Assembly (NCBI GenBank): GCA_013298625.1 | Contig: JAAFIF010000026.1 | Coordinates: forward strand, 28,095-92,094 | Origin: Myxococcales bacterium | GTDB taxonomy: Bacteria > Myxococcota_A > Polyangia > Polyangiales > Ga0077539 | Reading direction: 5' to 3' | DNA length: 64,000 bases | Part shown: piece by piece, positions 1 to 64,000 of the stretch | Layout: every line of letters begins with the position of its first letter | Position numbering within the stretch: the first letter of the stretch is position 1 | The notes under the pieces: generated by a model | Databases searched by the model: none | What the model saw: the letters and a program-made list of their open reading frames with translations, nothing else | What the model was told of the DNA's origin: nothing | Translations under genes and position numbers: made by a program

Positions 1-534
1 CCACACGCCGGTGAAGGACATCGACTGCGAGCCCACGAGCTCGAGTCGATCGCTCGCGAAGCGAACCCCCGCGCGAACGCCGAAATCTCCGGTGACGTAC
101 GGCGTCGGGTCCGAGCGCTCGGCGAACATCGCTCCGCCCGCGACCCCGAGAGTGAACGCCAGGTAGTCCGTCGCCGGGTTGATCCGCACGCCGACGCGCG
201 CCGCTGCGAGACCGGCGCTCGTGCGCGACACGGGCGCTCCGACGACGGTGCGACTCTCGCTCACCGCTGCGCCGACGAGGTCGCCCGTGACGGCCACGTC
301 GCGCGCGACTTGATGACCGTAGCGGACGTCGACGTGGGCGCCCGGGAGGTTCCACACGTCGCCGGTGTACGAGGCTGCGCCGCCGACCGAGTGGGTCCCC
401 ACCGCGGCGCGATGCGCGCCTTCGAAGGGCAGCGTGACGCCCGGAGGCGCCGCGCATCCTGCGAGAAATGAGAGTGAAATAGCCGCTGCGATCGCGCAGC
501 GACGGCCCATAAGCAATCGATTCCCCACATGCAT
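1..534 (-). CDS. putative lipoprotein / outer-membrane-type protein (3' end runs off window)
   Basis: Minus-strand frame reads MHVGNRLLMGRRCAIAAAISLSFLAGCAAPPG... with a lipobox (LAGC); open to window edge. Start could be 510. Confidence 0.6.
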   Translation of the reverse strand, partial: MHVGNRLLMGRRCAIAAAISLSFLAGCAAPPGVTLPFEGAHRAAVGTHSVGGAASYTGDVWNLPGAHVDVRYGHQVARDVAVTGDLVGAAVSESRTVVGAPVSRTSAGLAAARVGVRINPATDYLAFTLGVAGGAMFAERSDPTPYVTGDFGVRAGVRFASDRLELVGSQSMSFTGVW

Positions 535-606
535 GAGCGCGACCGTAGCAGCGCGCGCGCAGCGAATCCAAGCGGGAGCAGTGGTAGCCTCGCGGGCCTG
601 ACACCG

Positions 607-2010
607 ATGTCTCGCCCGCTCACCGCATGCGTCTTCGGAAGGGTCTTCTCCTTCGACTCCGTCAAAGACGTGCTCAACAAGGCCAGCGACCTGCGCTCGG
701 GCGACGTGCAAGCGGGGCTCGCCGCGGGCAGCGACCGCGAGCGCGTCGCAGCCAAGCGCGTCCTGTCCGAGCTCACCCTCGAAGAGCTCTACGAGAACCC
801 CTCGGTCCCGTACGAAGAAGACGAGCTCACGCGGCTCTTTCAAGACAGCGCCGATCGCTCTGCGCGCCGTCGGCTGTCGTCCATGTCCATCGGAGAAGTG
901 CGCGAGTGGGTCCTCGACGCCAACACGTCGGGCGACGATCTCGCGAGGGTTTCTCCAGGGCTCACGCCAGAGATGATCTCGGCCGTCGCCAAGCTCATGT
1001 CCAACATGGACCTCGTGGCCGCCGCCCGAAAGATCCGCGTCGTCACCCGCTGCAACAACACCCTCGGCCTCGCGCAGCGCATCTCGTCGCGCTTGCAGCC
1101 GAACCACCCGCGCGACGCCATCGACGGGATCCTCGCGGTGATCCTCGAAGGGCTCTCCTACGGCAACGGCGACGCCGTCATCGGAATCAACCCGTCGACC
1201 GAGACCGTCGAGAGCACCGTCGAGATCTTGCAGCGCACCCGCGCGCTCATCGATCACCTGCAAATCCCCGCGCAGAACTGCGTCTTGTCGCACGTCACCG
1301 TGCAGATGCAGGCCATGCAGCGCGGCGCTCCGCTGGACCTCTGCTTTCAGTCCATCGCCGGCAGCGAAGGGGCCAACAAGAACTTCGGCGTCTCGATGTC
1401 GGTCCTCGACGAAGCGCACGCGATGACTCGCGAGCTCGGCGCCGCCAAGGGGCCCAACCGCATGTACTTCGAGACCGGGCAGGGCACGGCGCTCTCGGCC
1501 AACGCTCACTACGGGACCGATCAGATGACCATGGAAGCGCGCGCGTACGGCCTCGCGCGCCGCTACGCCCCCTTCATCGTCAACTCGGTCGTGGGCTTCA
1601 TCGGCCCCGAGTACCTGCACGACGCCAAGCAGATCACCCGCGCGGGGCTCGAAGATCACTTCATGGGCAAATGGAGCGGCCTCCCGATGGGCTGCGACGC
1701 CTGCTACACCAACCACGCCGAGTGCGACCAGAACGACCTCGAGAACCTCGAGATCCTCCTCGCCACCGCGGGCGTGACATACCTCATGGGCATCCCCGCG
1801 GGCGACGACGTGATGCTCAACTACGAGACGACCTCGTTTCACAACAACGCCACGCTGCGGCACGTGCTCGGGCTGCGACCGGCGCCCGAGTTCGAAGCGT
1901 GGCTCGAGCGCGTGGGGCTGTGGCGCGAGGGGCGCATGACCGAGCGCGCCGGTGATCCTTCGGTGTTCTTGCGACGCGAGGCCGTGCGCCACGCGGTGTT
2001 CGGAGGCTGA
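607..2010 (+). CDS. eutB: ethanolamine ammonia-lyase large subunit
   Basis: Colinear with EutB: LRSGDVQAGLAAGSDRERVAAKRVLSELT, YFETGQGTALSANAHYGTDQMTMEARAYGLAR, VGFIGPEYL, GLEDHFMGK. Confidence 0.97.
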   Translation: MSRPLTACVFGRVFSFDSVKDVLNKASDLRSGDVQAGLAAGSDRERVAAKRVLSELTLEELYENPSVPYEEDELTRLFQDSADRSARRRLSSMSIGEVREWVLDANTSGDDLARVSPGLTPEMISAVAKLMSNMDLVAAARKIRVVTRCNNTLGLAQRISSRLQPNHPRDAIDGILAVILEGLSYGNGDAVIGINPSTETVESTVEILQRTRALIDHLQIPAQNCVLSHVTVQMQAMQRGAPLDLCFQSIAGSEGANKNFGVSMSVLDEAHAMTRELGAAKGPNRMYFETGQGTALSANAHYGTDQMTMEARAYGLARRYAPFIVNSVVGFIGPEYLHDAKQITRAGLEDHFMGKWSGLPMGCDACYTNHAECDQNDLENLEILLATAGVTYLMGIPAGDDVMLNYETTSFHNNATLRHVLGLRPAPEFEAWLERVGLWREGRMTERAGDPSVFLRREAVRHAVFGG

Positions 2011-2013
2011 TCG

Positions 2014-2919
2014 ATGGGCATCTCGATCGACGACGACGCGATCGAAGCGATCGTGCGCGCGGTGAAGAAGCGCATGGGCGCGAGCGAGAGCGCCGCGGCT
2101 GCGACCGTCGTAGACCGCTACGCGCCGCCCAAGGACTGCGGCGGAGGCAGCGGGCACAGCTGCACGAGCGACCCGCGGCCGATTCACTCGGTCAAAGACC
2201 CGGCGTTCGAGGCGATGCTGCCGAAGCTCGTCGCGATGACGTCTTCGCAGATCGCCGTCGGCCACGCGGGCTCGCGCTTTCGCACGGATCTCTACCTCCG
2301 CGTGCGCGAAGGCCACGCGGACGCGCGCGACGCCGTGCACAGCGACGTCGGGCCCGAGTGGCCTGTGCAGCAGCAGCTGATCTCGCTCGAGACCCGCTGC
2401 AAAGACCGCGGCGAGTACCTGCTCTATCCCAACCACGGGCGGCGCTTGAGCGAGACGTCTCGGGCCACGGTGCAGGCCTACGCGGACACGCGGCCCGACG
2501 TGCAGATCATCGTGGGCGACGGGCTCTCGCCGAACGCCATCGTGCAAAACGGCGCGGATTCGCTGCGCGAATTGCAGGCCTCGCTCGCGCTCGCGGGGCT
2601 TCGCACGGGCGTGGGGTTCTTCGTGAAGCACGCGCGCATCGGGGTGGCCGACGAGATCGGCGTCCTCGTGGGAGCGCGCGCCACGGTGATGCTCGTCGGC
2701 GAGCGCCCCGGGCTCGGAACGGGCGATTCGCTGAGCTTCTACATCGCGATCAACCCCAAGCTCGACCAGGACAACGCCGAGAAGAACTGCATCTCCAACG
2801 TGCGCCCGATCGGGATCGCCCCGAGCGAGGCCGCTGAGCAAACGGCGACCATTTTGCGACGAGGATTCGAGGCGGGCGTCGGCGGCGTCGCGCTCGGGCT
2901 CGGCTGGGGACGACGCTGA
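2014..2919 (+). CDS. eutC: ethanolamine ammonia-lyase small subunit
   Basis: Directly downstream of eutB; EutC-type motifs (ARIGVADEIGVLVGARATVMLVGERPGLGTGDSLSFYIAINP). Confidence 0.95.
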   Translation: MGISIDDDAIEAIVRAVKKRMGASESAAAATVVDRYAPPKDCGGGSGHSCTSDPRPIHSVKDPAFEAMLPKLVAMTSSQIAVGHAGSRFRTDLYLRVREGHADARDAVHSDVGPEWPVQQQLISLETRCKDRGEYLLYPNHGRRLSETSRATVQAYADTRPDVQIIVGDGLSPNAIVQNGADSLRELQASLALAGLRTGVGFFVKHARIGVADEIGVLVGARATVMLVGERPGLGTGDSLSFYIAINPKLDQDNAEKNCISNVRPIGIAPSEAAEQTATILRRGFEAGVGGVALGLGWGRR

Positions 2920-2921
2920 CC

Positions 2922-3593
2922 ATGACCAGAAAATTCGCTCTCGAGAAGATGCAAGCGCGCGTGCTCTCGTGCCGCGCGCTGCCCCACGCGGACGCGAGGC
3001 TCTGCCGCGCGCTCGGGCTGCCCGAGGTGAGCGAGCGCACGTCGCTCGGCTTGATTACGTGTGATCAAGACGACACGCTGTACGCGGCGCTCGACCACGC
3101 TACGAAGATGGCCGACGTCGAGGTGCTCTACGCCAAGAGCTTCTACGCGGGCAGCGCGCACGCCTCGGGGCCGCTGTCGGGAGAGGTCCTCGGGGTGATC
3201 TCGTCGAACGACCCCGAGTCCGTGGACCAGGGCTTGCGCGCGATCGTGGACGCGGTCGATCGGGTGTTCTCGTTTTGGGCCGTCGGTGCGACGGGGGTGG
3301 CGATGTTTCCCACGGTGATTCCGAGCGCGGGGAGGTACCTGGCCGCGCAATCAGGGGTCGCAGTGGGCCAGCCGCTCGGGTACTTCATCGCGCCGCCCAT
3401 CGAGGCGGTGCTCGGCGTGGACGCTGCGCTCAAGGCCGCCGACGTGAAACTGGCGAAGTTCTTCGGCCCGCCCACTGAGACCAACTTCGCAGGGGCGTAC
3501 ATCACCGGGTCGCTCGACGCTGTCGAAGCCGCGGCGAAGGCGTTTGCGATGGCGGTCGTCGACGTGGCGATCGACCCGCGGCGCTCGAAATGA
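2922..3593 (+). CDS. eutL: bacterial microcompartment shell protein EutL-like
   Basis: EutL-like: SLGLITCDQDDTLYAALDHATKMADVEVLYAKSFYAGSAHASGPLSGEV... PPIEAVLGVDAALKAADVKLAKFFGPPTETNFAGAYITGS. Confidence 0.9.
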   Translation: MTRKFALEKMQARVLSCRALPHADARLCRALGLPEVSERTSLGLITCDQDDTLYAALDHATKMADVEVLYAKSFYAGSAHASGPLSGEVLGVISSNDPESVDQGLRAIVDAVDRVFSFWAVGATGVAMFPTVIPSAGRYLAAQSGVAVGQPLGYFIAPPIEAVLGVDAALKAADVKLAKFFGPPTETNFAGAYITGSLDAVEAAAKAFAMAVVDVAIDPRRSK

Positions 3594-4912
3594 GCGCGCA
3601 GCCGCCGGCGTTGAAGCGCTCGCTCGGCGTCCTGCACCTCTGGGGACTCGCCGTCGGAATGGTCATCTCGGGCGACTATTTCGGCTGGAACCTCGGCCTC
3701 TCGCACGGCGGCCCCTTCGGCATGGTGATCGCGACGCTCGCGGTGACCGTGCTCTACGTGTGCTTCATCTTTAGCTACACGGAGCTGGCCGCGGCGATCC
3801 CGCACTCGGGCGGGCCGAGCGCGTTCGCGCGCAGAGGGTTTGGTCCGCGGGGCGCGCTCGTGGCGGGCAGCGCGACGCTCATCGAGTTTCTGTTCGCGCC
3901 GCCGGCGATCGCGCGAGCGGTGGGCGCGTACGTGCACTTTCGCGTCCCGCAGCTGTCGGTCAACGTCGTCAGCGTGCTGGCGTTCGTCGTGTTCGGCGCG
4001 ATCAACGCGATGGGCGTCTCGCTCGCGGCCTCGCTCGAGCTGATCATCACGGCGCTGGCGGTCTTCGAGCTGGGGCTCTTCTTCGTGCTCACCGCCCCGC
4101 ACGTCTCGATGCAGACCCTGAGCGCGCAGCCCTTGCTGCCCGAAGGGTGGGGCGGCGTGTTCGCGGCGGTGCCGTTCGCGATCTGGTTCTACCTCGGGCT
4201 CGAGGGCGCGGCGATGAGCGCCGAGGAGGTGATCGAGCCGAAGAAGACCATTCCACGGGGGTTTTTGGCGGCGATTGTGACGTTGGTCTCGCTCGCGCTC
4301 GGCGTGCTCGTGTGCACGAGCGGCGTGATGCCCTGGCGCGAGCTGGTGCTCGACGACTCGCCGCTGCCCAAGGTGCTCGCGCGGGTGCTCTCTCGCACGC
4401 ACCCGATGACGCACTTGATGGTGTACCTGGGCCTGCTCGGGCTGCTCGCGAGCTTTCACGGGATCATCTTGGGCTGCTCGCGGCAGATCTTCTCGCTCGC
4501 GCGCGACAACGTGCTCCCGCCCATCTTCGCGCAGCTGCACGCGACGCGGCGCACGCCCGTCCCCGCGCTCGCGCTCTCGTGCGCCATCGGCATCGCCGCC
4601 ACCCTCTCCGGAAAGACCGACGCCCTCATCACCATGAGCGTCCTCGGCGCCCTCGTCGTGTACGGGACCAGCATGGCCGCCGCGCTGAAGCTTCGTCGCA
4701 GCGAGCCCGAGCTCGAGCGCCCGTTTCGCGCGCCGCTGCACCCCGTGTTGCCCGTCACGGCGATCGTGCTCTCGACGGTGGCGTTCGCGTCGGTCGCGTG
4801 GAGCGCGCGGGGCGTGACGCTCTTGTTCGTGTCCGTGATGACCGCGTTTGTGCTGCTATTTCAGCGGCGAATCGCGAGCGTCACTGCGCCGGAGCCGGGT
4901 CGGTCACCGTGA
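3590..4912 (+). CDS. eat: ethanolamine permease (APC superfamily)
   Basis: Multi-TM APC transporter, HLWGLAVGMVISGDYFGWNLGL; 4-bp overlap with eutL. Confidence 0.88.
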   Translation: MSAQPPALKRSLGVLHLWGLAVGMVISGDYFGWNLGLSHGGPFGMVIATLAVTVLYVCFIFSYTELAAAIPHSGGPSAFARRGFGPRGALVAGSATLIEFLFAPPAIARAVGAYVHFRVPQLSVNVVSVLAFVVFGAINAMGVSLAASLELIITALAVFELGLFFVLTAPHVSMQTLSAQPLLPEGWGGVFAAVPFAIWFYLGLEGAAMSAEEVIEPKKTIPRGFLAAIVTLVSLALGVLVCTSGVMPWRELVLDDSPLPKVLARVLSRTHPMTHLMVYLGLLGLLASFHGIILGCSRQIFSLARDNVLPPIFAQLHATRRTPVPALALSCAIGIAATLSGKTDALITMSVLGALVVYGTSMAAALKLRRSEPELERPFRAPLHPVLPVTAIVLSTVAFASVAWSARGVTLLFVSVMTAFVLLFQRRIASVTAPEPGRSP

Positions 4913-5372
4913 ACTCGACGCGGCGGTTGCGGTCGTGGCAGCCGTCGTTGTCCTCGCGGCACACCGGCTGCGTGACGCCGTAGCCGACGGGCTCGAAGCT
5001 CACGCTGGTGGCGCCGTGCGACTGCAGGTACGTCGCGACCGAGCGCGCGCGGCGCGTCGAGAGGTCGAGGTTGGTCGCCGCGTCTCCGCGAAGGTCCGTG
5101 TGCCCTTCGATGCGCACCCGACGGATCTGCTGGTTGTCGCGCAAGAGCGCCGCGAGGTCGCGCAGGACGGACTCGCTCTGTCCCTCTTGGATCTCGTCGC
5201 TGTTGGTCGCGAACTGAATCTGCTGCGAAAGCGTGATGTGCCCCCGGTTGAAGATCAGGTTGCCGAAGGTCCCGCTCGAGGTGGGCGCCCACTGCGCGCG
5301 AGGGCTCGAGCCGCACGCGGCGAGCGAGAGCGCCGTCGCGACGAGCGCCGAGCGAATGATGGATCGTTGCAT
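4881..5372 (-). CDS. OmpA-family lipoprotein
   Basis: Lipobox LSLAACG and OmpA C-terminal motif (VRIEGHTDLRGDAATNLDLSTRRARSVATYL...CHDRNRRVEF). Confidence 0.9.
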   Translation of the reverse strand: MQRSIIRSALVATALSLAACGSSPRAQWAPTSSGTFGNLIFNRGHITLSQQIQFATNSDEIQEGQSESVLRDLAALLRDNQQIRRVRIEGHTDLRGDAATNLDLSTRRARSVATYLQSHGATSVSFEPVGYGVTQPVCREDNDGCHDRNRRVEFTVTDPAPAQ

Positions 5373-5739
5373 GAGCTTTCTCTTACTCCATTTCGCGACG
5401 CGCGGACGGCGTCGTCGAAGCGTCAGAACGAAGCTCGAGCTCCTGCGATTCAGGCGACGCGATCGAATCGTCGACGCCCGCGCACGCGCGGGTCGATGAC
5501 TCATTGTCCTCGGTAATTCGCTGTTCGATTCGCTTCTCTGCGGGGACGACTTCGATGACAATGGGAGACTTTTCGGTGAAGAGAGCGTGGTTGCGCCTCG
5601 CGCGTCGCTGTCGCGACTTCGTCGAAGACCCATCGCCTGACGCCCGAGACGCGGACCGCTGCGTCGGCCGCGAGGTTGCGCGGTGTAGAATTTCTGCGAC
5701 CGAGCCCGCGCTGCGGTCATCACAAGGACAACGACAGAC

Positions 5740-6246
5740 ATGAGCAACGAACGCGCAGTGTTGGCTGGGGGATGCTTCTGGGGGATGCAGGACCTCATTC
5801 GAAGGTTCACTGGGGTCGTGACGACCCGCGTGGGGTACACGGGCGGGAGCGTCCCCAACGCTACGTACAGCGTGGTGAAGACCGGGCGCTCGGGCCACGC
5901 CGAGTCGATCGAGATCGTCTTCGACCCCGCTGTGGTGAGCTACCGAGCGCTGCTCGAGTGGTTCTTTCAGATCCACGACCCGACGACGAAGAACCGTCAG
6001 GGCAACGACATCGGGACGCAGTATCGCTCGGCGATTTTCTACACGTCCGACGAGCAGAAGCGCGTCGCTGAAGAGACCATCGCCGCGGTCAACAAGAGCG
6101 GACTGTGGCCGGGCCCCGTCGCGACCGAGCTCGTCGCGGCCAGTGATTTCTGGGAGGCCGAGCCGATGCACCAGGACTACCTCGAGCGCTACCCCGACGG
6201 GTACACGTGCCACTTCGTGCGGCCGAATTGGAAGATCGCGAAGTAG
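5740..6246 (+). CDS. msrA: peptide-methionine (S)-S-oxide reductase
   Basis: GGCFWG motif, [28 protein letters not shown]. Confidence 0.96.
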
Positions 6247-6292
6247 CTTGGGCGTTCTCAGCCGCGGAGATTTCTGCGAGAGAACCAGCACC

Positions 6293-7354
6293 ATGATCAA
6301 CGCCCACGCACGCATCACCCTCGCGCTGCTCGCCGCGCTCAGCGCTTGCACCGGCGCTCGAGGCGCGTCGAACAACGAACCCACGAATTCAACTTCGGGT
6401 AGCCAGAGCGCGCTCGATTCTGCGGACTCGGCGACGCCAGCGGCCGTCGCGGTCGCCGACGCGGCCACGGCTGCTGCGCCTGCGGTCGACCCCGCGCTCG
6501 CCGCGGTGCTCGCCGCGCACCACGCCGAGCAGCCCAACTGGAGAGGCACGGCGCGGGTGCTGTTCGGGCCGATCGCCGTCGACGACCCGACCGACCCGGG
6601 GACGCACGCGGTCGCCATCGTGATGGGCGATGCGCCGTCGCTGGTGTACACGGCGGTCCCGTTCGTCGCGGGGCAGAGCGCGCAGGGGTCTCTGTACGGG
6701 GTCGACGCAGAGAAGATCACCGGGCTCTCGGTGCGGCGGATCAACGCCGATCAGCGGCCGGACGTGGCGGTGTTTCTTCGCGACGAGGTCGTGACCGAGT
6801 CGTACGTGGGCGTGGGCGTGCAGGCGCAGCTCTTCACGCTCGACACGAGCACCGAGCGCACGATGGTCTCGCTGTATCGCGCGCAGCTCGAGCTCGCGGG
6901 CGTTCGCAGCGAGGCCGAGCTCGACGCGCAGATCCCGACGCTCGGCAGCTTCGAAGCGCCCACCGCGACGACGAGCCCAGGGCGCTTTCTCGCGCGCCTG
7001 CGCTACGCGACGCCCGAGCAGTTCGTGTCCGTCGTCCCTGCGGCGGGCATCCGCCTCTGCCAAGACGTCCCCGACCGCAGCGGAACGCGCCGAAAGACCT
7101 GCCGCTCCGTCGCCCGCAACCGCGTCGCGAGCGAGTACACTGCGCGCTACAACATCCGCCGGTCACTGGGTGAGTTCGCGGACCTCGGCCTCGATGACCA
7201 CCGCGGACTGCAGATGCCGAGCTGCCAGCGGCGCGCGCAAGAGCTGCAGTGCGGCGCCAACGAGGGTGGCCCCGTGGGCGTCAGCTGGACGCTCACCGTC
7301 GAAGCTGGCGTCCTGCGCATCGCCGAGGTCTCGCCCTGGCACGAGAGCTCGTAG
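6293..7354 (+). CDS. putative lipoprotein of unknown function
   Basis: Signal peptide with LSACTG lipobox; ORF in the strong coding frame. Confidence 0.65.
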   Translation: MINAHARITLALLAALSACTGARGASNNEPTNSTSGSQSALDSADSATPAAVAVADAATAAAPAVDPALAAVLAAHHAEQPNWRGTARVLFGPIAVDDPTDPGTHAVAIVMGDAPSLVYTAVPFVAGQSAQGSLYGVDAEKITGLSVRRINADQRPDVAVFLRDEVVTESYVGVGVQAQLFTLDTSTERTMVSLYRAQLELAGVRSEAELDAQIPTLGSFEAPTATTSPGRFLARLRYATPEQFVSVVPAAGIRLCQDVPDRSGTRRKTCRSVARNRVASEYTARYNIRRSLGEFADLGLDDHRGLQMPSCQRRAQELQCGANEGGPVGVSWTLTVEAGVLRIAEVSPWHESS

Positions 7355-7357
7355 CGC

Positions 7358-7975
7358 TCAGCCGCACTCCGCGAGAAACCGCTTCACCGCGAGCACGCGG
7401 TTGCGCACCGTGCTGCGATCGACCCGCGCGAACCCGCGCGCGCACAGCGCTTCGACGCACTCGTCCAGCGTGCGCTCGCACAGCTCGTGCTGAATGTACG
7501 CCTCGCGGTCGAGCGCGCTGATCTTGTCCGCGCGCACGAGGGCGTCCAAGTGCTGGCGGACCATCGCGCGCTCTGCTGGAGAAATCCCCGTAGACTCAGC
7601 GGTCGAGACGGCCTCGAGGCTCAGCGTCGCGCCGCGCTTGTTCGCGCGAAACCAGTCCACCACGAGGTTGCGCAGCACGACGAAGAGCTGCCTGCGCACG
7701 TCGCTCGTCCACGGGTCGGCCTCGTCGCGCGCCTGCGCTCGATCGGGCCCCGAGAAGCGCGCTGGGTGCACAGCTCCCACGCGGATCGCCCGCACCATGC
7801 GCTCGCGCGCGCTCTGCGCGACGTCCGAGGCCTCGCTGTCCCCAGAGCGGCCGAGCATGCGTCGCGCCATCTTGGTCAGCCCCCGGCTCGCTTCGACCAG
7901 GACGGTCTCGAGCCGCCGTCTCGCGACGGTCGCCACGGGGCTCGGGCTGCTCGTGTCCTCGGCGTGAGTGGTCAT
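7358..7975 (-). CDS. RNA polymerase sigma factor-like (ECF-type) protein
   Basis: LFVVLRNLVVDWFRANKRGA region and C-terminal HTH-like ECVEALCARGFARVDRSTVRNRVLAVKRFL; downstream of a kinase gene. Confidence 0.6.
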   Translation of the reverse strand: MTTHAEDTSSPSPVATVARRRLETVLVEASRGLTKMARRMLGRSGDSEASDVAQSARERMVRAIRVGAVHPARFSGPDRAQARDEADPWTSDVRRQLFVVLRNLVVDWFRANKRGATLSLEAVSTAESTGISPAERAMVRQHLDALVRADKISALDREAYIQHELCERTLDECVEALCARGFARVDRSTVRNRVLAVKRFLAECG

Positions 7976-8018
7976 GGCAAGCGATCCTGTGCTGGTGAGT
8001 TGAATGTGTGTGTGTGGC

Positions 8019-9518
8019 TCAGCGAAGCGCGACGCGCGGCGCGTCTTCGCGGGACAGCCGCAGCGCGAGCTCGGCGGTGATGGTCTGACCGGGGTCCGCC
8101 GCGGCGACGTCGGCGATGCGCGCGCGCAGGCATCGGGCCGTGCGCTCGTCGACGTTGCTCGCGCGGACGAGGGCGACGCTGTCGACCCGGCCTCCGTGCG
8201 CGTCGCTGGCGGGAGAAATCGTCACGCGAAACGTCGCGCTCGCTTCGTTGGGCGCCGCGACGGTCGAGCGCAAACACGCGGCTCCCCAGCCCTTGCTCGC
8301 GCGGCGCCGGGCCTCGCGCAGAAACTCGCTCGCGGCGTAGTCGGCGAGCCGCTCGCTCGAGGGGGAGTCCTCGCGAAAGGCGGTCCGTCCGCGGGCGAAA
8401 TCCAAGCGCCTCGCGGGCGTCTCGCTCGCGCGCTCTGGCGTGGCGCTCGGGGCTGGCGTCGCGGGCTGCGCGGGACCGTCGCGCCACTCGAGCAACGGGC
8501 GCTCGGGGCTGATGCGAACGAGGGTCACGGGAATCGCACCGGCGGCGGTCGGGGCGCGGTTGTGCGTGCGGGCGTTCATCGCGAGCGCGCCGGCGCCGAG
8601 GGCGATCACCGCGGCGGCTACGGCCCAACGGCGCTGCGGTGCCATCACGGCGGCGCGCGGGCGGTCGAAGAAGAGGGCGATCGCGCGCAGCTCGTCGAGC
8701 AGAGACACGAGCGATCCTCGCGCTTCGGGGGCGCACTCGACCCAGCGCGCGCGCAGGACGTCGAGCCTGGCAAACAGCGCGCTGCGGTCTCGCTCGCGAG
8801 CGAGCCTGGCCCCGTGGTGAGCGAGGGCGGTCAGCAGCAAGCGCGCGAAGCCGTAGACGTCGGCGCTGGCGGTGAGGGGAGCGTCGGTGCGCTCTTCCGG
8901 CGCGTTCCACGGGGAGAGCAGCGCGAACGAGCCGCGGCGCAAGGGGCGGATCGCGTGCGAGAAGTCCGTGAACCAAAGGCGTCCATCGGCGTCGACGAGC
9001 ACGTTGCCGCCGTGCACGTCGCGGTGGATCACCCCGCGCTCGTGCAGCTGCGAGAGCAGCCGACCGAGCGCGCCGAGCGCGGCGCACACCCGTCGCGCGT
9101 CCCGCTCGATCCGCAGCCAATCGCCCAGCGTAAACGCAGCGCGTACGAGCTCTTCGACCACGAACCACTCGCGGGGATCACCGTCGGTCGAGGCCTCCCA
9201 CACCCGGGCGATCACCACGCTCGCGTGCCCGTCGGCGATCGCGTCGAGCGTCTCTCGATGCAGCGCGACCATCGCCGCGAGCCCGTCTCGTCGCGCGGCG
9301 ATGTCGTCGGCCACCGTGCTCGCCACGGTCTGCCCGAACCTCGGGTCCCCAGGCAGCACCAACACTTTGAGCGCGACCTCTTCGCCCGTCGCGCGGTCGA
9401 GCGCGAGGTACACGTCGAACTCTCCGCCGGCGCCGAGAAAATCACGCACGTCGAAGCGCCCGGCGAATCGCTGGCCGATCGAGAGTCGTCCCGTAGTCGA
9501 AGGTCGTCCTGCCTGCAT
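8019..9518 (-). CDS. serine/threonine protein kinase, membrane-anchored
   Basis: Catalytic Lys region EVALKVLVL, HRDVHGGN, TDFSHAIR (DFG variant), APEER, single TM segment after kinase domain. Confidence 0.88.
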   Translation of the reverse strand: MQAGRPSTTGRLSIGQRFAGRFDVRDFLGAGGEFDVYLALDRATGEEVALKVLVLPGDPRFGQTVASTVADDIAARRDGLAAMVALHRETLDAIADGHASVVIARVWEASTDGDPREWFVVEELVRAAFTLGDWLRIERDARRVCAALGALGRLLSQLHERGVIHRDVHGGNVLVDADGRLWFTDFSHAIRPLRRGSFALLSPWNAPEERTDAPLTASADVYGFARLLLTALAHHGARLARERDRSALFARLDVLRARWVECAPEARGSLVSLLDELRAIALFFDRPRAAVMAPQRRWAVAAAVIALGAGALAMNARTHNRAPTAAGAIPVTLVRISPERPLLEWRDGPAQPATPAPSATPERASETPARRLDFARGRTAFREDSPSSERLADYAASEFLREARRRASKGWGAACLRSTVAAPNEASATFRVTISPASDAHGGRVDSVALVRASNVDERTARCLRARIADVAAADPGQTITAELALRLSREDAPRVALR

Positions 9519-9626
9519 GGAGTGCGCGCGCCCGACGGCGAACGTCGTGAATACGCAGCGCGATGACAGAGATTCACGGCCTCGCGCGCGCTCGCGTCGA
9601 GCTGAGCGAAGTTGTTGTACGAGCGC

Positions 9627-10475
9627 TCATCGTGCGGCCTGCCCTGTGACCGCTTCGGCCCAGCGAAAGCCCTCGGCGCTCTCGCTCGCACGCGCGATGT
9701 GCCCGCGAAACGGGCCGCGGACGGGCATGTCGATCACCGTCGTGGCGATCACGCGGGTGACGGTCGTGTCCGCCGCGGGGTCGCGCAGGACGGCGTCGCG
9801 CTCGCGATCGAACTCGCCCACCGCGAGGACCGCCGTGCACTCGACCGGCGCGTACATGGATCCACCGACGAGCGCGAGCGGGCCCGTGTACCCGCGAGGT
9901 CGCTCGGCCAGCTCGAGCAACAACACCGCATGTTTGATCCGCGGAACATTCACCACCGCCGCCCTCGCCACCGCCACCCGCACGCCGGGCGACACTTCGA
10001 CCACGCGCTCGGGCTCTGCCAGCGCGTTGATGACCGCGGCCGCGACGAACGAGCGCTCGTCGCAGTCCATCGCAGCGGCTCCCTGGGCGAGGGCGAGGCC
10101 GGCGATCGTGGCGGGAGCTTGTGTTCCGCGGGCGTAGGGCATGGATTGGACGCGTCGGATGACCTCCGAGACGAGCGCGCCGCGCGCCGCCGCGTTGGCG
10201 TTGGCTGTGATCGCGCGGGCCACTTCGCTCGTGAGCGCGTTGGGGATCAAATGCGCGCTCGCTTGCAAGCCCGAGACAGCGCGCGCGTTGGCGCACAAGA
10301 CGGGCTCGCCCAGCACCGCGCAGCTTCGATCGCTGGACTCTTCTGCGCGCGGAGCGCTCGCCGTGGCCGCGGTGGCGCTGGTGGCTCTCTGCGGTCGCGC
10401 TCGACGTTGCGCGCTCGCCTCTGCGCTGAGCGCGATCGCTGCGATCGCCGCGATCACGGCGGCCGGCCGCTTCAT
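9627..10475 (-). CDS. secreted/periplasmic protein of unknown function
   Basis: Signal peptide MKRPAAVIAAIAAIALSAEASAQ; ATG overlaps the upstream gene stop. Confidence 0.65.
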   Translation of the reverse strand: MKRPAAVIAAIAAIALSAEASAQRRARPQRATSATAATASAPRAEESSDRSCAVLGEPVLCANARAVSGLQASAHLIPNALTSEVARAITANANAAARGALVSEVIRRVQSMPYARGTQAPATIAGLALAQGAAAMDCDERSFVAAAVINALAEPERVVEVSPGVRVAVARAAVVNVPRIKHAVLLLELAERPRGYTGPLALVGGSMYAPVECTAVLAVGEFDRERDAVLRDPAADTTVTRVIATTVIDMPVRGPFRGHIARASESAEGFRWAEAVTGQAAR

Positions 10476-11254
10476 CGCGGCCCCTGCACGGCGCCCACCA
10501 CGCGGGGCTCTGGGGCGCTGGCGACCGAAGGCGCGCTCGATCCCACAGCCACAGCGCCCGAGACCAACGCTGGCTCTGCGCGCGGCGCGCTGTCGCTCGT
10601 GCCCGGCGCGCGTTGATTGCGTGTGTTGGTATTCGAGCGGCACAGCGGCGCTGCAGCGACCGCCGTCGCGAGGGCGGGGCCCGAGACCTCGCGTCCCGCC
10701 CGGTGAATGACCACTGCCATCGACGAGGCGGCGAGGTCTTCGCGCGGGCGTTGCGCGGTCTGCGCGCTCGGGCCGTCGACCGCAGAGACGAGCTGCGAGC
10801 ACCAGGCGCGCTGGTGCACGAGGGCGTCGGGCAGTCGCGCGTGCATCGCGGCGAGGTACGCGCCGCGGTTCTCTGCTCCTTCGGTGACCGTGGCGCGGAC
10901 GCGGGCGCGCAGGACGAGCTCCATGGCGTCGACGTGGTTGATGACGCGCTCGCAGATCGAGCGGGCGAGGGCGATCGAAGCGCAGGTTCCTTGGGCGCTG
11001 GAGGCGACGGCGATAGAGAACTGCCGGGCGTTGCTGCGACACAGGACGTCTTCGCCGTCGAGGCCGCACGTCGCGCTCGCGCCGGTGGCTTGCGGAAGGG
11101 ACGGGGTGCTCACGTCGCGGCCTGTGTTGGTGGGGGCGGCGGGCTGCGCGCTGGCCGTGCTGCGCGCGTTGCGGCGAGCGCTCTGCGCGTGGGCGTCCAG
11201 GGCGGGGCCGAGCACGATGGCGAGGGCCGAGAGAGACAGGGCGAGCTTGTTCAT
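10472..11254 (-). CDS. secreted/periplasmic protein of unknown function
   Basis: Signal peptide MNKLALSLSALAIVLGPALDAHAQ; 4-bp overlap with both neighbours; same general composition as the gene at 9627-10475. Confidence 0.65.
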   Translation of the reverse strand: MNKLALSLSALAIVLGPALDAHAQSARRNARSTASAQPAAPTNTGRDVSTPSLPQATGASATCGLDGEDVLCRSNARQFSIAVASSAQGTCASIALARSICERVINHVDAMELVLRARVRATVTEGAENRGAYLAAMHARLPDALVHQRAWCSQLVSAVDGPSAQTAQRPREDLAASSMAVVIHRAGREVSGPALATAVAAAPLCRSNTNTRNQRAPGTSDSAPRAEPALVSGAVAVGSSAPSVASAPEPRVVGAVQGPR

Positions 11255-12612
11255 CGTGCGGCTCCTTGGTTCATCGCGACCTGCTGAAAATCGACGCCCA
11301 TTTCGAAGGGCGAGCCCCCGGCGGCGAGGCGCTCTTCGACGCGCTCGAACTCGTGCACGAGCGCGCGTCCTCCCTGCGGACACGCGGACGCTGCGTTGCC
11401 TCCTTCGCGCGCGGCTTCGAGCAGCGCCCCTCCGTACTGCGCGAGCGGAACGCTCCTCGCGCCCGGATCCGCCTCGAAGTCCGAGAGCACCTCGAGCATT
11501 TGCCGTGCGCGATCGCAGGGCGGTTGCAGCGTGCGCACCGACGTCGTGATCCCGAGCCCGAGCATGGCGAGCGCGCGCTCGGGGCCGTTGACCACGCGCA
11601 GCCCAGTTCTCAGCTGCCTCAGCCGCGCGAGCTCTTGCGGCGGAACGGGGGCGGCCGCCGCGCGAATCAGCGGCAACTGTCCGAGCGCCTGCGAGATGGG
11701 CGGGTGCGCGAGCAGCCCTTGTTCGAGCATCCACTGCACGGTGGCCGTCATCTGCCCGTAGTTCGACGCGGACAGCCGCGTGGTGGCGCCTTCGAGCGCG
11801 AGCAGCGCGCGGCCCGAGACGAGCACGGGGTTGGAGGGCGCGCTCACGCGTCGGCCTGCGACCATTCGCCGCAGAAATTCTGCGCTCCTCGCGCGCAGGG
11901 TCGGGGTGGTGACCATGGCCCGCGCCCCAGCGCCGAGCCAGTCGCTCAAGCGCACGACGAGGTTGGCGTCCGTGAGGAGGTACGGCAGCGTGTCCGTTCG
12001 CAGCACGTCGAGCTCGCGCGAGCGCACGTCGAAGTCGTTGGCGAGCACCGACGCAGTGGCGAACATGTCTCCGTCGTCGCGGCAGACCTCGGCGGTGTCG
12101 ATGATCGCGCGCACCGCGGCGGCCGCTGCGGTGGCGTCGCTCTCGAGCTCGCCGCAGTACGCGAGGGCGTCGGTCGCGCGGGTGAGCGGCGCGCCGCACG
12201 AAATGATGTCCCCAGTCCCTTGCAGCGTGGCGTCTCCGCGGATGCGGCAGTGCTCTGCGAGGCCCCACACGCACTGCGCCGAGGGCTCGTTGGGCGCGAG
12301 CGAGACGGCGAGCGACGCGGCGTCGTGGCCGCGGGCGCACTCGGTGCGGGCGATGTAGCGCGCGGCGACCTTGGCGAGGCAGCCGACGTCACGGCGACCT
12401 GCGGCCTCCGCCGATGCGCGCTCGAGCAGCGTGATGTCTTCGGACACCGCGGGGTCGAGCGAATCGAGCTGTTGGCACGGTGTGAGCGTGGGCGCGGGCG
12501 CTTGGGTTTGCCGTCGAGCGCGCGCGCGCCGCTGGGCTGCGGCGTCGGGAGACTGAGAAATCACCGCGGAAACAACGGTCAACGCGAGCGTGATGCGAGT
12601 GTGTGAGCGCAT
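11251..12612 (-). CDS. secreted protein of unknown function
   Basis: Signal peptide MRSHTRITLALTVVSAVISQSPDAAAQ; first gene of a minus-strand operon. Confidence 0.65.
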   Translation of the reverse strand: MRSHTRITLALTVVSAVISQSPDAAAQRRARARRQTQAPAPTLTPCQQLDSLDPAVSEDITLLERASAEAAGRRDVGCLAKVAARYIARTECARGHDAASLAVSLAPNEPSAQCVWGLAEHCRIRGDATLQGTGDIISCGAPLTRATDALAYCGELESDATAAAAAVRAIIDTAEVCRDDGDMFATASVLANDFDVRSRELDVLRTDTLPYLLTDANLVVRLSDWLGAGARAMVTTPTLRARSAEFLRRMVAGRRVSAPSNPVLVSGRALLALEGATTRLSASNYGQMTATVQWMLEQGLLAHPPISQALGQLPLIRAAAAPVPPQELARLRQLRTGLRVVNGPERALAMLGLGITTSVRTLQPPCDRARQMLEVLSDFEADPGARSVPLAQYGGALLEAAREGGNAASACPQGGRALVHEFERVEERLAAGGSPFEMGVDFQQVAMNQGAAR

Positions 12613-12749
12613 GGTGAGCGACCTCCGTTCGTGGGTCTCACCAGCGCCAACGGAGCTGCGCGCCGCTCGTCGAAGGGCGGCGACGATTTTGTTTCAGCGA
12701 GCTCTGTTTTGCGCGGCCACAAAACCGATCAGTGTATTCTGGCGAGCGC

Positions 12750-13298
12750 ATGTTGGGAGAGCACAACAAGAGCGAATTGTTCGCTGTTCTCGTGGCGTGG
12801 CGCGCGGTGAGGCAAGCTGGCTGGCCGCAGCTGGCGCCATCGATCGCGCAGCGCTCGGGGCAATGGATGAGGATGGACGAGGCTGCGTTGCGCGCGGAGG
12901 TGCAAGCGCTGCTCGACGAGCTGTCGCGTCCGAGCGAGTCGGTGCGGCTGTTCTGGAAGTTCGCTCCCGAGCTCGAGTATCGGGGATTCAACCGGCTGTT
13001 TCTGCGGGACAGCGGCGTGGCGACCGGCGCAGAGCTGCTCGGCGAGACGGACATCTCGCCGTGCGTTGGATGGTCGCGACAGGGTGCGAAGTACCGGGCG
13101 GACGACATGGACGTGATCGCGCAAGCGCACGGCGTGAAGGACATCGTCGAGCGCCAGGACCAAGCGGACGACACGGTGTGGGTGCACACGGTGAAGAGCG
13201 CGATCTGTCTCCCGGGCGGCGAAGCGATCGGGATCCTGGGGATGTACGAGGTCATCGACGGCGCGACCGCGGCGCGTCTGCAGCGACGCAGCCGCTGA
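12750..13298 (+). CDS. PAS-fold-like protein of unknown function
   Basis: FAPELEYRGFNRLFLRDSGVATGAELLGETD...GKYRADDMDVI...VKSAICLPGGEAIGILGMYEVID resembles a PAS sensor layout. Confidence 0.5.
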   Translation: MLGEHNKSELFAVLVAWRAVRQAGWPQLAPSIAQRSGQWMRMDEAALRAEVQALLDELSRPSESVRLFWKFAPELEYRGFNRLFLRDSGVATGAELLGETDISPCVGWSRQGAKYRADDMDVIAQAHGVKDIVERQDQADDTVWVHTVKSAICLPGGEAIGILGMYEVIDGATAARLQRRSR

Positions 13299-13337
13299 GC
13301 ACGGGGCGGTCTGTCGGGGCGCCACGGGCGACGGATA

Positions 13338-13830
13338 GCGCGGCCCCCACCCGCGCGTGGCGTAAGCGAGCGAGCGAGCGCGCGGCCCCCACCCGCGCTA
13401 CCGCGCGCCCCGCCCCCGCGCAAAGCGCAAGGGCGGCGGCTCTGCACGGTGAATCGTAAGGAAATAGTCTGGCAGAGTTGATCGTGAAGGCCCTTGCTCT
13501 GCAAGGGCTCTCGGGCTGCTCGATCGAACACAATCGCTGCTCGCCGCGCGACGGCAGACAACGCTCCACTGGCCACGAGTTCGCTCTCGTACCGTTGCTG
13601 TCCCGACCGTTGCCCGCAGCCTCGCCCTTGCAGAGCAAGGGCCTTCACGACCAACTCTGCCAGATCAATTCCCGACGATTCACCGTGCAGAGCCGCCGCC
13701 CTTGCGCTTTGCGCGGGGGCGGGGCGCGCGGTAGCGCGGGTGGGGGCCGCGCACTCTTCGCTCGCTCGCAGCGCGGGTGGGGGCCGCGCGCTCTTCGCTC
13801 GCTTACTCCAAGCGCGGGTGGGCGCCGTGT
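13338..13830. repeat. compound inverted repeat with 128-bp arms (13381-13508 / 13624-13751) flanked by copies of a 19-bp GC-rich unit
   Basis: Hand alignment: arms match at 122/128 positions, 115-bp spacer. Unit GCGCGGCCCCCACCCGCGC at 13338 and 13380; inverted at 13734, 13771 and (diverged) 13812. Confidence 0.95.
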
Positions 13831-13893
13831 ACTCCGTTGCGCGCGTTGCTCGAGCGTGCCGCGTCCCCCTCCCCGCTGCCTCCCCGTTGTCCT

Positions 13894-14850
13894 TCAGGCC
13901 TGCGCGAGCCAGCCCTTGAACGCCTCGGTCTCGACGAGCCCCTTGGCCATCGCGAGGCCGCGGGTGCGGGCCCAGTCGCGCGCGTGCTCTTTGACGCCCG
14001 CGCGCTCGAGCAGCGAGCCGATGGACTCTTTGGCGAGCTGATCGAACACCGCGCGCACTTCGCCTTCGATCGCCTCGCGAAGCTCTTGCCGCGCGAGGTT
14101 GTGGGCGACGATCTTGGGAAGCGAGGCGTCGAGGTCCTTCCATCGAACGGACTTCTCGACCCAGGCGCCTGCCTCGGACTCGCTGCGCTCGAGGAGCTTC
14201 TGAAAGAACTTCTGCCTGCGCTTTCCCAGGGTCTTCGCGGTCTCTTCGCTGGCGATTCGGTCCGCGAGGCGCTTCTGCGCGGCGGCCATCGAGCTGTCGA
14301 CGAAGCCCTTGGCCTTCTCTTGCAGCTGCTTCTGCAGCTCTTCGCCGATGCCGCCGAGGAGGCCTTTGCCGACGCCCGCGGCCGCGCGCGCGCCGAACGA
14401 GAGCACGCCCCGCAAGCCCCCTCCGCCGCTCGATCCGCCCTGCGCTTCCGGCCCCGCGAGGGCTTTGTTGACGAAGCCGTCGAGCGTCTCGGTCACCACT
14501 TGCCGCACGCCTTCGCGCACTTGCTCGCTGGCGACCGCGTCGTCGATGGCCTTGCGCGGGAGCTTCACGGGGCGACCGAGCTGCTCGTCGAGCGCCGCGC
14601 TGACGTCGGCCGGAAGCCACGCCGAGAGGCGCACCGCGCTCTTCTTGGCCCGCTCGATCAGCCGCTCGCGCAGCGGAACGCCGATCCACCCATGAAAATC
14701 CGCGGTGCGCTCGGCGGCGAGCGCGTCGTCGAGCACCGGCAGCACCTTGGCCGGGTCGATCACCGACTCGAACGGCTGCGCGCACACGTAATCAAACGCG
14801 ACGTCGATCAGCGCCGCGAGCTTCGCGTCATCGAGCGCGAGGTCGCTCAT
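13894..14850 (-). CDS. protein of unknown function
   Basis: Long ORF with plausible composition, stop-start overlap with upstream ychJ-like gene. Confidence 0.65.
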   Translation of the reverse strand: MSDLALDDAKLAALIDVAFDYVCAQPFESVIDPAKVLPVLDDALAAERTADFHGWIGVPLRERLIERAKKSAVRLSAWLPADVSAALDEQLGRPVKLPRKAIDDAVASEQVREGVRQVVTETLDGFVNKALAGPEAQGGSSGGGGLRGVLSFGARAAAGVGKGLLGGIGEELQKQLQEKAKGFVDSSMAAAQKRLADRIASEETAKTLGKRRQKFFQKLLERSESEAGAWVEKSVRWKDLDASLPKIVAHNLARQELREAIEGEVRAVFDQLAKESIGSLLERAGVKEHARDWARTRGLAMAKGLVETEAFKGWLAQA

Positions 14851-15335
14851 TGCGCCGCTCCCTTCTTCTTGGGAAACGTGTCGATGGTCATCGTGTCGGC
14901 CACGTCGCGCACCAGCCCGAGCGGCACCGTCTGGCCGTCGGCGTAGCGCCACCCGCCGTCCTCGCGCTTGAACGTGCTCAGCTCGATAAACGAGCGGTTT
15001 TGCCCGCGCTCGAACAGCCGCGCGTTGAACAGCACCCACGCCACGCCGTTCTCTTCGTCCGTGCGCGTGTCGAGGATCTGCAGCCCCATGTAGCGAAAGC
15101 CCTCGGACGCGTCGCGCAGGCCGCGAAGGACCTCGGCGCGCGGGAGCTTTCGGTCTTCGTGTGAGCTGTGAAACGTGTCGTACAGGTACGGCACGAGCTT
15201 GAGCGCGAAGGCCGAGTAGCGAGAGCGCATCAGCCTCTCAGCGGTCGGGGCCTCGCGGGACTTTTTGTGAAAGGGAGCGCAGCACGCTTCGTACTGCTCG
15301 CCCGAGTGGCACGGGCACTGGCGGGGGGCAACCAT
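14847..15335 (-). CDS. YchJ-like / SEC-C motif protein (UPF0225-type)
   Basis: N-terminal CPCHSGEQYEACCAPFH, AERLMRSRYSAFAL, FNARLFERGQNRSFIELSTFKREDGGWRYADG. Confidence 0.88.
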   Translation of the reverse strand: MVAPRQCPCHSGEQYEACCAPFHKKSREAPTAERLMRSRYSAFALKLVPYLYDTFHSSHEDRKLPRAEVLRGLRDASEGFRYMGLQILDTRTDEENGVAWVLFNARLFERGQNRSFIELSTFKREDGGWRYADGQTVPLGLVRDVADTMTIDTFPKKKGAAQ

Positions 15336-15402
15336 CGTTGATCGTTTGTGACCACAGTCGAGGGCCCGCGCGCAACACCGCAACGCAAAGAGCTGCAGGT
15401 CC

Positions 15403-16194
15403 GTGGCATCTTCACGGGCGGTGACCGTACGCCGAACGCGCAGCGCGGACTTCTTGGTGGGCGATCGAGCCGGCGAGCGCTCGATCGACGGAGCGTACTT
15501 TGGCACGCGTTTGCTGCGGCCGATGCGCTCGACCCTCGGGGCTGCCCGCGTCCTCGCGCGCGACACGGACGACCCGCGCGAGGCGTGGGAGCGCGCCGTC
15601 GCCCAGTCGCTCATCCCTGAATCCTGGGCCGAGCGCAGCCCGCGGCTCTTCGAAGATCCCCTCGACCTCGTGCGCGACCACCCCCCGACGCTCGCGCACG
15701 TGCTGGCGTTTGCGTCCGACGCCGTGGCGATCGAGACCGTACACGCCCTCGCGCAGACGCTCACGACCGCGCTCTCGGCTTGGGGCGTGTGCGACCGCGG
15801 AGCGATCGCGTGTTGGAGGCTCGTTCAGCGCGCGCAGTGGCGTCCGCAGGGCCTGCACCCTCTGCTGCTCTTGCACGCGCGTGTGGCGATGCCGAAGGCT
15901 TCTCTGTTCGACGGCGTGCGCTTGTCCTTTCTGGGCGCCAGCCGGGACTGCGCCGCGGCGCGCGAGGTCGCCGACACCCTTCGCTTCGCCGCCCTCTGGC
16001 GCGCGGCCGCCACGCTCTCGAGCGGCGCGACGGGCGAGCGCTTCTCTCGCGCCCTCTGCCCCGATGGATGCGACCCGACGAAGCCGGACTCGTGGCCGGA
16101 CCCGTGGACGCCCCTGCTCGAGATCATCGCCCTCGGATACGCAGTGCAGTCGTACGAGCGCCAACGGTTGGTGTTGGTGGCCCCGACGGTGTGA
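15403..16194 (+). CDS. protein of unknown function
   Basis: 263-aa ORF, divergent from ychJ-like gene; no recognised domain. Confidence 0.5.
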   Translation: MASSRAVTVRRTRSADFLVGDRAGERSIDGAYFGTRLLRPMRSTLGAARVLARDTDDPREAWERAVAQSLIPESWAERSPRLFEDPLDLVRDHPPTLAHVLAFASDAVAIETVHALAQTLTTALSAWGVCDRGAIACWRLVQRAQWRPQGLHPLLLLHARVAMPKASLFDGVRLSFLGASRDCAAAREVADTLRFAALWRAAATLSSGATGERFSRALCPDGCDPTKPDSWPDPWTPLLEIIALGYAVQSYERQRLVLVAPTV

Positions 16195-16395
16195 GTGCGT
16201 CGGGTGGCGATAGCGGTGCAGGTCCCCGCGGGATCGACGAGTGCTCGCGAAGGAACTCCCCACGAAGCAGTGACGCGTCGCGCGGAGGGGCGGTACGCGA
16301 GGCGTTTGGCCTGAGCCAAGAGCGCTTCGAGGCGTGGATGGTCGATCGGCTGAAGCAGGCAGTGGCGGGGGCGGTGCGGTAGGATTGCGTCCGCA

Positions 16396-16983
16396 ATGAG
16401 CGGACGGAAGAAGGCTTCTGAAATGCGAGACATGTTTCTCGAAACGACTCTGGCCATGTTCGTGAAGCCCGATGCGCAAGAACGCTTGAAGTACTTCGCG
16501 GACCATGCGAACAGCTTCGAACAGTGGCTAAACTGGGAAATCATGTTTGCGTTTCAGCGCGAACACGAGTGGCCCGAGTACTCGGCTCACCGCGAACTGG
16601 CGCTGACGCAGGGCGGGTACGCCGACATCGGCATCTACCAAGGCGAGTACGACCCTGAAGCGACTGCCTTGATCGAGACGAAGATCATTTGGAACAACGC
16701 GAATCGCGCGAAGCAGATCGCCAGCGCGGTGGGCGACCAAGAGCGGATTCGCGAGCACGGGTCCGGTGTTGGATGTGTGTTGATCGTCGCGATTGCTGCG
16801 CAGAAGGCTGCCGCAGACTCAGCACTGTATGTTGGAGATGCACGCGAGTTGTTGCGTGATTTTGAAAGAAACGCCGGCAGAAACAGCCGCACGCGCGCGT
16901 TGCTGTTAGAACTGAAAGCGCCACAAGGATCGGGCTGGTTCATCCAGCCCCACCTCGTTGTCGCAGCATACAACGTTGGCTAG
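16396..16983 (+). CDS. putative PD-(D/E)XK-like nuclease-fold protein
   Basis: Pattern E...D(x13)ETK in LTQGGYADIGIYQGEYDPEATALIETKIIW; lower GC than surroundings. Confidence 0.45.
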   Translation: MSGRKKASEMRDMFLETTLAMFVKPDAQERLKYFADHANSFEQWLNWEIMFAFQREHEWPEYSAHRELALTQGGYADIGIYQGEYDPEATALIETKIIWNNANRAKQIASAVGDQERIREHGSGVGCVLIVAIAAQKAAADSALYVGDARELLRDFERNAGRNSRTRALLLELKAPQGSGWFIQPHLVVAAYNVG

Positions 16984-17489
16984 CCGAGCAGTCGTTCGGG
17001 CGCCAACGCCGCGTCGCGCGCTTGCGCGAACGGACAAGGGCAGCGTGTGTTCGCGCCGCCCGCGAGTTCGCGCGGCCGAAACCGGACGCCTGTGGGAAGC
17101 TGCTGCTGCATCTGGCGAATGGTCGCGTCGGAGAGCGTTTCCCAGTGCATTCCAGCGAGCAAGGTGCGGACGTTGTCGTCGTCGTGGCGCTCGTGCCACT
17201 CGTTGCGTTCCAAGAGCTCCACGCCACGGCTTGCAAACACCGCCATGACGAACGTGACGCACGTGAGACCGCTGCCCGAGGGACCGCTCACGAGCTTACC
17301 GTCGACGTCGAACGTCTGACCGTCGAACGTGAGTCCGTAGGTCGGCGCGATACCGAGTGCCTTTTGTCGGAGAATCGCAGTCAGCGTCGACTGCACCGAC
17401 TCGAGCGCGAGGTCGTCGACGTCCTCGCTGATTTCGACCCATCCGTCCCCGAGTTGCACTGGTCTCGCGCCGAGCCCGCGAAACATCAA
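16980..17489 (-). CDS. protein of unknown function, possible Cys-dependent hydrolase
   Basis: SGSGLTCVTFVMAVFASRG resembles a Cys nucleophile helix; converges with preceding gene (4-bp overlap). Confidence 0.4.
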   Translation of the reverse strand: MMFRGLGARPVQLGDGWVEISEDVDDLALESVQSTLTAILRQKALGIAPTYGLTFDGQTFDVDGKLVSGPSGSGLTCVTFVMAVFASRGVELLERNEWHERHDDDNVRTLLAGMHWETLSDATIRQMQQQLPTGVRFRPRELAGGANTRCPCPFAQARDAALAPERLLG

Positions 17490-17540
17490 GTCGACGAGCG
17501 ACAGCGTTTCGCGCGGCTGGCATGTGCCGGTGCGACTCAG

Positions 17541-18209
17541 TCAACGATGCGTACGCAAGGCATGGCGCACAAACTCTCGAAACGCTGAATTCGAGGCTGT
17601 CTCTCGCTGTACGACGTCAAGATCGTGGGCCAATCCGATCGCCCGGTCGAAAAGCAAGGTCCGATGGACGTGTCCGCGCGTGACCCACCCCGAATACGAA
17701 TCACAGCTGACGATCCTTGCTGGTAACCAATCGGTCAGTCGTACGCCGACGTACCCGCATGAAACAAGCAGGGGCCGCACTCCAATGTGCTCTTTTGCGA
17801 CTTCGAAGAACTCATCCCAGCAAAAACTCGCAAATTTTTCGAGTTCGGCGACATCGCTCGCGCCAAGCTCTTCGGGCTGCTGTCGCTCCAAGGTCGTCTT
17901 GACTTGAATCAGCGCGAGATGGACCAAATCCTTGGTCTCGCGAACACCCCACACGTCTCCCGGAGACCGGCTTCCTGGCGAGCGAGCGGTGACAAACCCG
18001 CGGCGAGACAAGCGTGCCTCAGTGAAACGCTCGCCGGCTTCGCCAATGCGAACATGACTGAGCTTGCCTGCTTCGTGGACTGGATTCCGTCGGGCCCGCG
18101 CGTACGCGACAATAGTCTGCGCAACCCACTCTTGAAAATCGGCAGGGTCGCAAAAATCGAAAACATTTGATGGTGTCATGTTTGAAGCATCACTTTCTAT
18201 GGAGGTCAT
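17541..18209 (-). CDS. putative PD-(D/E)XK (Holliday-resolvase-like) protein
   Basis: IGEAGERFTEARLSRRGFVTARSPGSRSPGDVWGVRETKDLVHLALIQVKTT: E, D and QxK arrangement of restriction-endonuclease-like fold. Confidence 0.5.
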   Translation of the reverse strand: MTSIESDASNMTPSNVFDFCDPADFQEWVAQTIVAYARARRNPVHEAGKLSHVRIGEAGERFTEARLSRRGFVTARSPGSRSPGDVWGVRETKDLVHLALIQVKTTLERQQPEELGASDVAELEKFASFCWDEFFEVAKEHIGVRPLLVSCGYVGVRLTDWLPARIVSCDSYSGWVTRGHVHRTLLFDRAIGLAHDLDVVQRETASNSAFREFVRHALRTHR

Positions 18210-18617
18210 GGCTTTCTTTGACGCTCCTTGTCTGTAACTAGCTCGGACAATAGGTGTTGCAACTGTTGGATGATGATTTTTTGCATTTTGTCGCCGCAGG
18301 ATGAGTGCGCGCATTGGGGCTTGCGAATGCGCCTTGCTCTTGGTTGCGATAGCTATTTGGCTGATGAATCGAAAACCGAAATTCGAGGTATTTCTGCTTG
18401 GTTCAGCTCTGGCCATCCTGTGCAAACGGAGGCCGATGCGTTTGGCGCGTCGTGACAAAGGCGGCGACGGAACGCCGAGGCGGTGCGCTATTGGGGTGGG
18501 GCAGCGGCGTGCGCTAAACCTGCGAAGGATGTCCTTGCCTCCCGAAGTCCGCGGTGACGCCCGCCCAGTCGCTTGCAGGGGGGGGGCGCGAACGGGGCGT
18601 CCGCTCATCCTTGGCCC

Positions 18618-20076
18618 GTGACTGTTTAGCGAAATGCACGAAGGCACTTGCTCCGAGCGATGACCGGAGCTCCACTCGCGCGTGTGACGCCCGAAGAGCG
18701 CATCGCGGAACTCGAAAAGGCGCTGGCCGAACAGGCAGCGGAGCTCGAGAGGCTGCGCACCGCGCTCAAGCAGAAGGACGAAGCGCTCGACGCCTGGAAA
18801 CGCGGCCATCGCTCGCGACCTGGCGGCAAGAAGGCTCAGCGCTCTACCGATTCAGCGCGGCCCAAGCGCGCGCCAGGACGCGCTGCGGGCCACGCAGGCT
18901 GCAGCCGCCGTGCGCCGGCCCGCGTTGATCGTGAGGTCTTTCTTCCGCCGCCTGAGTGCTGTCCGGACTGCGGTTCGAACGTCGATGTGGTCGAGTCTCG
19001 ACCGCGCCGCATGGTCGTCGAGGAGCTGCGCGAGCAACCCGCCATCGAAGCGGTCGCCTTCGTTCGGCCGCAGGGGCGATGCTCTGGATGCTCCAAGCGC
19101 GTGCTCGCGCCGCTGCCCGAGTCGCTGGGGGCCAACGCGAAGATCGGCCCACGAATTCAAGCGCGGATGGTCGAGCAGAAGGCTGAAGGACTCAGCCTCG
19201 GACAGATCCAGCGGGAGGCCGCTCGTCTCGGAGTCCGCGTTTCGCGAGGCGGAATCCAGCAGCTCCTGCATCGCTCGGCAGAAGTCCTTCGGCCGCTGCA
19301 CGAGCAGATGCGGCTGCACATCCGCGGCGCGTCGCACCTCTGGATGGACGAGACTCCGCACCGCGTCGGCGCGAGCAACGGCTGGCTCTGGATGGCCCGG
19401 ACCAAGACAGTCGTGGGGTTCGTTCATGCGCTTTCTCGCAGCAAAGACCTTGTGCACTCGATGCTGGGCACGCGGTTCGAGGGCGTGATCCATAGCGACC
19501 TGTACGGCGCGTACTTTACCGTCGAAGGGGCGAGGCACGCGGTGTGCTGGGCGCACACAATTCGAACTGCCAGAGAAATCACAGAGCGAACGCAACTCGA
19601 CGAGGCACGTGAGCTGTACGATGGCCTGCGTCGACTGTACGCGCGCTCCGTGCGAAGCCAGCAGCGACCCGCGACATCGGCGCGCAACGCACGCGCGATC
19701 GGCCAGGATATTCGCACACTCGGACGCGACGAACGACTTCGCGTTCACCCCGACATTGAGCGTCTGCAAGGGCGGCTTCGTCGTCGGGTGCGCGAGTTGA
19801 CGTACTTCATCACCGACCCGGCAGCGGAGGGGACGAACAACTTCTCCGAGCGCACGCTGCGGCCGCATGCGATGAGTCGAGCCCGCTGCGGTCCGGCGCG
19901 CTCAGAACGTGGCGCGCAAACCTACGCAGTGAATCTGAGCGCAGTGCAGACGATGGCTGCGTGTAGATCCTCGTTCGAGACGCTGCTGCTCGAAGCGCGC
20001 GCGTGCTTCTTTCGAGGGCAGCAGTTGTCCAACGCAATCCAGCGTTTCGCGCCGGTGCATTAAGCTAAACAGTCAC
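18618..20076 (+). mobile_element. complete IS66-type (single-ORF) insertion sequence
   Basis: TIRs GTGACTGTTTAGCGAAATGCAC (18618-18639) and inverted GTGCATTAAGCTAAACAGTCAC (20055-20076), 20/22 match; 8-bp direct repeat CTTGGCCC at 18610-18617 and 20077-20084; encloses IS66 transposase. Confidence 0.95.
18660..20063 (+). CDS. IS66 family transposase (TnpC-like)
   Basis: ECCPDCGS zinc motif, HLWMDETPHR, IHSDLYGAYF, TNNFSERTLRP (DDE residues). Confidence 0.95.
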   Translation: MTGAPLARVTPEERIAELEKALAEQAAELERLRTALKQKDEALDAWKRGHRSRPGGKKAQRSTDSARPKRAPGRAAGHAGCSRRAPARVDREVFLPPPECCPDCGSNVDVVESRPRRMVVEELREQPAIEAVAFVRPQGRCSGCSKRVLAPLPESLGANAKIGPRIQARMVEQKAEGLSLGQIQREAARLGVRVSRGGIQQLLHRSAEVLRPLHEQMRLHIRGASHLWMDETPHRVGASNGWLWMARTKTVVGFVHALSRSKDLVHSMLGTRFEGVIHSDLYGAYFTVEGARHAVCWAHTIRTAREITERTQLDEARELYDGLRRLYARSVRSQQRPATSARNARAIGQDIRTLGRDERLRVHPDIERLQGRLRRRVRELTYFITDPAAEGTNNFSERTLRPHAMSRARCGPARSERGAQTYAVNLSAVQTMAACRSSFETLLLEARACFFRGQQLSNAIQRFAPVH

Positions 20077-20419
20077 CTTGGCCCACACGTCGAGCGATGC
20101 GCTTGCTGCAGACCACCGCAGACGAGTGCCTCAAGCGCTGCCGGCTCGCCCTGCGTCGAGCGCCTGCGGCTTCGTTCGCCGAAGTCGGCGGACTTGCTGC
20201 TGCTCTGGTGACGCGCTCCAGCACGGGCGACGCGCGGGTCTCCAAGGTAGTTGACTGAGGTGCCGCGGATCGCGAGCACCCATCACCGTCTGGAGCGCGC
20301 TGCCGTGTGCCGCCGTGCGTGGAACGACGCCCCGTCGCAGCTCGTCGTCCTCGCAGTCGATCCGCCAGTCGCGCGACGCTGACCGTGGCTCTCCCTCGCA
20401 TCCATCGGGAAAAACGACA

Positions 20420-20446
20420 GTGCTACGAGCGCTCACTTCGTAGCAC
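20420..20446. terminator. perfect 9-bp stem hairpin upstream of DUF4331 gene (possible minus-strand terminator or regulatory stem-loop)
   Basis: GTGCTACGA-N9-TCGTAGCAC; on the minus strand followed by TGTCGTTTTT. Confidence 0.45.
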
Positions 20447-20535
20447 TCGCGTCCGTGTTTTCCTGCAATCCGGCGATGGTCGCAGCGCGTACAGGCGCAG
20501 TCCCCAAGAAACCATTCCAATGGTTGGAGGTTTGT

Positions 20536-21204
20536 ATGCGTACTCGCCATCGTTGGCTCGCGGCAGGTGTCACTGCTGTAGCCGTCCTCGGAGCTGCCTT
20601 TGCGCTCCGAACCCCACGCAGCCACGCTGCGGACCACCTCGATCCGCCCTCGCGCACGGATCCCGCCAACGGCGGATCGGACCGCAACGCGGACATCGCG
20701 GACGTCTTTGCGTGGCATCGCGGCGCGGGCGCGTCGCAGTCGGTCGTGCTCGCCATGAGCTTCTCGGGCCCCAACGCCCCGGTCGCGGGCCAGGCGCTCC
20801 CCTGTGATCGCGGCGTGCTCTACACCATCCACATCGACAACACCGGCGACGGCGTGTCCGATCGACAGATCGCCCTGCGCCTCGGCCAGGACGACCGCAT
20901 GAACTGCTTCGCCCGCTGGGAAGGCCTCCCCGGAACCAGCGCCCCCGTCGTCACCCGCACCGAGCACCTTCGGGACTTCGGCGGCGGCGTGAAGGCCTAC
21001 GTGGGCCTGCGCGACGACGCGTTCTTCTTCGACCTCCAGGGCTTTCGCACGACGCTCATGACGGGGACGCTCAGCTTCGTCAACGACCGCGATTTCTTCG
21101 CGCGAAAGAACTCTTCGGTCATGGTCATCGAGGTCCCCGCGACCTCGATCAACAACGGTCAAAACACCCTGCGCATCTGGGCCACCACTGCGCGTCGCAG
21201 CTGA
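20536..21204 (+). CDS. DUF4331 domain protein, exported
   Basis: Signal peptide then ADHLDPPSRTDPANGGSDRNADIADVFAW, FFFDLQGF, FFARKNSSVMVIEVP. Confidence 0.85.
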   Translation: MRTRHRWLAAGVTAVAVLGAAFALRTPRSHAADHLDPPSRTDPANGGSDRNADIADVFAWHRGAGASQSVVLAMSFSGPNAPVAGQALPCDRGVLYTIHIDNTGDGVSDRQIALRLGQDDRMNCFARWEGLPGTSAPVVTRTEHLRDFGGGVKAYVGLRDDAFFFDLQGFRTTLMTGTLSFVNDRDFFARKNSSVMVIEVPATSINNGQNTLRIWATTARRS

Positions 21205-21225
21205 GCACGAGAGGAGGTACGCACC

Positions 21226-22266
21226 ATGAAAACCATCAAGCGCGCCGCTCTCGCGGTCGTTTCTCTTTCGATCTTCGCGTGCAGCCCGCCGCCGTCGAAC
21301 CCCGACGTCGTCGGTGACGCCGCAGCAGAAGCCAGCACCCCGACGGACACCGGCGTCGTCACCGACAGCGGCGTCATCACGGACACGGGCGTCGTCACGG
21401 ACACCGGCGTCGTTACGGACACCGGCGTCGCGACGGACGCTGCCGCCGATGGCGGCGGTGGCGGCGACGCGTGCGCTCGCTACTGCACCGCGGTCACCGC
21501 CGCGTGCACCGGCGCCAACGCCCAGTACGACAACATGGCCGACTGCCTCTCGTTCTGCGCCGCCGCGCGCATCCCGACGGGAATGGCCGGCGAAATGGCA
21601 GGCAACACGCTCGAGTGCCGCATCTATCACGCGGGCGTCGCCGTGGCGCAGCCCGCGGTCCACTGCCCGCACTCGGGCCCCTCGGGCGACAACGTCTGCG
21701 GCTCGGTGAACTTCAACACCTTGCCCGCGGCGATGTTCACCCGCGTCGACCGCATGGGCATGCCCGCGGTCTCGACCGCCCTCGTCGCCGCCGCGCGCAA
21801 GAACGCGTACAACGACCAGGACCCCGCGATGGACATGGGCTTCGCCGGCGACTTCATCACGTCGCTGACGGGTCTTCACACCGCGCTCGACGACGATCTC
21901 GGCCGGGCCAACCTCACGGCGTGCAGCATGACCACGATGGTCGGCGGCCTGCCCGAGTGCCTCGGACAGACCTTCGCGCCGGGCCGCACCGTGGCCAGCC
22001 TCGTGGTGCCCAACGATGTCCTTCGCTTGGACCTCTCGGCGACCGCGGGCTTCCCCAACGGACGCAAGCTCGCGGACCCGGTCATCGACGTGACCCTCGC
22101 CGTGCTCTTGCTCCGCATCAACACCGCGGCGCCCGGCATGTGCGGCGCGGCGCCCTGCAGCCCGGCGACGCTCGCTGGACTTCCGCTCAACCCGCCGCGC
22201 AACGACGTGGCAGGCGGAATGTTCACCGACACGTTCCCGTACTTCCACCCGCCGCACGCTCCGTGA
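21226..22266 (+). CDS. lipoprotein, DUF4331-associated/partial DUF4331-like
   Basis: Lipobox IFACS; TDTGVV repeats; C-terminal LVVPNDVLRLDLSATAGFPNGRKLADPVIDVTLAVLL resembles DUF4331 C-terminal region. Confidence 0.7.
   Translation: MKTIKRAALAVVSLSIFACSPPPSNPDVVGDAAAEASTPTDTGVVTDSGVITDTGVVTDTGVVTDTGVATDAAADGGGGGDACARYCTAVTAACTGANAQYDNMADCLSFCAAARIPTGMAGEMAGNTLECRIYHAGVAVAQPAVHCPHSGPSGDNVCGSVNFNTLPAAMFTRVDRMGMPAVSTALVAAARKNAYNDQDPAMDMGFAGDFITSLTGLHTALDDDLGRANLTACSMTTMVGGLPECLGQTFAPGRTVASLVVPNDVLRLDLSATAGFPNGRKLADPVIDVTLAVLLLRINTAAPGMCGAAPCSPATLAGLPLNPPRNDVAGGMFTDTFPYFHPPHAP
21342..21440 (+). repeat. 18-bp in-frame tandem repeat encoding (V)TDTGV units
   Basis: Successive GACACCGGCGTCGTCACG-like units. 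Confidence 0.85.
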
Positions 22267-22299
22267 TCCGCTCGGTCTGCTTCTGAGCGCGCTGCGCTC

Positions 22300-23712
22300 G
22301 TGAAGACCGATACAACTGCGCCCGCGAGAATGCCTCCAAGAGCCCCTCTCTCTTCGTGCTCGCTCCTCGCGGGCGCAGTGTTTCTCCTGCTCAACTCTGG
22401 CTCGGCCGCGTGCCGACGCGATCAACCGCACGCCGCTTCGCGCCCCGCGCCGGCGCTGCAAACACAACCCGCGGCCCCCGTCGCGAGGGACGCGTCCGCG
22501 CAAGACAGCGCCACGGCGACGCCCGACCCCGCGATGGCCGCGGCCCTCGCGCGCATCGACGACGAGATTCGCTCGCTCGAGCGCATCGCCGCGCAGCGCT
22601 CGGACGACTGGCTCAACCTCGAGCAAGTGGGCTCGCTCTACCTCCGTCGCGCAGCGCTCTCGGCGGACTACGAGGACTACGCACGCGCTGAAGACGCGGT
22701 CGCGCGCGCGTTTCGCGCAGGGCGCACCGTGGGGCCGTACTTGCTCCGCGCGCAGCTCAACTACACGCTGCACAGGCTCGACCGCGTGGGGCCCGACCTC
22801 GACGCGATCGAGCGCGGCGTGATCGTCCCCCCGACGGTGCGCTCGGCCGTCGCAGAGATGCGCGCCAACGTCGCCTTTCACTCGGGCCGCTACGACGAAG
22901 CCCGCGTCGCGTACGAGCGCCTCGCGCGCGAAGACCGTACGCCCGAAAACCTCGCGGCCCTCGCGCAGTACCGATGGAAGACCGGCGATTTCGCCGCCGC
23001 TGACGCGCTGCTCGCCGAGGCCCAGACGCTCGCGTCCTCGCGCTCGACCGAGGTGCGCGGATGGCTCTGCCTCGTGCGCGGCCTGCTCGAGCTCGACCGC
23101 GGTCGATGGCCCGACGCGCTCTCGCACTACCGCGCGGGCCTCGCGCTCAGACCCGGCTATTGGCTGCTCGAAGAGCACGAGGCCGAGATCCTCACGCTGC
23201 AAGGAGAGGGCTCGCGCACCCTCGCGCGCTACCTCGACCTGATCGCGCGCACCAACAACCCAGAGTTCATGGACGCCGTCGCGGACATCTACGAACAGCA
23301 GGGAAACCACGGGGAATCCCAGCGCTGGGTCGCCCGCGCGCGGGCCGTGTACGACGCGCGGCTCGCGCGGTTTCCCGAGGCTGTGGCCGGTCACGCGGTC
23401 GAACATTTTCTCGCGCACGATCCGCAGCGCGCCGTCGCGATCGCCGAGGCCAACGTCCGCGCGCGGCCCGGCGGCGAAGCGCAAGTGCACCTCGCCAGGG
23501 CGCTGCTCGCCGTTGGTCGACGAGACGAAGCCAAGACCGTGATCGATCGCACCCTCGCGACCGCGTGGCGCTCGGCTGAGCTCTTCGCGACGGCGTACGA
23601 AGCGTACGCGGCGCTCGGGCAGCGCGCGCGGGCAGAAGAGTTCAAGCAGCGCGCGCTCGCGCTCAACCCGCACGCGATGGACGACGTGCGCGAGCCCGAC
23701 GCGGGACGCTGA
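22300..23712 (+). CDS. TPR-repeat lipoprotein
   Basis: Multiple TPR-like helices (LNLEQVGSLYLRRAALSADYEDYARAEDAVARAF etc.); downstream of DUF4331 genes. Confidence 0.8.
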   Translation: MKTDTTAPARMPPRAPLSSCSLLAGAVFLLLNSGSAACRRDQPHAASRPAPALQTQPAAPVARDASAQDSATATPDPAMAAALARIDDEIRSLERIAAQRSDDWLNLEQVGSLYLRRAALSADYEDYARAEDAVARAFRAGRTVGPYLLRAQLNYTLHRLDRVGPDLDAIERGVIVPPTVRSAVAEMRANVAFHSGRYDEARVAYERLAREDRTPENLAALAQYRWKTGDFAAADALLAEAQTLASSRSTEVRGWLCLVRGLLELDRGRWPDALSHYRAGLALRPGYWLLEEHEAEILTLQGEGSRTLARYLDLIARTNNPEFMDAVADIYEQQGNHGESQRWVARARAVYDARLARFPEAVAGHAVEHFLAHDPQRAVAIAEANVRARPGGEAQVHLARALLAVGRRDEAKTVIDRTLATAWRSAELFATAYEAYAALGQRARAEEFKQRALALNPHAMDDVREPDAGR

Positions 23713-23804
23713 GCGCGCTCGTCGAGGGCTTCGTCGGCGAGCCTGACGCGAGCTCGGACGGAGGTGTTCGACCGCACGACTGCGGGCGCTGACGGTCGCC
23801 GCGC

Positions 23805-24818
23805 TCAGCGCGTCGCAGCTGCGATGCGGCGGTTGGCCTCTTCGGGGTGCTCTGCGCACTCGATCAACGCCCGAAGAATCAGCGGCGCGACGATGGTCGC
23901 GTCCGACTCGATGACGAACATGGGGGTGTCTCGTGTGAGCTTGTCCCAAGTGATCTTCTCGTTGGGTGTCGCGCCCGAGTACGACCCATACGATGTCGTC
24001 GAGTCCGAGATCTGGCAGAAGTATGCCCAGGGTTTGCTCTCTCTCTGCAGGTCGTACTTCGTCGAGGGGACCACGCAGATCGGAAAGTCACCGGCGATTC
24101 CCCCGCCGATTTGAAAGAAACCAACGCCCTCGCCCTGCGACAGCGCTGCGTATTGATCGTAGAAGGCCGCCATGTACTCGACGCCTGACCTGGCGATGGA
24201 CGGGCTGACTTCGCCGGTCTTGACGTAGCCCGCGAGGATGTTTCCAAACGTTGAGTCTTCGTAGCCAGGGACGACGATGGGCAGTCGTCGCTGCGCGGCG
24301 GCGAGCAGCCAGCACTCGTCCGGCGAGCCCTCGTGCTTCGCCAGGGGCAGCTCTTGCACCAGATCGTAGAAGAACTCGTGCCAGAAGCGTCGCTCGCCCC
24401 GCTCGGTCGCGCCGCGCCACATCGGCAAGATGTGTTCTTCGACTGCGCGAAACGCTTCGTCTTCGGGGATGCTCGTGTCCGTGACGCGACGCATGCGCGC
24501 CTCGAGAATCCTGGTGTCGTCGTCCTTTGTAAAATACCGATACTCGGGAAAATCCCTGTAGTGAGAGTGCGCTACGAGTCGAAAGAGCGACTCTTCGAGG
24601 TTGGCGCCGGTGACCGAGAGCCCGTGGATCAGCCCTGCGCGAATCGCGGGTGCGAGCGTGATGCCGAGCTGGGCAGAGGACATGGCTCCCGCGAGGGCCC
24701 AGAACATCTTTCCGCCCCGTTCGATGTGGCGCCAATACGCGAGCAGGGCGTCGCGCGTCGCGCGAGCGTTGAAGTTCTTGTAGTTGGCAAGCACGAAGTC
24801 GAGCAGCGGTAGTGACAC
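23805..24818 (-). CDS. deoxyhypusine synthase-like protein
   Basis: GAMSSAQLGITLAPAIRAGLIHGLSVTGANLEESLFRLVAHSHY; VPGYEDSTFGN; SGATPNEKITWDKL (Lys equivalent retained). GTG start inferred. Confidence 0.85.
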   Translation of the reverse strand: MSLPLLDFVLANYKNFNARATRDALLAYWRHIERGGKMFWALAGAMSSAQLGITLAPAIRAGLIHGLSVTGANLEESLFRLVAHSHYRDFPEYRYFTKDDDTRILEARMRRVTDTSIPEDEAFRAVEEHILPMWRGATERGERRFWHEFFYDLVQELPLAKHEGSPDECWLLAAAQRRLPIVVPGYEDSTFGNILAGYVKTGEVSPSIARSGVEYMAAFYDQYAALSQGEGVGFFQIGGGIAGDFPICVVPSTKYDLQRESKPWAYFCQISDSTTSYGSYSGATPNEKITWDKLTRDTPMFVIESDATIVAPLILRALIECAEHPEEANRRIAAATR

Positions 24819-24897
24819 GATTATCAACTTCGTAGCATCGCGTCGGCCGCCAGCGCAATCCCCGCAAGATCTGCTCGATTCTTGCGAGCGAGCGCGC

Positions 24898-25680
24898 TCA
24901 CCGCGCGACGATCGCGTACACCCGATGGGGCAGCGCGCCCGGCTCGCTGAAGCGCCCGGCGACGTCGCGCGCGTACTCGGCGTCGAAGCGCGCGAGCGTG
25001 GCGTCGTCGAGCGCGCACAAGGCGCCGCTGGCCCGCAGTCGCCCGCAAAATGACCGGTGATCGTAGGGGACGTCCTCGTCGTACGAGAAGCTCTCGACCG
25101 AGAATCCCTCGGCCCGCAGGTCGTCGAGCCAGCACGGATACGTCGCCGCCATCCCGACCTGCGCCCTCGCAGGAAAGCTCCCGAACCGCTCGACCACGTC
25201 CAGCGCCGCCCTCGTGTACGAGCCCGCCGCGGCGATCCAGTCGAAGTGCGCCACGACGAGCGCGCCGCCCGGCGCGAGCAGCCGTCGGCACTCTCGCGCC
25301 GCCGCGCCGCTGTCGAACCAGTGCCAGCACTGGCCGGCGCACACCAAATCAAACGCGCCCGACGGCAGCCCTGTCTCTTCGGCGCTCGCGCGCACGCACT
25401 GCACGTCGAGCGACGCCTCGCGAGCCCGCTCGCGCACCACCGCGAGCAGCGGCGCGGACACGTCGAGCGCCCACACGCTGGCGCCGGCCTCGGCGAGCGA
25501 GAGCGCGATCGAGCCCGTTCCGGTCCCGAGGTCGAGCGCGCGCTGCCCTGGCCGCAGCACGCCCAGCGCCTTCAATCGCTCGAACATCGACGGAGGAAAC
25601 CCCCTCCGGTGCTTCGCGTAGTCCCCCGCCCGCAGCCCGAAGTCCGGATTGCCATATACGTTGATCGTCGATCCATCCAT
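24898..25680 (-). CDS. class I SAM-dependent methyltransferase
   Basis: ALDLGTGTGSIALSLAEAGASVWALDVS. Confidence 0.9.
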   Translation of the reverse strand: MDGSTINVYGNPDFGLRAGDYAKHRRGFPPSMFERLKALGVLRPGQRALDLGTGTGSIALSLAEAGASVWALDVSAPLLAVVRERAREASLDVQCVRASAEETGLPSGAFDLVCAGQCWHWFDSGAAARECRRLLAPGGALVVAHFDWIAAAGSYTRAALDVVERFGSFPARAQVGMAATYPCWLDDLRAEGFSVESFSYDEDVPYDHRSFCGRLRASGALCALDDATLARFDAEYARDVAGRFSEPGALPHRVYAIVAR

Positions 25681-25732
25681 TTTCTCCTGCGCTCTCTGCG
25701 AGAATGTTCGCGAAGAAGAGCATGGGTGCACG

Positions 25733-26926
25733 ATGAGCGACGCAGTAGATGGATTGGTGAATCCACGCAACCTGATGACCTCGCGCGAGGCGTGCGCTGC
25801 GCTCGACGTCAAGCGCGAGACGCTCTACGCGTACGTCAGCCGCGGGCTCATCCGCTGCGTCTCGCAGCGCGGCGTGAAGACCCGCATGTACCTGGCCGAA
25901 GACGTCGCCCGCGTCGCCGCGCGCAGCGCCGCTCGCAAGGGGCACACCGCGGTTGCCGCGGGCGCGCTGCACTGGGGCGAGCCCGTGCTCGACTCGGCGA
26001 TCACCTCCGTGGACGAGCGCGGGCTGCGCTATCGGGCCGTCGCGCTTCTCGCGCTCGTCGAAGCGCGGGCGCCCTTCGAGCGCGTGGCCGATCTGCTCTG
26101 GCAGTCGCCGCCGGGCGAGCCTTGGACGCAGCCCTGCGACGCGCAGCCGCGCTCGAGCGCGAAGCGGCCGTTGCACAGGATGATCGCGCGGACGACAGCG
26201 CTTTGCCTGAGCGATGACGTCGCGCGAGGAAGTGACGCCCACGAGCGGGCGCGCGCGCGATCGCTCATCTGGGCGCTGGTGCACGAGGTGGCGCGGCCGC
26301 ACGGAGAGCGATCGATCGCAGAGACGCTGGCGCGCAGCGTGTGTCCGACGGTCGCGCGCGCAGAGGCGAGCAGGGCGATCGACGTGGCGCTGGTCGTCTC
26401 TGCGGACCACGAGCTCAACGCGTCGACCTTCGCCGCGCGCATCGCAGCGGGGGCGGGCGCGGAGCTCGCGGCGTGCGTGGGGGCGGCGCTCTTCACGTTT
26501 ACGGGGCACAAGCACGGGGGGATGTGCGAGCGGGTGGAGGCGATGGTGGACGCGCTTCCTGCGGGGGCGTCGGCGCGTCGGAAGTGGATTCGAGAGCGGC
26601 TCGGCCGGGGCGAAGCGATGGCGGGCTTCGGGCACCCGCTGTATCCGAAGGGCGACCCGAGGGGCGCGGTTCTGATGGATCTCGCTAGAGAAATCGCAGG
26701 AGAAACCGTGATGCACGAGGTCGACTCTGTCGTGGCCGAGCTGACGGGCCTGCGTCCCTCGTTGGACTTCGCGCTCGTCGCGCTCGCGCGCTCGCTCTCC
26801 GCCCCAGACGGAACAGCGACCTCCCTCTTCGCCCTCGGCCGCACCGCAGGCTGGTGCGCGCACGTGTTCGAGCAGCGTTCGAGCGCGACCTTGCTGCGAC
26901 CGCGCGCGCGGTACGTGGGCCCGTGA
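25733..26926 (+). CDS. HTH-citrate synthase fusion protein
   Basis: N-terminal MerR/excisionase-like HTH (MTSREACAALDVKRETLYAYVSRGLI) plus citrate synthase motifs HKHGGM, GFGHPLYPKGDPR, SLDFAL. Confidence 0.85.
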   Translation: MSDAVDGLVNPRNLMTSREACAALDVKRETLYAYVSRGLIRCVSQRGVKTRMYLAEDVARVAARSAARKGHTAVAAGALHWGEPVLDSAITSVDERGLRYRAVALLALVEARAPFERVADLLWQSPPGEPWTQPCDAQPRSSAKRPLHRMIARTTALCLSDDVARGSDAHERARARSLIWALVHEVARPHGERSIAETLARSVCPTVARAEASRAIDVALVVSADHELNASTFAARIAAGAGAELAACVGAALFTFTGHKHGGMCERVEAMVDALPAGASARRKWIRERLGRGEAMAGFGHPLYPKGDPRGAVLMDLAREIAGETVMHEVDSVVAELTGLRPSLDFALVALARSLSAPDGTATSLFALGRTAGWCAHVFEQRSSATLLRPRARYVGP

Positions 26927-26945
26927 CTGTGCGATGGTGCGCGGC

Positions 26946-27623
26946 ATGAAGGTGATCCTCTTCGGCGCGACGGGCATGATCGGGCAGGGCGTCTTGCGAG
27001 AGTGTCTGCTCGCGGACGACGTCGAGTCGGTGCTCGCGGTGAGCCGCAGCGCGTGCGGGCAGACGCACCCGAAGCTCAGCGAGCTTTTGCACAAGGACTT
27101 CACGGACTTCACGACGGTAGAAGAATCGCTGCGCGGCTACGACGCGTGCTTCTTCTGCCTGGGCGTCTCGTCCGCAGGAATGTCCGAAGCCGACTACACC
27201 AAGATCACCTACGACTACGCGCTCGCCGCTGCGACGACGCTCTCGAAGCTCAGTCCCGCGATGACGTTCTGCTACGTCTCGGGGCAGGGGACGGACGCGA
27301 GCGAGAAGGGCGGCTCGATGTGGGCGCGCGTGAAGGGCCGCACCGAGAACGCGCTGCTGGCGTTGCCGTTCGCGCGGTCGCTGATGTTTCGCCCGGGGTA
27401 CATCCAGCCGCTGCACGGGATCGTGTCGAAGACGACGATGTACCGGGTGTTCTACGCGACGCTGGGGCCTGTGTACTCGGTGATCAAGCGCGTGGCGCCG
27501 GGCGCGGCGACCAACACTGAGAACGTGGGGCTGGCGATGCTCGAGGCCGCGCGCGGCGGCGCGGACAAGCGCGTGCTCGAAAACGCGGACATCAACGCGC
27601 TCGCTGCGCGACGCGCTTGCTGA
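26946..27623 (+). CDS. NAD(P)-binding epimerase-like protein
   Basis: MKVILFGATGMIGQGVLRECL Rossmann N-terminus. Confidence 0.85.
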   Translation: MKVILFGATGMIGQGVLRECLLADDVESVLAVSRSACGQTHPKLSELLHKDFTDFTTVEESLRGYDACFFCLGVSSAGMSEADYTKITYDYALAAATTLSKLSPAMTFCYVSGQGTDASEKGGSMWARVKGRTENALLALPFARSLMFRPGYIQPLHGIVSKTTMYRVFYATLGPVYSVIKRVAPGAATNTENVGLAMLEAARGGADKRVLENADINALAARRAC

Positions 27624-28128
27624 GCCACTGCGCGACGCGCGCGTGTGCGTCGGGCTCGTCGGGCTCGACGACGAGCGCGGGCTGCTCGGGTGCTTCGTAG
27701 CTCGATCCCACGCCGGGCAGCGTGTGCACTGCGCCCTCGGCGGACTGGCGATAGAGCCCCTTGGCGTCGCGCGCGGCGCAGAGCGCGAGGGGGGTCTTCA
27801 CGTAGAGCTCGGCGAAGGCTCCTTCGGCGCACTGCTCGCGGGCGTACTGGCGAAACGCGCGTCGCTGCGCGGTCGCGGCAACGAGCACGACGAGCTGTTG
27901 CGCGGCTGCCATCGCAGCGAGGTTGGCGAGCGAGCGATAGAAGTCTTCGCGCGCGAGGTCGTCGTAGCCGGGCGTGGGGCGAAGGGCCGCGCGCACTTCG
28001 TCTCCGTCGAGGACGAGCGTCGCGATCGACCGCTCGCAGAGCGCGTCTCGAACGCGTCGCGCGAGCGTGGACTTGCCGGACGAGGGCAGGCCGGTGAGCC
28101 AGAGGACGAAGCCGGGGTGGTCGAGCAT
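27592..28128 (-). CDS. adenylylsulfate kinase-like P-loop kinase
   Basis: GLPSSGKSTLA Walker A, LDGDEVR, KTPLALCAARDAKGLY. Confidence 0.85.
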   Translation of the reverse strand: MLDHPGFVLWLTGLPSSGKSTLARRVRDALCERSIATLVLDGDEVRAALRPTPGYDDLAREDFYRSLANLAAMAAAQQLVVLVAATAQRRAFRQYAREQCAEGAFAELYVKTPLALCAARDAKGLYRQSAEGAVHTLPGVGSSYEAPEQPALVVEPDEPDAHARVAQWLSKRVAQRAR

Positions 28129-28136
28129 CGAGAAGT

Positions 28137-29225
28137 CTATCGCATGATTTGCAGACCCCACGCGGGGTCGAAGCGATCGTTGTCGAGGCACTGCGAGACA
28201 AACGAGAAGATCCGCGCGCGGTCGCGCTCGTGCAGGTGCGGGTACCAGAGGGGCGAGGCGATCACGAGCGCTCTCCACGCGAAGAAGAGCGGGACGGCGT
28301 CGAGGACCGACGGGCCTGCGAGCGAGAGGTACTGCGACCAGAAGCGGGACCAGAGCAAGCCGAGGCCTGCGTCGAAGCGGTCGCGGTGCTCGAGCGCGAA
28401 GAAGAGGTAGTTGATGGCGATGCAGGCGACGTCGTCGGCGGGGTCGCCTTCGGAGCCGCGCGAGGCGTCGAGGGCGACGAGCGTGTCGCGCTCGGTCCAC
28501 AGGATGTTGAAGGGATGAAAGTCACCGTGCGTGCGGCGCAGGCGTTCGGTGCGGGATTTGAGCTTCCATCGCCATTGCAGGCAGCGGGCTTCGATGGACT
28601 GCAAGAGCGCTGGCGGCGCGCCGGGGACCGAGGGATCGTAGGAGTCGATGAGTCCGAAGATGCACTCGCCGTGGCCGACGGTGTCGCGGATGGCGCGGGT
28701 GTAGGCTTGGGGGTGCGTTCCGGGGAGGGCGTGGAGGTCGGCGAGGTAGCGCGCGAGGCGATCGACGCGGAGCAGATCGCGCTCGGTGACGCGGCCTTCG
28801 AGCGAGACGCGTCGGAGGTCGTCGGCGTAGAGCGTTCCGTCGGCCCACTCGGTGAGGAGGTAGAACTCGTCGGTGTGGGCGAGGGTGACGAGCGATCCGT
28901 CGCGGCCGATCGCGCCGACGTCGAGCGCGCGTGCGTGCTGCGGGACCGCGCCGAACGTGTCGTACGCGAGCAGCATCCCTTGCGCCCGGTCGCTGCGCCG
29001 ATCGTGGCCGAAATCGTTGGGCGTCGCCGTGTGAAAGACCACCGCGCGCTCGCTGGCGTCGGGCATCGCGAGCCGCACGTGAATGGGGCGTCCGTAGCCG
29101 AGCTCTTTTGCGCTCTCTCCGTCGGGGTGCTCGTCGACGCCGAGCACGCGCGCCTCGCGCACGGAGGCGTCAGGGTAGAGAGCGCGCAGCCGCTCAGCGA
29201 GTCCAGGGGGAAGGGGCGAGTTCAT
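28137..29225 (-). CDS. aminoglycoside phosphotransferase-family protein
   Basis: HGDFHPFNILW...DASRGSEGDPADDVACIAI catalytic/metal motifs. Confidence 0.88.
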   Translation of the reverse strand: MNSPLPPGLAERLRALYPDASVREARVLGVDEHPDGESAKELGYGRPIHVRLAMPDASERAVVFHTATPNDFGHDRRSDRAQGMLLAYDTFGAVPQHARALDVGAIGRDGSLVTLAHTDEFYLLTEWADGTLYADDLRRVSLEGRVTERDLLRVDRLARYLADLHALPGTHPQAYTRAIRDTVGHGECIFGLIDSYDPSVPGAPPALLQSIEARCLQWRWKLKSRTERLRRTHGDFHPFNILWTERDTLVALDASRGSEGDPADDVACIAINYLFFALEHRDRFDAGLGLLWSRFWSQYLSLAGPSVLDAVPLFFAWRALVIASPLWYPHLHERDRARIFSFVSQCLDNDRFDPAWGLQIMR

Positions 29226-29226
29226 C

Positions 29227-29470
29227 GGGGACGGTGTTCAATAGTTCACGACAGGGCGATAACTGCGTGAAATCACGTGACGCTACCCACTGCGACGCGC
29301 ACCGCGCTCGGGCGGACGTCGCGACGGGGACGGTGTTCAATCGTTCACGAACTGGGTGACGGGACCGTGTGCGATGGTTCGCGACCGAGCAAACGCCACG
29401 CGGACCTGGGGACAGGGCTACGTGATCTCGCGAGGTTATCCGGGGTTCTTGAACTATTGAACACCGTCCC
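29227..29470. repeat. REP-like cluster: two direct and one inverted copy of GGGACGGTGTTCAAT(A/C)GTTCA
   Basis: Copies at 29227-29251, 29326-29350 (+) and 29447-29470 (inverted). Confidence 0.92.
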
Positions 29471-29514
29471 TCCTGCTCCCCCTGCTCCGTTGCCCTCGCT
29501 GACGCTGTCGATCC

Positions 29515-32238
29515 TCAGCCGGTGCCGCCCAGTCCCATCGCGAGCGCGTTGACCGTGAGCAAGAGCTCGTCCAACAACGCGTCGTCGTCGGGGCTGTGCC
29601 TGTGCTGTCGCAGCAGCGCGATTTGCCGCTGGTGCAGCACGCGCAGGTTCGCGGTGCGCGCGACGATGGAGGCTTGCACGTTCGGTCTGCGCACGGCGAG
29701 CGGCCCCTGATAGAGCTGCTCGAGCATCGTGAGCGTTCGCGCGCGTTCGTCGAGGATGGTCGTCACGAGCGCGTCGCACGCCGAGCGATCTTCGACGAGC
29801 GCGGCGTAGCTCTGCATCACCTCGGGGTCGGTCCACGCCACAGCGGTCGCCGCGTTGCCGAGCGCGTAGTGCGCGGGGGACCAGGTGATGAAGCGTCGAG
29901 CGAGCGTGTCGAACGCCGCAGGCTGTTCGCGGGCGAGTTGCTCGAGCGCGGCTCCGACGCCGAACCAGCCAGAGAGATGAAAGCGCGCCTGACCCCAGCT
30001 GAACACCCAAGGGATCGCACGCAGGTCTTGCAGTGATCGCTGCCCCGTTCGTCGCGACGGCCGCGAGCCGATGCGGCTTCGCTCGATGGCGTCGATCGGC
30101 GTCGCCTGCCGAAAGAACGGCACGAAGCCGTCGCTCGTGACGAGCTGTCGATAGGCGTGAAGGCTCGATCGAGACAGGGCGTCCATCGCGTCCGCGAGCG
30201 CCGCGAGCTCGACGGGCGACGGTTCTTCGACGCGCGACGGGACGAGCCGCTCGCGCGCGCTGGTCCTCAGTACGTTGGCGACCAACACCTCGGCGTGATG
30301 CGCGCCCGTCATGGGGTTCGCGTACTTCTGCGAGATGGTCTCGCCCTGCTCGGTGACGCGAAGGTCGAAGCGCAGCGCCTCGGAAGGCAGGCTCTTGATG
30401 AACCGATGCGTGGGGCCTGCTCCTCGGCTGGTCGAGCCTCCGCGGCCGTGAAAGAAGCGCACGCGGACCCCGTGCGATCGCCCGACGGCTGCGAGCGATC
30501 GCTGCGCGCGATGCAGGCTCCAGAGGCTCGCGAGGATGCCTCCGTCCTTGTTGCTGTCGCTGTAGCCGATCATGACCTCTTGCACGGGCTCGTCGCTCGT
30601 CGCAGCGCGGCGCAGCGCGAGGCTCCGTCGCGTCCACGCTTGCGACAAGAAGCCGTCGAGCACCGCGGCGCTCGTCGCCAGATCGTCGATCGTCTCGAAC
30701 AGCGGAACGACCGCCAGAGGACACGCCGGCCCGTCCCCGCTCTGCGACACGAGGCCCACTTCGCGCGCAAACAGGTACAGCACCAACAGATCCGACACCG
30801 TGCGGGTCATGCTGACGATCAACGACCCGATGGCGTCGGTGCCGCGCGCTCGGACCTCGTCGGCCAGCGCCCGAAAGCACTCGATGACCGACTGAGCGTC
30901 GGGGCCGAGCGGCGTTCCTTGCGCGGTGAACGGGCGCATAAGCGAGAGCTCGCGATCGAGAAAGGCCAACCGTCGAGCCTCGTCCCACTGAGAGTAATTC
31001 GTCTCGCTGGCGCCGCTCGCGACGAGCAGCTGCTCGATCGCGCGCTCGTGAAGCGCGCTGTTTTGCCGCACGTCCAGCACCGCGAGGTGAAACCCAAACG
31101 TCTCCACCAGCCGCCGCGCCGGAGCGATGTGCGCCCGCGCCAGCGTCGATGCGCCCGCTTCGTGCATCGCCCGTTCGCAGTCGCGCAGCGATCGCACGAG
31201 CTCGCGCGCGCTCGTGTACTCGCCGCTCAGCCCTCGCGTCGGAAGCCGCTCGCGCATCAAGCTCAGCCACTGGCGAAGCGGCTCTCCACGGTTGCGCGCG
31301 AGCACCGCACGGCCTCGATCGCCGAGCGCGCTCGCTTCTCGCTCGACGCCTTCGCGCAGCGCAGCCTGACGCGCGCCCTGGTCCGACACGCTCAGCACGC
31401 GCGTCGCTTCTTCGAGCCGCTGGTCGATGATCGCGATCGCCGTCGATCGCAGGTGCGCGAGGCTCTCTGTCGTAGTCGCTGCGGTGACCAACGGATGCCC
31501 GTCTCTGTCTCCGCCGACCCACGTTCCGAACCGCAGGCGAGGCAGCTCGCAGTCCGGCATCGGCTGCGTCAGCGCCTCCTCCCACGCGCGCGTCAGCCGC
31601 TCGTCGAGCGCCGCCACCACCGCAGGAAACACCGTCGACAGATAGTGCACCACGTTGCGCCGCTCCGAAGCGACGTCGGGCTTCTCGAGAAACAGCTCGC
31701 CCGTCAGCCACAGCAGCGCGAGGGTGTCGCGCACCTCAGCGTCGATCCTTCGCTGCTCCGACGGCGTAAACATCTGATTCTCCCGCTGTACGAGCAGCAG
31801 ATACAGCCGCCGATGGTGCTCGAGCACCGTCGCGCGCTTCGCCTCGGTCGGGTGCGCGGTCAACACCAGCTCGACCTTCGTCTTCGCGAGCAGCGCTGCG
31901 ATCTCCTCCGGCGTCGCGCCGCTGCGCTGAAGCTCCTGCAGGCACTCTCCGAACAGCGCAGGCACCGCGCACAGCCCCTCGTCGCGCTCGGTCGCGCGGC
32001 GAAACTGCACAGCGGCGTTCTCTTCGGCCACCGTGCGCAGATGAAACAGCACCGACAGCAGCTGAGAGAGCGTCGCGCCCGAGAGGGTCTGCAACGATCG
32101 TGGCCCGTCTTCGTCGGCGACGCAGCGGGCAGCGTCGTGCTCGCCGAGGCTCACGAGCGCTTCTCGAAGTCGCGCGACGAGGTAGTCCACGTCGCGTTGT
32201 GTCTTGTCGGGGTCGGCTGCGAGAGCTTCGGATCGCAT
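29515..32238 (-). CDS. ppc: phosphoenolpyruvate carboxylase
   Basis: VLTAHPTEAKR, TWVGGDRDGHPLVTA, GYSDSNKDGG, FFHGRGGSTSRG, IPWVFSWGQARFHLSGWFGVGAAL. Confidence 0.97.
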   Translation of the reverse strand: MRSEALAADPDKTQRDVDYLVARLREALVSLGEHDAARCVADEDGPRSLQTLSGATLSQLLSVLFHLRTVAEENAAVQFRRATERDEGLCAVPALFGECLQELQRSGATPEEIAALLAKTKVELVLTAHPTEAKRATVLEHHRRLYLLLVQRENQMFTPSEQRRIDAEVRDTLALLWLTGELFLEKPDVASERRNVVHYLSTVFPAVVAALDERLTRAWEEALTQPMPDCELPRLRFGTWVGGDRDGHPLVTAATTTESLAHLRSTAIAIIDQRLEEATRVLSVSDQGARQAALREGVEREASALGDRGRAVLARNRGEPLRQWLSLMRERLPTRGLSGEYTSARELVRSLRDCERAMHEAGASTLARAHIAPARRLVETFGFHLAVLDVRQNSALHERAIEQLLVASGASETNYSQWDEARRLAFLDRELSLMRPFTAQGTPLGPDAQSVIECFRALADEVRARGTDAIGSLIVSMTRTVSDLLVLYLFAREVGLVSQSGDGPACPLAVVPLFETIDDLATSAAVLDGFLSQAWTRRSLALRRAATSDEPVQEVMIGYSDSNKDGGILASLWSLHRAQRSLAAVGRSHGVRVRFFHGRGGSTSRGAGPTHRFIKSLPSEALRFDLRVTEQGETISQKYANPMTGAHHAEVLVANVLRTSARERLVPSRVEEPSPVELAALADAMDALSRSSLHAYRQLVTSDGFVPFFRQATPIDAIERSRIGSRPSRRTGQRSLQDLRAIPWVFSWGQARFHLSGWFGVGAALEQLAREQPAAFDTLARRFITWSPAHYALGNAATAVAWTDPEVMQSYAALVEDRSACDALVTTILDERARTLTMLEQLYQGPLAVRRPNVQASIVARTANLRVLHQRQIALLRQHRHSPDDDALLDELLLTVNALAMGLGGTG

Positions 32239-32324
32239 GCGTCGATTGTTACTCGACACGAAGGTCCGAATATTCTGTGGTTTTTCCGTCGGTTCGCCTC
32301 CGTCTCGCACCGGAGGCGCAGCGC

Positions 32325-33611
32325 TCAGCCCACGCGCTCGATCACCGCAGCCGCGCCGAGGCCGCCCGCCGCGCAGATGCCCAACACGGCCCGCTGCTTT
32401 CCGCTCAGCGCGAGCTCGTGCGCCATCGTCCCCACCATGCGCGCGCCCGTCGCTCCAAACGGGTGGCCCAGCGCGAGCGAGCCGCCGTGCACGTTCAATC
32501 GCTCGTCCGCGATCTCGCCCGGCGCTTGATCGAGCCCGAGCCGCTCTCGCGCAAACGCGTCGCTCGCCAGCATCTTGGTGACGCTCAACACCTGCGCCGC
32601 GAACGCCTCGTGAAGGTCCACCAGATCGCACTCGTCGAGCCGCAGCCCCGCCTTCGCCAGCACCCTCGGAATCGCGATCGCCGGCCCCATCAACAGCTGA
32701 TCCGCGGGGTCCACGCCGACGTAAGCCCACTCGGTGATCGCCGCCAACGGAGCGAGCCCTAGCGACTTGGCCCGCGACTCGCTCATCAAGAGCACCGCGG
32801 CGGCGCCGTCGGTCAGGGCGCTGGCGTTTCCTGCGGTGATCGTGCCGCGCTTCGAGAACACTGGGTGCAGCTTCGAGAGCTTCTCGACCGTCGTGTCCGC
32901 GCGCACGAGGCCGTCGCTGTGCACCGAGTTACCGTTTGGTAGGTCGACCCTGCACAGCTCGCGGTCGAAGCGCCCCGAGGCGATCGCCGCCGCCGCGCGC
33001 CGATGCGACCGAAGCGCGAACGCGTCCTGCTCCTCTCGGCTGATCCCGTTGCGAGACGCCATGCGCTCGGCCGCCTCGCCCATCACCTCGCCCGTCGTCC
33101 GCTCGGCGATCTTCGGCCGCGTCGGAAGCACATCGGTGAACGGCGCCAGCGCCGCCACCGCCCCCACGTAGTCCCCCATCGACGGCCGCCCCAACGCCAG
33201 CGGCGCCATCGCGTGAACGACCTTCTGCGGGAGCTTCACCTCCGCGTTGCTCGTCGAATCGCTGCCGCCCGCGATCGCTACCGCGCAGTCTCCGCGCTCG
33301 ATCATCGCCGCCGCCGTCGTGATCGCCTGCAGGCCCGAGGCGCACGCGCGCGTCACCGTCATCGCCTCGACCGCCTTCGGCAGCCCCGCGTCGAGCGCCA
33401 CCTCGCGGCCCACGTTGGGCGACGCGCTCGGCAAGATCACGCCGCCCCACACCACGCTCTCGATCAGCGCGCGATCGACCTCGCTCTTGCGCAAGAGCCC
33501 TTCGACCGCGAACCGCGCGAGCGCGATCGTGTCGAGCCGCGTGAACTCCGTAAACGCTTTGACGAACGGCGTCCGCGCCGTCGCCACGATCACCGCTCGC
33601 TCTCGCTTCAT
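32325..33611 (-). CDS. thiolase (acetyl-CoA acyltransferase, FadI-like)
   Basis: VTRACASGLQAITTAA, NVHGGSLALGHPFGATGAR, CAAGGLGAA. Confidence 0.93.
   Translation of the reverse strand: MKRERAVIVATARTPFVKAFTEFTRLDTIALARFAVEGLLRKSEVDRALIESVVWGGVILPSASPNVGREVALDAGLPKAVEAMTVTRACASGLQAITTAAAMIERGDCAVAIAGGSDSTSNAEVKLPQKVVHAMAPLALGRPSMGDYVGAVAALAPFTDVLPTRPKIAERTTGEVMGEAAERMASRNGISREEQDAFALRSHRRAAAAIASGRFDRELCRVDLPNGNSVHSDGLVRADTTVEKLSKLHPVFSKRGTITAGNASALTDGAAAVLLMSESRAKSLGLAPLAAITEWAYVGVDPADQLLMGPAIAIPRVLAKAGLRLDECDLVDLHEAFAAQVLSVTKMLASDAFARERLGLDQAPGEIADERLNVHGGSLALGHPFGATGARMVGTMAHELALSGKQRAVLGICAAGGLGAAAVIERVG
32929..32942. promoter_or_regulatory. intragenic operator-like palindrome in thiolase gene
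   Basis: TTACCGTTTGGTAG. Confidence 0.55.
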
Positions 33612-33616
33612 GCTCG

Positions 33617-35044
33617 TCACGCTCCGACCAACGCGCCGCCGCACACGCGCAGCGTCGCTCCTGTGATCCCTTGCGCTCCTGGGCTCGCGAGCCACGCGAT
33701 CGCCTCGGCCACGTCCTCGGGCTTGCCGCCCTGCGCCAGCGCGCTGAGCCTCCGCGCCGCTTCGCGAATGGTCACCGGCATCGCCTCGGTCATCTTGGTC
33801 TCGATCAACCCCGGCGCGATCGCGTTGACCGTGATCCCTCGCGCCGCCAGCCGCACAGCGCTCGCGCGCACCCAGCCGAGCACGCCCGCCTTGGAGGCAG
33901 CGTACGCGGTTTGGCCGGTGTTTCCCGCGATTCCCGCGACGGACGAGAGCGCGATCACGCGGCCTCCGTCGCGAAGCGAGCCCTCGAGCGCGCTCGTGAG
34001 CGAGAGGATCGCGCCGAGGTTGACCGCGAGCACGTCGTCCCACTGCGCGTCGCTCATCTTCGCCAGGGTCTTGTCCCGCGTGATCCCCGCGTTGTGCACC
34101 AGCACGTCGATCCCGCCGTCCCCGAGCTTCTCCCGCAGCGCCTCGGCCGCGTCCGCGTCGGTGATGTTCACCGTGAGCGCCGCGCCGTGGATCTCTCTCG
34201 CGAGCGCGCTCAGCGAGCCGTCGTCCGCGAGGTCCACGCACCACACGAACGCGCCCTCTCGCGCGAGCGCCCGCGCCGTCGCTGCGCCGATCCCCCGCGC
34301 CGCGCCGGTGACCAACGCCACGCGCCCTTCGAGCGCGCGCTCTCTCAGCGACTCTCGCTCGCCCAGCGAGCGCGCCTCGGCCCCGACCCGCACGCACTGC
34401 CCCGTCACAAACGCGCTGCGCTCGGACAAGAGCCACACGAGCGCAGCGCCCGCCCGCGAGTGCGCGTCGGCCGCGACGCGAAGCAGGTTCGCCGTGCTTC
34501 CGTTGCGGCCGATCTCTTTCGACAGCGAGCGAACGAAGCCGTCGAGCGCCGCCTGCACCGCCGCCGCCTGCGCGTCGTCGCTGACCTCGTCCTCGCGCCG
34601 CGCGAGCACCACCACGCGGCCGCTCGCGCGCAGCCGACCGAGCACAGGGCGCAGCGCGGTGAAGAGCGTCCGCAGCTCGCTCACCGTCCGCGCGTCGCTG
34701 AGGTCCAGCACGACCCCGTCGAGCCGCGTGCTCTCGTTGAGCAGCGCGATCGCGTGCGGCCCGCGCCCGTACGCCTCGCACGCGTCGCGAAAGTGCCCGC
34801 GCAGCCGCTCGAACTCGTCGAGGTACACGTCCGCGCCGGCGCGGGCCAGGGCGTGCGCAGACACCCGCGCGAGCGAGCCGTCACCGACGGCGACGAACAA
34901 GAGCTTCTTGTCTTCGAGCGCGCGCTCGCGCATCGCTTCGCCGTCGCGTCGCAGCACCGCCGGGAGCGCGATCGGGAGCCCCAGCGTCCGCCACACGTTG
35001 CGCGCTTGGGCGCTCTTGCTCAGCTCGAGGAGGATGTCGTTCAT
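33617..35044 (-). CDS. 3-oxoacyl-ACP reductase, long (FabG4-type, two Rossmann domains)
   Basis: VALVTGAARGIGAATARALAREG, NAGITRDKTLAKM, YAASKAGVLGWVRASA; extra N-terminal domain. Confidence 0.9.
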   Translation of the reverse strand: MNDILLELSKSAQARNVWRTLGLPIALPAVLRRDGEAMRERALEDKKLLFVAVGDGSLARVSAHALARAGADVYLDEFERLRGHFRDACEAYGRGPHAIALLNESTRLDGVVLDLSDARTVSELRTLFTALRPVLGRLRASGRVVVLARREDEVSDDAQAAAVQAALDGFVRSLSKEIGRNGSTANLLRVAADAHSRAGAALVWLLSERSAFVTGQCVRVGAEARSLGERESLRERALEGRVALVTGAARGIGAATARALAREGAFVWCVDLADDGSLSALAREIHGAALTVNITDADAAEALREKLGDGGIDVLVHNAGITRDKTLAKMSDAQWDDVLAVNLGAILSLTSALEGSLRDGGRVIALSSVAGIAGNTGQTAYAASKAGVLGWVRASAVRLAARGITVNAIAPGLIETKMTEAMPVTIREAARRLSALAQGGKPEDVAEAIAWLASPGAQGITGATLRVCGGALVGA

Positions 35045-35931
35045 CGAAGGACTCCGAAGGTTGCCGAGAGGTAGGCCGGGCCGCTCGGGCCGTCGGCGAT
35101 CCAGCACTGGTTGCTCGCGCGGTCGAGGTAGAGCCCGACGCGCGCGGGCAGCGCGAGCGGGCGCAGAAAGCGGACGTCCATCGAGCCGAGCCGCGTCGGG
35201 TCACCCACGAACACCGCGCGGTTGAGCCCCTCGATCGAGCGCGCCATCGACGCGAACCCGTGGAGGATCACCGATCGAAAGCCCGCCATCTTCGCCGCGG
35301 GAGCGATCCAATGAATGGGGTTCACGTCCCCCGTCAGCAAGGCGAAATCTCGCCCCGCCGTGCGCGAGAGCGACCAGTACGCGAGCTCTTTGGCCTGCGC
35401 TCCTGCGCGCTCGGGCTCGCGCTTGTCGCGGGACTTCGACGGCTTACCAAACGGTAGGTACGTGTGCAGCAGCGCGCTGAGCGCCGCGGGGTCGCCCTCG
35501 GGGCCGGTCTCGACCTCGGTGGTGATCTTGGCGCGGTGCTCGTCGGCTTGCACCGAGGCGAGCCTCGCGCGGACGCGCAGCGAGCGGCCCTGCGCGATGG
35601 CCCCGGCGCGCACGATGGTGACGCCGGCGTTGAGCACGCGGGTCATCGGCCACGGCAGCGCCGAGAGCGCCTTGGACACCGCAGAGAACGTCCACTGCGC
35701 GAACATCGACGCCGGAATCACCGATCGATACCAGCCCGGATCACCGCCCGCGTTCTTGATAAACGCCCGCACGAGCGCCTCGGGCGGCGCCGCCACGCGC
35801 TCTTCGACCCACGGCCCCGGCGTCGCGGGCGCATCCCCTTCGGTCCGCGCGCCGAGCGAGCGAAGCGCCACGCGGCCGAGGGCGGCCAGCGACGAGCCTT
35901 GCGACAAAATGTGCAGCGCCGAGACGCTCAT
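35041..35931 (-). CDS. MaoC-like dehydratase (double hot-dog)
   Basis: LTGDVNPIHWIAPAAKMAGFRSVILHGFASMA; 4-bp overlap with fabG-like gene. Confidence 0.9.
   Translation of the reverse strand: MSVSALHILSQGSSLAALGRVALRSLGARTEGDAPATPGPWVEERVAAPPEALVRAFIKNAGGDPGWYRSVIPASMFAQWTFSAVSKALSALPWPMTRVLNAGVTIVRAGAIAQGRSLRVRARLASVQADEHRAKITTEVETGPEGDPAALSALLHTYLPFGKPSKSRDKREPERAGAQAKELAYWSLSRTAGRDFALLTGDVNPIHWIAPAAKMAGFRSVILHGFASMARSIEGLNRAVFVGDPTRLGSMDVRFLRPLALPARVGLYLDRASNQCWIADGPSGPAYLSATFGVLR
35445..35458. promoter_or_regulatory. intragenic operator-like palindrome in MaoC-like gene
   Basis: TTACCAAACGGTAG. Confidence 0.55.
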
Positions 35932-35934
35932 CGC

Positions 35935-37854
35935 TCACTCCGCCGCCTGCGCGATCGCCTCGGGCTGCGCGGCGATCTTGGCGAGCATCTTCGCGCCCGT
36001 CGTGGTGATCTCTTTGAAGAGCAGCTCGTCGCGCAGCTCGCAGCGGTCGAGAAAGCGCTCGAGCAGCGCGCGTCGGGCGGGGTCTCGCTGGCACTGCTCC
36101 CACAGGACCTCGCAGATCGCCTCGTCGGTGAGCATGCGCGTGAGCCGCTCGGCGTGCAGCATGGCGATGGCGAAGTCGCGCTTGGGGTCCCAGTTCTTGG
36201 TGAGCGCGCCCTTCCACTGACCGATCGGTAGGCGACGAACCCCTCCCAGCTTGTCGATCGCCGTGCGCGCCACCAGCGAGCGCTCTGCGCCGCGGCAGAG
36301 CGACTGCACCTTGGCCACCCTGCGCTCGAGCGGGTCCGCCGCGGTGCGCGCCCGCAGCGCTTGCTGAGCGCTCCTGCGAGCGAACCCGCCGGGGTCCTTC
36401 ACGATCCCGTTGAGCGTGTCCTTCATCGCCATCAGCGACTGGATCTGGCTCGTCCCCTCGTAGATCGGGAGGACCAGCGCGTCGCGCAAGAGCTTCTCTG
36501 CGCCGTACTCCTTGGTGTACCCGACGCCGCCGTGGATCTGCACGCAGCGCCGCGCGTGCTCGACGGCCTTCTCTGCGGTGATGTACTTGAGCAGCGGGGT
36601 GAACCGCCGCGACCGCGCCCGCACCCGCGGCAGCTCGCGCTCGACGCGCTGCTTCTCTGCGTCCGAGAGGGCGCCCTCGAAGCGCTGCAGGATCCCCAGC
36701 TTCTGCGCGCTCTCTTCGGCGTACGCCGAGGCGACGGCGAGCGCGCGCAGGGCGAGCAAGTCCGTCTCCATCTCGTCGAGGTAGTCCGCGATCATCTCGT
36801 GCTGGGCGATCGCCTTGCCCATCGAGCGTCGACCCGAGGCGTACTCGCGCGCGAGGCGCAGGGCGGCCTCGATGATCCCGATGCCCTCGAACGAGACGCC
36901 CACGCGGGCGTTGTTCATGAGCACCAGCATGTACTTGAAGCCCTCGCCGCGGGCGCCGATGAGCTGCGCCGGGGTGTCTTCGTACGTGAGCGCGGCGGTC
37001 ACCGACGAGTTGTGCCCGAGCTTGTCCTCGACGCGGTCGATCGTGACGAAGCGCTGTCGCTTACCGTCTGGTAGGTCTTCGTACGCTTGCACGAGAAACA
37101 TCGAGAGCCCGTCGAGCCCGAGCCCCTCGCCCTCGACGGCGTCGTCGGTGCGGGCGATCACCAGGTGGTACTTGGCGTGGCCCGAGGTGATGAAGATCTT
37201 CTGCCCGCTGATGCGCCACTGGCCGTCCTCGCCGAGCGTCCCGCGGGCGCGCAGGCGGGCCATGTCGCTGCCGGCGTCGGGCTCGGTGATGACCATGCAG
37301 CCCCAGGCGTCGCCGCGGACGATCTCTTCGATCTGCGCTTGAAATCGTGTGCTGGCGATCTTGCCGCCCTGCACGTCGAAGCGCGTCGTCCCCTCGTAGA
37401 TCGAGTAGGCGAGCATGGCCATGCCGATGCCCGCGTGAAAGCTGAAGTGGGTCATCGCGCCGACGTCGCCGCGCGCGATCAGCTCGCCCGAGAGGTAGTA
37501 GACGAGCAGCGGGACGTTGAGCCCGCCGAGCTCGCGGGGAAACACCATCTTGTGCAGCTCGTTCTCGCGAAACACGTCGAACGCGCGGCGCACGGCCTCG
37601 CCCTCGACCACCTCGCCGTCCACCACGTGCGGGTGCTGGCGGTCCATCGCCGCCGAGCGCTCGCCGACGTACTTCGCCGCGAGCTCGCCGATGGACTCGA
37701 GCACCTCGCGGTAGAACGCGATGGCCTCGGGGACGTCCTTCATCGCGTCCGGCGCGCGAAATCCGTACTCCGTGGCCTCGATGAGCGGCGCCCAATCGAT
37801 GCCGCGGTCGACGTACCAGCGCAGGTCTTCGTTGTCGGTGAAGTAGTTGCTCAT
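35935..37854 (-). CDS. acyl-CoA dehydrogenase
   Basis: ITEPDAGSDMARL, QKIFITSGHAKYHLVIART, MNNARVGVSFEGIGI, QIHGGVGYTKEYGAEKLLRDALVLPIYEGTSQIQ. Confidence 0.95.
   Translation of the reverse strand: MSNYFTDNEDLRWYVDRGIDWAPLIEATEYGFRAPDAMKDVPEAIAFYREVLESIGELAAKYVGERSAAMDRQHPHVVDGEVVEGEAVRRAFDVFRENELHKMVFPRELGGLNVPLLVYYLSGELIARGDVGAMTHFSFHAGIGMAMLAYSIYEGTTRFDVQGGKIASTRFQAQIEEIVRGDAWGCMVITEPDAGSDMARLRARGTLGEDGQWRISGQKIFITSGHAKYHLVIARTDDAVEGEGLGLDGLSMFLVQAYEDLPDGKRQRFVTIDRVEDKLGHNSSVTAALTYEDTPAQLIGARGEGFKYMLVLMNNARVGVSFEGIGIIEAALRLAREYASGRRSMGKAIAQHEMIADYLDEMETDLLALRALAVASAYAEESAQKLGILQRFEGALSDAEKQRVERELPRVRARSRRFTPLLKYITAEKAVEHARRCVQIHGGVGYTKEYGAEKLLRDALVLPIYEGTSQIQSLMAMKDTLNGIVKDPGGFARRSAQQALRARTAADPLERRVAKVQSLCRGAERSLVARTAIDKLGGVRRLPIGQWKGALTKNWDPKRDFAIAMLHAERLTRMLTDEAICEVLWEQCQRDPARRALLERFLDRCELRDELLFKEITTTGAKMLAKIAAQPEAIAQAAE
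36218..36231. promoter_or_regulatory. second intragenic operator-like palindrome in acyl-CoA dehydrogenase gene
   Basis: TGACCGATCGGTAG, one deviation from the consensus. Confidence 0.45.
37061..37074. promoter_or_regulatory. intragenic operator-like palindrome in acyl-CoA dehydrogenase gene
   Basis: TTACCGTCTGGTAG, same YTACC-N4-GGTAR pattern as the tetR promoter sites. Confidence 0.55.
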
Positions 37855-37859
37855 GGCCT

Positions 37860-38597
37860 TCACTTCTTGCTGTGGGTTGCCGTTGATCGGGGCGCTTTGC
37901 GTTTGCTGCGCGCAGGCGCGGGAGCTTCGATCGCCGCAGGGGCGTCCTTGCTCTGCGCGCCCGCGCGAAAGAGAGAGCTGCGCGCGATGCGCGAGAGCTC
38001 GCGCGCGTAGCGGGTCTGGGCGTCGGCCGTGCCGAGGGCGGCGGGCATCACGTGCACGCCCGCGGCGGCGGACAGGACGAAGAGCAGCACGTTGAGGACG
38101 TACGCCTCGGGGTCGAGCCCGGTGTGGTGCTGGCCGCGCTCGACGCCGCTGTCGATGTAGCCGGCCACCGCGCGCAGCCACGGGCGCACGGGCCCTTCGA
38201 GCAAGCGGCGGACGACGTCGGGGCGGTCGAGGGCCTCGCGCAAGATCAGCCGCGCGCGGTCGGGCTCGGTGAAGAAGAACGTAAACAGCTCGCCGAACAC
38301 CGCGTCGAAGCGGTCTTCGCTGGCCGTGGCGGCGAGCAAGAGCTTGGGGAGCCGCTCGTTCCAGTGGTTGAGGATCTCGTCGAGGACCGCCTCGCGGATG
38401 CTCTCTTTCGAGGGAAAGTGATGCAGCACCGCCTGCTTGGTCACCCCGAGCGCGTCCGCGATGTCTTGCACCGACGTCCCGTCGAACCCGTGCGCCGCGA
38501 GCAGCTTCGTCGCCGCGAGGAGGGTCTTCGCGCGTCCGTCGGCGCCCGGCGCCCCCGCGCCAGGCTGTGCAACTGCTGGTCTTCGTACGCCTACCAT
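37860..38597 (-). CDS. TetR-family transcriptional regulator
   Basis: LLAATKLLAAHGFDGTSVQDIADALGVTKQAVLHHFPSKESI HTH. Confidence 0.92.
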   Translation of the reverse strand: MVGVRRPAVAQPGAGAPGADGRAKTLLAATKLLAAHGFDGTSVQDIADALGVTKQAVLHHFPSKESIREAVLDEILNHWNERLPKLLLAATASEDRFDAVFGELFTFFFTEPDRARLILREALDRPDVVRRLLEGPVRPWLRAVAGYIDSGVERGQHHTGLDPEAYVLNVLLFVLSAAAGVHVMPAALGTADAQTRYARELSRIARSSLFRAGAQSKDAPAAIEAPAPARSKRKAPRSTATHSKK

Positions 38598-38627
38598 CTG
38601 GTGAAGACGGTACTTACCAGATGGTAA
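38591..38627. promoter_or_regulatory. two TetR operator-like palindromes at tetR start/promoter
   Basis: CTACCATCTGGTGA (38591-38604, overlaps the tetR start codon) and TTACCAGATGGTAA (38614-38627). Confidence 0.75.
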
Positions 38628-38665
38628 GTTGTGCGCAAGAGGGGGTCTTCGCCTTCGCTGCTCCG

Positions 38666-41179
38666 CTACTCCGCTGGGGGCCGCGAGCTCTCGGGCCCAG
38701 AGGGGAGGTGGATGGGCATGGGGTGCACCTTCCACACGCGCTCGGAGTACTCGCGGATCGAGCGGTCCGAGCTGAAGTACCCCATGCGCGCCACGTTGAG
38801 GATCGCCTTGCGCGCCCACTGATCGGGGTCGAGCCACGCGCGCGCGACGTCGTGCTGTCGCTCTGCGTACGCGCGAAAATCCGCGAGCGCGAAGAACTCG
38901 TCCTGCTCGACCCACGAGCGCACGAGCTGCGCGTAGAGCCCTCGCTCGTGCGGGCTGTACACCCCGCTCGCGATGCACTCGAGCGCCCGCGCGAGCTCGG
39001 GGTCGTTGAAGACCACCGCGCGCGGGTCGTACCCGTTCGCCTTGCGCTCTTGCACTTGCTCGGCGGTCATCCCGAAGAGAAAGAAGTTCTCTTCTCCCAC
39101 TTGATCGCGGATCTCGACGTTGGCCCCGTCGAGCGTCCCGATCGTGAGCGCGCCGTTGAGCGAGAACTTCATGTTGCCCGTGCCCGAGGCCTCTTTGCCC
39201 GCGGTCGAGATCTGCTCGCTCAGGTCCGCGGCGGGGTAGATCCGCTGCGCGTTCTTCACGTTGAAGTCTGGGATAAACGCCACGCGCAGCAGCTTTCGCG
39301 CGACCGGGTCCTTCGAGATCTCTTTGGCGATCCCGTGCACGAGCCGGATCAACAGCTTGGCCGTGCGATAGCCAGGCGCGGCTTTGCCCGCGAAGATCAG
39401 CGTGCGGGGGACGATCCCGTCGAGCCTCCCCTCGCGGATGCGCTGGTGCAGATACACCGCGTGCAGCGCCGCCATGTGCTGCCGCTTGTACTCGTGGATG
39501 CGCTTGCACTGCGCGTCGAACATCGAGTCCGGGTCGATGTCCACCGCGATCATGTCCCGCACGTGCCCGGCCAGCTTGCGCTTGTTGTCCTTCTTCACGT
39601 CGATGAATCGCTGGCGAAAACCAGGGTCATCCGCGAACGACTCGAGCTCGCGAAGCCCCTCGAGGTCGGCCACCCACTGCTCGCCGATCGCCTCGGTGAT
39701 CAGCGCCGCGAGCCCGGGGTTGGCCAGCGCGAGAAACCGCCGCGGCGTCACGCCGTTGGTCACGTTGGTGAAGCGGTCGGGCCAGAGCTGTGCGAAGTCT
39801 CCGAGGACGGTCTCGATCAGCAGCCGCGAGTGCAGCTTCGCCACGCCGTTGACCTTGGACGAGGCCACCGTCGCGAGGTGCGCCATGCGCACGGTCTTCT
39901 CGCCGCCCTCGCCGATGATCGACATGCGCCGCACCCGCGCGTCGTCGCCCGCAAATCGCTGGCGAACCTCGCGCAAGAAGCGCTCGTTGATCTCGAAGAT
40001 GATCTCGGTGTGCCGAGGCAACAGCGACTGAAACAGCGGCAGCGACCAGGCCTCGAGCGCCTCGGGCAACAGCGTGTGGTTCGTGTACGAAAACGCCTTG
40101 CTGGTGATCCCCCACGCTTGGTCCCAGCTCATCCCGTGCACGTCCATGAGCAAGCGCATCAGCTCTGGGACCGCGAGCGCGGGGTGCGTGTCGTTGAGCT
40201 GGATCGCGTACTTCTCCGCGAAGTGCTCGATCGTCGTCTTCTGCAGCAGGATGCGGATGAGGTCCTGCAGCGCGCACGAGACGAAGAAGTACTGCTGCTG
40301 CAAGCGAAGCTGCTTGCCCGCGAGGCTCTGGTCGTTGGGATACAGGACCTTGGTGATGTTCTCGCTGCGAATCTTCTCGTCGACCGCGCGCCAGTACTCG
40401 CCGGTGTTGAACGCTTCGAGGTCGAACTCCTCTGCCGCGACCGCGGTCCACAGCCGCAAGAAGTTGGCGTTGTCCGTGTTGAACCCGAGCACGGGCGTGT
40501 CCGACGGGACGCCCTTGATCACGCGCTCGGGGATCCATCGCACGCGAAAGCGCCCGAGCTCGTCGACCCCGTGCTCGGTGCGGCCGCCGAACGCGACGGT
40601 GTGCTCGATCTCGTGACGGCGGATCTCCCAGGGATTTCCCAGGCGGAGCCAGTTGTCGGTCTTCTCGACCTGCTGCCCCTCGCGGATCTCTTGGTCGAAG
40701 ATGCCGAACTCGTAGCGGATCCCGTGGCCGATCGCCGGGATCTCGAGCGTCGCCAGCGAGTCCATGAAGCACGCGGCCAGCCGCCCGAGCCCGCCGTTGC
40801 CCAGGCCGGGCTCTTCTTCGTGCGCGACGAGCTGATCGAGGTCGAGCCCCACCGAGGTCATCGCCTCGCGCACCGCGGGCTCGATGCCGAGGGCGAGCAG
40901 GTTGTTTCCCAGCTGCGGGCCCATCAAGTACTCGGCCGAGAGGTAGACCACCGTCCGCGATTTGCGCTCGAGGTACGTGCGCGCCGAGCGCACCCATCGG
41001 TGCAGCAGCCGGTCGCGAACCACGTAGGCGAGCGCCAAGAAGCAGTCGTTGGTCGTCGCGACGCCGGGAAACTTCGCCTGCTGAAAGAACAGCTTCTCGA
41101 TGAAATCATGGCGGATCGCCGCCGGGTCGTTTCCGAGGCGAACTTCGCCCTCGGACACGCGCGCAGAGAGCAGGGTCAT
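38666..41179 (-). CDS. glgP: glycogen/starch phosphorylase
   Basis: VYLSAEYLMGPQLGNNLLALGI, NDTHPALAVPELMRLLMD, TNHTLLPEALE, EASGTGNMKFSLNGALTIGTLDGANVEI. Confidence 0.97.
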   Translation of the reverse strand: MTLLSARVSEGEVRLGNDPAAIRHDFIEKLFFQQAKFPGVATTNDCFLALAYVVRDRLLHRWVRSARTYLERKSRTVVYLSAEYLMGPQLGNNLLALGIEPAVREAMTSVGLDLDQLVAHEEEPGLGNGGLGRLAACFMDSLATLEIPAIGHGIRYEFGIFDQEIREGQQVEKTDNWLRLGNPWEIRRHEIEHTVAFGGRTEHGVDELGRFRVRWIPERVIKGVPSDTPVLGFNTDNANFLRLWTAVAAEEFDLEAFNTGEYWRAVDEKIRSENITKVLYPNDQSLAGKQLRLQQQYFFVSCALQDLIRILLQKTTIEHFAEKYAIQLNDTHPALAVPELMRLLMDVHGMSWDQAWGITSKAFSYTNHTLLPEALEAWSLPLFQSLLPRHTEIIFEINERFLREVRQRFAGDDARVRRMSIIGEGGEKTVRMAHLATVASSKVNGVAKLHSRLLIETVLGDFAQLWPDRFTNVTNGVTPRRFLALANPGLAALITEAIGEQWVADLEGLRELESFADDPGFRQRFIDVKKDNKRKLAGHVRDMIAVDIDPDSMFDAQCKRIHEYKRQHMAALHAVYLHQRIREGRLDGIVPRTLIFAGKAAPGYRTAKLLIRLVHGIAKEISKDPVARKLLRVAFIPDFNVKNAQRIYPAADLSEQISTAGKEASGTGNMKFSLNGALTIGTLDGANVEIRDQVGEENFFLFGMTAEQVQERKANGYDPRAVVFNDPELARALECIASGVYSPHERGLYAQLVRSWVEQDEFFALADFRAYAERQHDVARAWLDPDQWARKAILNVARMGYFSSDRSIREYSERVWKVHPMPIHLPSGPESSRPPAE

Positions 41180-41240
41180 GGCTTGGGCTCCGTCGCTCGG
41201 TCGAGCGTCTGGGTCTCGGTCGAAGATGATGGATGAGGGG

Positions 41241-42734
41241 CTATTTCTCGATCGACGCGGCGAGGCGCGAGACGATGGTCTCGAGCACCGCGACGCGCGC
41301 GAAGTGCTTGTCGTTCGCGGGGATCACGGTCCACGGCGCGATCTCGGTGCTGCACTGGTCGATCATGTCGCACGTGGCCTGCTCGTACAGCGGCCACTTC
41401 TCGCGGTTGCGCCAGTCCTCGTCGGTGATCTTGTACTGCTTGAATCCAGTGTTCTTGCGGTCTTCGAAGCGCTTGAGCTGCTCGTCTTCGCTGACGTGAA
41501 GCCAGAACTTGCAGAGCACCGCGCCGCTTTGCGCGAGCTGCTCTTCGAAGTCGTTGATCTCTGCGTACGCGCGGCGCCAGTCTTCGTCGCGGCAGAAGCC
41601 CTCGACGCGCTCGACCAGGACGCGGCCGTACCAGCTTCGGTCGAAGATCGCCGCCCTTCCGTTGCGCGGAACGTGCCTCCAGAAGCGCCAGAGATACGGC
41701 TGCGCGCGCTCTTCTTCGGTGGGCGCGGCGACGGGGATCACCCGGTATTGCCGCGCGTCGAGCGAGCGGGTGACGCGGCGGATCGCGCCGCCCTTTCCGG
41801 CGGCGTCGGGGCCCTCGAAGACGCAGATCAGCGAGCGCTGCGAGAACGCAGGGTTGCGCGAGAGCTGGTTGAGCCTGGCCTGCAGCGCGTCGAGCTTCTC
41901 TTCGTACTTCTTCTTCTCGAGCTTGCGGGTCATGTCGAGCGCGCGCAGGACGTTGAGCCCCTTGTCGTCGCGGATGCTCACGGGCGCCGGCTTGGCTTGC
42001 GACCGCTCGTGCTCGCCCGGCGGCGCGGCGAGCCGACGCTCGAGCGCGTCGAGGAGCGTGCGCGCGACGGCCATCGAGCGATAGCGCTCGTCCGAGCCGT
42101 CCACGACGATCCAGGGCGCAGAGCCCGTCGAGGTCTCGCGCAGGACGCGCTCGCTCACCGCGCGAAAGTCGTCGTAGCGAGAGGCGTTCTCCCAGTCCTG
42201 CGGCGTCACGCGCCAGCGCGTACGCTTGCTGCGCGAGAGCGCTTCGAGCCGCTTTTTCTGGGACTTCTTCGAGAGGTGAAACCAGAACTTCAAGAGCAGC
42301 ACGCCCTCGTCGGTGAGCATCCTCTCGAAGTGCTCGATGGTCGAGATGGACTGCTCGAGCTCGACCTTGCGGCTCTCTCCCAGCACGCGGCGGACGATCG
42401 GCGCCGTGTACCAATTGCCGAAGAAGATCCCCACTTTTCCCTTCGGCGGAAGCTCTCTCCAGAACCTCCACAACGCGGGTCGCTCGCGCTCTTCGTCGCT
42501 GGTCGCGCCGAAGGCCATGGACTGAACGTGCCGCGGGTCGAGCCACTCGTGCAGCGCGTTGACCGTCTCCCCTTTGCCCGCGCCGTCCACCCCGTTGATC
42601 AGCAAGAGCACTGGAAATCTCTTCGCTTCGAGCAGCTTCGTCTGCGCTTGCAGCAGCCGCTCTCGCAGCGCGGGCAGCTGCTTGTCGAAGTCCTCTTTGC
42701 TCAGCGTGTGACCCAGTTCTGCGTCTTCGAACAT
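41241..42734 (-). CDS. pap: polyphosphate:AMP phosphotransferase (two-domain PPK2 family)
   Basis: Two PPK2 domains: LINGVDGAGKGETVNALHEWLDPR and FEGPDAAGKGGAIRRVTRSLDARQYRVIPV. Confidence 0.92.
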   Translation of the reverse strand: MFEDAELGHTLSKEDFDKQLPALRERLLQAQTKLLEAKRFPVLLLINGVDGAGKGETVNALHEWLDPRHVQSMAFGATSDEERERPALWRFWRELPPKGKVGIFFGNWYTAPIVRRVLGESRKVELEQSISTIEHFERMLTDEGVLLLKFWFHLSKKSQKKRLEALSRSKRTRWRVTPQDWENASRYDDFRAVSERVLRETSTGSAPWIVVDGSDERYRSMAVARTLLDALERRLAAPPGEHERSQAKPAPVSIRDDKGLNVLRALDMTRKLEKKKYEEKLDALQARLNQLSRNPAFSQRSLICVFEGPDAAGKGGAIRRVTRSLDARQYRVIPVAAPTEEERAQPYLWRFWRHVPRNGRAAIFDRSWYGRVLVERVEGFCRDEDWRRAYAEINDFEEQLAQSGAVLCKFWLHVSEDEQLKRFEDRKNTGFKQYKITDEDWRNREKWPLYEQATCDMIDQCSTEIAPWTVIPANDKHFARVAVLETIVSRLAASIEK

Positions 42735-42905
42735 CGGTGGTCCGCCGTGCATAGCAATGTGCGGACCGATACGAACCGCCCGCGAGAGCGAGAGATCGCT
42801 GCGAGAGGACTGAGAAAGGACGACGGGCGAGGCGATGTTCCTCATGGGCGACGCGCGCGCAGGTGCACGCTTTGCGCTCTGTTTGCGCTAGTCTGCGAAG
42901 CGCAG

Positions 42906-43406
42906 ATGGCTCCGATCGTTGCGTTGCAGGTCCCCGAGGGGGTGCTCGTCGAGGACACAGGAATCCTCGCGAGCTATTGGGTCGAGGCGTGGCACCAGTC
43001 GACGGTGAAGTCGTTTCACACGCTCTTCAGCAACGTGCGCGCGCGGCAGCCGAAGGGCTGCGGGATCGTGATGTGCTTTCGGACCGACGCGATCGACGCG
43101 CGGCGCTTCGGCGACGAGCCGACGCGCAAGGACCTCGGGCGGTTGAACGGCGCGTTCGAAGGGTACTTTCGCAACACCGCGCTGGTGATCGAGGGCGGAG
43201 GCTTCGTCGCGTCGGCGCTGCGCAGCTCGACGTGGGCGATGTCCACGCTCTTGCGCATCAAGAACCTCCCCAAGTACTTCGACACGACCGACGAAGCCGC
43301 GCGGCACCTGGGGGCAGCGCTCGCGGACCTCGGCGCGACGCGAGAGAGCATCACGCGCGCGATGGAGCTGGCCAGGTCCACCGTGCTCAGCGGCGCAAGC
43401 GCCTGA
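42906..43406 (+). CDS. protein of unknown function
   Basis: 166-aa ORF in strong coding frame, divergent from pap. Confidence 0.65.
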   Translation: MAPIVALQVPEGVLVEDTGILASYWVEAWHQSTVKSFHTLFSNVRARQPKGCGIVMCFRTDAIDARRFGDEPTRKDLGRLNGAFEGYFRNTALVIEGGGFVASALRSSTWAMSTLLRIKNLPKYFDTTDEAARHLGAALADLGATRESITRAMELARSTVLSGASA

Positions 43407-43428
43407 GGCGCAGAGAGGATTCGCTCGC

Positions 43429-44184
43429 GTGGCAGGCAGGACGTTTGTGATCGGTGACATCCACGGAGAGCTCGGCCATCTGCAAGCGCTGCTCGCGCAG
43501 ATGCCTCCCGTCACCAAGGACGACACGATCGTTCTGCTGGGCGACTACGTCGACCGCGGCCCGGACTCGCGCGGGGTGCTCGAGATGGTGCGACGCATGG
43601 ACCAGACGCTCGCGTGTCTGGTCGTTCCGCTGCGGGGAAATCACGAAGACGCGTGGCTGCGGGTGATCGACCGAGGATGGCCCGAGTTCTTGCTGCCGAC
43701 GCCCAACGGGTGCCTCGCGGCGATGCGCTCGTTTACCGGTCAGAAGCACCCGGCCAAGGGAGAGCTCGCGACCGAAGCCGACTGGGCCATGATGGAGCGC
43801 GGGCGCTTCTTCAGCGCAGACCAGGTCGCGTGGATGAGAGGCCTGCCGTACTGGTACGAAGACGAGCACGGCATCTACGTGCACGCGGGGCTCCTGCAAA
43901 AAGACGGACAGTTCGCGCACCCGAGCGAGACGTCTCCCGAGACCGCGCTGCTCTGGACCCGCTCGACCGAGTTCTTCAAAGACTACCGGGGAAAGCACGT
44001 CGTCGTCGGCCACACCAAGACCGCCACGCTCCCGCCCGAGCTGTCGTCGTACACCCCCGAGGACCCGAGCGATTTGTGGGCGGGCCCGTGCGTGACGGCC
44101 ATCGATACCTCCTGCGGAAGCGGGGGATTTCTCACGGCGATCGAGCTCCCTGCCAAGCGCGTCTACGAGTCTCGCAGGCGCTGA
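43429..44184 (+). CDS. PPP-type metallophosphatase (Ser/Thr phosphatase / Ap4A hydrolase-like)
   Basis: IGDIHGELGHLQ, GDYVDRGPDSRGV, LRGNHED; GTG start. Confidence 0.92.
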   Translation: MAGRTFVIGDIHGELGHLQALLAQMPPVTKDDTIVLLGDYVDRGPDSRGVLEMVRRMDQTLACLVVPLRGNHEDAWLRVIDRGWPEFLLPTPNGCLAAMRSFTGQKHPAKGELATEADWAMMERGRFFSADQVAWMRGLPYWYEDEHGIYVHAGLLQKDGQFAHPSETSPETALLWTRSTEFFKDYRGKHVVVGHTKTATLPPELSSYTPEDPSDLWAGPCVTAIDTSCGSGGFLTAIELPAKRVYESRRR

Positions 44185-44218
44185 GCGTCGGCGTACACTC
44201 GTCGGCTCCAACGCTCCC

Positions 44219-46015
44219 ATGAACCGCCGCGCGCTGCTCTTCTCGCTGCTCTTGTCCGCGTGCGCTCCGCGCGCGCCTTCGCTCGACGCGGGCGCCGACG
44301 CGAGCGCAGATGCGTCCGCCGACGCGGGCAACGGCAATCCGCACTGCGTCGACGGCGCTCCCTCCGTCGCGTACCCGCCCGAGCCGCACGAGATCATCGA
44401 CAACGCCGTGCTGCCGGACCTCGCGTTCGACGACGGCGCAGGGGGATCCGTGCGGCTCTCGCAGTTCTTCGAGCCGTGCGCTCCGCGGCCAAAATTTCTG
44501 CTAATTCGGCAGTTGGCCGCGTGGGGAGGCCCCTCGCAGTGGCACGCGCGCAACACCGCGCGGGTCGTGCGCGAGCTCGGGCCGGGGACGGCGGTGCTCG
44601 ACCTGCTCGCGCTCGGAAGGGACAACCTCCCGGCGACCGCGGTCGAGCTTCGCGCGTGGACCGAGCGCTTCGCTCCCGTTGTCGGTCAGCGCGTCGCGCT
44701 CGACCCGGACTACCGCTTGCGGTCGCTGTACATCGGCCTGCGGCAGCTCCCGATCCTCGTGGCGGTGGACGTGCGCACGATGCGCGCGAGCCGCGTGCTC
44801 ATCGGGCAAGACCAGCACGCGGTCGACGAGGCGTTCGCCAGGGTCGTCGCGCGCGCCGAGGGCAGGCCCGCGCCGCCGCACCAAGAGCACGCCCTGCACG
44901 CGCTCAGCGACGATCAGTGGGACATGCTGCGGATGATGACCCTGCCCACGGCGCGTCCGCCGTCGCCGAGCAACCGCTACGCGGACGACCCTCGCGCCGC
45001 GCGGCTCGGCCAGCAGCTCTTCGAAGACGCCAGCTTTTCTGCAGGCGGCGTCTCGTGCGCGTCGTGCCATCAGTCATCGCGAGAGTTCACCGACGCGCGG
45101 CCCGTGGGGCTCGGCGTGGCCTTCGCGCGCGGAGGACGCAACACGCCGACGGTGCGCTTCGGGCAGCACACGCGCTGGCTCTTCTGGGACGGCCGCGCGG
45201 ACTCGCTGTGGTCGCAGGCGCTCGGGCCCGTCGAGAACCCGGTCGAGATGCGCTCGACCCGCTTGCACGCGGCGCACACGATCGCGGCGCGGTATCGGGC
45301 CGAGTACGAAGCGGTGTTCGGCGCGCTGCCCGAGCTCTCGGACGCCGGGAGATTTCCGCTCGAAGGCAAGCCCGGCGACCCCGCGTGGGAGGCGATGGCC
45401 GAGGCCGACCGCCTCGCGATCAACCGCGTGTTCGCGAATTTCGGAAAGGCGATCGAGGCCTACGAGCGCACGCTCGTGTTCGCCCCGAGCGCCGTCGACC
45501 GCTACGCGATGGGCGACGAGTCCGCGCTGACGACCGAGCAAAAAGCGGGTCTGCATCACTTCTTCGCCAACGGCTGCGCGCAGTGCCACCACGGCCCGAT
45601 GCTGACCGACGACAGCTTTCACAACATCGCGATGCCCTCGGGGCAGCAGGACATGAGCGCCGATCGCGGGTGGATCGACGGGATCGCGCAGGTGCGAGAC
45701 AACCCGTTCAACGCCGCGGGGGTCTTCAGCGACGCGCCGACGGACCGCGCTCACCTGGACCGGCTGCCGATGGTGGCGCCCGAGCGCGCCCTCGGGTTGA
45801 TGCACACGCCGGGGCTGCGCGGGGTCGCGCGCACAGGGCCGTGGGGACACGGCGGGCGCTTCACGCGGCTCTCGGACGTGGTCCTGCACTACGCGAGCGA
45901 GCGGCTGCGCAGTGAAGTGAGCCCGCGCGCGGGCGAAGAAGACCTGCACCTCGGCAGCTTTCACTCGGACGCGCAGACGATCCGCGAGCTCGCGCTGTTT
46001 CTCGAGGCGCTGTGA
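44219..46015 (+). CDS. lipoprotein: thioredoxin-fold-like N-terminus fused to di-haem cytochrome c peroxidase/MauG-like domain
   Basis: Lipobox LLSACA; two CxxCH motifs (CASCH, CAQCH); redoxin-like N-terminal DLAFDDGAGGSVRLSQFFE. Confidence 0.85.
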   Translation: MNRRALLFSLLLSACAPRAPSLDAGADASADASADAGNGNPHCVDGAPSVAYPPEPHEIIDNAVLPDLAFDDGAGGSVRLSQFFEPCAPRPKFLLIRQLAAWGGPSQWHARNTARVVRELGPGTAVLDLLALGRDNLPATAVELRAWTERFAPVVGQRVALDPDYRLRSLYIGLRQLPILVAVDVRTMRASRVLIGQDQHAVDEAFARVVARAEGRPAPPHQEHALHALSDDQWDMLRMMTLPTARPPSPSNRYADDPRAARLGQQLFEDASFSAGGVSCASCHQSSREFTDARPVGLGVAFARGGRNTPTVRFGQHTRWLFWDGRADSLWSQALGPVENPVEMRSTRLHAAHTIAARYRAEYEAVFGALPELSDAGRFPLEGKPGDPAWEAMAEADRLAINRVFANFGKAIEAYERTLVFAPSAVDRYAMGDESALTTEQKAGLHHFFANGCAQCHHGPMLTDDSFHNIAMPSGQQDMSADRGWIDGIAQVRDNPFNAAGVFSDAPTDRAHLDRLPMVAPERALGLMHTPGLRGVARTGPWGHGGRFTRLSDVVLHYASERLRSEVSPRAGEEDLHLGSFHSDAQTIRELALFLEAL

Positions 46016-46026
46016 GCGCGTAGGGC

Positions 46027-46638
46027 TCAGCGGGTCTGCGTGCTGGGGTGATCGCTGTCGACGATCCAACGGCAGAGCGCCCAGCCGGGGTCGTGCTGCT
46101 TGGAGATGTCGAGCCCCGCGATGCGCGCGAGCGTGTCCTTCATGATGTCCTTGGCCGCGCGCTGATAGCTGCGACGCGCGTGGTCCCAGGCCTTCTCACC
46201 GTTGCGGTCGAGGACGAAGCTCTTGCCGAGGGTGCTGTTGGACCCGAGCGCTCCCCAGGTGATCCACTGCGGTCGATCCGGCGCAGAAGCGCCGCGGCCG
46301 ACGTGGTCGAGGTGGGTCTCGAAGACGTCGACGCACACGCCGACGAAGAGGTAGTTCTTCTTCGGGTCGAACACGCCGTGCTCGGACACGCCGCCGATCG
46401 CGATGTCCACCGCGTGCTGCCCGTCGACGAACTCTTCGAACGCGCGGAGGTACCGGTCGCGATCGCGCTCGTGTCGCTTGTGCTTGGGCGCGTCTGCGAG
46501 CAGGGCCGCGAAGATCGCCTCGGCCTCGGCGCCCACGTCGAGCCCGATGGACTCGCAGAAGCGGGCGTGCACGGCGAGCGCTGCGTCGGTCTTGAGGGGC
46601 GCGCCGACGCAGATGCGTCCGAAGAGTTCGTAGGTCAC
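46027..46638 (-). CDS. protein of unknown function
   Basis: 203-aa ORF convergent with the peroxidase gene. Confidence 0.6.
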   Translation of the reverse strand: MTYELFGRICVGAPLKTDAALAVHARFCESIGLDVGAEAEAIFAALLADAPKHKRHERDRDRYLRAFEEFVDGQHAVDIAIGGVSEHGVFDPKKNYLFVGVCVDVFETHLDHVGRGASAPDRPQWITWGALGSNSTLGKSFVLDRNGEKAWDHARRSYQRAAKDIMKDTLARIAGLDISKQHDPGWALCRWIVDSDHPSTQTR

Positions 46639-46672
46639 GGGGGGTGTTGTTAGTCCAAACTGCCCGCGACCG

Positions 46673-47149
46673 TCACGCGTTGTCGTGCACTTGGGCCGCG
46701 AGATAGTTGAGCTCGCCCAGCATCGCGAGCTCTTTTTGCTGCGCTTCGAGCCACTCGAGCTCCGCTTGCTCCCGCGGCAGCAGCGACTCGGCGAGCTCGG
46801 CGGTCCCGTGGTCGCCGTGGGCGAGCGCGACGCGGGCGAGGTCTTCGACCTTGGCGCACAGCTCGCTTTGCAGCGCGCGGTCGAGCGCGAGCTGCTCTGC
46901 GGACTGGTCGCTGATCGAGAGCTTGCCGATGCGCTGCAGGTTGGGCAGCCCTTCGAGAAAGAGCACCCGGGCGATGACGGGCTCGGCGCTGCGCATCGCG
47001 TGGATCGAGTGCTTGTACGCGCGGCGCGCGAGGCGAAGAAAGCCCCGGTGCTCGTGCATCTTCGCCGCGAGAAACAGCTGGTTGATCGTCGTGAGCTGGG
47101 CGGTGAGCGCTGCGTTGAGCGCGTCGATGACCTCGCGGTGACCCTTCAT
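46673..47149 (-). CDS. bfr: bacterioferritin-like protein
   Basis: MKGHREVIDALNAALTAQLTTINQLFLAAKMHEHRGF...ARVLFLEGLPNLQRIGKL. Confidence 0.9.
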   Translation of the reverse strand: MKGHREVIDALNAALTAQLTTINQLFLAAKMHEHRGFLRLARRAYKHSIHAMRSAEPVIARVLFLEGLPNLQRIGKLSISDQSAEQLALDRALQSELCAKVEDLARVALAHGDHGTAELAESLLPREQAELEWLEAQQKELAMLGELNYLAAQVHDNA

Positions 47150-47160
47150 GGCGCCGGAGG

Positions 47161-47388
47161 CTACCGCGAGGCGCTCGGCTGCGTCGCGCTGTGTCTGCGC
47201 GGGCAGTGTCCGCAGTCGCCGCCGCAGCTCTGGTCGATCATCGACTGGATCTCGTCGCGGCACGAGCCGCAGTCGCCGCCCGCGCCGCACTCGGCGGTGA
47301 CCTCGTCGACGGTGCTCGCGCCGGCGTCGATCGCCGCGCGGACTCGAGACTGGGATACGACGCGACACATGCAGACGTACACGAGCAC
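47161..47388 (-). CDS. bfd: bacterioferritin-associated ferredoxin
   Basis: VCMCRVVSQSRVRAAIDAGASTVDEVTAECGAGGDCGSC; BFD-like [2Fe-2S] cysteines. Confidence 0.9.
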   Translation of the reverse strand: MLVYVCMCRVVSQSRVRAAIDAGASTVDEVTAECGAGGDCGSCRDEIQSMIDQSCGGDCGHCPRRHSATQPSASR

Positions 47389-47462
47389 CTCTCTGCGGGG
47401 CGGCGAGACAACAACGCTCTTCGACCGAAGGGGCTCGAAGAGGGTGACGAAACGTTACCGAT

Positions 47463-47481
47463 GTTGAGACTGGTTTTCAAC
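47463..47481. promoter_or_regulatory. Fur-box-like inverted repeat upstream of bfd
   Basis: GTTGAGACTGGTTTTCAAC imperfect palindrome about 75 bp before bfd start. Confidence 0.4.
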
Positions 47482-47685
47482 ACTAGCAGCGTCGAGGGGT
47501 GACGCAAGCACGCGGGCGAGGGCGATCGTACAGTTTTTGTGAGGTATCAAATTATCTTGCGCTCTCTGTGGATGTCTTCTGATAGGTTGAAAAGACACGG
47601 GTTTGCGGCGGCGCGGTCCCTGCGAGCCCCTTCGCCGAGAGGAGCCACGAATGATGCGAGTCCTGCGACCTACGGGGGGCGTTCG

Positions 47686-48873
47686 ATGACGATTCGTTCT
47701 GAGAGCTTTTTGGCCCACGGAACAGCGGCCGAAGCCGCCGCGTCGCTCGTTCGCGAGGCGCGCGCCGCCTTCGGCGATCAGGGGCCGCGGCTGCTCTTCG
47801 TCTTCGCGTCCACCGCGCAGCCGTTGACCGAGCTCGCGGCCATCATCGGTCCCGCGCTCAGCGACACGCTGATCCTCTCGGCTTCGACCGCCGGCGAGTT
47901 CACCGAGCGCGGAGACCGCAAGGGCGCGGTGACCGCGATCGCGTTCGACGGGGACTTCGTGTGCTCGGGCGACGTCGGCCGCGGGCTCGCTGCGGACGTC
48001 GAAGGGGCGATCGACCGGGCGCTGTCGTCGCAAGCGCTGCGCGTCCCGGGCTACGCGCATCAGACCGCGGTGCTCTTGCTCGACCCGCTCGCGGGGCACG
48101 CTGAAGAAGCCGCGCTCTTGCTCGCGATGAAGCTCGGCGATCAGGCGCGCATCGCCGGCGGCGCAGCGGGCGACGACCTCGCCATGAAGCGCACCTTCGT
48201 CGGCTGCAACAGCGTGGTCGCCAGCGACGCGGCCGTCGTCGCGCTGCTGCACACGCGCCAGCCGCTCGGCATCGGCGTGCGCCACGGACATCGCGCGTAC
48301 AGCGACGCGTTTGTCATCACTGACGCCGACGGCTCGCTGGTCAAGACCATCGATTCGAAGCCCGCGTGGCCGTTCTGGCGCGAGGCCGTCCGCCCTGCCG
48401 CCGCCGCCGCGGGCTTCGACGTCGACGCGATCACCCCCGAGCAAGCGGGGCCGCTGCTGCTGCGCTTCGAAGGGGCGCTCGACGCGGGGCGAGAGATCAA
48501 GGTGCGCGCACCGCTGTCCATCGAAGGCGATGCGATTCGATTCGCCTGTGAAATTCCTGTTGGATCGCGGGTGAGGATCACCGAGAGCAGCGCCGATGGT
48601 CAGGTCGTCAGCGCCGTCGACGCCGCCCGCACCGCGCGCGCGCAGCTCGGCGACGACGCCGTTGCAGGGGCCGTCGTCTTCGACTGCATCTGCCGCAACC
48701 TCATTCTGGCAGAGCGCTTCGGGGACGCCGTGCGAGGCATGTCCGAGGCGCTCGGCGGCGCCAAGCTCGCTGGCTTCGAGACCTACGGCGAGATCGCCCT
48801 GATCGAAGGTGACCTCAGCGGATTTCACAACACCACCAGCGTCGTGCTCGCCTTCGGAGAGCGCGATGGCTGA
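47686..48873 (+). CDS. FIST-domain signal-transduction protein
   Basis: FVFASTAQPLTELAAIIGPALSDTLILSASTAGEFTERG; GGAAGDDLAMKRTFVGCN; FIST_C-like GFETYGEIALIEGDLSGFHNTTSVVLAF. Confidence 0.88.
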   Translation: MTIRSESFLAHGTAAEAAASLVREARAAFGDQGPRLLFVFASTAQPLTELAAIIGPALSDTLILSASTAGEFTERGDRKGAVTAIAFDGDFVCSGDVGRGLAADVEGAIDRALSSQALRVPGYAHQTAVLLLDPLAGHAEEAALLLAMKLGDQARIAGGAAGDDLAMKRTFVGCNSVVASDAAVVALLHTRQPLGIGVRHGHRAYSDAFVITDADGSLVKTIDSKPAWPFWREAVRPAAAAAGFDVDAITPEQAGPLLLRFEGALDAGREIKVRAPLSIEGDAIRFACEIPVGSRVRITESSADGQVVSAVDAARTARAQLGDDAVAGAVVFDCICRNLILAERFGDAVRGMSEALGGAKLAGFETYGEIALIEGDLSGFHNTTSVVLAFGERDG

Positions 48874-49414
48874 CCCTCGCGGACGCCGCTGGAGCCTCGC
48901 CTCGCTCGCCTCGCTGCTGACCCCGTCGGTCGGCGACGAGCGCGCGCGCGAGGCGCTCCAGTCGGCGCTCTCCGCGCTCTCGCTACGCGAAGAAGGCCTC
49001 GACGACGAGGCCGCGCTGCGCGTGTTCGCACGGCTGCACGGACAGGGCGGGCTCATCGCCACCGCGGCGCGCCGCGCGTCGACGACGATCACCGCTAGAG
49101 ACGAGGCTCCTGCCTCTCGCCCGTCCGCGCCGACCCTCGTGCACGGCGGTGAGTCCAGCGCTCGGGCGACTCCGTCCAATCCGAGCAGCGTGGCGATGAT
49201 CAGCCGCGGCGACATCGTCGATCTGCTCGCGCCCGCGGTCGGCCGCGTCGAAGCCGAGCGCGCCGTGGACAAAGCTGCAGCGGCGCTCGCGTTCGGGGCG
49301 CAGGGCTCGCTCGTCAACGCGCAGCGCGTGCTCGAGGCGATCGCCGCAGAGCCCGGCCTGGTGGGGATCACCGCGCGCTTCGCCAAGGCGCGCCTCGCGC
49401 TGCGCGGCAAGTGA
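48866..49414 (+). CDS. protein with two homologous halves, FIST-associated
   Basis: 8-bp overlap with FIST gene; LLTPSVGDERAREALQSAL... repeated as LLAPAVGRVEAERAVDKAA... Confidence 0.7.
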   Translation: MADPRGRRWSLASLASLLTPSVGDERAREALQSALSALSLREEGLDDEAALRVFARLHGQGGLIATAARRASTTITARDEAPASRPSAPTLVHGGESSARATPSNPSSVAMISRGDIVDLLAPAVGRVEAERAVDKAAAALAFGAQGSLVNAQRVLEAIAAEPGLVGITARFAKARLALRGK

Positions 49415-49451
49415 ACGCCGCGAAACTCTGGTAAGCATCCCCGCGCCAGAG

Positions 49452-50261
49452 ATGGACCGAAGCAACCTCCTCGCGCGCGCCGCGCGCACGTCCGCCGCGC
49501 TGTCTGCGTTTGTTCTCGTGGGCGCGTGCGCGAGCCCCATGCCCGTCGCCGACGCGGGGCCCGAAGCGGCCGTCGTGCTCGACGCCGCGCCCGAGGTGGT
49601 CACCCCCGTGGTGCGCTGCGAGCCCCACACGCCAGCGTGCATCGACCTCTCGCTGACGCAGCTCAATTTTCTCACGGAGCCGAGCACCGGAGAGATCACC
49701 ACCGAGGGAGAGCTCGCCGTGATCGACGCGAGCGCAGGCGGCCGCATGCCGACCGAGAGCTTCGTGTACGCGCGCTTCACCGAGCGCGGTCTCGAGAAGG
49801 TGGCCATCCATGACGAAGACTCGCTCGGCTCGACCGAGTGGGACATCGCGTTTCGCCGCGGGACCGTGCGCTTGAATAGTGGTGTCTCGGGACCCTCGTG
49901 CGTCGAGGGCACCGAGGCGCCCGAGGGGGCGACGTACGAGTCGATCACCCGTGTCGCGCCGGCGACGAGCTTTCGTCCCGAGAGCTATTTTACCCCGCTC
50001 AACTGCTACTACGTCACCGATGGGTCCGGCATGGGATCGCCGGGCACCGTGCTCTCGGGCTACCGACGCTTGAGCAACTGCGTGCAGATGACCGGCGAAG
50101 TGTACTTGATTCGTCTGCGCGACGACCGCGTGGTGAAGCTGCAAGTGCGCGCGTACTACAACCCCGACGTGCAGCGGCTCTGCGACGAGGGCGCGGACAT
50201 CCCAGGGTCGGACAACGGCGCGGCGACGTACCGCCTGCGCTGGGCGTTCGTGCCGCGTTGA
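49452..50261 (+). CDS. HmuY-like lipoprotein
   Basis: Lipobox VGACA; STEWDIAFRRGTVRLNSGVSG typical of HmuY family. Confidence 0.75.
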   Translation: MDRSNLLARAARTSAALSAFVLVGACASPMPVADAGPEAAVVLDAAPEVVTPVVRCEPHTPACIDLSLTQLNFLTEPSTGEITTEGELAVIDASAGGRMPTESFVYARFTERGLEKVAIHDEDSLGSTEWDIAFRRGTVRLNSGVSGPSCVEGTEAPEGATYESITRVAPATSFRPESYFTPLNCYYVTDGSGMGSPGTVLSGYRRLSNCVQMTGEVYLIRLRDDRVVKLQVRAYYNPDVQRLCDEGADIPGSDNGAATYRLRWAFVPR

Positions 50262-50289
50262 ATTCTGGGGCGCTTATTCGAGAGGGCCG

Positions 50290-53200
50290 TCAGCGCACGG
50301 TCCAGTTGCTCGATGCGCGCGCGGCGGCGCCGAGGTCGATCTCGTAGAAGCCGCCGCCCGAGGCGGTCCACGGGGTGTGCGTCGGGGGCAGGGCGTCGTT
50401 GTAGTTTCCCCCGCCGTTGACGACGTGGGCGGCGAGGCGGATGCGCGAGGGGAGCCCCAGCTGCGCCCGCGGGATGCGCACCGAGAGCGTGCGGTTGCTG
50501 TCGCTGCCGACCCAGAAGTGCCTCCCCTGAACGAAGCGCATCGCGCGCGCCCATCGCCCTCCCTCGAACGCGAACACGCCGTTGAACGGCCCCGCGCCGT
50601 CGCCCAGGTCCGACTGCCTTCGCACGATGATGGCGAAGTCCGCGGCGAACGGGACGTTCGGCGTCTGGCCAGAGTACGTGAGGCCCGCGCGCGCCGCGCC
50701 CGCCGGGCTCGCTGCGTTTTGCACGTAGAGCACCATGGGCTTCTCCCGCGCGAGCTCGAACGCCGGCGAGACCATCGCGAGGTAGAGGTAGTCGTTGTCC
50801 CAGTCGAGCGCGAAGGCGTCCCACGCGTCGAGGCGAACCCCGGGCTGCGCGCGCTGCGCAGGGGCAAAATCGTCGTAGTCGCGGTTGCCGTCCATCGCGA
50901 CGAGCGCGGCGTTCGAGCGCGCGAGGCCCTCCATCGCGAGCACCCGCAGCTCGCTGATGTTCACGCGGTTGAAGGCGCCGGACATCCCGCCGGTGCCGCC
51001 GGTGTACGCGTTGAAGTGCGCGAAGCTCGACATGTTGACCGCCTCGGGACCGTCGCCGATCACCACGCGATACGCGCGGCCCGCGGTGAGGTTGGCGCGC
51101 ACGAACGTCGAGTCCCTCCACTCGGTCCACGCGCTGGTCTGCGGCATCGAGAGCACGCCGCGCGCGACCTCGCTGCCGTCGCTCGCGTCGAGCACGGTCA
51201 CGCGCTTGACCGCGCACGTGATGCCCGTGGTGTACCCGCCCGCGCCGTTGCTGTACGTGAGCTGCAACAAGTGCGCGCCCGTCGCGTTGGCGCGCAGCGG
51301 AGCGACGGTGAGCGTGTGCCCGTTGTCTCCCCATCCCTCGACGTAGCCGCGGCCGTCGCGCACGACCGGCGTCCCGCCGGTGTTGGCGAAGTCGTAGCCG
51401 GGGACGCTGTGGACGTGCACGAAATCGCGGCCCCAGTAGCAGCTCGGCGCCGCGTGCTGCGAGCGCGTCCCGGTGCTGCGAAAGGTGCTCGCGACCGAGT
51501 AGCAATAGGTCCTCGCGCTGTAGTCCGTGGACATCGGGTCGTCCCACGACGCGGTCGACCCAGGCAGGTTGCTCGCGACGCGCTCTCCGTTGCGATAGAC
51601 GTCGAAGGTGACGTCGTCCTGCGCTTCTCCGCCGCGGTCGAAGCGGACGCTCAGCCGCGCGCCGTCCGTCGTCGGCGCGACCGCGGTCACGTTGGGCGTG
51701 CGCGGCCCGAACACGCGTCGGTAGTCCGTCGTGTCGCCGATGCGCGTGATGCGCCCCGCAGGGTCTGCGCCGGCTGCGAGCTGGACTCGCACGCGATGAT
51801 TGCCCGGCGAGAGAGCGCTGGCTTGAATTTCGTCACCCATAATCATCATGCCGTCGAGCGAGACGCTCTCGACGCGCAGCGCGGCGACGGTCGCGGGCAC
51901 CATCGCGACTGGCGGCATCGCGAGCTCGATCGTGAGCGTGGCGCCTCGGTAGCGGACGCCTTCGAGCGTGATCGCGTCGGCGTTGTCGAAGAGCGACCGC
52001 CGCCACGCGCCGGTGACGTAAGGACGGACGCGCAGCGCGTCGCCCTGCGCGCTCACGCCGAAGATCACGGATTGCACTGCGCCGAGGTAGCCGCCGACCG
52101 ACCAGAGCTGCCGCGGAGAGTTGACCACGGGCCCGGTGGCCGCGCCGTCGTCGAGCCGCGAGCGGCCCGAGACGAACTCGAAGTTCTCTGCGTGCGTGCG
52201 AAAGCGCGCGGCGCCCTCCATGAGCGACTGCATGGCGGCCGACGCGACGGCGTCGTTGCGAACGTCGCGCGCGGCGCGCAGCAGGTACGCGGTGACGAAG
52301 GGCCACGCGGCGCGGTTGTGATAGATCGGGATCTGCTGCTGCTGCGGGTGGATGACGGGCGGACCGAAGGGGCCGAAGGGGTAGTTGGCGATGGCGTCCG
52401 ACGCGTCTGCGCCGGAGATGATCCCGAGCGAGACGGCGAGCGAGGTGGCGAGCAGGTCCACGCGGCGCACGGGGGACGGGTCGAGGCTCGTGGTGGTGAA
52501 CGCCGCGAGGGCGCGCTCGTCTGGGAGCCAAAATCGCTCGCGGATGCGCGCCGCGAGCTGGTCGCGAAAGCCCGTGAAGCGCGCGGCGGTGGCGGCGTCC
52601 GATCGGGCGGTGGCGCCTCTGGCCACGAAATCAAGCGCGGCCCAGTGCAGGACGTTGGTGGCGAGCGAGTGGGACATCGCGATGTGCGCGTTGTCTCTCG
52701 CGGTCCACGCGGGGTAGCTCTGCTCGCGCCAGTCGAGAAAGGACTGCTCGCCGCGGTACAGGCCCGTGACGGAGTCGAACGCGACGAGCCGATCGTGCTC
52801 GGCGGTGTTGCGCAGGGCGTTGAACGTGCGGTCCGAGAAGGGGGCTCGGTCTGCGTCCGAGAGCCACGGGAGCAGCGCCGCGGCGCCGACGGCCCAGGCG
52901 ACGCGGTCGGTCGAGACGGGGTACGAGCCGCCCGTCCCAGTGTCTTGCACGACCTGCTCGTTCGAGCCGTCGCGGCGCGGGCTGAGCTTGAACGAGAGGG
53001 AGTTCTTCGCGCGAACCGGGTCGAACGCGCCCAGTCCCAGGTCCACGGAGAACGCGGTGTCGCGGGTCCAGACGTAGTTCCACAGCTGGCCGGTCTCGAA
53101 GCAGCCGCCGGCGGGGCAGGGGATCGCCGAGCCGTTGTTGAACGACCCGTCGCGGATGGCGTCCACCGAGTTGAGCCGGGCCTCTTCGACGGCGAGCGAG

Positions 53201-53637
53201 TACAGCGCGTCGAACATCGTGTTGCGCGTGCGCACGCGCGGCGCGTCCGCTCGCTCGCTCCACTCTCTCGGACTACCCGGAAAGTGCTCTCGCTCGGCCG
53301 CCATCCCCTCGAGGCGATACCGCCGGATGCACCCGTCCATCACGATCGTCGCTCGCGCGTTGCCGAGCATCTCCGTCGCGCGCGCGCCGCTGCCGGTCGC
53401 GTTCGCACACTCGGTGATCGACGGGACATCCACTGGCACGCCCGTGTCCGTCGTCGCGACGTCCGCCCCGCTCTCGGCGCTGGCGTCCATCGAGGGCGCG
53501 CCGTCCATCATCGTCGCGCGGTCGCTGAGCGCTCCGTCCGAAGGAGCCACGTCTCCAGTGAACGGCCTCGGCGAGCAGCGGGCGTTGGCGAGCGCGAGCA
53601 ACGAAAAGAATGCTGGGCCACCATAGCGGCGAATCAT
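50290..53637 (-). CDS. large lipoprotein with six-hairpin glycosidase (GH37/GH63/MGH1-like) domain
   Basis: LWNYVWTRDTAFSVDLGLGAFDP, YHNRAAWPFVTAYLLRAA, GPVVNSPRQLWSVGGYLGAV; C-terminal beta-rich domains. Confidence 0.8.
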   Translation of the reverse strand: MIRRYGGPAFFSLLALANARCSPRPFTGDVAPSDGALSDRATMMDGAPSMDASAESGADVATTDTGVPVDVPSITECANATGSGARATEMLGNARATIVMDGCIRRYRLEGMAAEREHFPGSPREWSERADAPRVRTRNTMFDALYSLAVEEARLNSVDAIRDGSFNNGSAIPCPAGGCFETGQLWNYVWTRDTAFSVDLGLGAFDPVRAKNSLSFKLSPRRDGSNEQVVQDTGTGGSYPVSTDRVAWAVGAAALLPWLSDADRAPFSDRTFNALRNTAEHDRLVAFDSVTGLYRGEQSFLDWREQSYPAWTARDNAHIAMSHSLATNVLHWAALDFVARGATARSDAATAARFTGFRDQLAARIRERFWLPDERALAAFTTTSLDPSPVRRVDLLATSLAVSLGIISGADASDAIANYPFGPFGPPVIHPQQQQIPIYHNRAAWPFVTAYLLRAARDVRNDAVASAAMQSLMEGAARFRTHAENFEFVSGRSRLDDGAATGPVVNSPRQLWSVGGYLGAVQSVIFGVSAQGDALRVRPYVTGAWRRSLFDNADAITLEGVRYRGATLTIELAMPPVAMVPATVAALRVESVSLDGMMIMGDEIQASALSPGNHRVRVQLAAGADPAGRITRIGDTTDYRRVFGPRTPNVTAVAPTTDGARLSVRFDRGGEAQDDVTFDVYRNGERVASNLPGSTASWDDPMSTDYSARTYCYSVASTFRSTGTRSQHAAPSCYWGRDFVHVHSVPGYDFANTGGTPVVRDGRGYVEGWGDNGHTLTVAPLRANATGAHLLQLTYSNGAGGYTTGITCAVKRVTVLDASDGSEVARGVLSMPQTSAWTEWRDSTFVRANLTAGRAYRVVIGDGPEAVNMSSFAHFNAYTGGTGGMSGAFNRVNISELRVLAMEGLARSNAALVAMDGNRDYDDFAPAQRAQPGVRLDAWDAFALDWDNDYLYLAMVSPAFELAREKPMVLYVQNAASPAGAARAGLTYSGQTPNVPFAADFAIIVRRQSDLGDGAGPFNGVFAFEGGRWARAMRFVQGRHFWVGSDSNRTLSVRIPRAQLGLPSRIRLAAHVVNGGGNYNDALPPTHTPWTASGGGFYEIDLGAAARASSNWTVR

Positions 53638-53666
53638 GGTGTTCTTCACGGCTCACAGAGGATTCC

Positions 53667-54692
53667 ATGAATCGAGTCGTCGTGCGCAGCACTGGCTGCT
53701 TCGTGCCCAACAATGAGATCTCTAACGCGGTGCTGCGCGAGCGCTTTCGAGCGACGGCGCCGGAGTTCGTCGACAAACAAGAGGCCGCCTCGGGCATCCG
53801 CACCCGGTGGGCGGCGCCCGAGGGGTGGGCGACGAGCGACTTGTGCGTTCCCGCGGCGAAGCAAGCGCTCGAACGCGCGGGCGTCAGCGTCGACGAGCTC
53901 GACCTGATCGTCGTGGGGACGGACTCGCCCGACTACATCACCCCGTCGACCAGCGTCGTCGTGCAAGAGAAGCTCGGCGCAAAGCGCGCGGGCACCTTCG
54001 ACGTGGGCTGCGCGTGCGCGAGCTTTCCGACCGCGGTCGCGACGGCCGCAGGGCTCATGAGCACCCAGCCGCACTTGAAGAAAGTGCTCGTCCTCGGCGC
54101 GTACATGATGCGCAAGCTCTCGGACCCCACTGACACGATGAGCTTCTTCTACGGCGACGGCGCGGGAGCCGCGCTGCTCGAGCCGAGCGACGGCAGCGAC
54201 CCGCACGGCGGAGTGCTCACCGCGAGCTTCCTCGCCGACGGCAGCTTCTCGAAAGCGTGGGGCATCTACGCGGGCGGCACCGCCGAGCCCGCGAGCGAAG
54301 AGGCGATCCGCGCCGGCCGCACCCACGTGCGTTTGGTGGGCAAATATCCTCCTGAAGTGAACGAGAACGGCTGGCCCACCATCGCCCGTCGCTTGTGCGA
54401 ACAGGGCGGCTTCTCCCTCGGCGACGTCGACCTCTGGATCTTCACGCAGGTCCGTCGTCGCACGATCGAGAAGGTCATGGCTGGCCTCGAGCTGCCCATC
54501 GAGCGCGCGCACATGATCATGGACAAGTGGGGCTACACCGGCAGCGCGTGCATCCCGATGGCCCTGCACGACGCGATCGAAGCGGGCCGCGTCCGCGCGG
54601 GCTCGCTGGTCGCGATGGTGGGCTCGGGCGTCGGGTACAACCAGGCCGGCGTCGCCGTGCGGTTCACCGATCGACTCGTGACCGGCGGCTGA
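53667..54692 (+). CDS. 3-oxoacyl-ACP synthase III (KAS III)-family protein
   Basis: FDVGCACASFPTAVATAAG, FFYGDGAGAALLEPS, thiolase fold C-terminus. Confidence 0.9.
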   Translation: MNRVVVRSTGCFVPNNEISNAVLRERFRATAPEFVDKQEAASGIRTRWAAPEGWATSDLCVPAAKQALERAGVSVDELDLIVVGTDSPDYITPSTSVVVQEKLGAKRAGTFDVGCACASFPTAVATAAGLMSTQPHLKKVLVLGAYMMRKLSDPTDTMSFFYGDGAGAALLEPSDGSDPHGGVLTASFLADGSFSKAWGIYAGGTAEPASEEAIRAGRTHVRLVGKYPPEVNENGWPTIARRLCEQGGFSLGDVDLWIFTQVRRRTIEKVMAGLELPIERAHMIMDKWGYTGSACIPMALHDAIEAGRVRAGSLVAMVGSGVGYNQAGVAVRFTDRLVTGG

Positions 54693-54695
54693 GCG

Positions 54696-55970
54696 TCAGG
54701 GCACCAACGTGGTCTCGAGGGTGAAGCGCCCCGAGTCGCCGTTGTTGAAGCCATCGACGACGAGATTGAAGACCGTTCCCATGGGCAGCGGGCTCGTCAC
54801 CATGGCGGTCTCGGCGACTCCGTCCGCGCCTCGGTCCACGCATTGGCCGGGGCAGGTGGTGCCGCCCTTCAGGATGATGTCCCAGCCCCCCTCTGGGGTG
54901 ATCGTTGTGCGAAGGCGGCCCGCTGCAGTCATGCGCACTTGAAACACTGCTTCGGGTCCGTTGGCGCGGTCGTTCGAGTTGTCCGGGCACGAGTTGTACG
55001 TGCTCGTCATTCCCGAGGTCGCGCCGCGAAAACGGATCACCTGGTTGAGCGCGATGGGCACAACCGTGCGCGCCCCGCCGCACGTCGTCGTGATGGTGCC
55101 GGGTTCGGTCTGGCACATCGGCGAGCAGCCATCCCCCGCGACCATGTTGCCGTCGTCGCACGTCTCGCCCGCATCCAACGCGCGGTTGCCGCAGTTCATG
55201 GGAACGCGTTCGCAGTTGTTTCCCACCAGCATGAACGACGGGTCGCACACGATCCGGCACGCGCCCGCGTCGCACACCGCGCGACCGTTCGCCGCGGGCG
55301 CTGGGCACATCGCGCAGCTGGCTCCGCAATACATCGTGCTGTCGTCGGGCTGGCATCCCGTCGTGCATGCGTGCGTGTTCACGGGGCACACGCACCGGCT
55401 GTCCATGCAGCTCTGCCCGCCGACACAACGTGTGCCGCACGAGCCGCAGTTGTTGTTGTCCGCGCGAAGATCCACGCATCCAGATGGGCATAGAGTGCTC
55501 TGGTTCGCGGGGCACACGCAGGTTGCCGATGCGCAGCTCTGCCCCGTCCCGCAGGCGCGACCGCAGGCGCCGCAGTTCGCGCGGTCCGTGCTCGTGTCGA
55601 CGCAGCTGCCGCTGCACAGCATCCTCGGCGCGAGGCAGTCGTCCGCGCACGTGCCGGCCAGGCACGATTGGCCCGAGGCGCACGCGCGTCCGCAGCCGCC
55701 GCAGTGGGTCGGGCTGGTCTGCACGTCGACGCAACCATCTGCGCAGCGCTGTTGCCCCGCGGGGCACTCGATCACCACGTCGGGCAACGGGACGACCCGA
55801 TCGGGCAGCGGATCGACGCGATCGGGCAGCGGATCGACGCGATCGGGCATTGGGATGATGTCTGCCAGCGCTCCTCCGTCATCATCGATCACGGGAGCAG
55901 AGGCGTGAGGCAAGGCGCAGGCAACGGAGCAAAGTGCCGCGAGCACGAGCGCGGCGTTCGATGGAGTCAT
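54696..55970 (-). CDS. cysteine-rich repeat lipoprotein
   Basis: Signal ...SVACALPHASAP; repeated CxxGCVD...NCGxCGxxC motifs; DAGETCDDGNMVAGDGCSPMCQTE (DUF4215-type). Confidence 0.85.
   Translation of the reverse strand: MTPSNAALVLAALCSVACALPHASAPVIDDDGGALADIIPMPDRVDPLPDRVDPLPDRVVPLPDVVIECPAGQQRCADGCVDVQTSPTHCGGCGRACASGQSCLAGTCADDCLAPRMLCSGSCVDTSTDRANCGACGRACGTGQSCASATCVCPANQSTLCPSGCVDLRADNNNCGSCGTRCVGGQSCMDSRCVCPVNTHACTTGCQPDDSTMYCGASCAMCPAPAANGRAVCDAGACRIVCDPSFMLVGNNCERVPMNCGNRALDAGETCDDGNMVAGDGCSPMCQTEPGTITTTCGGARTVVPIALNQVIRFRGATSGMTSTYNSCPDNSNDRANGPEAVFQVRMTAAGRLRTTITPEGGWDIILKGGTTCPGQCVDRGADGVAETAMVTSPLPMGTVFNLVVDGFNNGDSGRFTLETTLVP
55799..55856 (-). repeat. 21-bp tandem repeat encoding PDRVDPL units
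   Basis: GATCGGGCAGCGGATCGACGC repeated. Confidence 0.85.
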
Positions 55971-56009
55971 CAGAGGCGCATCGTACCGCGTCCGCTGCGA
56001 TTGAAGCGC

Positions 56010-57743
56010 TCACATCAAGCGGATCACCGCGTCGTACGCGCCCGCCGCGCCGTTGAATCCATCGATGACGACGTCGATGTCCGAGCCACCAGCGACGCCC
56101 GACTGCGTGTAGGTCTCCGTCGCCGACGCCGACATGCTGTCGATGCACATCGAGCCTGGGCATCCGCCGCCCGCGCGCACCACGACATCCCACGTCGGTG
56201 CGAGCGGGGTGACGGCGACGCTCAGCGTTCCACCGTCGACGGCACGAATGCGAAGCACGACCTCGGGGCCTGTGGCGTTGCACGGGCCGCTGCCGCTGCC
56301 GTTGTTGGTTCGGCCGACGGTCGTCCCACGAACGCGAACCGTCTGTCCGCTGCGCACCTGAATGCTCGCCGCCGTGTCTGCACACGCCTCGCGGATCACG
56401 TTGTTCTCGATCTGGCACGTCATCGAGCATCCGTCACCGCTCGCGGCGGCGCGGCCATCGTCGCAAGACTCGCCCGCGTCGATCACTCCGTTGCCGCACG
56501 GAACGGCGGTCGCGACGCAGCTCGATCCCATCGCCATGAAGCCCGGGTTGCATGCGATTCCGCAGGTGGTTCCGTTGCACGTCGCCGTGCCGTTGGCCGG
56601 GACCGCGCACGGCGTGCACGAGCTCCCGCAGGTCGCGACGCTGTTGTTCGACACGCACGCCCCGCTGCACAAATGCTGGCCCGACGCGCAGACCGGCACG
56701 CACGCGCTGCCCATCGGCATGAAGCCCGGGTTGCAGGTGAAACCGCAGGCGGTCCCGTTGCACGTGGCCACGCCGTTCGCAGGGACAGGGCACGGCGTGC
56801 ACGAACCCCCGCAGGTCGCGACGTCGTTGTTCGACACGCACGCGCCGCTGCACACATGTTGCCCGGCGGGACACGTGAGAACGCAGGTCGACCCCATCGG
56901 AGCGAAGCCCGCGTTGCAGGTGAATCCGCAGGTGGTTCCGTTGCACGTGGCCACGCCGTTCGCGGGGACAGGGCACGGCGTGCACGAGCTCCCGCAGGTC
57001 GCGACAGCGCTGTTCGACACGCACGTCCCGCTGCATACGTGTTGCCCAGCAGGGCACTGACACACCCCCGCGACGCAGCTGCGTCCGCCCGTGCACGCAG
57101 TGCCGCACATCCCGCAGTGGTTGTTGTCGGTCATCGGATTGACGCACGTCCCGCCGCAGTCCGTCGTCCCTGTGTTGCAGACGCACGCGCCCGCGGTGCA
57201 CGTCCTGCTCGCGTTGCAGACGTTGTCGCAGCGGCCGCAGTGCTCGCGAGTGCTCTGCGTGTCCACGCAGAGCGCGCCGCACATCGTCTGCGCGCACGTG
57301 TTCATGCACGCGCCCATCGAGCAGAACTGCGTCCCGGCGCACGCTGTCCCGCACGCGCCGCAGTTGGCGCGGTCCGATCGCGGATCGACGCACGCCCCGC
57401 CGCACAGGGTCATGGGCGCCGCGCAGATCGCGCGACAGATGCCGAGCGCGCACTCTTGCCCGGCTGCGCACACGGTTCCGCACGCGCCGCAGTGGCTCGT
57501 CGACGTCTGCGTGTCCACGCACTGACCGCCGCAGCGGGTCTGGCCCGTGGGGCACTGCACGTCCTCGACGACGTCGGGCCGCGAGATGACCTGGTCGCCG
57601 ACCACGTCGGGTCGGCTCACGTCGGGCGGGATGGTCATGTCTGCCCGCGCGCCGCTGTCATCGTCGGGCGCGCTGGCGTGGGGCAGCGCGCACGCTGCGG
57701 AGCTCGCGACGACGAGCAGACCGACGACGGTTGAGCGGTTCAT
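56010..57743 (-). CDS. cysteine-rich repeat lipoprotein, paralog of the preceding gene
   Basis: Same signal/lipobox region (ACALPHASAP), same Cys-repeat architecture and DAGESCDDGRAAASGDGCSMTCQIE. Confidence 0.88.
   Translation of the reverse strand: MNRSTVVGLLVVASSAACALPHASAPDDDSGARADMTIPPDVSRPDVVGDQVISRPDVVEDVQCPTGQTRCGGQCVDTQTSTSHCGACGTVCAAGQECALGICRAICAAPMTLCGGACVDPRSDRANCGACGTACAGTQFCSMGACMNTCAQTMCGALCVDTQSTREHCGRCDNVCNASRTCTAGACVCNTGTTDCGGTCVNPMTDNNHCGMCGTACTGGRSCVAGVCQCPAGQHVCSGTCVSNSAVATCGSSCTPCPVPANGVATCNGTTCGFTCNAGFAPMGSTCVLTCPAGQHVCSGACVSNNDVATCGGSCTPCPVPANGVATCNGTACGFTCNPGFMPMGSACVPVCASGQHLCSGACVSNNSVATCGSSCTPCAVPANGTATCNGTTCGIACNPGFMAMGSSCVATAVPCGNGVIDAGESCDDGRAAASGDGCSMTCQIENNVIREACADTAASIQVRSGQTVRVRGTTVGRTNNGSGSGPCNATGPEVVLRIRAVDGGTLSVAVTPLAPTWDVVVRAGGGCPGSMCIDSMSASATETYTQSGVAGGSDIDVVIDGFNGAAGAYDAVIRLM
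56520..57068 (-). repeat. three tandem 183-bp (61-aa) repeats inside the Cys-rich lipoprotein gene
   Basis: CxxGQHxCSGxCVSNxxVATCGxSCTPCxVPANGxATCNGTxCG... repeated; matching bases spaced 183 bp. Confidence 0.92.
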
Positions 57744-57837
57744 CACGGGCAATCGTACCGCACGGGCTCGCGCCGCGGAGACAAGCGCTTTCGATCGCGC
57801 GCCGTGTGTGTGAACTTCGCAGGTCGGATCTACAGAC

Positions 57838-59157
57838 ATGGCGAGCACACACCTCAAGTTCGATTCGGCCGACGCTCACCGCGCGTGGCTTCGCTCTCAA
57901 TCCGCGCTCCCGCAGGGCTTTCGCTGCGGGACCACGCGCTTCGAGTTCGTCCCTGTGGAGGTGCACAAACCGTCGAAGATGGCGCTCACGCTGATCGCCC
58001 TCGACGAGCCGACCGACGCGTTCGCGGCGATGTTTACGCGCAACGCGTTTCCGGGAGCGCCGGTGATCATCGGCCGCCAGCGCCTCGGCGCGCCGAAGCT
58101 CTCGGCCATCATCGTCAACAACAAGGTCTCCAACGTGTGCGCGCCCAACGGCGTCGAGACCGCCGAGCGCGTGTGCGCCGAGGTCGCTCGCTGCCTCGGC
58201 GTCGCGCAGTCCGAAGTGCTGCCCTCGAGCACGGGCGTGATCGGCTGGCAGCTGCCCGCAGAGGCGATCCTCGCCAACGTCGAGCACGCCGCGCGCGCGC
58301 TGCAGAGCGAGAGCGTCTTTCCTGCGGCCGAAGGAATCGTGACGACAGACTTGTACCCGAAGGTGCGCTCGGCCGCGGTGGGCGACGGTCGCATCGTGGG
58401 CATCGCCAAGGGCGCGGGGATGATCGAGCCCAACCTCGCGACGATGCTCGTCTACATCCTGACGGACGTAGACATCTCGCGCGACGAGCTGCGCGCGGCG
58501 CTGCGGGCGTCGGTCGAAGAGAGCTTTCACTCGATGAGCATCGACAGCGACACGAGCACGTCGGACACGATCGTCGCGCTCTCGTCGCGCAAGAAGAAGC
58601 TCCCTTCGCTCGCTGCGTTTCAGGCTGCCCTGACGCAGGTGTGCTGGGACCTCACCGAGGACGTCGTGCGCAACGGAGAGGGCGTCCACCACGTGATGCG
58701 CGTGCGCGTCAGCGGCGCGCCGACGCGGCAGAGCGCGCGGGCGATCGGCAAGAGCATCGTCAATTCACCGCTGTTTCAGTGCGCGGTTTGCGGCAACGAC
58801 CCCAACGTCGGCCGCCTCGTCATGGCCGTGGGAAAGTGGGTCGGCGAGCACCTTCCCGGCGCCGACCTCTCGCGCTGCGCCATCACCATGGGCGGCGAGT
58901 CGCTGCTCGTCGACGGGGTCTTTCGCTTGGACCCGACCCGCGAAGCCGCGCTCGTCGCCCACATGCGCGCGGCGGAGCTGTACGCCTCGGTGCCTCCTGA
59001 AGACGGCGTGACCTTCAAGCCCCCGATCCGGTTTCCGCCCCACGAGGCGTGCGTCGAGATCGAGGTCGCGCTCGGGCTCGGCGACGCCGAGTGCACCGTG
59101 CTCGGCGCGGATCGCACGCACGAGTACATCAGCGAGAACGCGGACTACCGCACCTGA
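57838..59157 (+). CDS. argJ: bifunctional ornithine acetyltransferase / N-acetylglutamate synthase
   Basis: NNKVSNVCAPNG, SSTGVIGWQLP, GIAKGAGMIEPNLATMLVYILTD (self-cleavage Thr), CAVCGNDPNVGRLVMAVGK. Confidence 0.93.
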   Translation: MASTHLKFDSADAHRAWLRSQSALPQGFRCGTTRFEFVPVEVHKPSKMALTLIALDEPTDAFAAMFTRNAFPGAPVIIGRQRLGAPKLSAIIVNNKVSNVCAPNGVETAERVCAEVARCLGVAQSEVLPSSTGVIGWQLPAEAILANVEHAARALQSESVFPAAEGIVTTDLYPKVRSAAVGDGRIVGIAKGAGMIEPNLATMLVYILTDVDISRDELRAALRASVEESFHSMSIDSDTSTSDTIVALSSRKKKLPSLAAFQAALTQVCWDLTEDVVRNGEGVHHVMRVRVSGAPTRQSARAIGKSIVNSPLFQCAVCGNDPNVGRLVMAVGKWVGEHLPGADLSRCAITMGGESLLVDGVFRLDPTREAALVAHMRAAELYASVPPEDGVTFKPPIRFPPHEACVEIEVALGLGDAECTVLGADRTHEYISENADYRT

Positions 59158-59291
59158 GCGTGCAGTCCGTAACGGTGGGGGAGTCAGCGCGCTGACGCTG
59201 CGCCGCGGTTCTGTGCGGGGACCAACCGCGAAAACCGTGCGAATCGTGGGGTGAACGCGCGCTCGTCGCTGGGCCGCGGTCCTGCGAGTGC

Positions 59292-59307
59292 ACTGTTCGA
59301 GAACAGT
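59292..59307. promoter_or_regulatory. 7-2-7 dyad, candidate operator
   Basis: ACTGTTC-GA-GAACAGT, about 90 bp upstream of the 59394 gene. Confidence 0.4.
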
Positions 59308-59393
59308 CTGGCGACGACTCGCGACGCGCGCGGGTCTCGCTCGGGGAGTTGCGTGCGTCCTGCGTGCAGGGCGCCGGAGGCACGGGTGCGTCC

Positions 59394-59840
59394 ATGCGTG
59401 GTGTGTTGAAGGTTCCAGCGAAGCTCGCGGTGATGGTGGTGGCCGGGTGCGCGCCGATGATGGAGGTGCCCGACGCCGCGCGCGACGCGACGACGCGGCC
59501 GCTCGCGGACGCCTCGGAGCCGCCGAGGATCGACGGCGGCTGCTACTCGGGGTCGCTGTACCTGGGGATGAACCGCCGGTGTTTTCCCAGCTATCCAGCG
59601 ACAGGGTGCCGCGCCGAGCGCGCGTGTCGCTCGGGCGAGTGCGGCGCGGGATGCGCGCTCTGCAACACCGTGTACCGGTGCTTTCCTGCGATCGTGCGCC
59701 CGGGTGAGGACGCGCAGGTCGTGGCCGACGCTTCGCCCACGATGTGCCGATCGCCCGAGTACACGTGCGATCGATACGGGTGCGAGCCAGGATGTCAGAC
59801 GATCCCTGCGCCGATCGAGACTGGCGGCGGCGTGGGGTGA
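59394..59840 (+). CDS. small cysteine-rich lipoprotein
   Basis: Lipobox VVAGCA; 14+ cysteines. Confidence 0.6.
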   Translation: MRGVLKVPAKLAVMVVAGCAPMMEVPDAARDATTRPLADASEPPRIDGGCYSGSLYLGMNRRCFPSYPATGCRAERACRSGECGAGCALCNTVYRCFPAIVRPGEDAQVVADASPTMCRSPEYTCDRYGCEPGCQTIPAPIETGGGVG

Positions 59841-59889
59841 TGAGCCCGACGATCACCCGTGCGGTGATCCAAGTGTTCGATCGATGCCG

Positions 59890-60252
59890 TCACCGGCCTG
59901 CGTCGGCGGTCCCCATCGGGACGCACGGCGTCGGGCTGTTGAACCCGCGCGGATCGTTGACTCGGTACGCGAGGCAGCGCGTCCCCGCGGGGCACGACTG
60001 TACTGCGCTCACGGCGACGCACGTGCTGCCGACGCACGCGCGCATGCCGCACGCCTCTGCGCACGGCCGCGACTCGACGACCTCGTACGTGAGCTGCCCC
60101 GTACATCGCTGCGGCCCATCACAGCTCGGCGGAGGAAAGCACGCCGCGTCCGGGTCGCTCGCCCTGCTGTCCTCGGGGGGCGGGGGCGTGATCGAGTTTC
60201 CGCACGCGGTGAGGGACAAGAGCAACACGAGCAGCGCTGAGCGAAGTGGCAT
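59890..60252 (-). CDS. small cysteine-rich lipoprotein
   Basis: Signal LLVLLLSLTACG; Cys-rich. Confidence 0.65.
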   Translation of the reverse strand: MPLRSALLVLLLSLTACGNSITPPPPEDSRASDPDAACFPPPSCDGPQRCTGQLTYEVVESRPCAEACGMRACVGSTCVAVSAVQSCPAGTRCLAYRVNDPRGFNSPTPCVPMGTADAGR

Positions 60253-60347
60253 TGGCGTAGTGAGCTCGTAGGGTCGCGCGAGAGCGGCGCGCGCGGCAAG
60301 GGGTGCTTTCTTCTGCGCGACGACTGCGGTACGTGCGGTCGAAAGAG

Positions 60348-62885
60348 ATGCTTCGCCGCCGCGCTCTCGTGTTGCTCTCGCTCTGTGCGTGCCGACCCAG
60401 CGCGCCGATCGCCCGCGTCCCCACGCCGAGGACGCACAGCCAGCCGCCCGGCCTCGACGAGCACTTGACCATGGACGAGGGCCCTATCGTACGAGTATTT
60501 CGCGCGCAAAATCCCTCGGACTTGTGCGCTGGTCCCAACGCCGTCGGAAAGCCCGGCGACTGGGTCCTCGACAACGGCGTGGTCCGCGCGGTGATCGACG
60601 ATGTGCGCACCGGCGGCGGCGGCTTCGCGCTCTCGGGCGGGCAGCTCGTGGACCTCTCGCGGGTCGACGCAGAGCACCGGGCGCCGGACGAGCTCGGGCA
60701 GGTGTTCAACTATCTCGGGAGATTTCCCAGGCAGCTTCGGTACACCGAGTCGACGAGCGAGACACAGCACAACGGCTCTGCCGCGGTGATCGTGCGCGGC
60801 GACGACCCGCGAACGCCGGGCCTGACCGGGGTGACGAGGTACTCGCTCGGGCGCGGGCGGTGCGCGATCGACCTCGAGACCACGCTCACGTACACGGGAC
60901 CAACGCCCACGGAAGCGGGCCTCGGCGACGCGATTCAGTGGGCGGGCGCAGAGCACTGGGCTCCCGGAGTCGGTCACGCGCTGCGCGGCGAGCGTCGCGG
61001 TCCGTGGATCGCCGGCGTGGGCCGAGCCTCGGTGTACGCGATCGTCGCCGAGTCGTCGGCCGAGCTGTTCGGCCCCAACGGAAGCGCGTGGAGCAACCCG
61101 ATGCAGCGCACGCTCACGCTGAGCGCGGGGCAGTCGGTGACCTACAAGCGCTCGATCGCGGTGAGCACGGGCTCGGCGGTGGGCGACGCCCTTCGCTGCG
61201 CGGGCTTTCAGCATCGCGGCACACGTTTTCAAGCTCGGGTGCGCGCGGTGGACTCGCAGGGCGCGCCGTTCGCCGGAGCGCGGGTGGAGGTGTTGGACAG
61301 CGCGGGTGCGCCGCAGTGGATGGATGCGACGGGGCGCGACGGGGCGGTGGTGGTTCCGATCGCGAGCGCGGGTGCGTGGCGGATGCGGGTGACCGCCCTC
61401 GGCAGGACGGTGTCGACGCCGCACGGGGACACAGTGACCGTGGGCGAAGGGGACGCGAGCGCGTCGCCCGAGCTCGTCGCGACGGTGAGCGCGCCCTCGA
61501 CGCTGCGGATCTCGGTGCGGGACGAAGACGGGCCTGCCGATGCGCGGGTGTTGATCTTCGGGCACGACGGGACGCCGGACCCGATGCTCGGCGCGATCGG
61601 TCGCGGCGACGGAGCGCGCAACAGCGTGCTCGTGTCGCACCGCGAGCCGCGCGTGTTGCAGCTGCCGTCGGGCTCGTATCGGTTGGTGGCGACGCGCGGG
61701 GGCTTCTACACGCTGGGCGAGGCGATCACGACGCTGAGGGTCGGCGCGGACTCGGAGGTCTCGCTGTCGGTGCGGCGCGTGATCGACGGCGAGCGACGGT
61801 GGGTCTGCGGGGATTTTCACACGCATCAGGCGCCGTCGCTGGACTCTCCCGTGAGCGCTCGGGACCGTGTGCTGGCGGCGGCCGCCGAGGGCTTGGACAT
61901 CGTGGCGGCGACCGATCACAACGTGGCGACGGACCTGAGCGCGGCGGCGTCGGCCGAGGACCTCGAGCGCAGGCTCGTGACGATGGGCGGCGACGAGGTG
62001 AGCACCGACGTCGCGGTCAACCCTACGGGCCACTGGAACATCTTTCCTCTTCGCGTCGACCCGTCGCGTCCGCTCAACGGCGCGCCGGACCTGTTCGAGA
62101 TCCCCGCGGACGAGCTCGTCGCGCGCGTGCGAAGGGACACTCCCGACGCGGTGCTTCAGCTCAATCATCCGCGGGCTGGATCACCGACGGGGATGTTCGA
62201 CGTGTACGGCTTCGACGCGCGCACGGGGCGCGCGAGCCGCCCGGGCTTCACAACCGCGTTCGACGCCCTCGAGGTGTGGAACGGCCGCTACCAGCGCCCC
62301 GTCGACGACATCTTGAAGGACTGGCTCGCGCTCTTGCGCGCAGGCGCGAGGATCACCGGCGCGGCCAACAGCGATTCGCACGCGATCGTCACGCAAGAAG
62401 TGGGCTATCCGCGCTCTTGTTTTCGTGGGTCGGTCACGTGGCGCTCGGTCGGAGGCCCCGCGGGCCCGAGCGCAGAAGAGCAGGTTCGCGCGGTGTTTCG
62501 CCGCACGCGCGACGTGTTGATGACCGACGGACCCGTGCTCGAAGTGCTGCGAAGCGACGGGCAGACCTCCGCCGTGGGGACGCCCTTTGCGCCTCCTGCG
62601 CGCGGCGAGCACTTGCACCTGCGCGCGGTGTCCGTGGCGTGGGCGCCCGCGGACGTGCTCGAGATGATCCGCGCGGACGGGAGCATCGTCCCCGTCGCGG
62701 GCGCGCAGGTCACACGCGATGGAGACACCGTGAGGGTGCACGCGCACGTGACGGTGCGCGCGGCGGACGCGATCGTGCTGTTTCGCGTGCGTGGGACGCA
62801 GCCGATCTCTGTGCTCGTCGGGGATCCACCGATGGTCCCGATGGCCATCAGCAACCCGGTCTACCTGTCGCGCGCGTCGCGCTGA
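60348..62885 (+). CDS. PHP-domain metallohydrolase lipoprotein (CehA/McbA-like)
   Basis: WVCGDFHTHQAPSLDS, AATDHN, NHPRAG, NSDSHAI metal-ligand motifs. Confidence 0.85.
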   Translation: MLRRRALVLLSLCACRPSAPIARVPTPRTHSQPPGLDEHLTMDEGPIVRVFRAQNPSDLCAGPNAVGKPGDWVLDNGVVRAVIDDVRTGGGGFALSGGQLVDLSRVDAEHRAPDELGQVFNYLGRFPRQLRYTESTSETQHNGSAAVIVRGDDPRTPGLTGVTRYSLGRGRCAIDLETTLTYTGPTPTEAGLGDAIQWAGAEHWAPGVGHALRGERRGPWIAGVGRASVYAIVAESSAELFGPNGSAWSNPMQRTLTLSAGQSVTYKRSIAVSTGSAVGDALRCAGFQHRGTRFQARVRAVDSQGAPFAGARVEVLDSAGAPQWMDATGRDGAVVVPIASAGAWRMRVTALGRTVSTPHGDTVTVGEGDASASPELVATVSAPSTLRISVRDEDGPADARVLIFGHDGTPDPMLGAIGRGDGARNSVLVSHREPRVLQLPSGSYRLVATRGGFYTLGEAITTLRVGADSEVSLSVRRVIDGERRWVCGDFHTHQAPSLDSPVSARDRVLAAAAEGLDIVAATDHNVATDLSAAASAEDLERRLVTMGGDEVSTDVAVNPTGHWNIFPLRVDPSRPLNGAPDLFEIPADELVARVRRDTPDAVLQLNHPRAGSPTGMFDVYGFDARTGRASRPGFTTAFDALEVWNGRYQRPVDDILKDWLALLRAGARITGAANSDSHAIVTQEVGYPRSCFRGSVTWRSVGGPAGPSAEEQVRAVFRRTRDVLMTDGPVLEVLRSDGQTSAVGTPFAPPARGEHLHLRAVSVAWAPADVLEMIRADGSIVPVAGAQVTRDGDTVRVHAHVTVRAADAIVLFRVRGTQPISVLVGDPPMVPMAISNPVYLSRASR

Positions 62886-62968
62886 CGCCAAGGCGGTTTG
62901 CAACGACTCGACAGGGGGGGTGCGTTGACGAGCGCGCGAGAGTCACCTACTCCCCCCCGCACTTCGCA

Positions 62969-63406
62969 ATGCTCATCCGAGGAATCACCAAGGCCGACTT
63001 CGACGCCATCGTGTCGGTGATGGACGCGTGGTGGGGCGGCCCGTCGGCGCTCAAACCCGAGCCGTTTCTGTTCTACGAGCTCGGTCACCACGCGCTCGTC
63101 GCCGAGGACGACGGAGAAATGACCGGATTTCTCCTTGGATTCGTGACCGACCACGACCCGCGTTGCGGCTACGTCCACCTCGTCGGGATCAACCCGGACT
63201 GCCGACGGCGCGGCACCGCTCGGGCGCTCTACGAAGAGTTTGCGCGCCGTGCCCAGCAGCTCGGCGCGACCTCTCTCAAGGCCATCACCACCATCGGCAA
63301 CGAGGGCAGCGTGGAGTTTCACCGGGCCTTGGGGTTCGCGATCGTGCAAGACCCCAATTACGCAGGCGAAGCTCGCGCTCGGTACGTGTTCTCTCGCGCG
63401 CTCTGA
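62969..63406 (+). CDS. GNAT-family N-acetyltransferase
   Basis: VHLVGINPDCRRRGTARALYEEF, NEGSVEFHRALGF. Confidence 0.92.
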   Translation: MLIRGITKADFDAIVSVMDAWWGGPSALKPEPFLFYELGHHALVAEDDGEMTGFLLGFVTDHDPRCGYVHLVGINPDCRRRGTARALYEEFARRAQQLGATSLKAITTIGNEGSVEFHRALGFAIVQDPNYAGEARARYVFSRAL

Positions 63407-63544
63407 GCGCGCTGCCAGCGCGATCTATGGGGAAATGGTCGCGCGCAGGCTCGTGCCTGGTCTCGCGGTCGAATTCGCGCGCACTCGGCGCGATACCGCG
63501 ATTGATCACCGCGCCGCGCACACGGTATCGTCCACTCCTCGTTC

Positions 63545-64000
63545 ATGAGCAATACGCCATCGGCCGCAGCCGCCACGGCTCGCCAGCGACTCGCAGGAGT
63601 CCTCGGGACGCTTCAGCAGGACCCGAACATTCCTCCCTCCATCGTCGAGATCGCCTCGGGGTTGGCGGGGGCGATCGGTCCGCTGTTCAAGCTCGAACGC
63701 GGCGACCCAGACCTCAACCTCTTTATCCAAGCTCGAGGCGTGCTGCAGGGCACGCTCGAGAAGATGCAGGCGGTCGATCAGGGGTTTCCTGGCGTCGCAG
63801 AGGCGACGCAGGCGATCGCTGAGACGCTGCGCACGATCTTCAACGCGCTGAAAGACGCGGGGATGATCGGTCAGCCCGCAGCGCAGCCGGCGCCCGCAGC
63901 GCAGCCCGCGCCCGCGCCCGTCGCGCAGCCCGCGGCGTTTGCTCCGACGCAGCCGCAGCCGATCGCTCCGCAGCCCGCGCCCGCAGCGCCGCCGCAGCCC
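63545..64000 (+). CDS. protein with Ala/Pro/Gln-rich C-terminus (truncated by window end)
   Basis: MSNTPSAAAATARQRLAGVLGTLQQDPNIPPSIVEIASGLAGAIGPLFKLERGDPDLNLFIQARG...; QPAPAAQPAPAP repeats. Confidence 0.65.
   Translation, partial: MSNTPSAAAATARQRLAGVLGTLQQDPNIPPSIVEIASGLAGAIGPLFKLERGDPDLNLFIQARGVLQGTLEKMQAVDQGFPGVAEATQAIAETLRTIFNALKDAGMIGQPAAQPAPAAQPAPAPVAQPAAFAPTQPQPIAPQPAPAAPPQP

Follow-up and report, generated by a model that had tools for sequence, protein, structure and literature searches.

The palindromic element at 13338-13830 of the window, the 64,000-nucleotide stretch of Myxococcales DNA analysed here, is probably a copy of a non-autonomous palindromic transposable element of the foldback, MITE-like kind, and thus a parasitic mini-transposon more likely than a control element peculiar to this locus. 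It belongs to a high-copy family, which the window by itself could not show. The element behaves like a MITE, but membership among the MITEs is not claimed for the window copy itself, because the terminal inverted repeats (TIRs) and the target duplications (TSDs) of this copy are not recognisable.

The long inverted repeat described in the initial annotation (13381-13508 and 13624-13751) is real and slightly longer than described (Table 1). Its arms of 133 nt each are 95% complementary and lie 115 nt apart, and most of the mismatches do fall within one patch, which reads TAAGGAAATAG versus TCGGGAATTGA. The 19-bp units that had been placed outward of the arms are exact at four positions and are spaced by 37-42 bp; the third inverted copy at 13812 is present, but degenerate. 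The inner hairpin GCCCTTG-CTCTG-CAAGGGC was located in both arms. The element of ~0.5 kb is without a plausible gene and, in agreement with the earlier description, without a transposase ORF, the ORFs there being mechanical frames only. RNA folding of 13338-13830 yields -425 kcal/mol versus -241 +/- 6 kcal/mol for dinucleotide shuffles (z about -30), and the folding is thus far beyond chance. The convergent arrangement of the two neighbouring genes is confirmed, with the left start at either 12732 or 12750.

Table 1. Coordinates of the palindromic element, its parts and the adjoining genes in the window.
Feature	Position	Strand
Palindrome in full, as far as it can be recognised in the window, with outer units, arms and loop	13338-13830	
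Outer 19-bp unit GCGCGGCCCCCACCCGCGC, left copy 1	13338-13356	+
Outer unit, left copy 2, runs on into core block	13380-13398	+
Core block CCCACCCGCGCTACCGCGCGCCCCGCCCCCGC, kept across genera of the family	13388-13419	+
Left arm of long inverted repeat	13376-13508	+
Left-arm inner hairpin GCCCTTGCTCTGCAAGGGC	13490-13508	+
Central loop; kept among full copies of the window subtype, swapped in another subtype	13509-13623	
Right-arm inner hairpin	13624-13642	-
Right arm of long inverted repeat	13624-13756	-
Right-arm local hairpin GCCGCCGCCCTTGCGC-TTT-GCGCGGGGGCGGGGC; retained in other genera, where its sequence differs	13692-13725	+
Core block, right copy	13713-13744	-
Outer unit, right copy 1	13734-13752	-
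Outer unit, right copy 2	13771-13789	-
Outer unit, right copy 3, degenerate	13812-13830	-
Left convergent gene, 188 aa (or start 12750), without Pfam match	12732-13298	+
Right convergent gene, 318 aa, without Pfam match; orthologs in the sister genomes G001 and G002	13894-14850	-

Other repeats are present in the window. A second palindromic element of a different kind lies at 29226-29480 (GGGGACGGTGTTCAATAGTTCACGA ... TTGAACTATTGAACACCGTCCC, arms of 72 nt at 71%), and pieces related to it occur at two loci of the same genome (L065 and L085). At 56515-57056, a 183-bp repeat forms three tandem copies (81-82% alike) within a predicted gene.

A 511-bp query of the element finds 104 matching stretches at about 50 places in its own genome (G000), many of them at contig ends, as would be expected for a repeat at which assemblies break. 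The unit GCGCGGCCCCCACCCGCGC occurs 109 times in this genome at one mismatch or fewer, versus once in the reversed control. Full copies have the arms and the loop in common. A second subtype (L029 and L037) keeps the outer 100 bp around an entirely different interior, which is again near-perfectly palindromic. The 32-bp core block CCCACCCGCGCTNCCGCGCGCCCCGCCCCCGC is counted 58 times in the own genome, 114 times in G002 and 71 times in G001, which together represent one genus, and 39 and 11 times in G007 and G008 of a sister genus; all five genomes belong to one family. A few copies are found in G006 and G012, and the reversed control gives 0 in all genomes counted. With a match at up to three mismatches in only 9 of 186 genomes of the order, the core block is nearly absent from the order outside the family. 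No match was obtained when viral contigs were scanned for the core block as a pattern, when a plasmid collection was searched with the element by blastn, or within the element in Rfam up to E 5, and the literature that was searched held no account of such elements in myxobacteria. Copies may lie close together, as at L010 (G000:C218:18000-37000), where four of them occur in ~15 kb of one contig in gaps between unrelated genes. The window's own contig begins with a chimeric join (L022, G000:C84:1-377) of an element copy and the flank of another site, the same site that ends contig C33 (L041, G000:C33 right end).

The true ends of the element were sought by aligning outward from the core. In many copies the motif GGGTGTGATTGCGGATCGTGCGGGCGG marks the ends and the flanks beyond it are unique; several copies of the own genome end in GGGTGTGATTGCGGATCG inverted repeats. 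The terminal motif is counted 57 times versus 0 for the control in the own genome and 34 times versus 1 in G001, and it is also present in the MAG 'Deltaproteobacteria bacterium Ga0077539'. Full TIR-bounded copies measure 548 and 658 bp, and the same motif bounds shorter elements with unrelated interiors. Perfect 8-bp TSDs flank five elements with these ends (GCTTGAAG, GATCGACC, CAGAGAAC, CGTACGCG and GGCCGCTG), and two further elements with the terminal motif show a 7/8 match. The five include a 98-bp deletion derivative of the window type. At the GCTTGAAG site, this derivative is present on one contig and a full-length arm of the window type on another, so that the site looks polymorphic in the sampled population. 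L011 and L037 have the terminal motif at both ends, yet without a clean TSD. The window copy has neither a recognisable terminal motif nor a TSD; most plausibly, it is an old copy whose ends have decayed. Further MITE-like elements that share the GGGTGTGATTGCGG ends but have unrelated interiors were encountered at L069 (2488-2955), L072 (2508-2726), L091-L097 and L111-L134; elements with these ends include species-specific palindromic arrays, e.g. CCCCGAATGAATTCGGGG.

To locate orthologous sites, the two sister genomes were searched with the flanking proteins. G001 keeps the gene order of the window with the convergent stops only 3 bp apart (TAG-CGC-TCA), versus 595 bp in the window. In G002 the left gene is missing, and there is no element at the orthologous place. 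Given the empty site in G001 and the lack of an element in G002, the copy in the window seems to have been inserted. The alternative, that the sisters lost the element, would have required precise removal and is less favoured, on a comparison of three genomes. The same is seen at L029, where the flanking genes encode an amidohydrolase and Lgt (Pfam): in both G001 and G002 these genes overlap tail to tail by 14 bp without an element. At L011, an element of the family is present in G001 too, but its interior is another one; either the insertion there is older or the site has been used more than once.

The two arms of one locus are more alike than random arm pairs from different loci (mean 0.884 versus 0.824, p 0.0003, 18 copies). 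This likeness is strongest in alignment columns 32-70, and for this middle segment it survives the removal of three divergent copies (p 5e-5), while for the whole arm it is not significant once they are dropped (p 0.38). At 16 of 18 loci, both arms have the same free base in CGCTNCC. Any of palindrome correction, template switching and recent amplification would produce such likeness, without a need for selection on an RNA hairpin. Within each arm, a local hairpin persists across genera although its sequence differs between them. Imperfect positions of the local hairpin, read by eye, pair as G-T on the strand with the outward-pointing 3' end.

With respect to genes, the element prefers 3' ends. 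Both-armed copies in six genomes adjoin 55 3' ends versus 30 5' ends (n = 85, p 0.004), and convergent gaps make up 16 of 35 for the element, compared with 9 among 51 pairs of neighbours in the window (p 0.005), counts that are approximate since genes were called by a home-made codon-usage caller. Some copies lie in tandem or divergent gaps. A like preference for gene ends and convergent gaps is seen in REPs (PMC3733652), so position alone does not identify the mechanism.

The search for a mobiliser covered the terminal-motif sites of G000 and G001 with their neighbouring genes and gave no transposase-bearing partner with the same ends; the assemblies break at the repeats. Genes inside one-ended terminal motifs are ordinary by Pfam (ABC transporter, P450, FIST and others) and include no transposase, and an IS1595 transposase is absent from the three genomes searched. 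The own genome holds four Y1_Tnp genes, none of which has the unit, the core or the terminal motif nearby.

Several copies do not fit this picture of the ends. A TSD search at the palindrome's own edges found long direct repeats only at L009, L029 and L180, where the terminal motif is absent and the flanking repeats measure 40, 36 and 42 bp, respectively. At L029 the direct repeat covers, as read from the sequence, the 26-bp overlap of the two genes, and both genes therefore stay intact. Core-bounded copies in G001, G007 and G008 have other outer ends; in G006, which belongs to another genus, the single core is bordered on its outside by a GGTGTGATTGC-like end. G007, G008 and a single genome from a different family have another multi-copy stretch behind the core block, in which an ORF starts before the contigs break off; strong DNA matches to this ORF start are confined to contig ends of G007 and G008, and weak ones elsewhere looked like noise. 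Cases where the core block continues into AGCGCTGACGTGGGGACACATCTCCAGACTCC or diverged versions of it are L155/L217 (G008:C503), L223 (G008:C741), L148 and L159 (G007) and L216 (G185:C791). The ORF start behind it, which reads MLTLSTPLLAPQLVATLWPSLSLPDVRLAARLEQSVEHLLTRW in L155, is multi-copy, without known relatives and always cut by contig ends. This stretch may be an insertion sequence (IS) that owns the core block and would then be a candidate parent, although no transposase could be retrieved from it.

From this follows the alternative that the core block (GCCCCCACCC...CCCCCGC) is the true terminal repeat of another IS, with the palindromes as its derivatives and the GGGTGTG ends found in this genus as a secondary capture or a neighbour element. 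We regard this as possible, but not as the expected outcome. It would fit the core-bounded copies with other outer ends, the multi-copy ORF start behind the core and the long direct repeats at the three loci; the truncated ORF, however, has no relative in Pfam, plasmids or the searched genomes. The end of the GGTGTGATTGC type outside the core of G006 indicates that both modules have long been together, and the deletion derivative of the window type has GGGTGTG ends together with an 8-bp TSD. Quite unlikely, in our estimate, is a bolder variant, in which the core palindrome would be a mobile module moved by an undescribed enzyme that duplicates 36-42 bp of target at gene ends; the module could thereby enter even overlapping convergent genes without breaking them, and it would switch between transposon ends that are not related to each other (GGGTGTG... 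in this genus, others in the sister genera). The preferred reading as a MITE-like element leaves the 36-42 bp direct repeats at three copies unexplained.

The initial annotation had offered a MITE- or BIME-like element, a structured RNA or a strong bidirectional terminator. The MITE-like reading holds up through the multiple copies, the TIR-bounded relatives with 8-bp TSDs and the empty orthologous sites, whereas a BIME in the strict sense does not. Inverted arrangement of palindromic units at gene 3' ends and the four Y1_Tnp genes could suggest a BIME or REPIN mobilised by a RAYT (Y1) transposase, but no core, unit or terminal motif lies near these genes. The unit borders derived from 105 distinct arms read GGNAGCGC with N variable, so that the position equivalent to GTAG is not fixed and no GTAG/CGTC tag is present. 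TIR-bounded members moreover carry 8-bp TSDs, which to our knowledge are not expected of Y1 enzymes, and we consider mobilisation by RAYT very improbable. A structured RNA conserved at the locus is unsupported, the site being empty in the sisters. That the element acts as a bidirectional terminator or mRNA 3'-end stabiliser and is retained for this service to convergent genes is unlikely, even if the enormous hairpin, the position behind stop codons with an excess in convergent gaps and the local hairpins kept with different sequences across genera would suit it. The orthologous gap does without the element in two sister species, copies also occupy tandem and divergent gaps, and the convergent position is typical of mobile REPs as well (PMC3733652). 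A classical intrinsic terminator would have a T tract, and no stem with a T run was found in 13250-13950; a terminator-like side effect of the element is possible. The feature comes from one contig of a metagenome assembly in which contigs do end at copies of the element and at least one join is chimeric, but dozens of independent copies of the same architecture in several assemblies leave practically no room for an artefact or a one-off local duplication-inversion. Single-copy occurrence, named beforehand as the sign of such an event, clearly fails, and copy number rules this candidate out.

Foldback transposons have long inverted repeats that partly consist of tandem subrepeats around a replaceable middle. 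The element shares these properties; unlike them it is bacterial and far smaller, and the likeness drawn here is one of architecture. In type II prokaryotic MITEs, likeness to an IS is confined to the ends (review PMC10969869). Similar to these, the element is small, gene-free, intergenic and present in high copy, with inverted ends, a very stable hairpin and 8-bp TSDs in related members. In contrast to the AT-rich MITEs it is G+C-rich and almost wholly palindrome with tandem subterminal units, its subtypes exchange middle and outer ends, and the search gave no parent IS. With REP, BIME and REPIN sequences (PMC3733652, PMC3116915) it has in common the inverted arrays of palindromic units behind stop codons and the enrichment between convergent genes, but it differs in the missing GTAG/CGTC tag, the missing nearby RAYT, the arms of ~130 bp and the TIRs and TSDs of related members. 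What is unusual for a MITE-type element is the G+C-rich giant palindrome, the modularity of the ends and, at three loci, the long direct repeats.

We propose that a DDE-type transposase supplied in trans, none of which was found in the assemblies, would recognise the terminal inverted repeats. Copies would persist mostly just behind stop codons and chiefly between convergent genes, because an insertion there would hit neither coding sequence nor promoter. The window copy would be an older one that lost its terminal motif and is now inert or a terminator-like hairpin. The arms of a locus could be alike through palindrome correction, template switching or their recent birth, and local gain and loss may set how many outer 40-bp units a copy has.

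The MITE-like reading explains the most striking repeat of the window and the frequent assembly breaks at the same sequence. Should the direct repeats of 36-42 bp prove to be a signature of transposition, this would be unusual. With empty sites, 8-bp duplications and a full-length and a deleted allele at one site, the family offers a clean case for the persistence of long near-perfect palindromes in bacteria. Occupied versus empty convergent gaps form a natural series for asking whether a giant hairpin alters transcription.

Follow-up and report, generated by a model that had tools for sequence, protein, structure and literature searches.

Predicted TetR operators recur inside the genes of a fatty-acid degradation operon in uncultured myxobacteria

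The nearest working analogue of the arrangement we describe here comes from phages. In Cluster A mycobacteriophages, the L5-type repressor has an operator at the promoter and many further copies, the stoperators, through transcribed DNA, where it has been proposed to halt elongation (PMC9283540, PMC6550527). Stoperators serve phage immunity. They are asymmetric 13-mers whose orientation matters, they are bound by a monomeric repressor and they lie in short intergenic spaces. Roadblocks inside genes have also been described: C.Kpn2I forms one at a single site (PMC6237814), and E. coli PurR at purB and B. subtilis CodY are cited as further cases (cited in PMC10294691). As far as the citing account goes for the latter two, each of these three regulators stalls RNA polymerase from a single site in one gene. 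From lac O2 and gal OI it is also familiar that a structural gene can hold a second operator; these are single sites that act by looping over a few hundred base pairs. For RutR, a TetR-family regulator of E. coli, the citing paper mentions intragenic sites that left transcript levels unchanged (Shimada et al. 2008, cited in PMC6397444). The TetR regulator FadR of Sulfolobus acidocaldarius regulates beta-oxidation and esterase genes from few genomic sites, one of them in a coding sequence (PMC6449355). We found no description of a series of TetR operators within the genes of their own operon, in a literature search that covered few subscription journals.

Our locus lies in a window of 64 kb (the whole stretch of DNA that was analysed) from a 9.81 Mb draft genome, whose closest named relatives are MAGs labelled Myxococcales/Deltaproteobacteria. 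An operon of the fatty-acid degradation type occupies 6.3 kb of the minus strand, in the order tetR (37860..38597), acyl-CoA dehydrogenase (35935..37854; Pfam Acyl-CoA_dh_1/M), MaoC-like hydratase/dehydratase (35041..35931; Pfam MaoC_dehydratas, 9.7e-14), FabG (33617..35044; a 3-oxoacyl-ACP reductase of the long FabG type, NCBIfam NF006110, 480 bits at a cut-off of 410) and, as the final gene, an acetyl-CoA acyltransferase or thiolase (32325..33611; Pfam Thiolase_N/C). Upstream of tetR and in the same direction lies glgP; no terminator was found in the 68-bp gap between them. The regulator is a member of the TetR family: it carries a TetR_N helix-turn-helix (PF00440, 1.1e-15), and the closest solved folds to its AlphaFold model (pLDDT 83) are TetR regulators, for example, KstR2, FadR, EthR and RutR. 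With RutR it shares a related fold, a similar DNA-binding domain and the presence of intragenic sites, for which binding is reported in the cited account of RutR and predicted here. The core of the RutR operator is likewise ACC-N4-GGT, and we know of no series of RutR sites within the genes of its own operon.

Six operator-like sites, all on the minus strand, are found in this operon, each within 1 base of where the first-pass annotation had placed it. We scored them with a matrix of 22 positions built solely from tetR promoters, taken from 58 tetR-linked loci that do not belong to the family of the window. These orthologous loci were collected by aligning the acyl-CoA dehydrogenase, the TetR alignment being too diverged. 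At the tetR promoter, O1 (TTACCAGATGGTAA; 38614..38627; score 22.4) follows a few bases after a TTGCGC hexamer that resembles a -35 element, and O2 (CTACCATCTGGTGA; 38591..38604; score 14.0) lies 23 bp from O1, over the tetR start codon. A palindromic operator at its own promoter is typical of a TetR-family autorepressor, and TetR is the likely autoregulator of this operon. The other four sites are spread over three operon genes. The acyl-CoA dehydrogenase gene contains two of them (37061..37074, EDLPDGKRQ, score 17.6; 36218..36231, RRLPIGQWK, score 12.7, with one mismatch), the MaoC gene one (35444..35457, TYLPFGKPS, score 23.6, the window maximum) and the thiolase gene one (32929..32942, VDLPNGNSV, score 17.4). 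The exact pattern TACCN4GGTA is found at 32930, 35445, 37062 and 38615, and single-mismatch copies at 36219 (GACC...) and 38592 (...GGTG), the latter over the tetR ATG at 38597-38595. All four intragenic copies are written CTA CCN NNN GGT followed by A or C and are read as LPNGN, LPFGK, LPIGQ and LPDGK.

Over the whole 64-kb window the matrix finds exactly six places of at least 6 bits, the two promoter and the four intragenic sites. Because the intragenic sites score with a matrix trained on promoters only, they match the extended promoter operator and not the core alone. Outside the family, exact TACCN4GGTA lies close to the tetR start in 55 of 58 loci, and at 47 of 58 promoter-type sites a TTGA, TTGC or TTGNC begins 12-14 bp before TACC. 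With such a -35 element, O1 falls in the stretch from there to the -10, whose first bases could come from the GGTAR half. Many orthologues have a second, often degenerate copy about 22 bp downstream of the first, the one that lies over the start codon here.

The promoter anatomy also bears on one alternative, namely that TetR governs internal promoters or antisense transcripts within the genes. Regulators bound in coding sequences can act on cryptic promoters (PMC9600179), and the first-pass annotation had listed internal promoters among its options. We nevertheless consider this very unlikely and have rejected it, since the -35 context is present in the direction of transcription at 0 of 20 intragenic sites (compared with the 47 of 58 promoter sites) and a scan for sigma-70-like promoters, albeit a crude one in GC-rich DNA, found none in 32200-38800. 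The context is absent from nearly all other non-tetR sites examined as well, and the thiolase site sits in the final gene. Without a -35 context, the intragenic sites are best described as predicted operators without promoters.

The excess of intragenic motifs is real and far above chance. With up to one mismatch the window contains 10 matches, compared with 1.9 in dinucleotide shuffles, and 0 of 100 shuffles reach 10; the 57 kb of the window beyond the operon contain no palindromic TACC copy. For a genome-wide null we counted patterns across whole genomes, with the reversed pattern as a control. Our genome contains 18 palindromic TACCN4GGTA places, or 17 without a duplicate from overlapping contig ends, and the reversed pattern is even more frequent (27 places). 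Four of the exact places are in the 6.3-kb operon (binomial P ~5e-10). Hence, the motif is not equally common elsewhere, an outcome that the first-pass annotation had considered damaging to its reading. We also compared 96 half-sites of equal G+C: none has as many copies in the operon as TACC (4, against a mean of 0.04 for the others), and TACC again leads when the palindromic copies of this operon and seven orthologous operons are added up (28, next 5).

Codon usage leads to the same result. CTA accounts for only 5 of 526 leucine codons in nine window genes and TTA for none, and 4 of the 5 CTA codons are in the sites. When the codons of the four structural genes were shuffled synonymously, three or more exact sites appeared in 0 of 3000 trials. 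Our operon has 4 intragenic matrix matches where codon shuffling predicts 0.065, and nine family operons have 18 where codon-shuffled genes predict 0.20, an enrichment of about 60-90 fold. Family members share ancestry, so the 18 matches are not 18 independent events; kinship does not affect the test on the single genome (4 vs 0.065).

One could still argue that the sites reflect chance, codon bias, an RNA hairpin or a family of mobile palindromes, given that the motif is a short palindrome whose flanks could lengthen a stem. The probability that any of these is the explanation seems minimal to us. Chance and codon bias are contradicted by both kinds of shuffle and by the half-site ranking. 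We rejected a hairpin because the stem letters are fixed and do not covary, and because the flanks pair about as often as independent halves would (0.83 vs 0.77, 0.70 vs 0.65). A mobile palindrome was rejected because genomes carry about ten copies each and the orthologues show no alignment gaps at the sites.

What happens to the sites in related species is more informative. In two congeners, with an acyl-CoA dehydrogenase that is 82% identical, the MaoC, thiolase and second acyl-CoA dehydrogenase sites are at the same positions. The MaoC site keeps its half-sites while spacer and residues change (LPFGK/LPLGR/LPLGK), the thiolase site is TTA/CTA CCA AAY GGT ARC (LPNGN/LPNGS) in both, and the second acyl-CoA dehydrogenase site (36218) is an identical CTA CCG ATC GGT CAG in both. 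Across the three-species codon alignments the half-sites are unchanged, and the four-base spacer, the leucine codon (CTA/TTA) and the residues (F/L, K/R, N/S, T/S/V) vary. Rare codons are kept in 11 of 11 cases at the sites and in 2 of 11 elsewhere (Fisher P 2e-4). Half-sites that persist while spacer, synonymous base and amino acids change indicate that selection acts on the DNA. The sites are thus kept in orthologues beyond what coding constraint would require. Taken together, the comparisons support the identity of the sites as putative operators and purifying selection on their half-sites.

The first acyl-CoA dehydrogenase site (37061) has a different history. It is missing from both congeners, a point that weighs against our preferred reading, and is found at the homologous LPDG loop in a distant genus, g3 (L051, L087, L089). 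In about twenty further orthologues the LPDG peptide is present but encoded without a site, usually as CTG CCC GAC GGC. The peptide is therefore older than the site and the alignments have no gaps, which means that the site arose within codons already present. The idea that short palindromes had been inserted into protein loops is refuted by the same observations. At the thiolase, MaoC and second acyl-CoA dehydrogenase sites, the proteins of the genus have a leucine where relatives mostly have Thr, Val/Ile or others. These shifts to leucine make CTA or TTA possible, which suggests that residues may have adapted to allow the operator. Hence, coding sequence, including the choice of amino acids, could be shaped by repressor binding.

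How would such operators work? Our preferred reading, to which we give slightly better than an even chance, is that TetR represses its own operon and that the internal operators are most likely roadblocks to elongation. TetR would repress the operon by occupying O1 and O2, which sit in the interval from -35 to -10 and across the start codon. The same operator would be repeated in the downstream coding sequences through rare codons (CTA/TTA, GGT, GTA) and tolerated residue changes, and an occupied internal copy would stall RNA polymerases that slipped past the promoter or arrived by read-through from further upstream. A ligand, presumably an acyl-CoA, would remove TetR and open everywhere at once an operon that had been closed at several points. 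We infer three steps of this scheme: that TetR binds, that elongation is blocked and what the ligand is. Binding of TetR inside its own operon, as first proposed from this window, has good support from sequence evidence, namely the promoter-trained matrix, the conserved half-sites and the recurrence in orthologous operons. We prefer a roadblock because the sites are found all along the transcribed unit (down to the final gene, and also at the tetR stop codon and in intercistronic gaps), lack promoter elements, shift in position between genera and are nevertheless kept at several per operon. Internal promoters, RNA hairpins, inserted palindromes and loops of fixed geometry all fit poorly with the missing -35 context and the turnover. 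A possible purpose is suggested by conjugation operons, which counter the spurious transcription of long operons with internal terminators (PMC8955417): the internal sites could curb spurious transcription, with glgP being co-directional upstream. In the congener L085 the upstream neighbor is a divergent gene, so the argument from glgP read-through is a local one.

Such a system may work like stoperators, because one repressor's promoter operator recurs through transcribed DNA, here as predicted sites away from promoters. It is not a member of the L5-type class, because the site is symmetric and the protein has a TetR fold; unlike stoperators, the palindrome lies inside codons of a chromosomal catabolic operon. 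With C.Kpn2I and, as far as they are described in the citing paper, PurR/purB and CodY, it shares a regulator site within transcribed or coding DNA. It differs in that there are four sites in three genes of its own operon and more in other clusters. We tentatively propose, at somewhat less than even confidence, that a metabolite-responsive TetR repressor acts here as a cellular stoperator system that closes a chromosomal catabolic regulon in several places along its genes. Conceivable to a similar degree is the evolutionary part of this proposal, in which the operators arise through rare codons and adapted residues and are renewed at new positions as lineages diverge.

A different role for bound TetR would be auxiliary: occupancy of O1 and O2 could be aided by looping or local concentration, as for lac O2. 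As in lac and gal, an operator lies inside a structural gene of the operon it would control, the same operator occurs at the promoter and within genes, and several sites lie within 6 kb. The spread of the operator around an alpha/beta hydrolase gene elsewhere in the genus (about 600 bp before the gene, and 39 bp and 376 bp inside it) is also lac-like. In our operon, however, the sites are several and lie 1.5-5.7 kb from O1, their positions turn over between genera, and in the congeners the distance from O1 to a shared site varies by up to about 120 bp. One would sooner expect a loop to preserve the distance, and the short fixed spacing or phasing of lac-type loops is not seen; a fixed-phase loop is rejected for this reason. 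Furthermore, TetR dimers normally place both DNA-binding domains on one palindrome, so a DNA bridge would need an extra assembly. We regard auxiliary operators as unlikely, though worth considering. Of these two modes of action, both named in the first-pass annotation, the roadblock is thus the more probable.

Binding maps contain many intragenic regulator sites, which are often dismissed as inert noise. Elsewhere they are indeed often inert, as for PhoB (PMC10294691) and, according to the citing paper, RutR (cited in PMC6397444). By analogy, our sites could be truly bound and inert, or decoys that titrate TetR, but we think that improbable. PhoB sites are many and mostly unconserved (PMC10294691), whereas the sites here are few, strong and concentrated in the regulator's own operon, with conserved half-sites and the enrichment over codon-shuffled sequence given above. 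The intragenic site of S. acidocaldarius FadR, likewise one of a TetR regulator, is a single one of low enrichment and not part of a repeated series within an operon. Selection on the sites implies a function. Judging from the sequences, it seems that a group of uncultured myxobacteria has a repressor target both at the start of an operon and, kept by selection, inside its genes, where it probably provides extra stop points for RNA polymerase. The case is compact, a few strong sites held by selection against codon bias, and the function of intragenic operators becomes directly testable here with synonymous mutants.

The promoter site and the intragenic sites differ in how widely they are distributed. 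The former occurs throughout the class; the latter are essentially confined to this family and at least one separate lineage (L133). Absence from orthologous operons, which the first-pass annotation had named as a refutation, is therefore half true. In 50 operons outside the family there are 3 intragenic matrix matches (0.15 expected), 2 of them in L133, which has its own series of sites through the operon; 48 of the 50 have none, which weighs against our preferred reading. A strict 16-mer (CYTACCRNNYGGTARG) occurs at 35 places in 38 genomes, and its reversed control at 4. Of the 5 places that lie outside the family, 4 are tetR promoters, and the 16-mer does not occur in the three family genomes that lack an ortholog of this TetR (G003, G006, G007).

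Within the genus the operator also reaches other genes. The two sites inside the alpha/beta hydrolase gene are 337 bp apart in all three species, further operators lie in the gene preceding it and in a metallophosphoesterase gene, and another is found in a gene beside squalene-hopene cyclase. The earlier claim that the motif always keeps one frame and encodes LPxG is correct for our operon and fails beyond it. In other genes of the genus the motif is mostly read in a different frame as Y-x-x-V (TAC CNN NNG GTA), and a stop codon (CCNNNNGGTAA/TAG) can form part of it in other genera. These changes of frame and the use of stop codons indicate that the recurring unit is a DNA motif and not a peptide.

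In L133, a locus from a lineage outside the window's family, about seven operator-like sites are spread along the same operon (L133:2746-7879), a pattern that suggests an independent origin of this series. Some of these sites immediately precede ribosome-binding sites. A weaker site, TTACCRAMCGGTCGG, is common to fabG of the distant genus g3 (L088:5108, L089:9516 and L092:3748), whereas fabG in the window, the fourth gene of its operon, carries none.

Sites can also include stop codons. The identical site CTACCGATCGGTAG is found at the ends of two neighbouring, divergently transcribed genes of genome G005 (L187:6551 and L187:8308), where it includes the stop codon of each gene; a third stop-codon site lies in a Nudix gene (L186:7815).

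At the other end of a gene, the tetR ATG in the window is covered by the promoter operator O2, and a -35-like TTGCGC is located only about 40 bp upstream of it. Given this arrangement (38595-38640), the tetR mRNA may be leaderless or nearly leaderless in translation.

Elsewhere in the window's own genome, G000, an operator-like site with a matrix score of 21.4 lies within a gene whose product, judged from its sequence, looks like a GreA/GreB-type elongation factor (G000:C22:240657, the same site as L069:5658). Rescue of stalled RNA polymerase is the kind of job done by GreA. A RecG-like gene adjoins this gene.

The genome totals for G000 contain one site twice: the ends of L066 and L067 share an identical 120-bp stretch, so their contigs (G000:C7 and G000:C105) are probably neighbours in the genome, and the site at these ends was double-counted.
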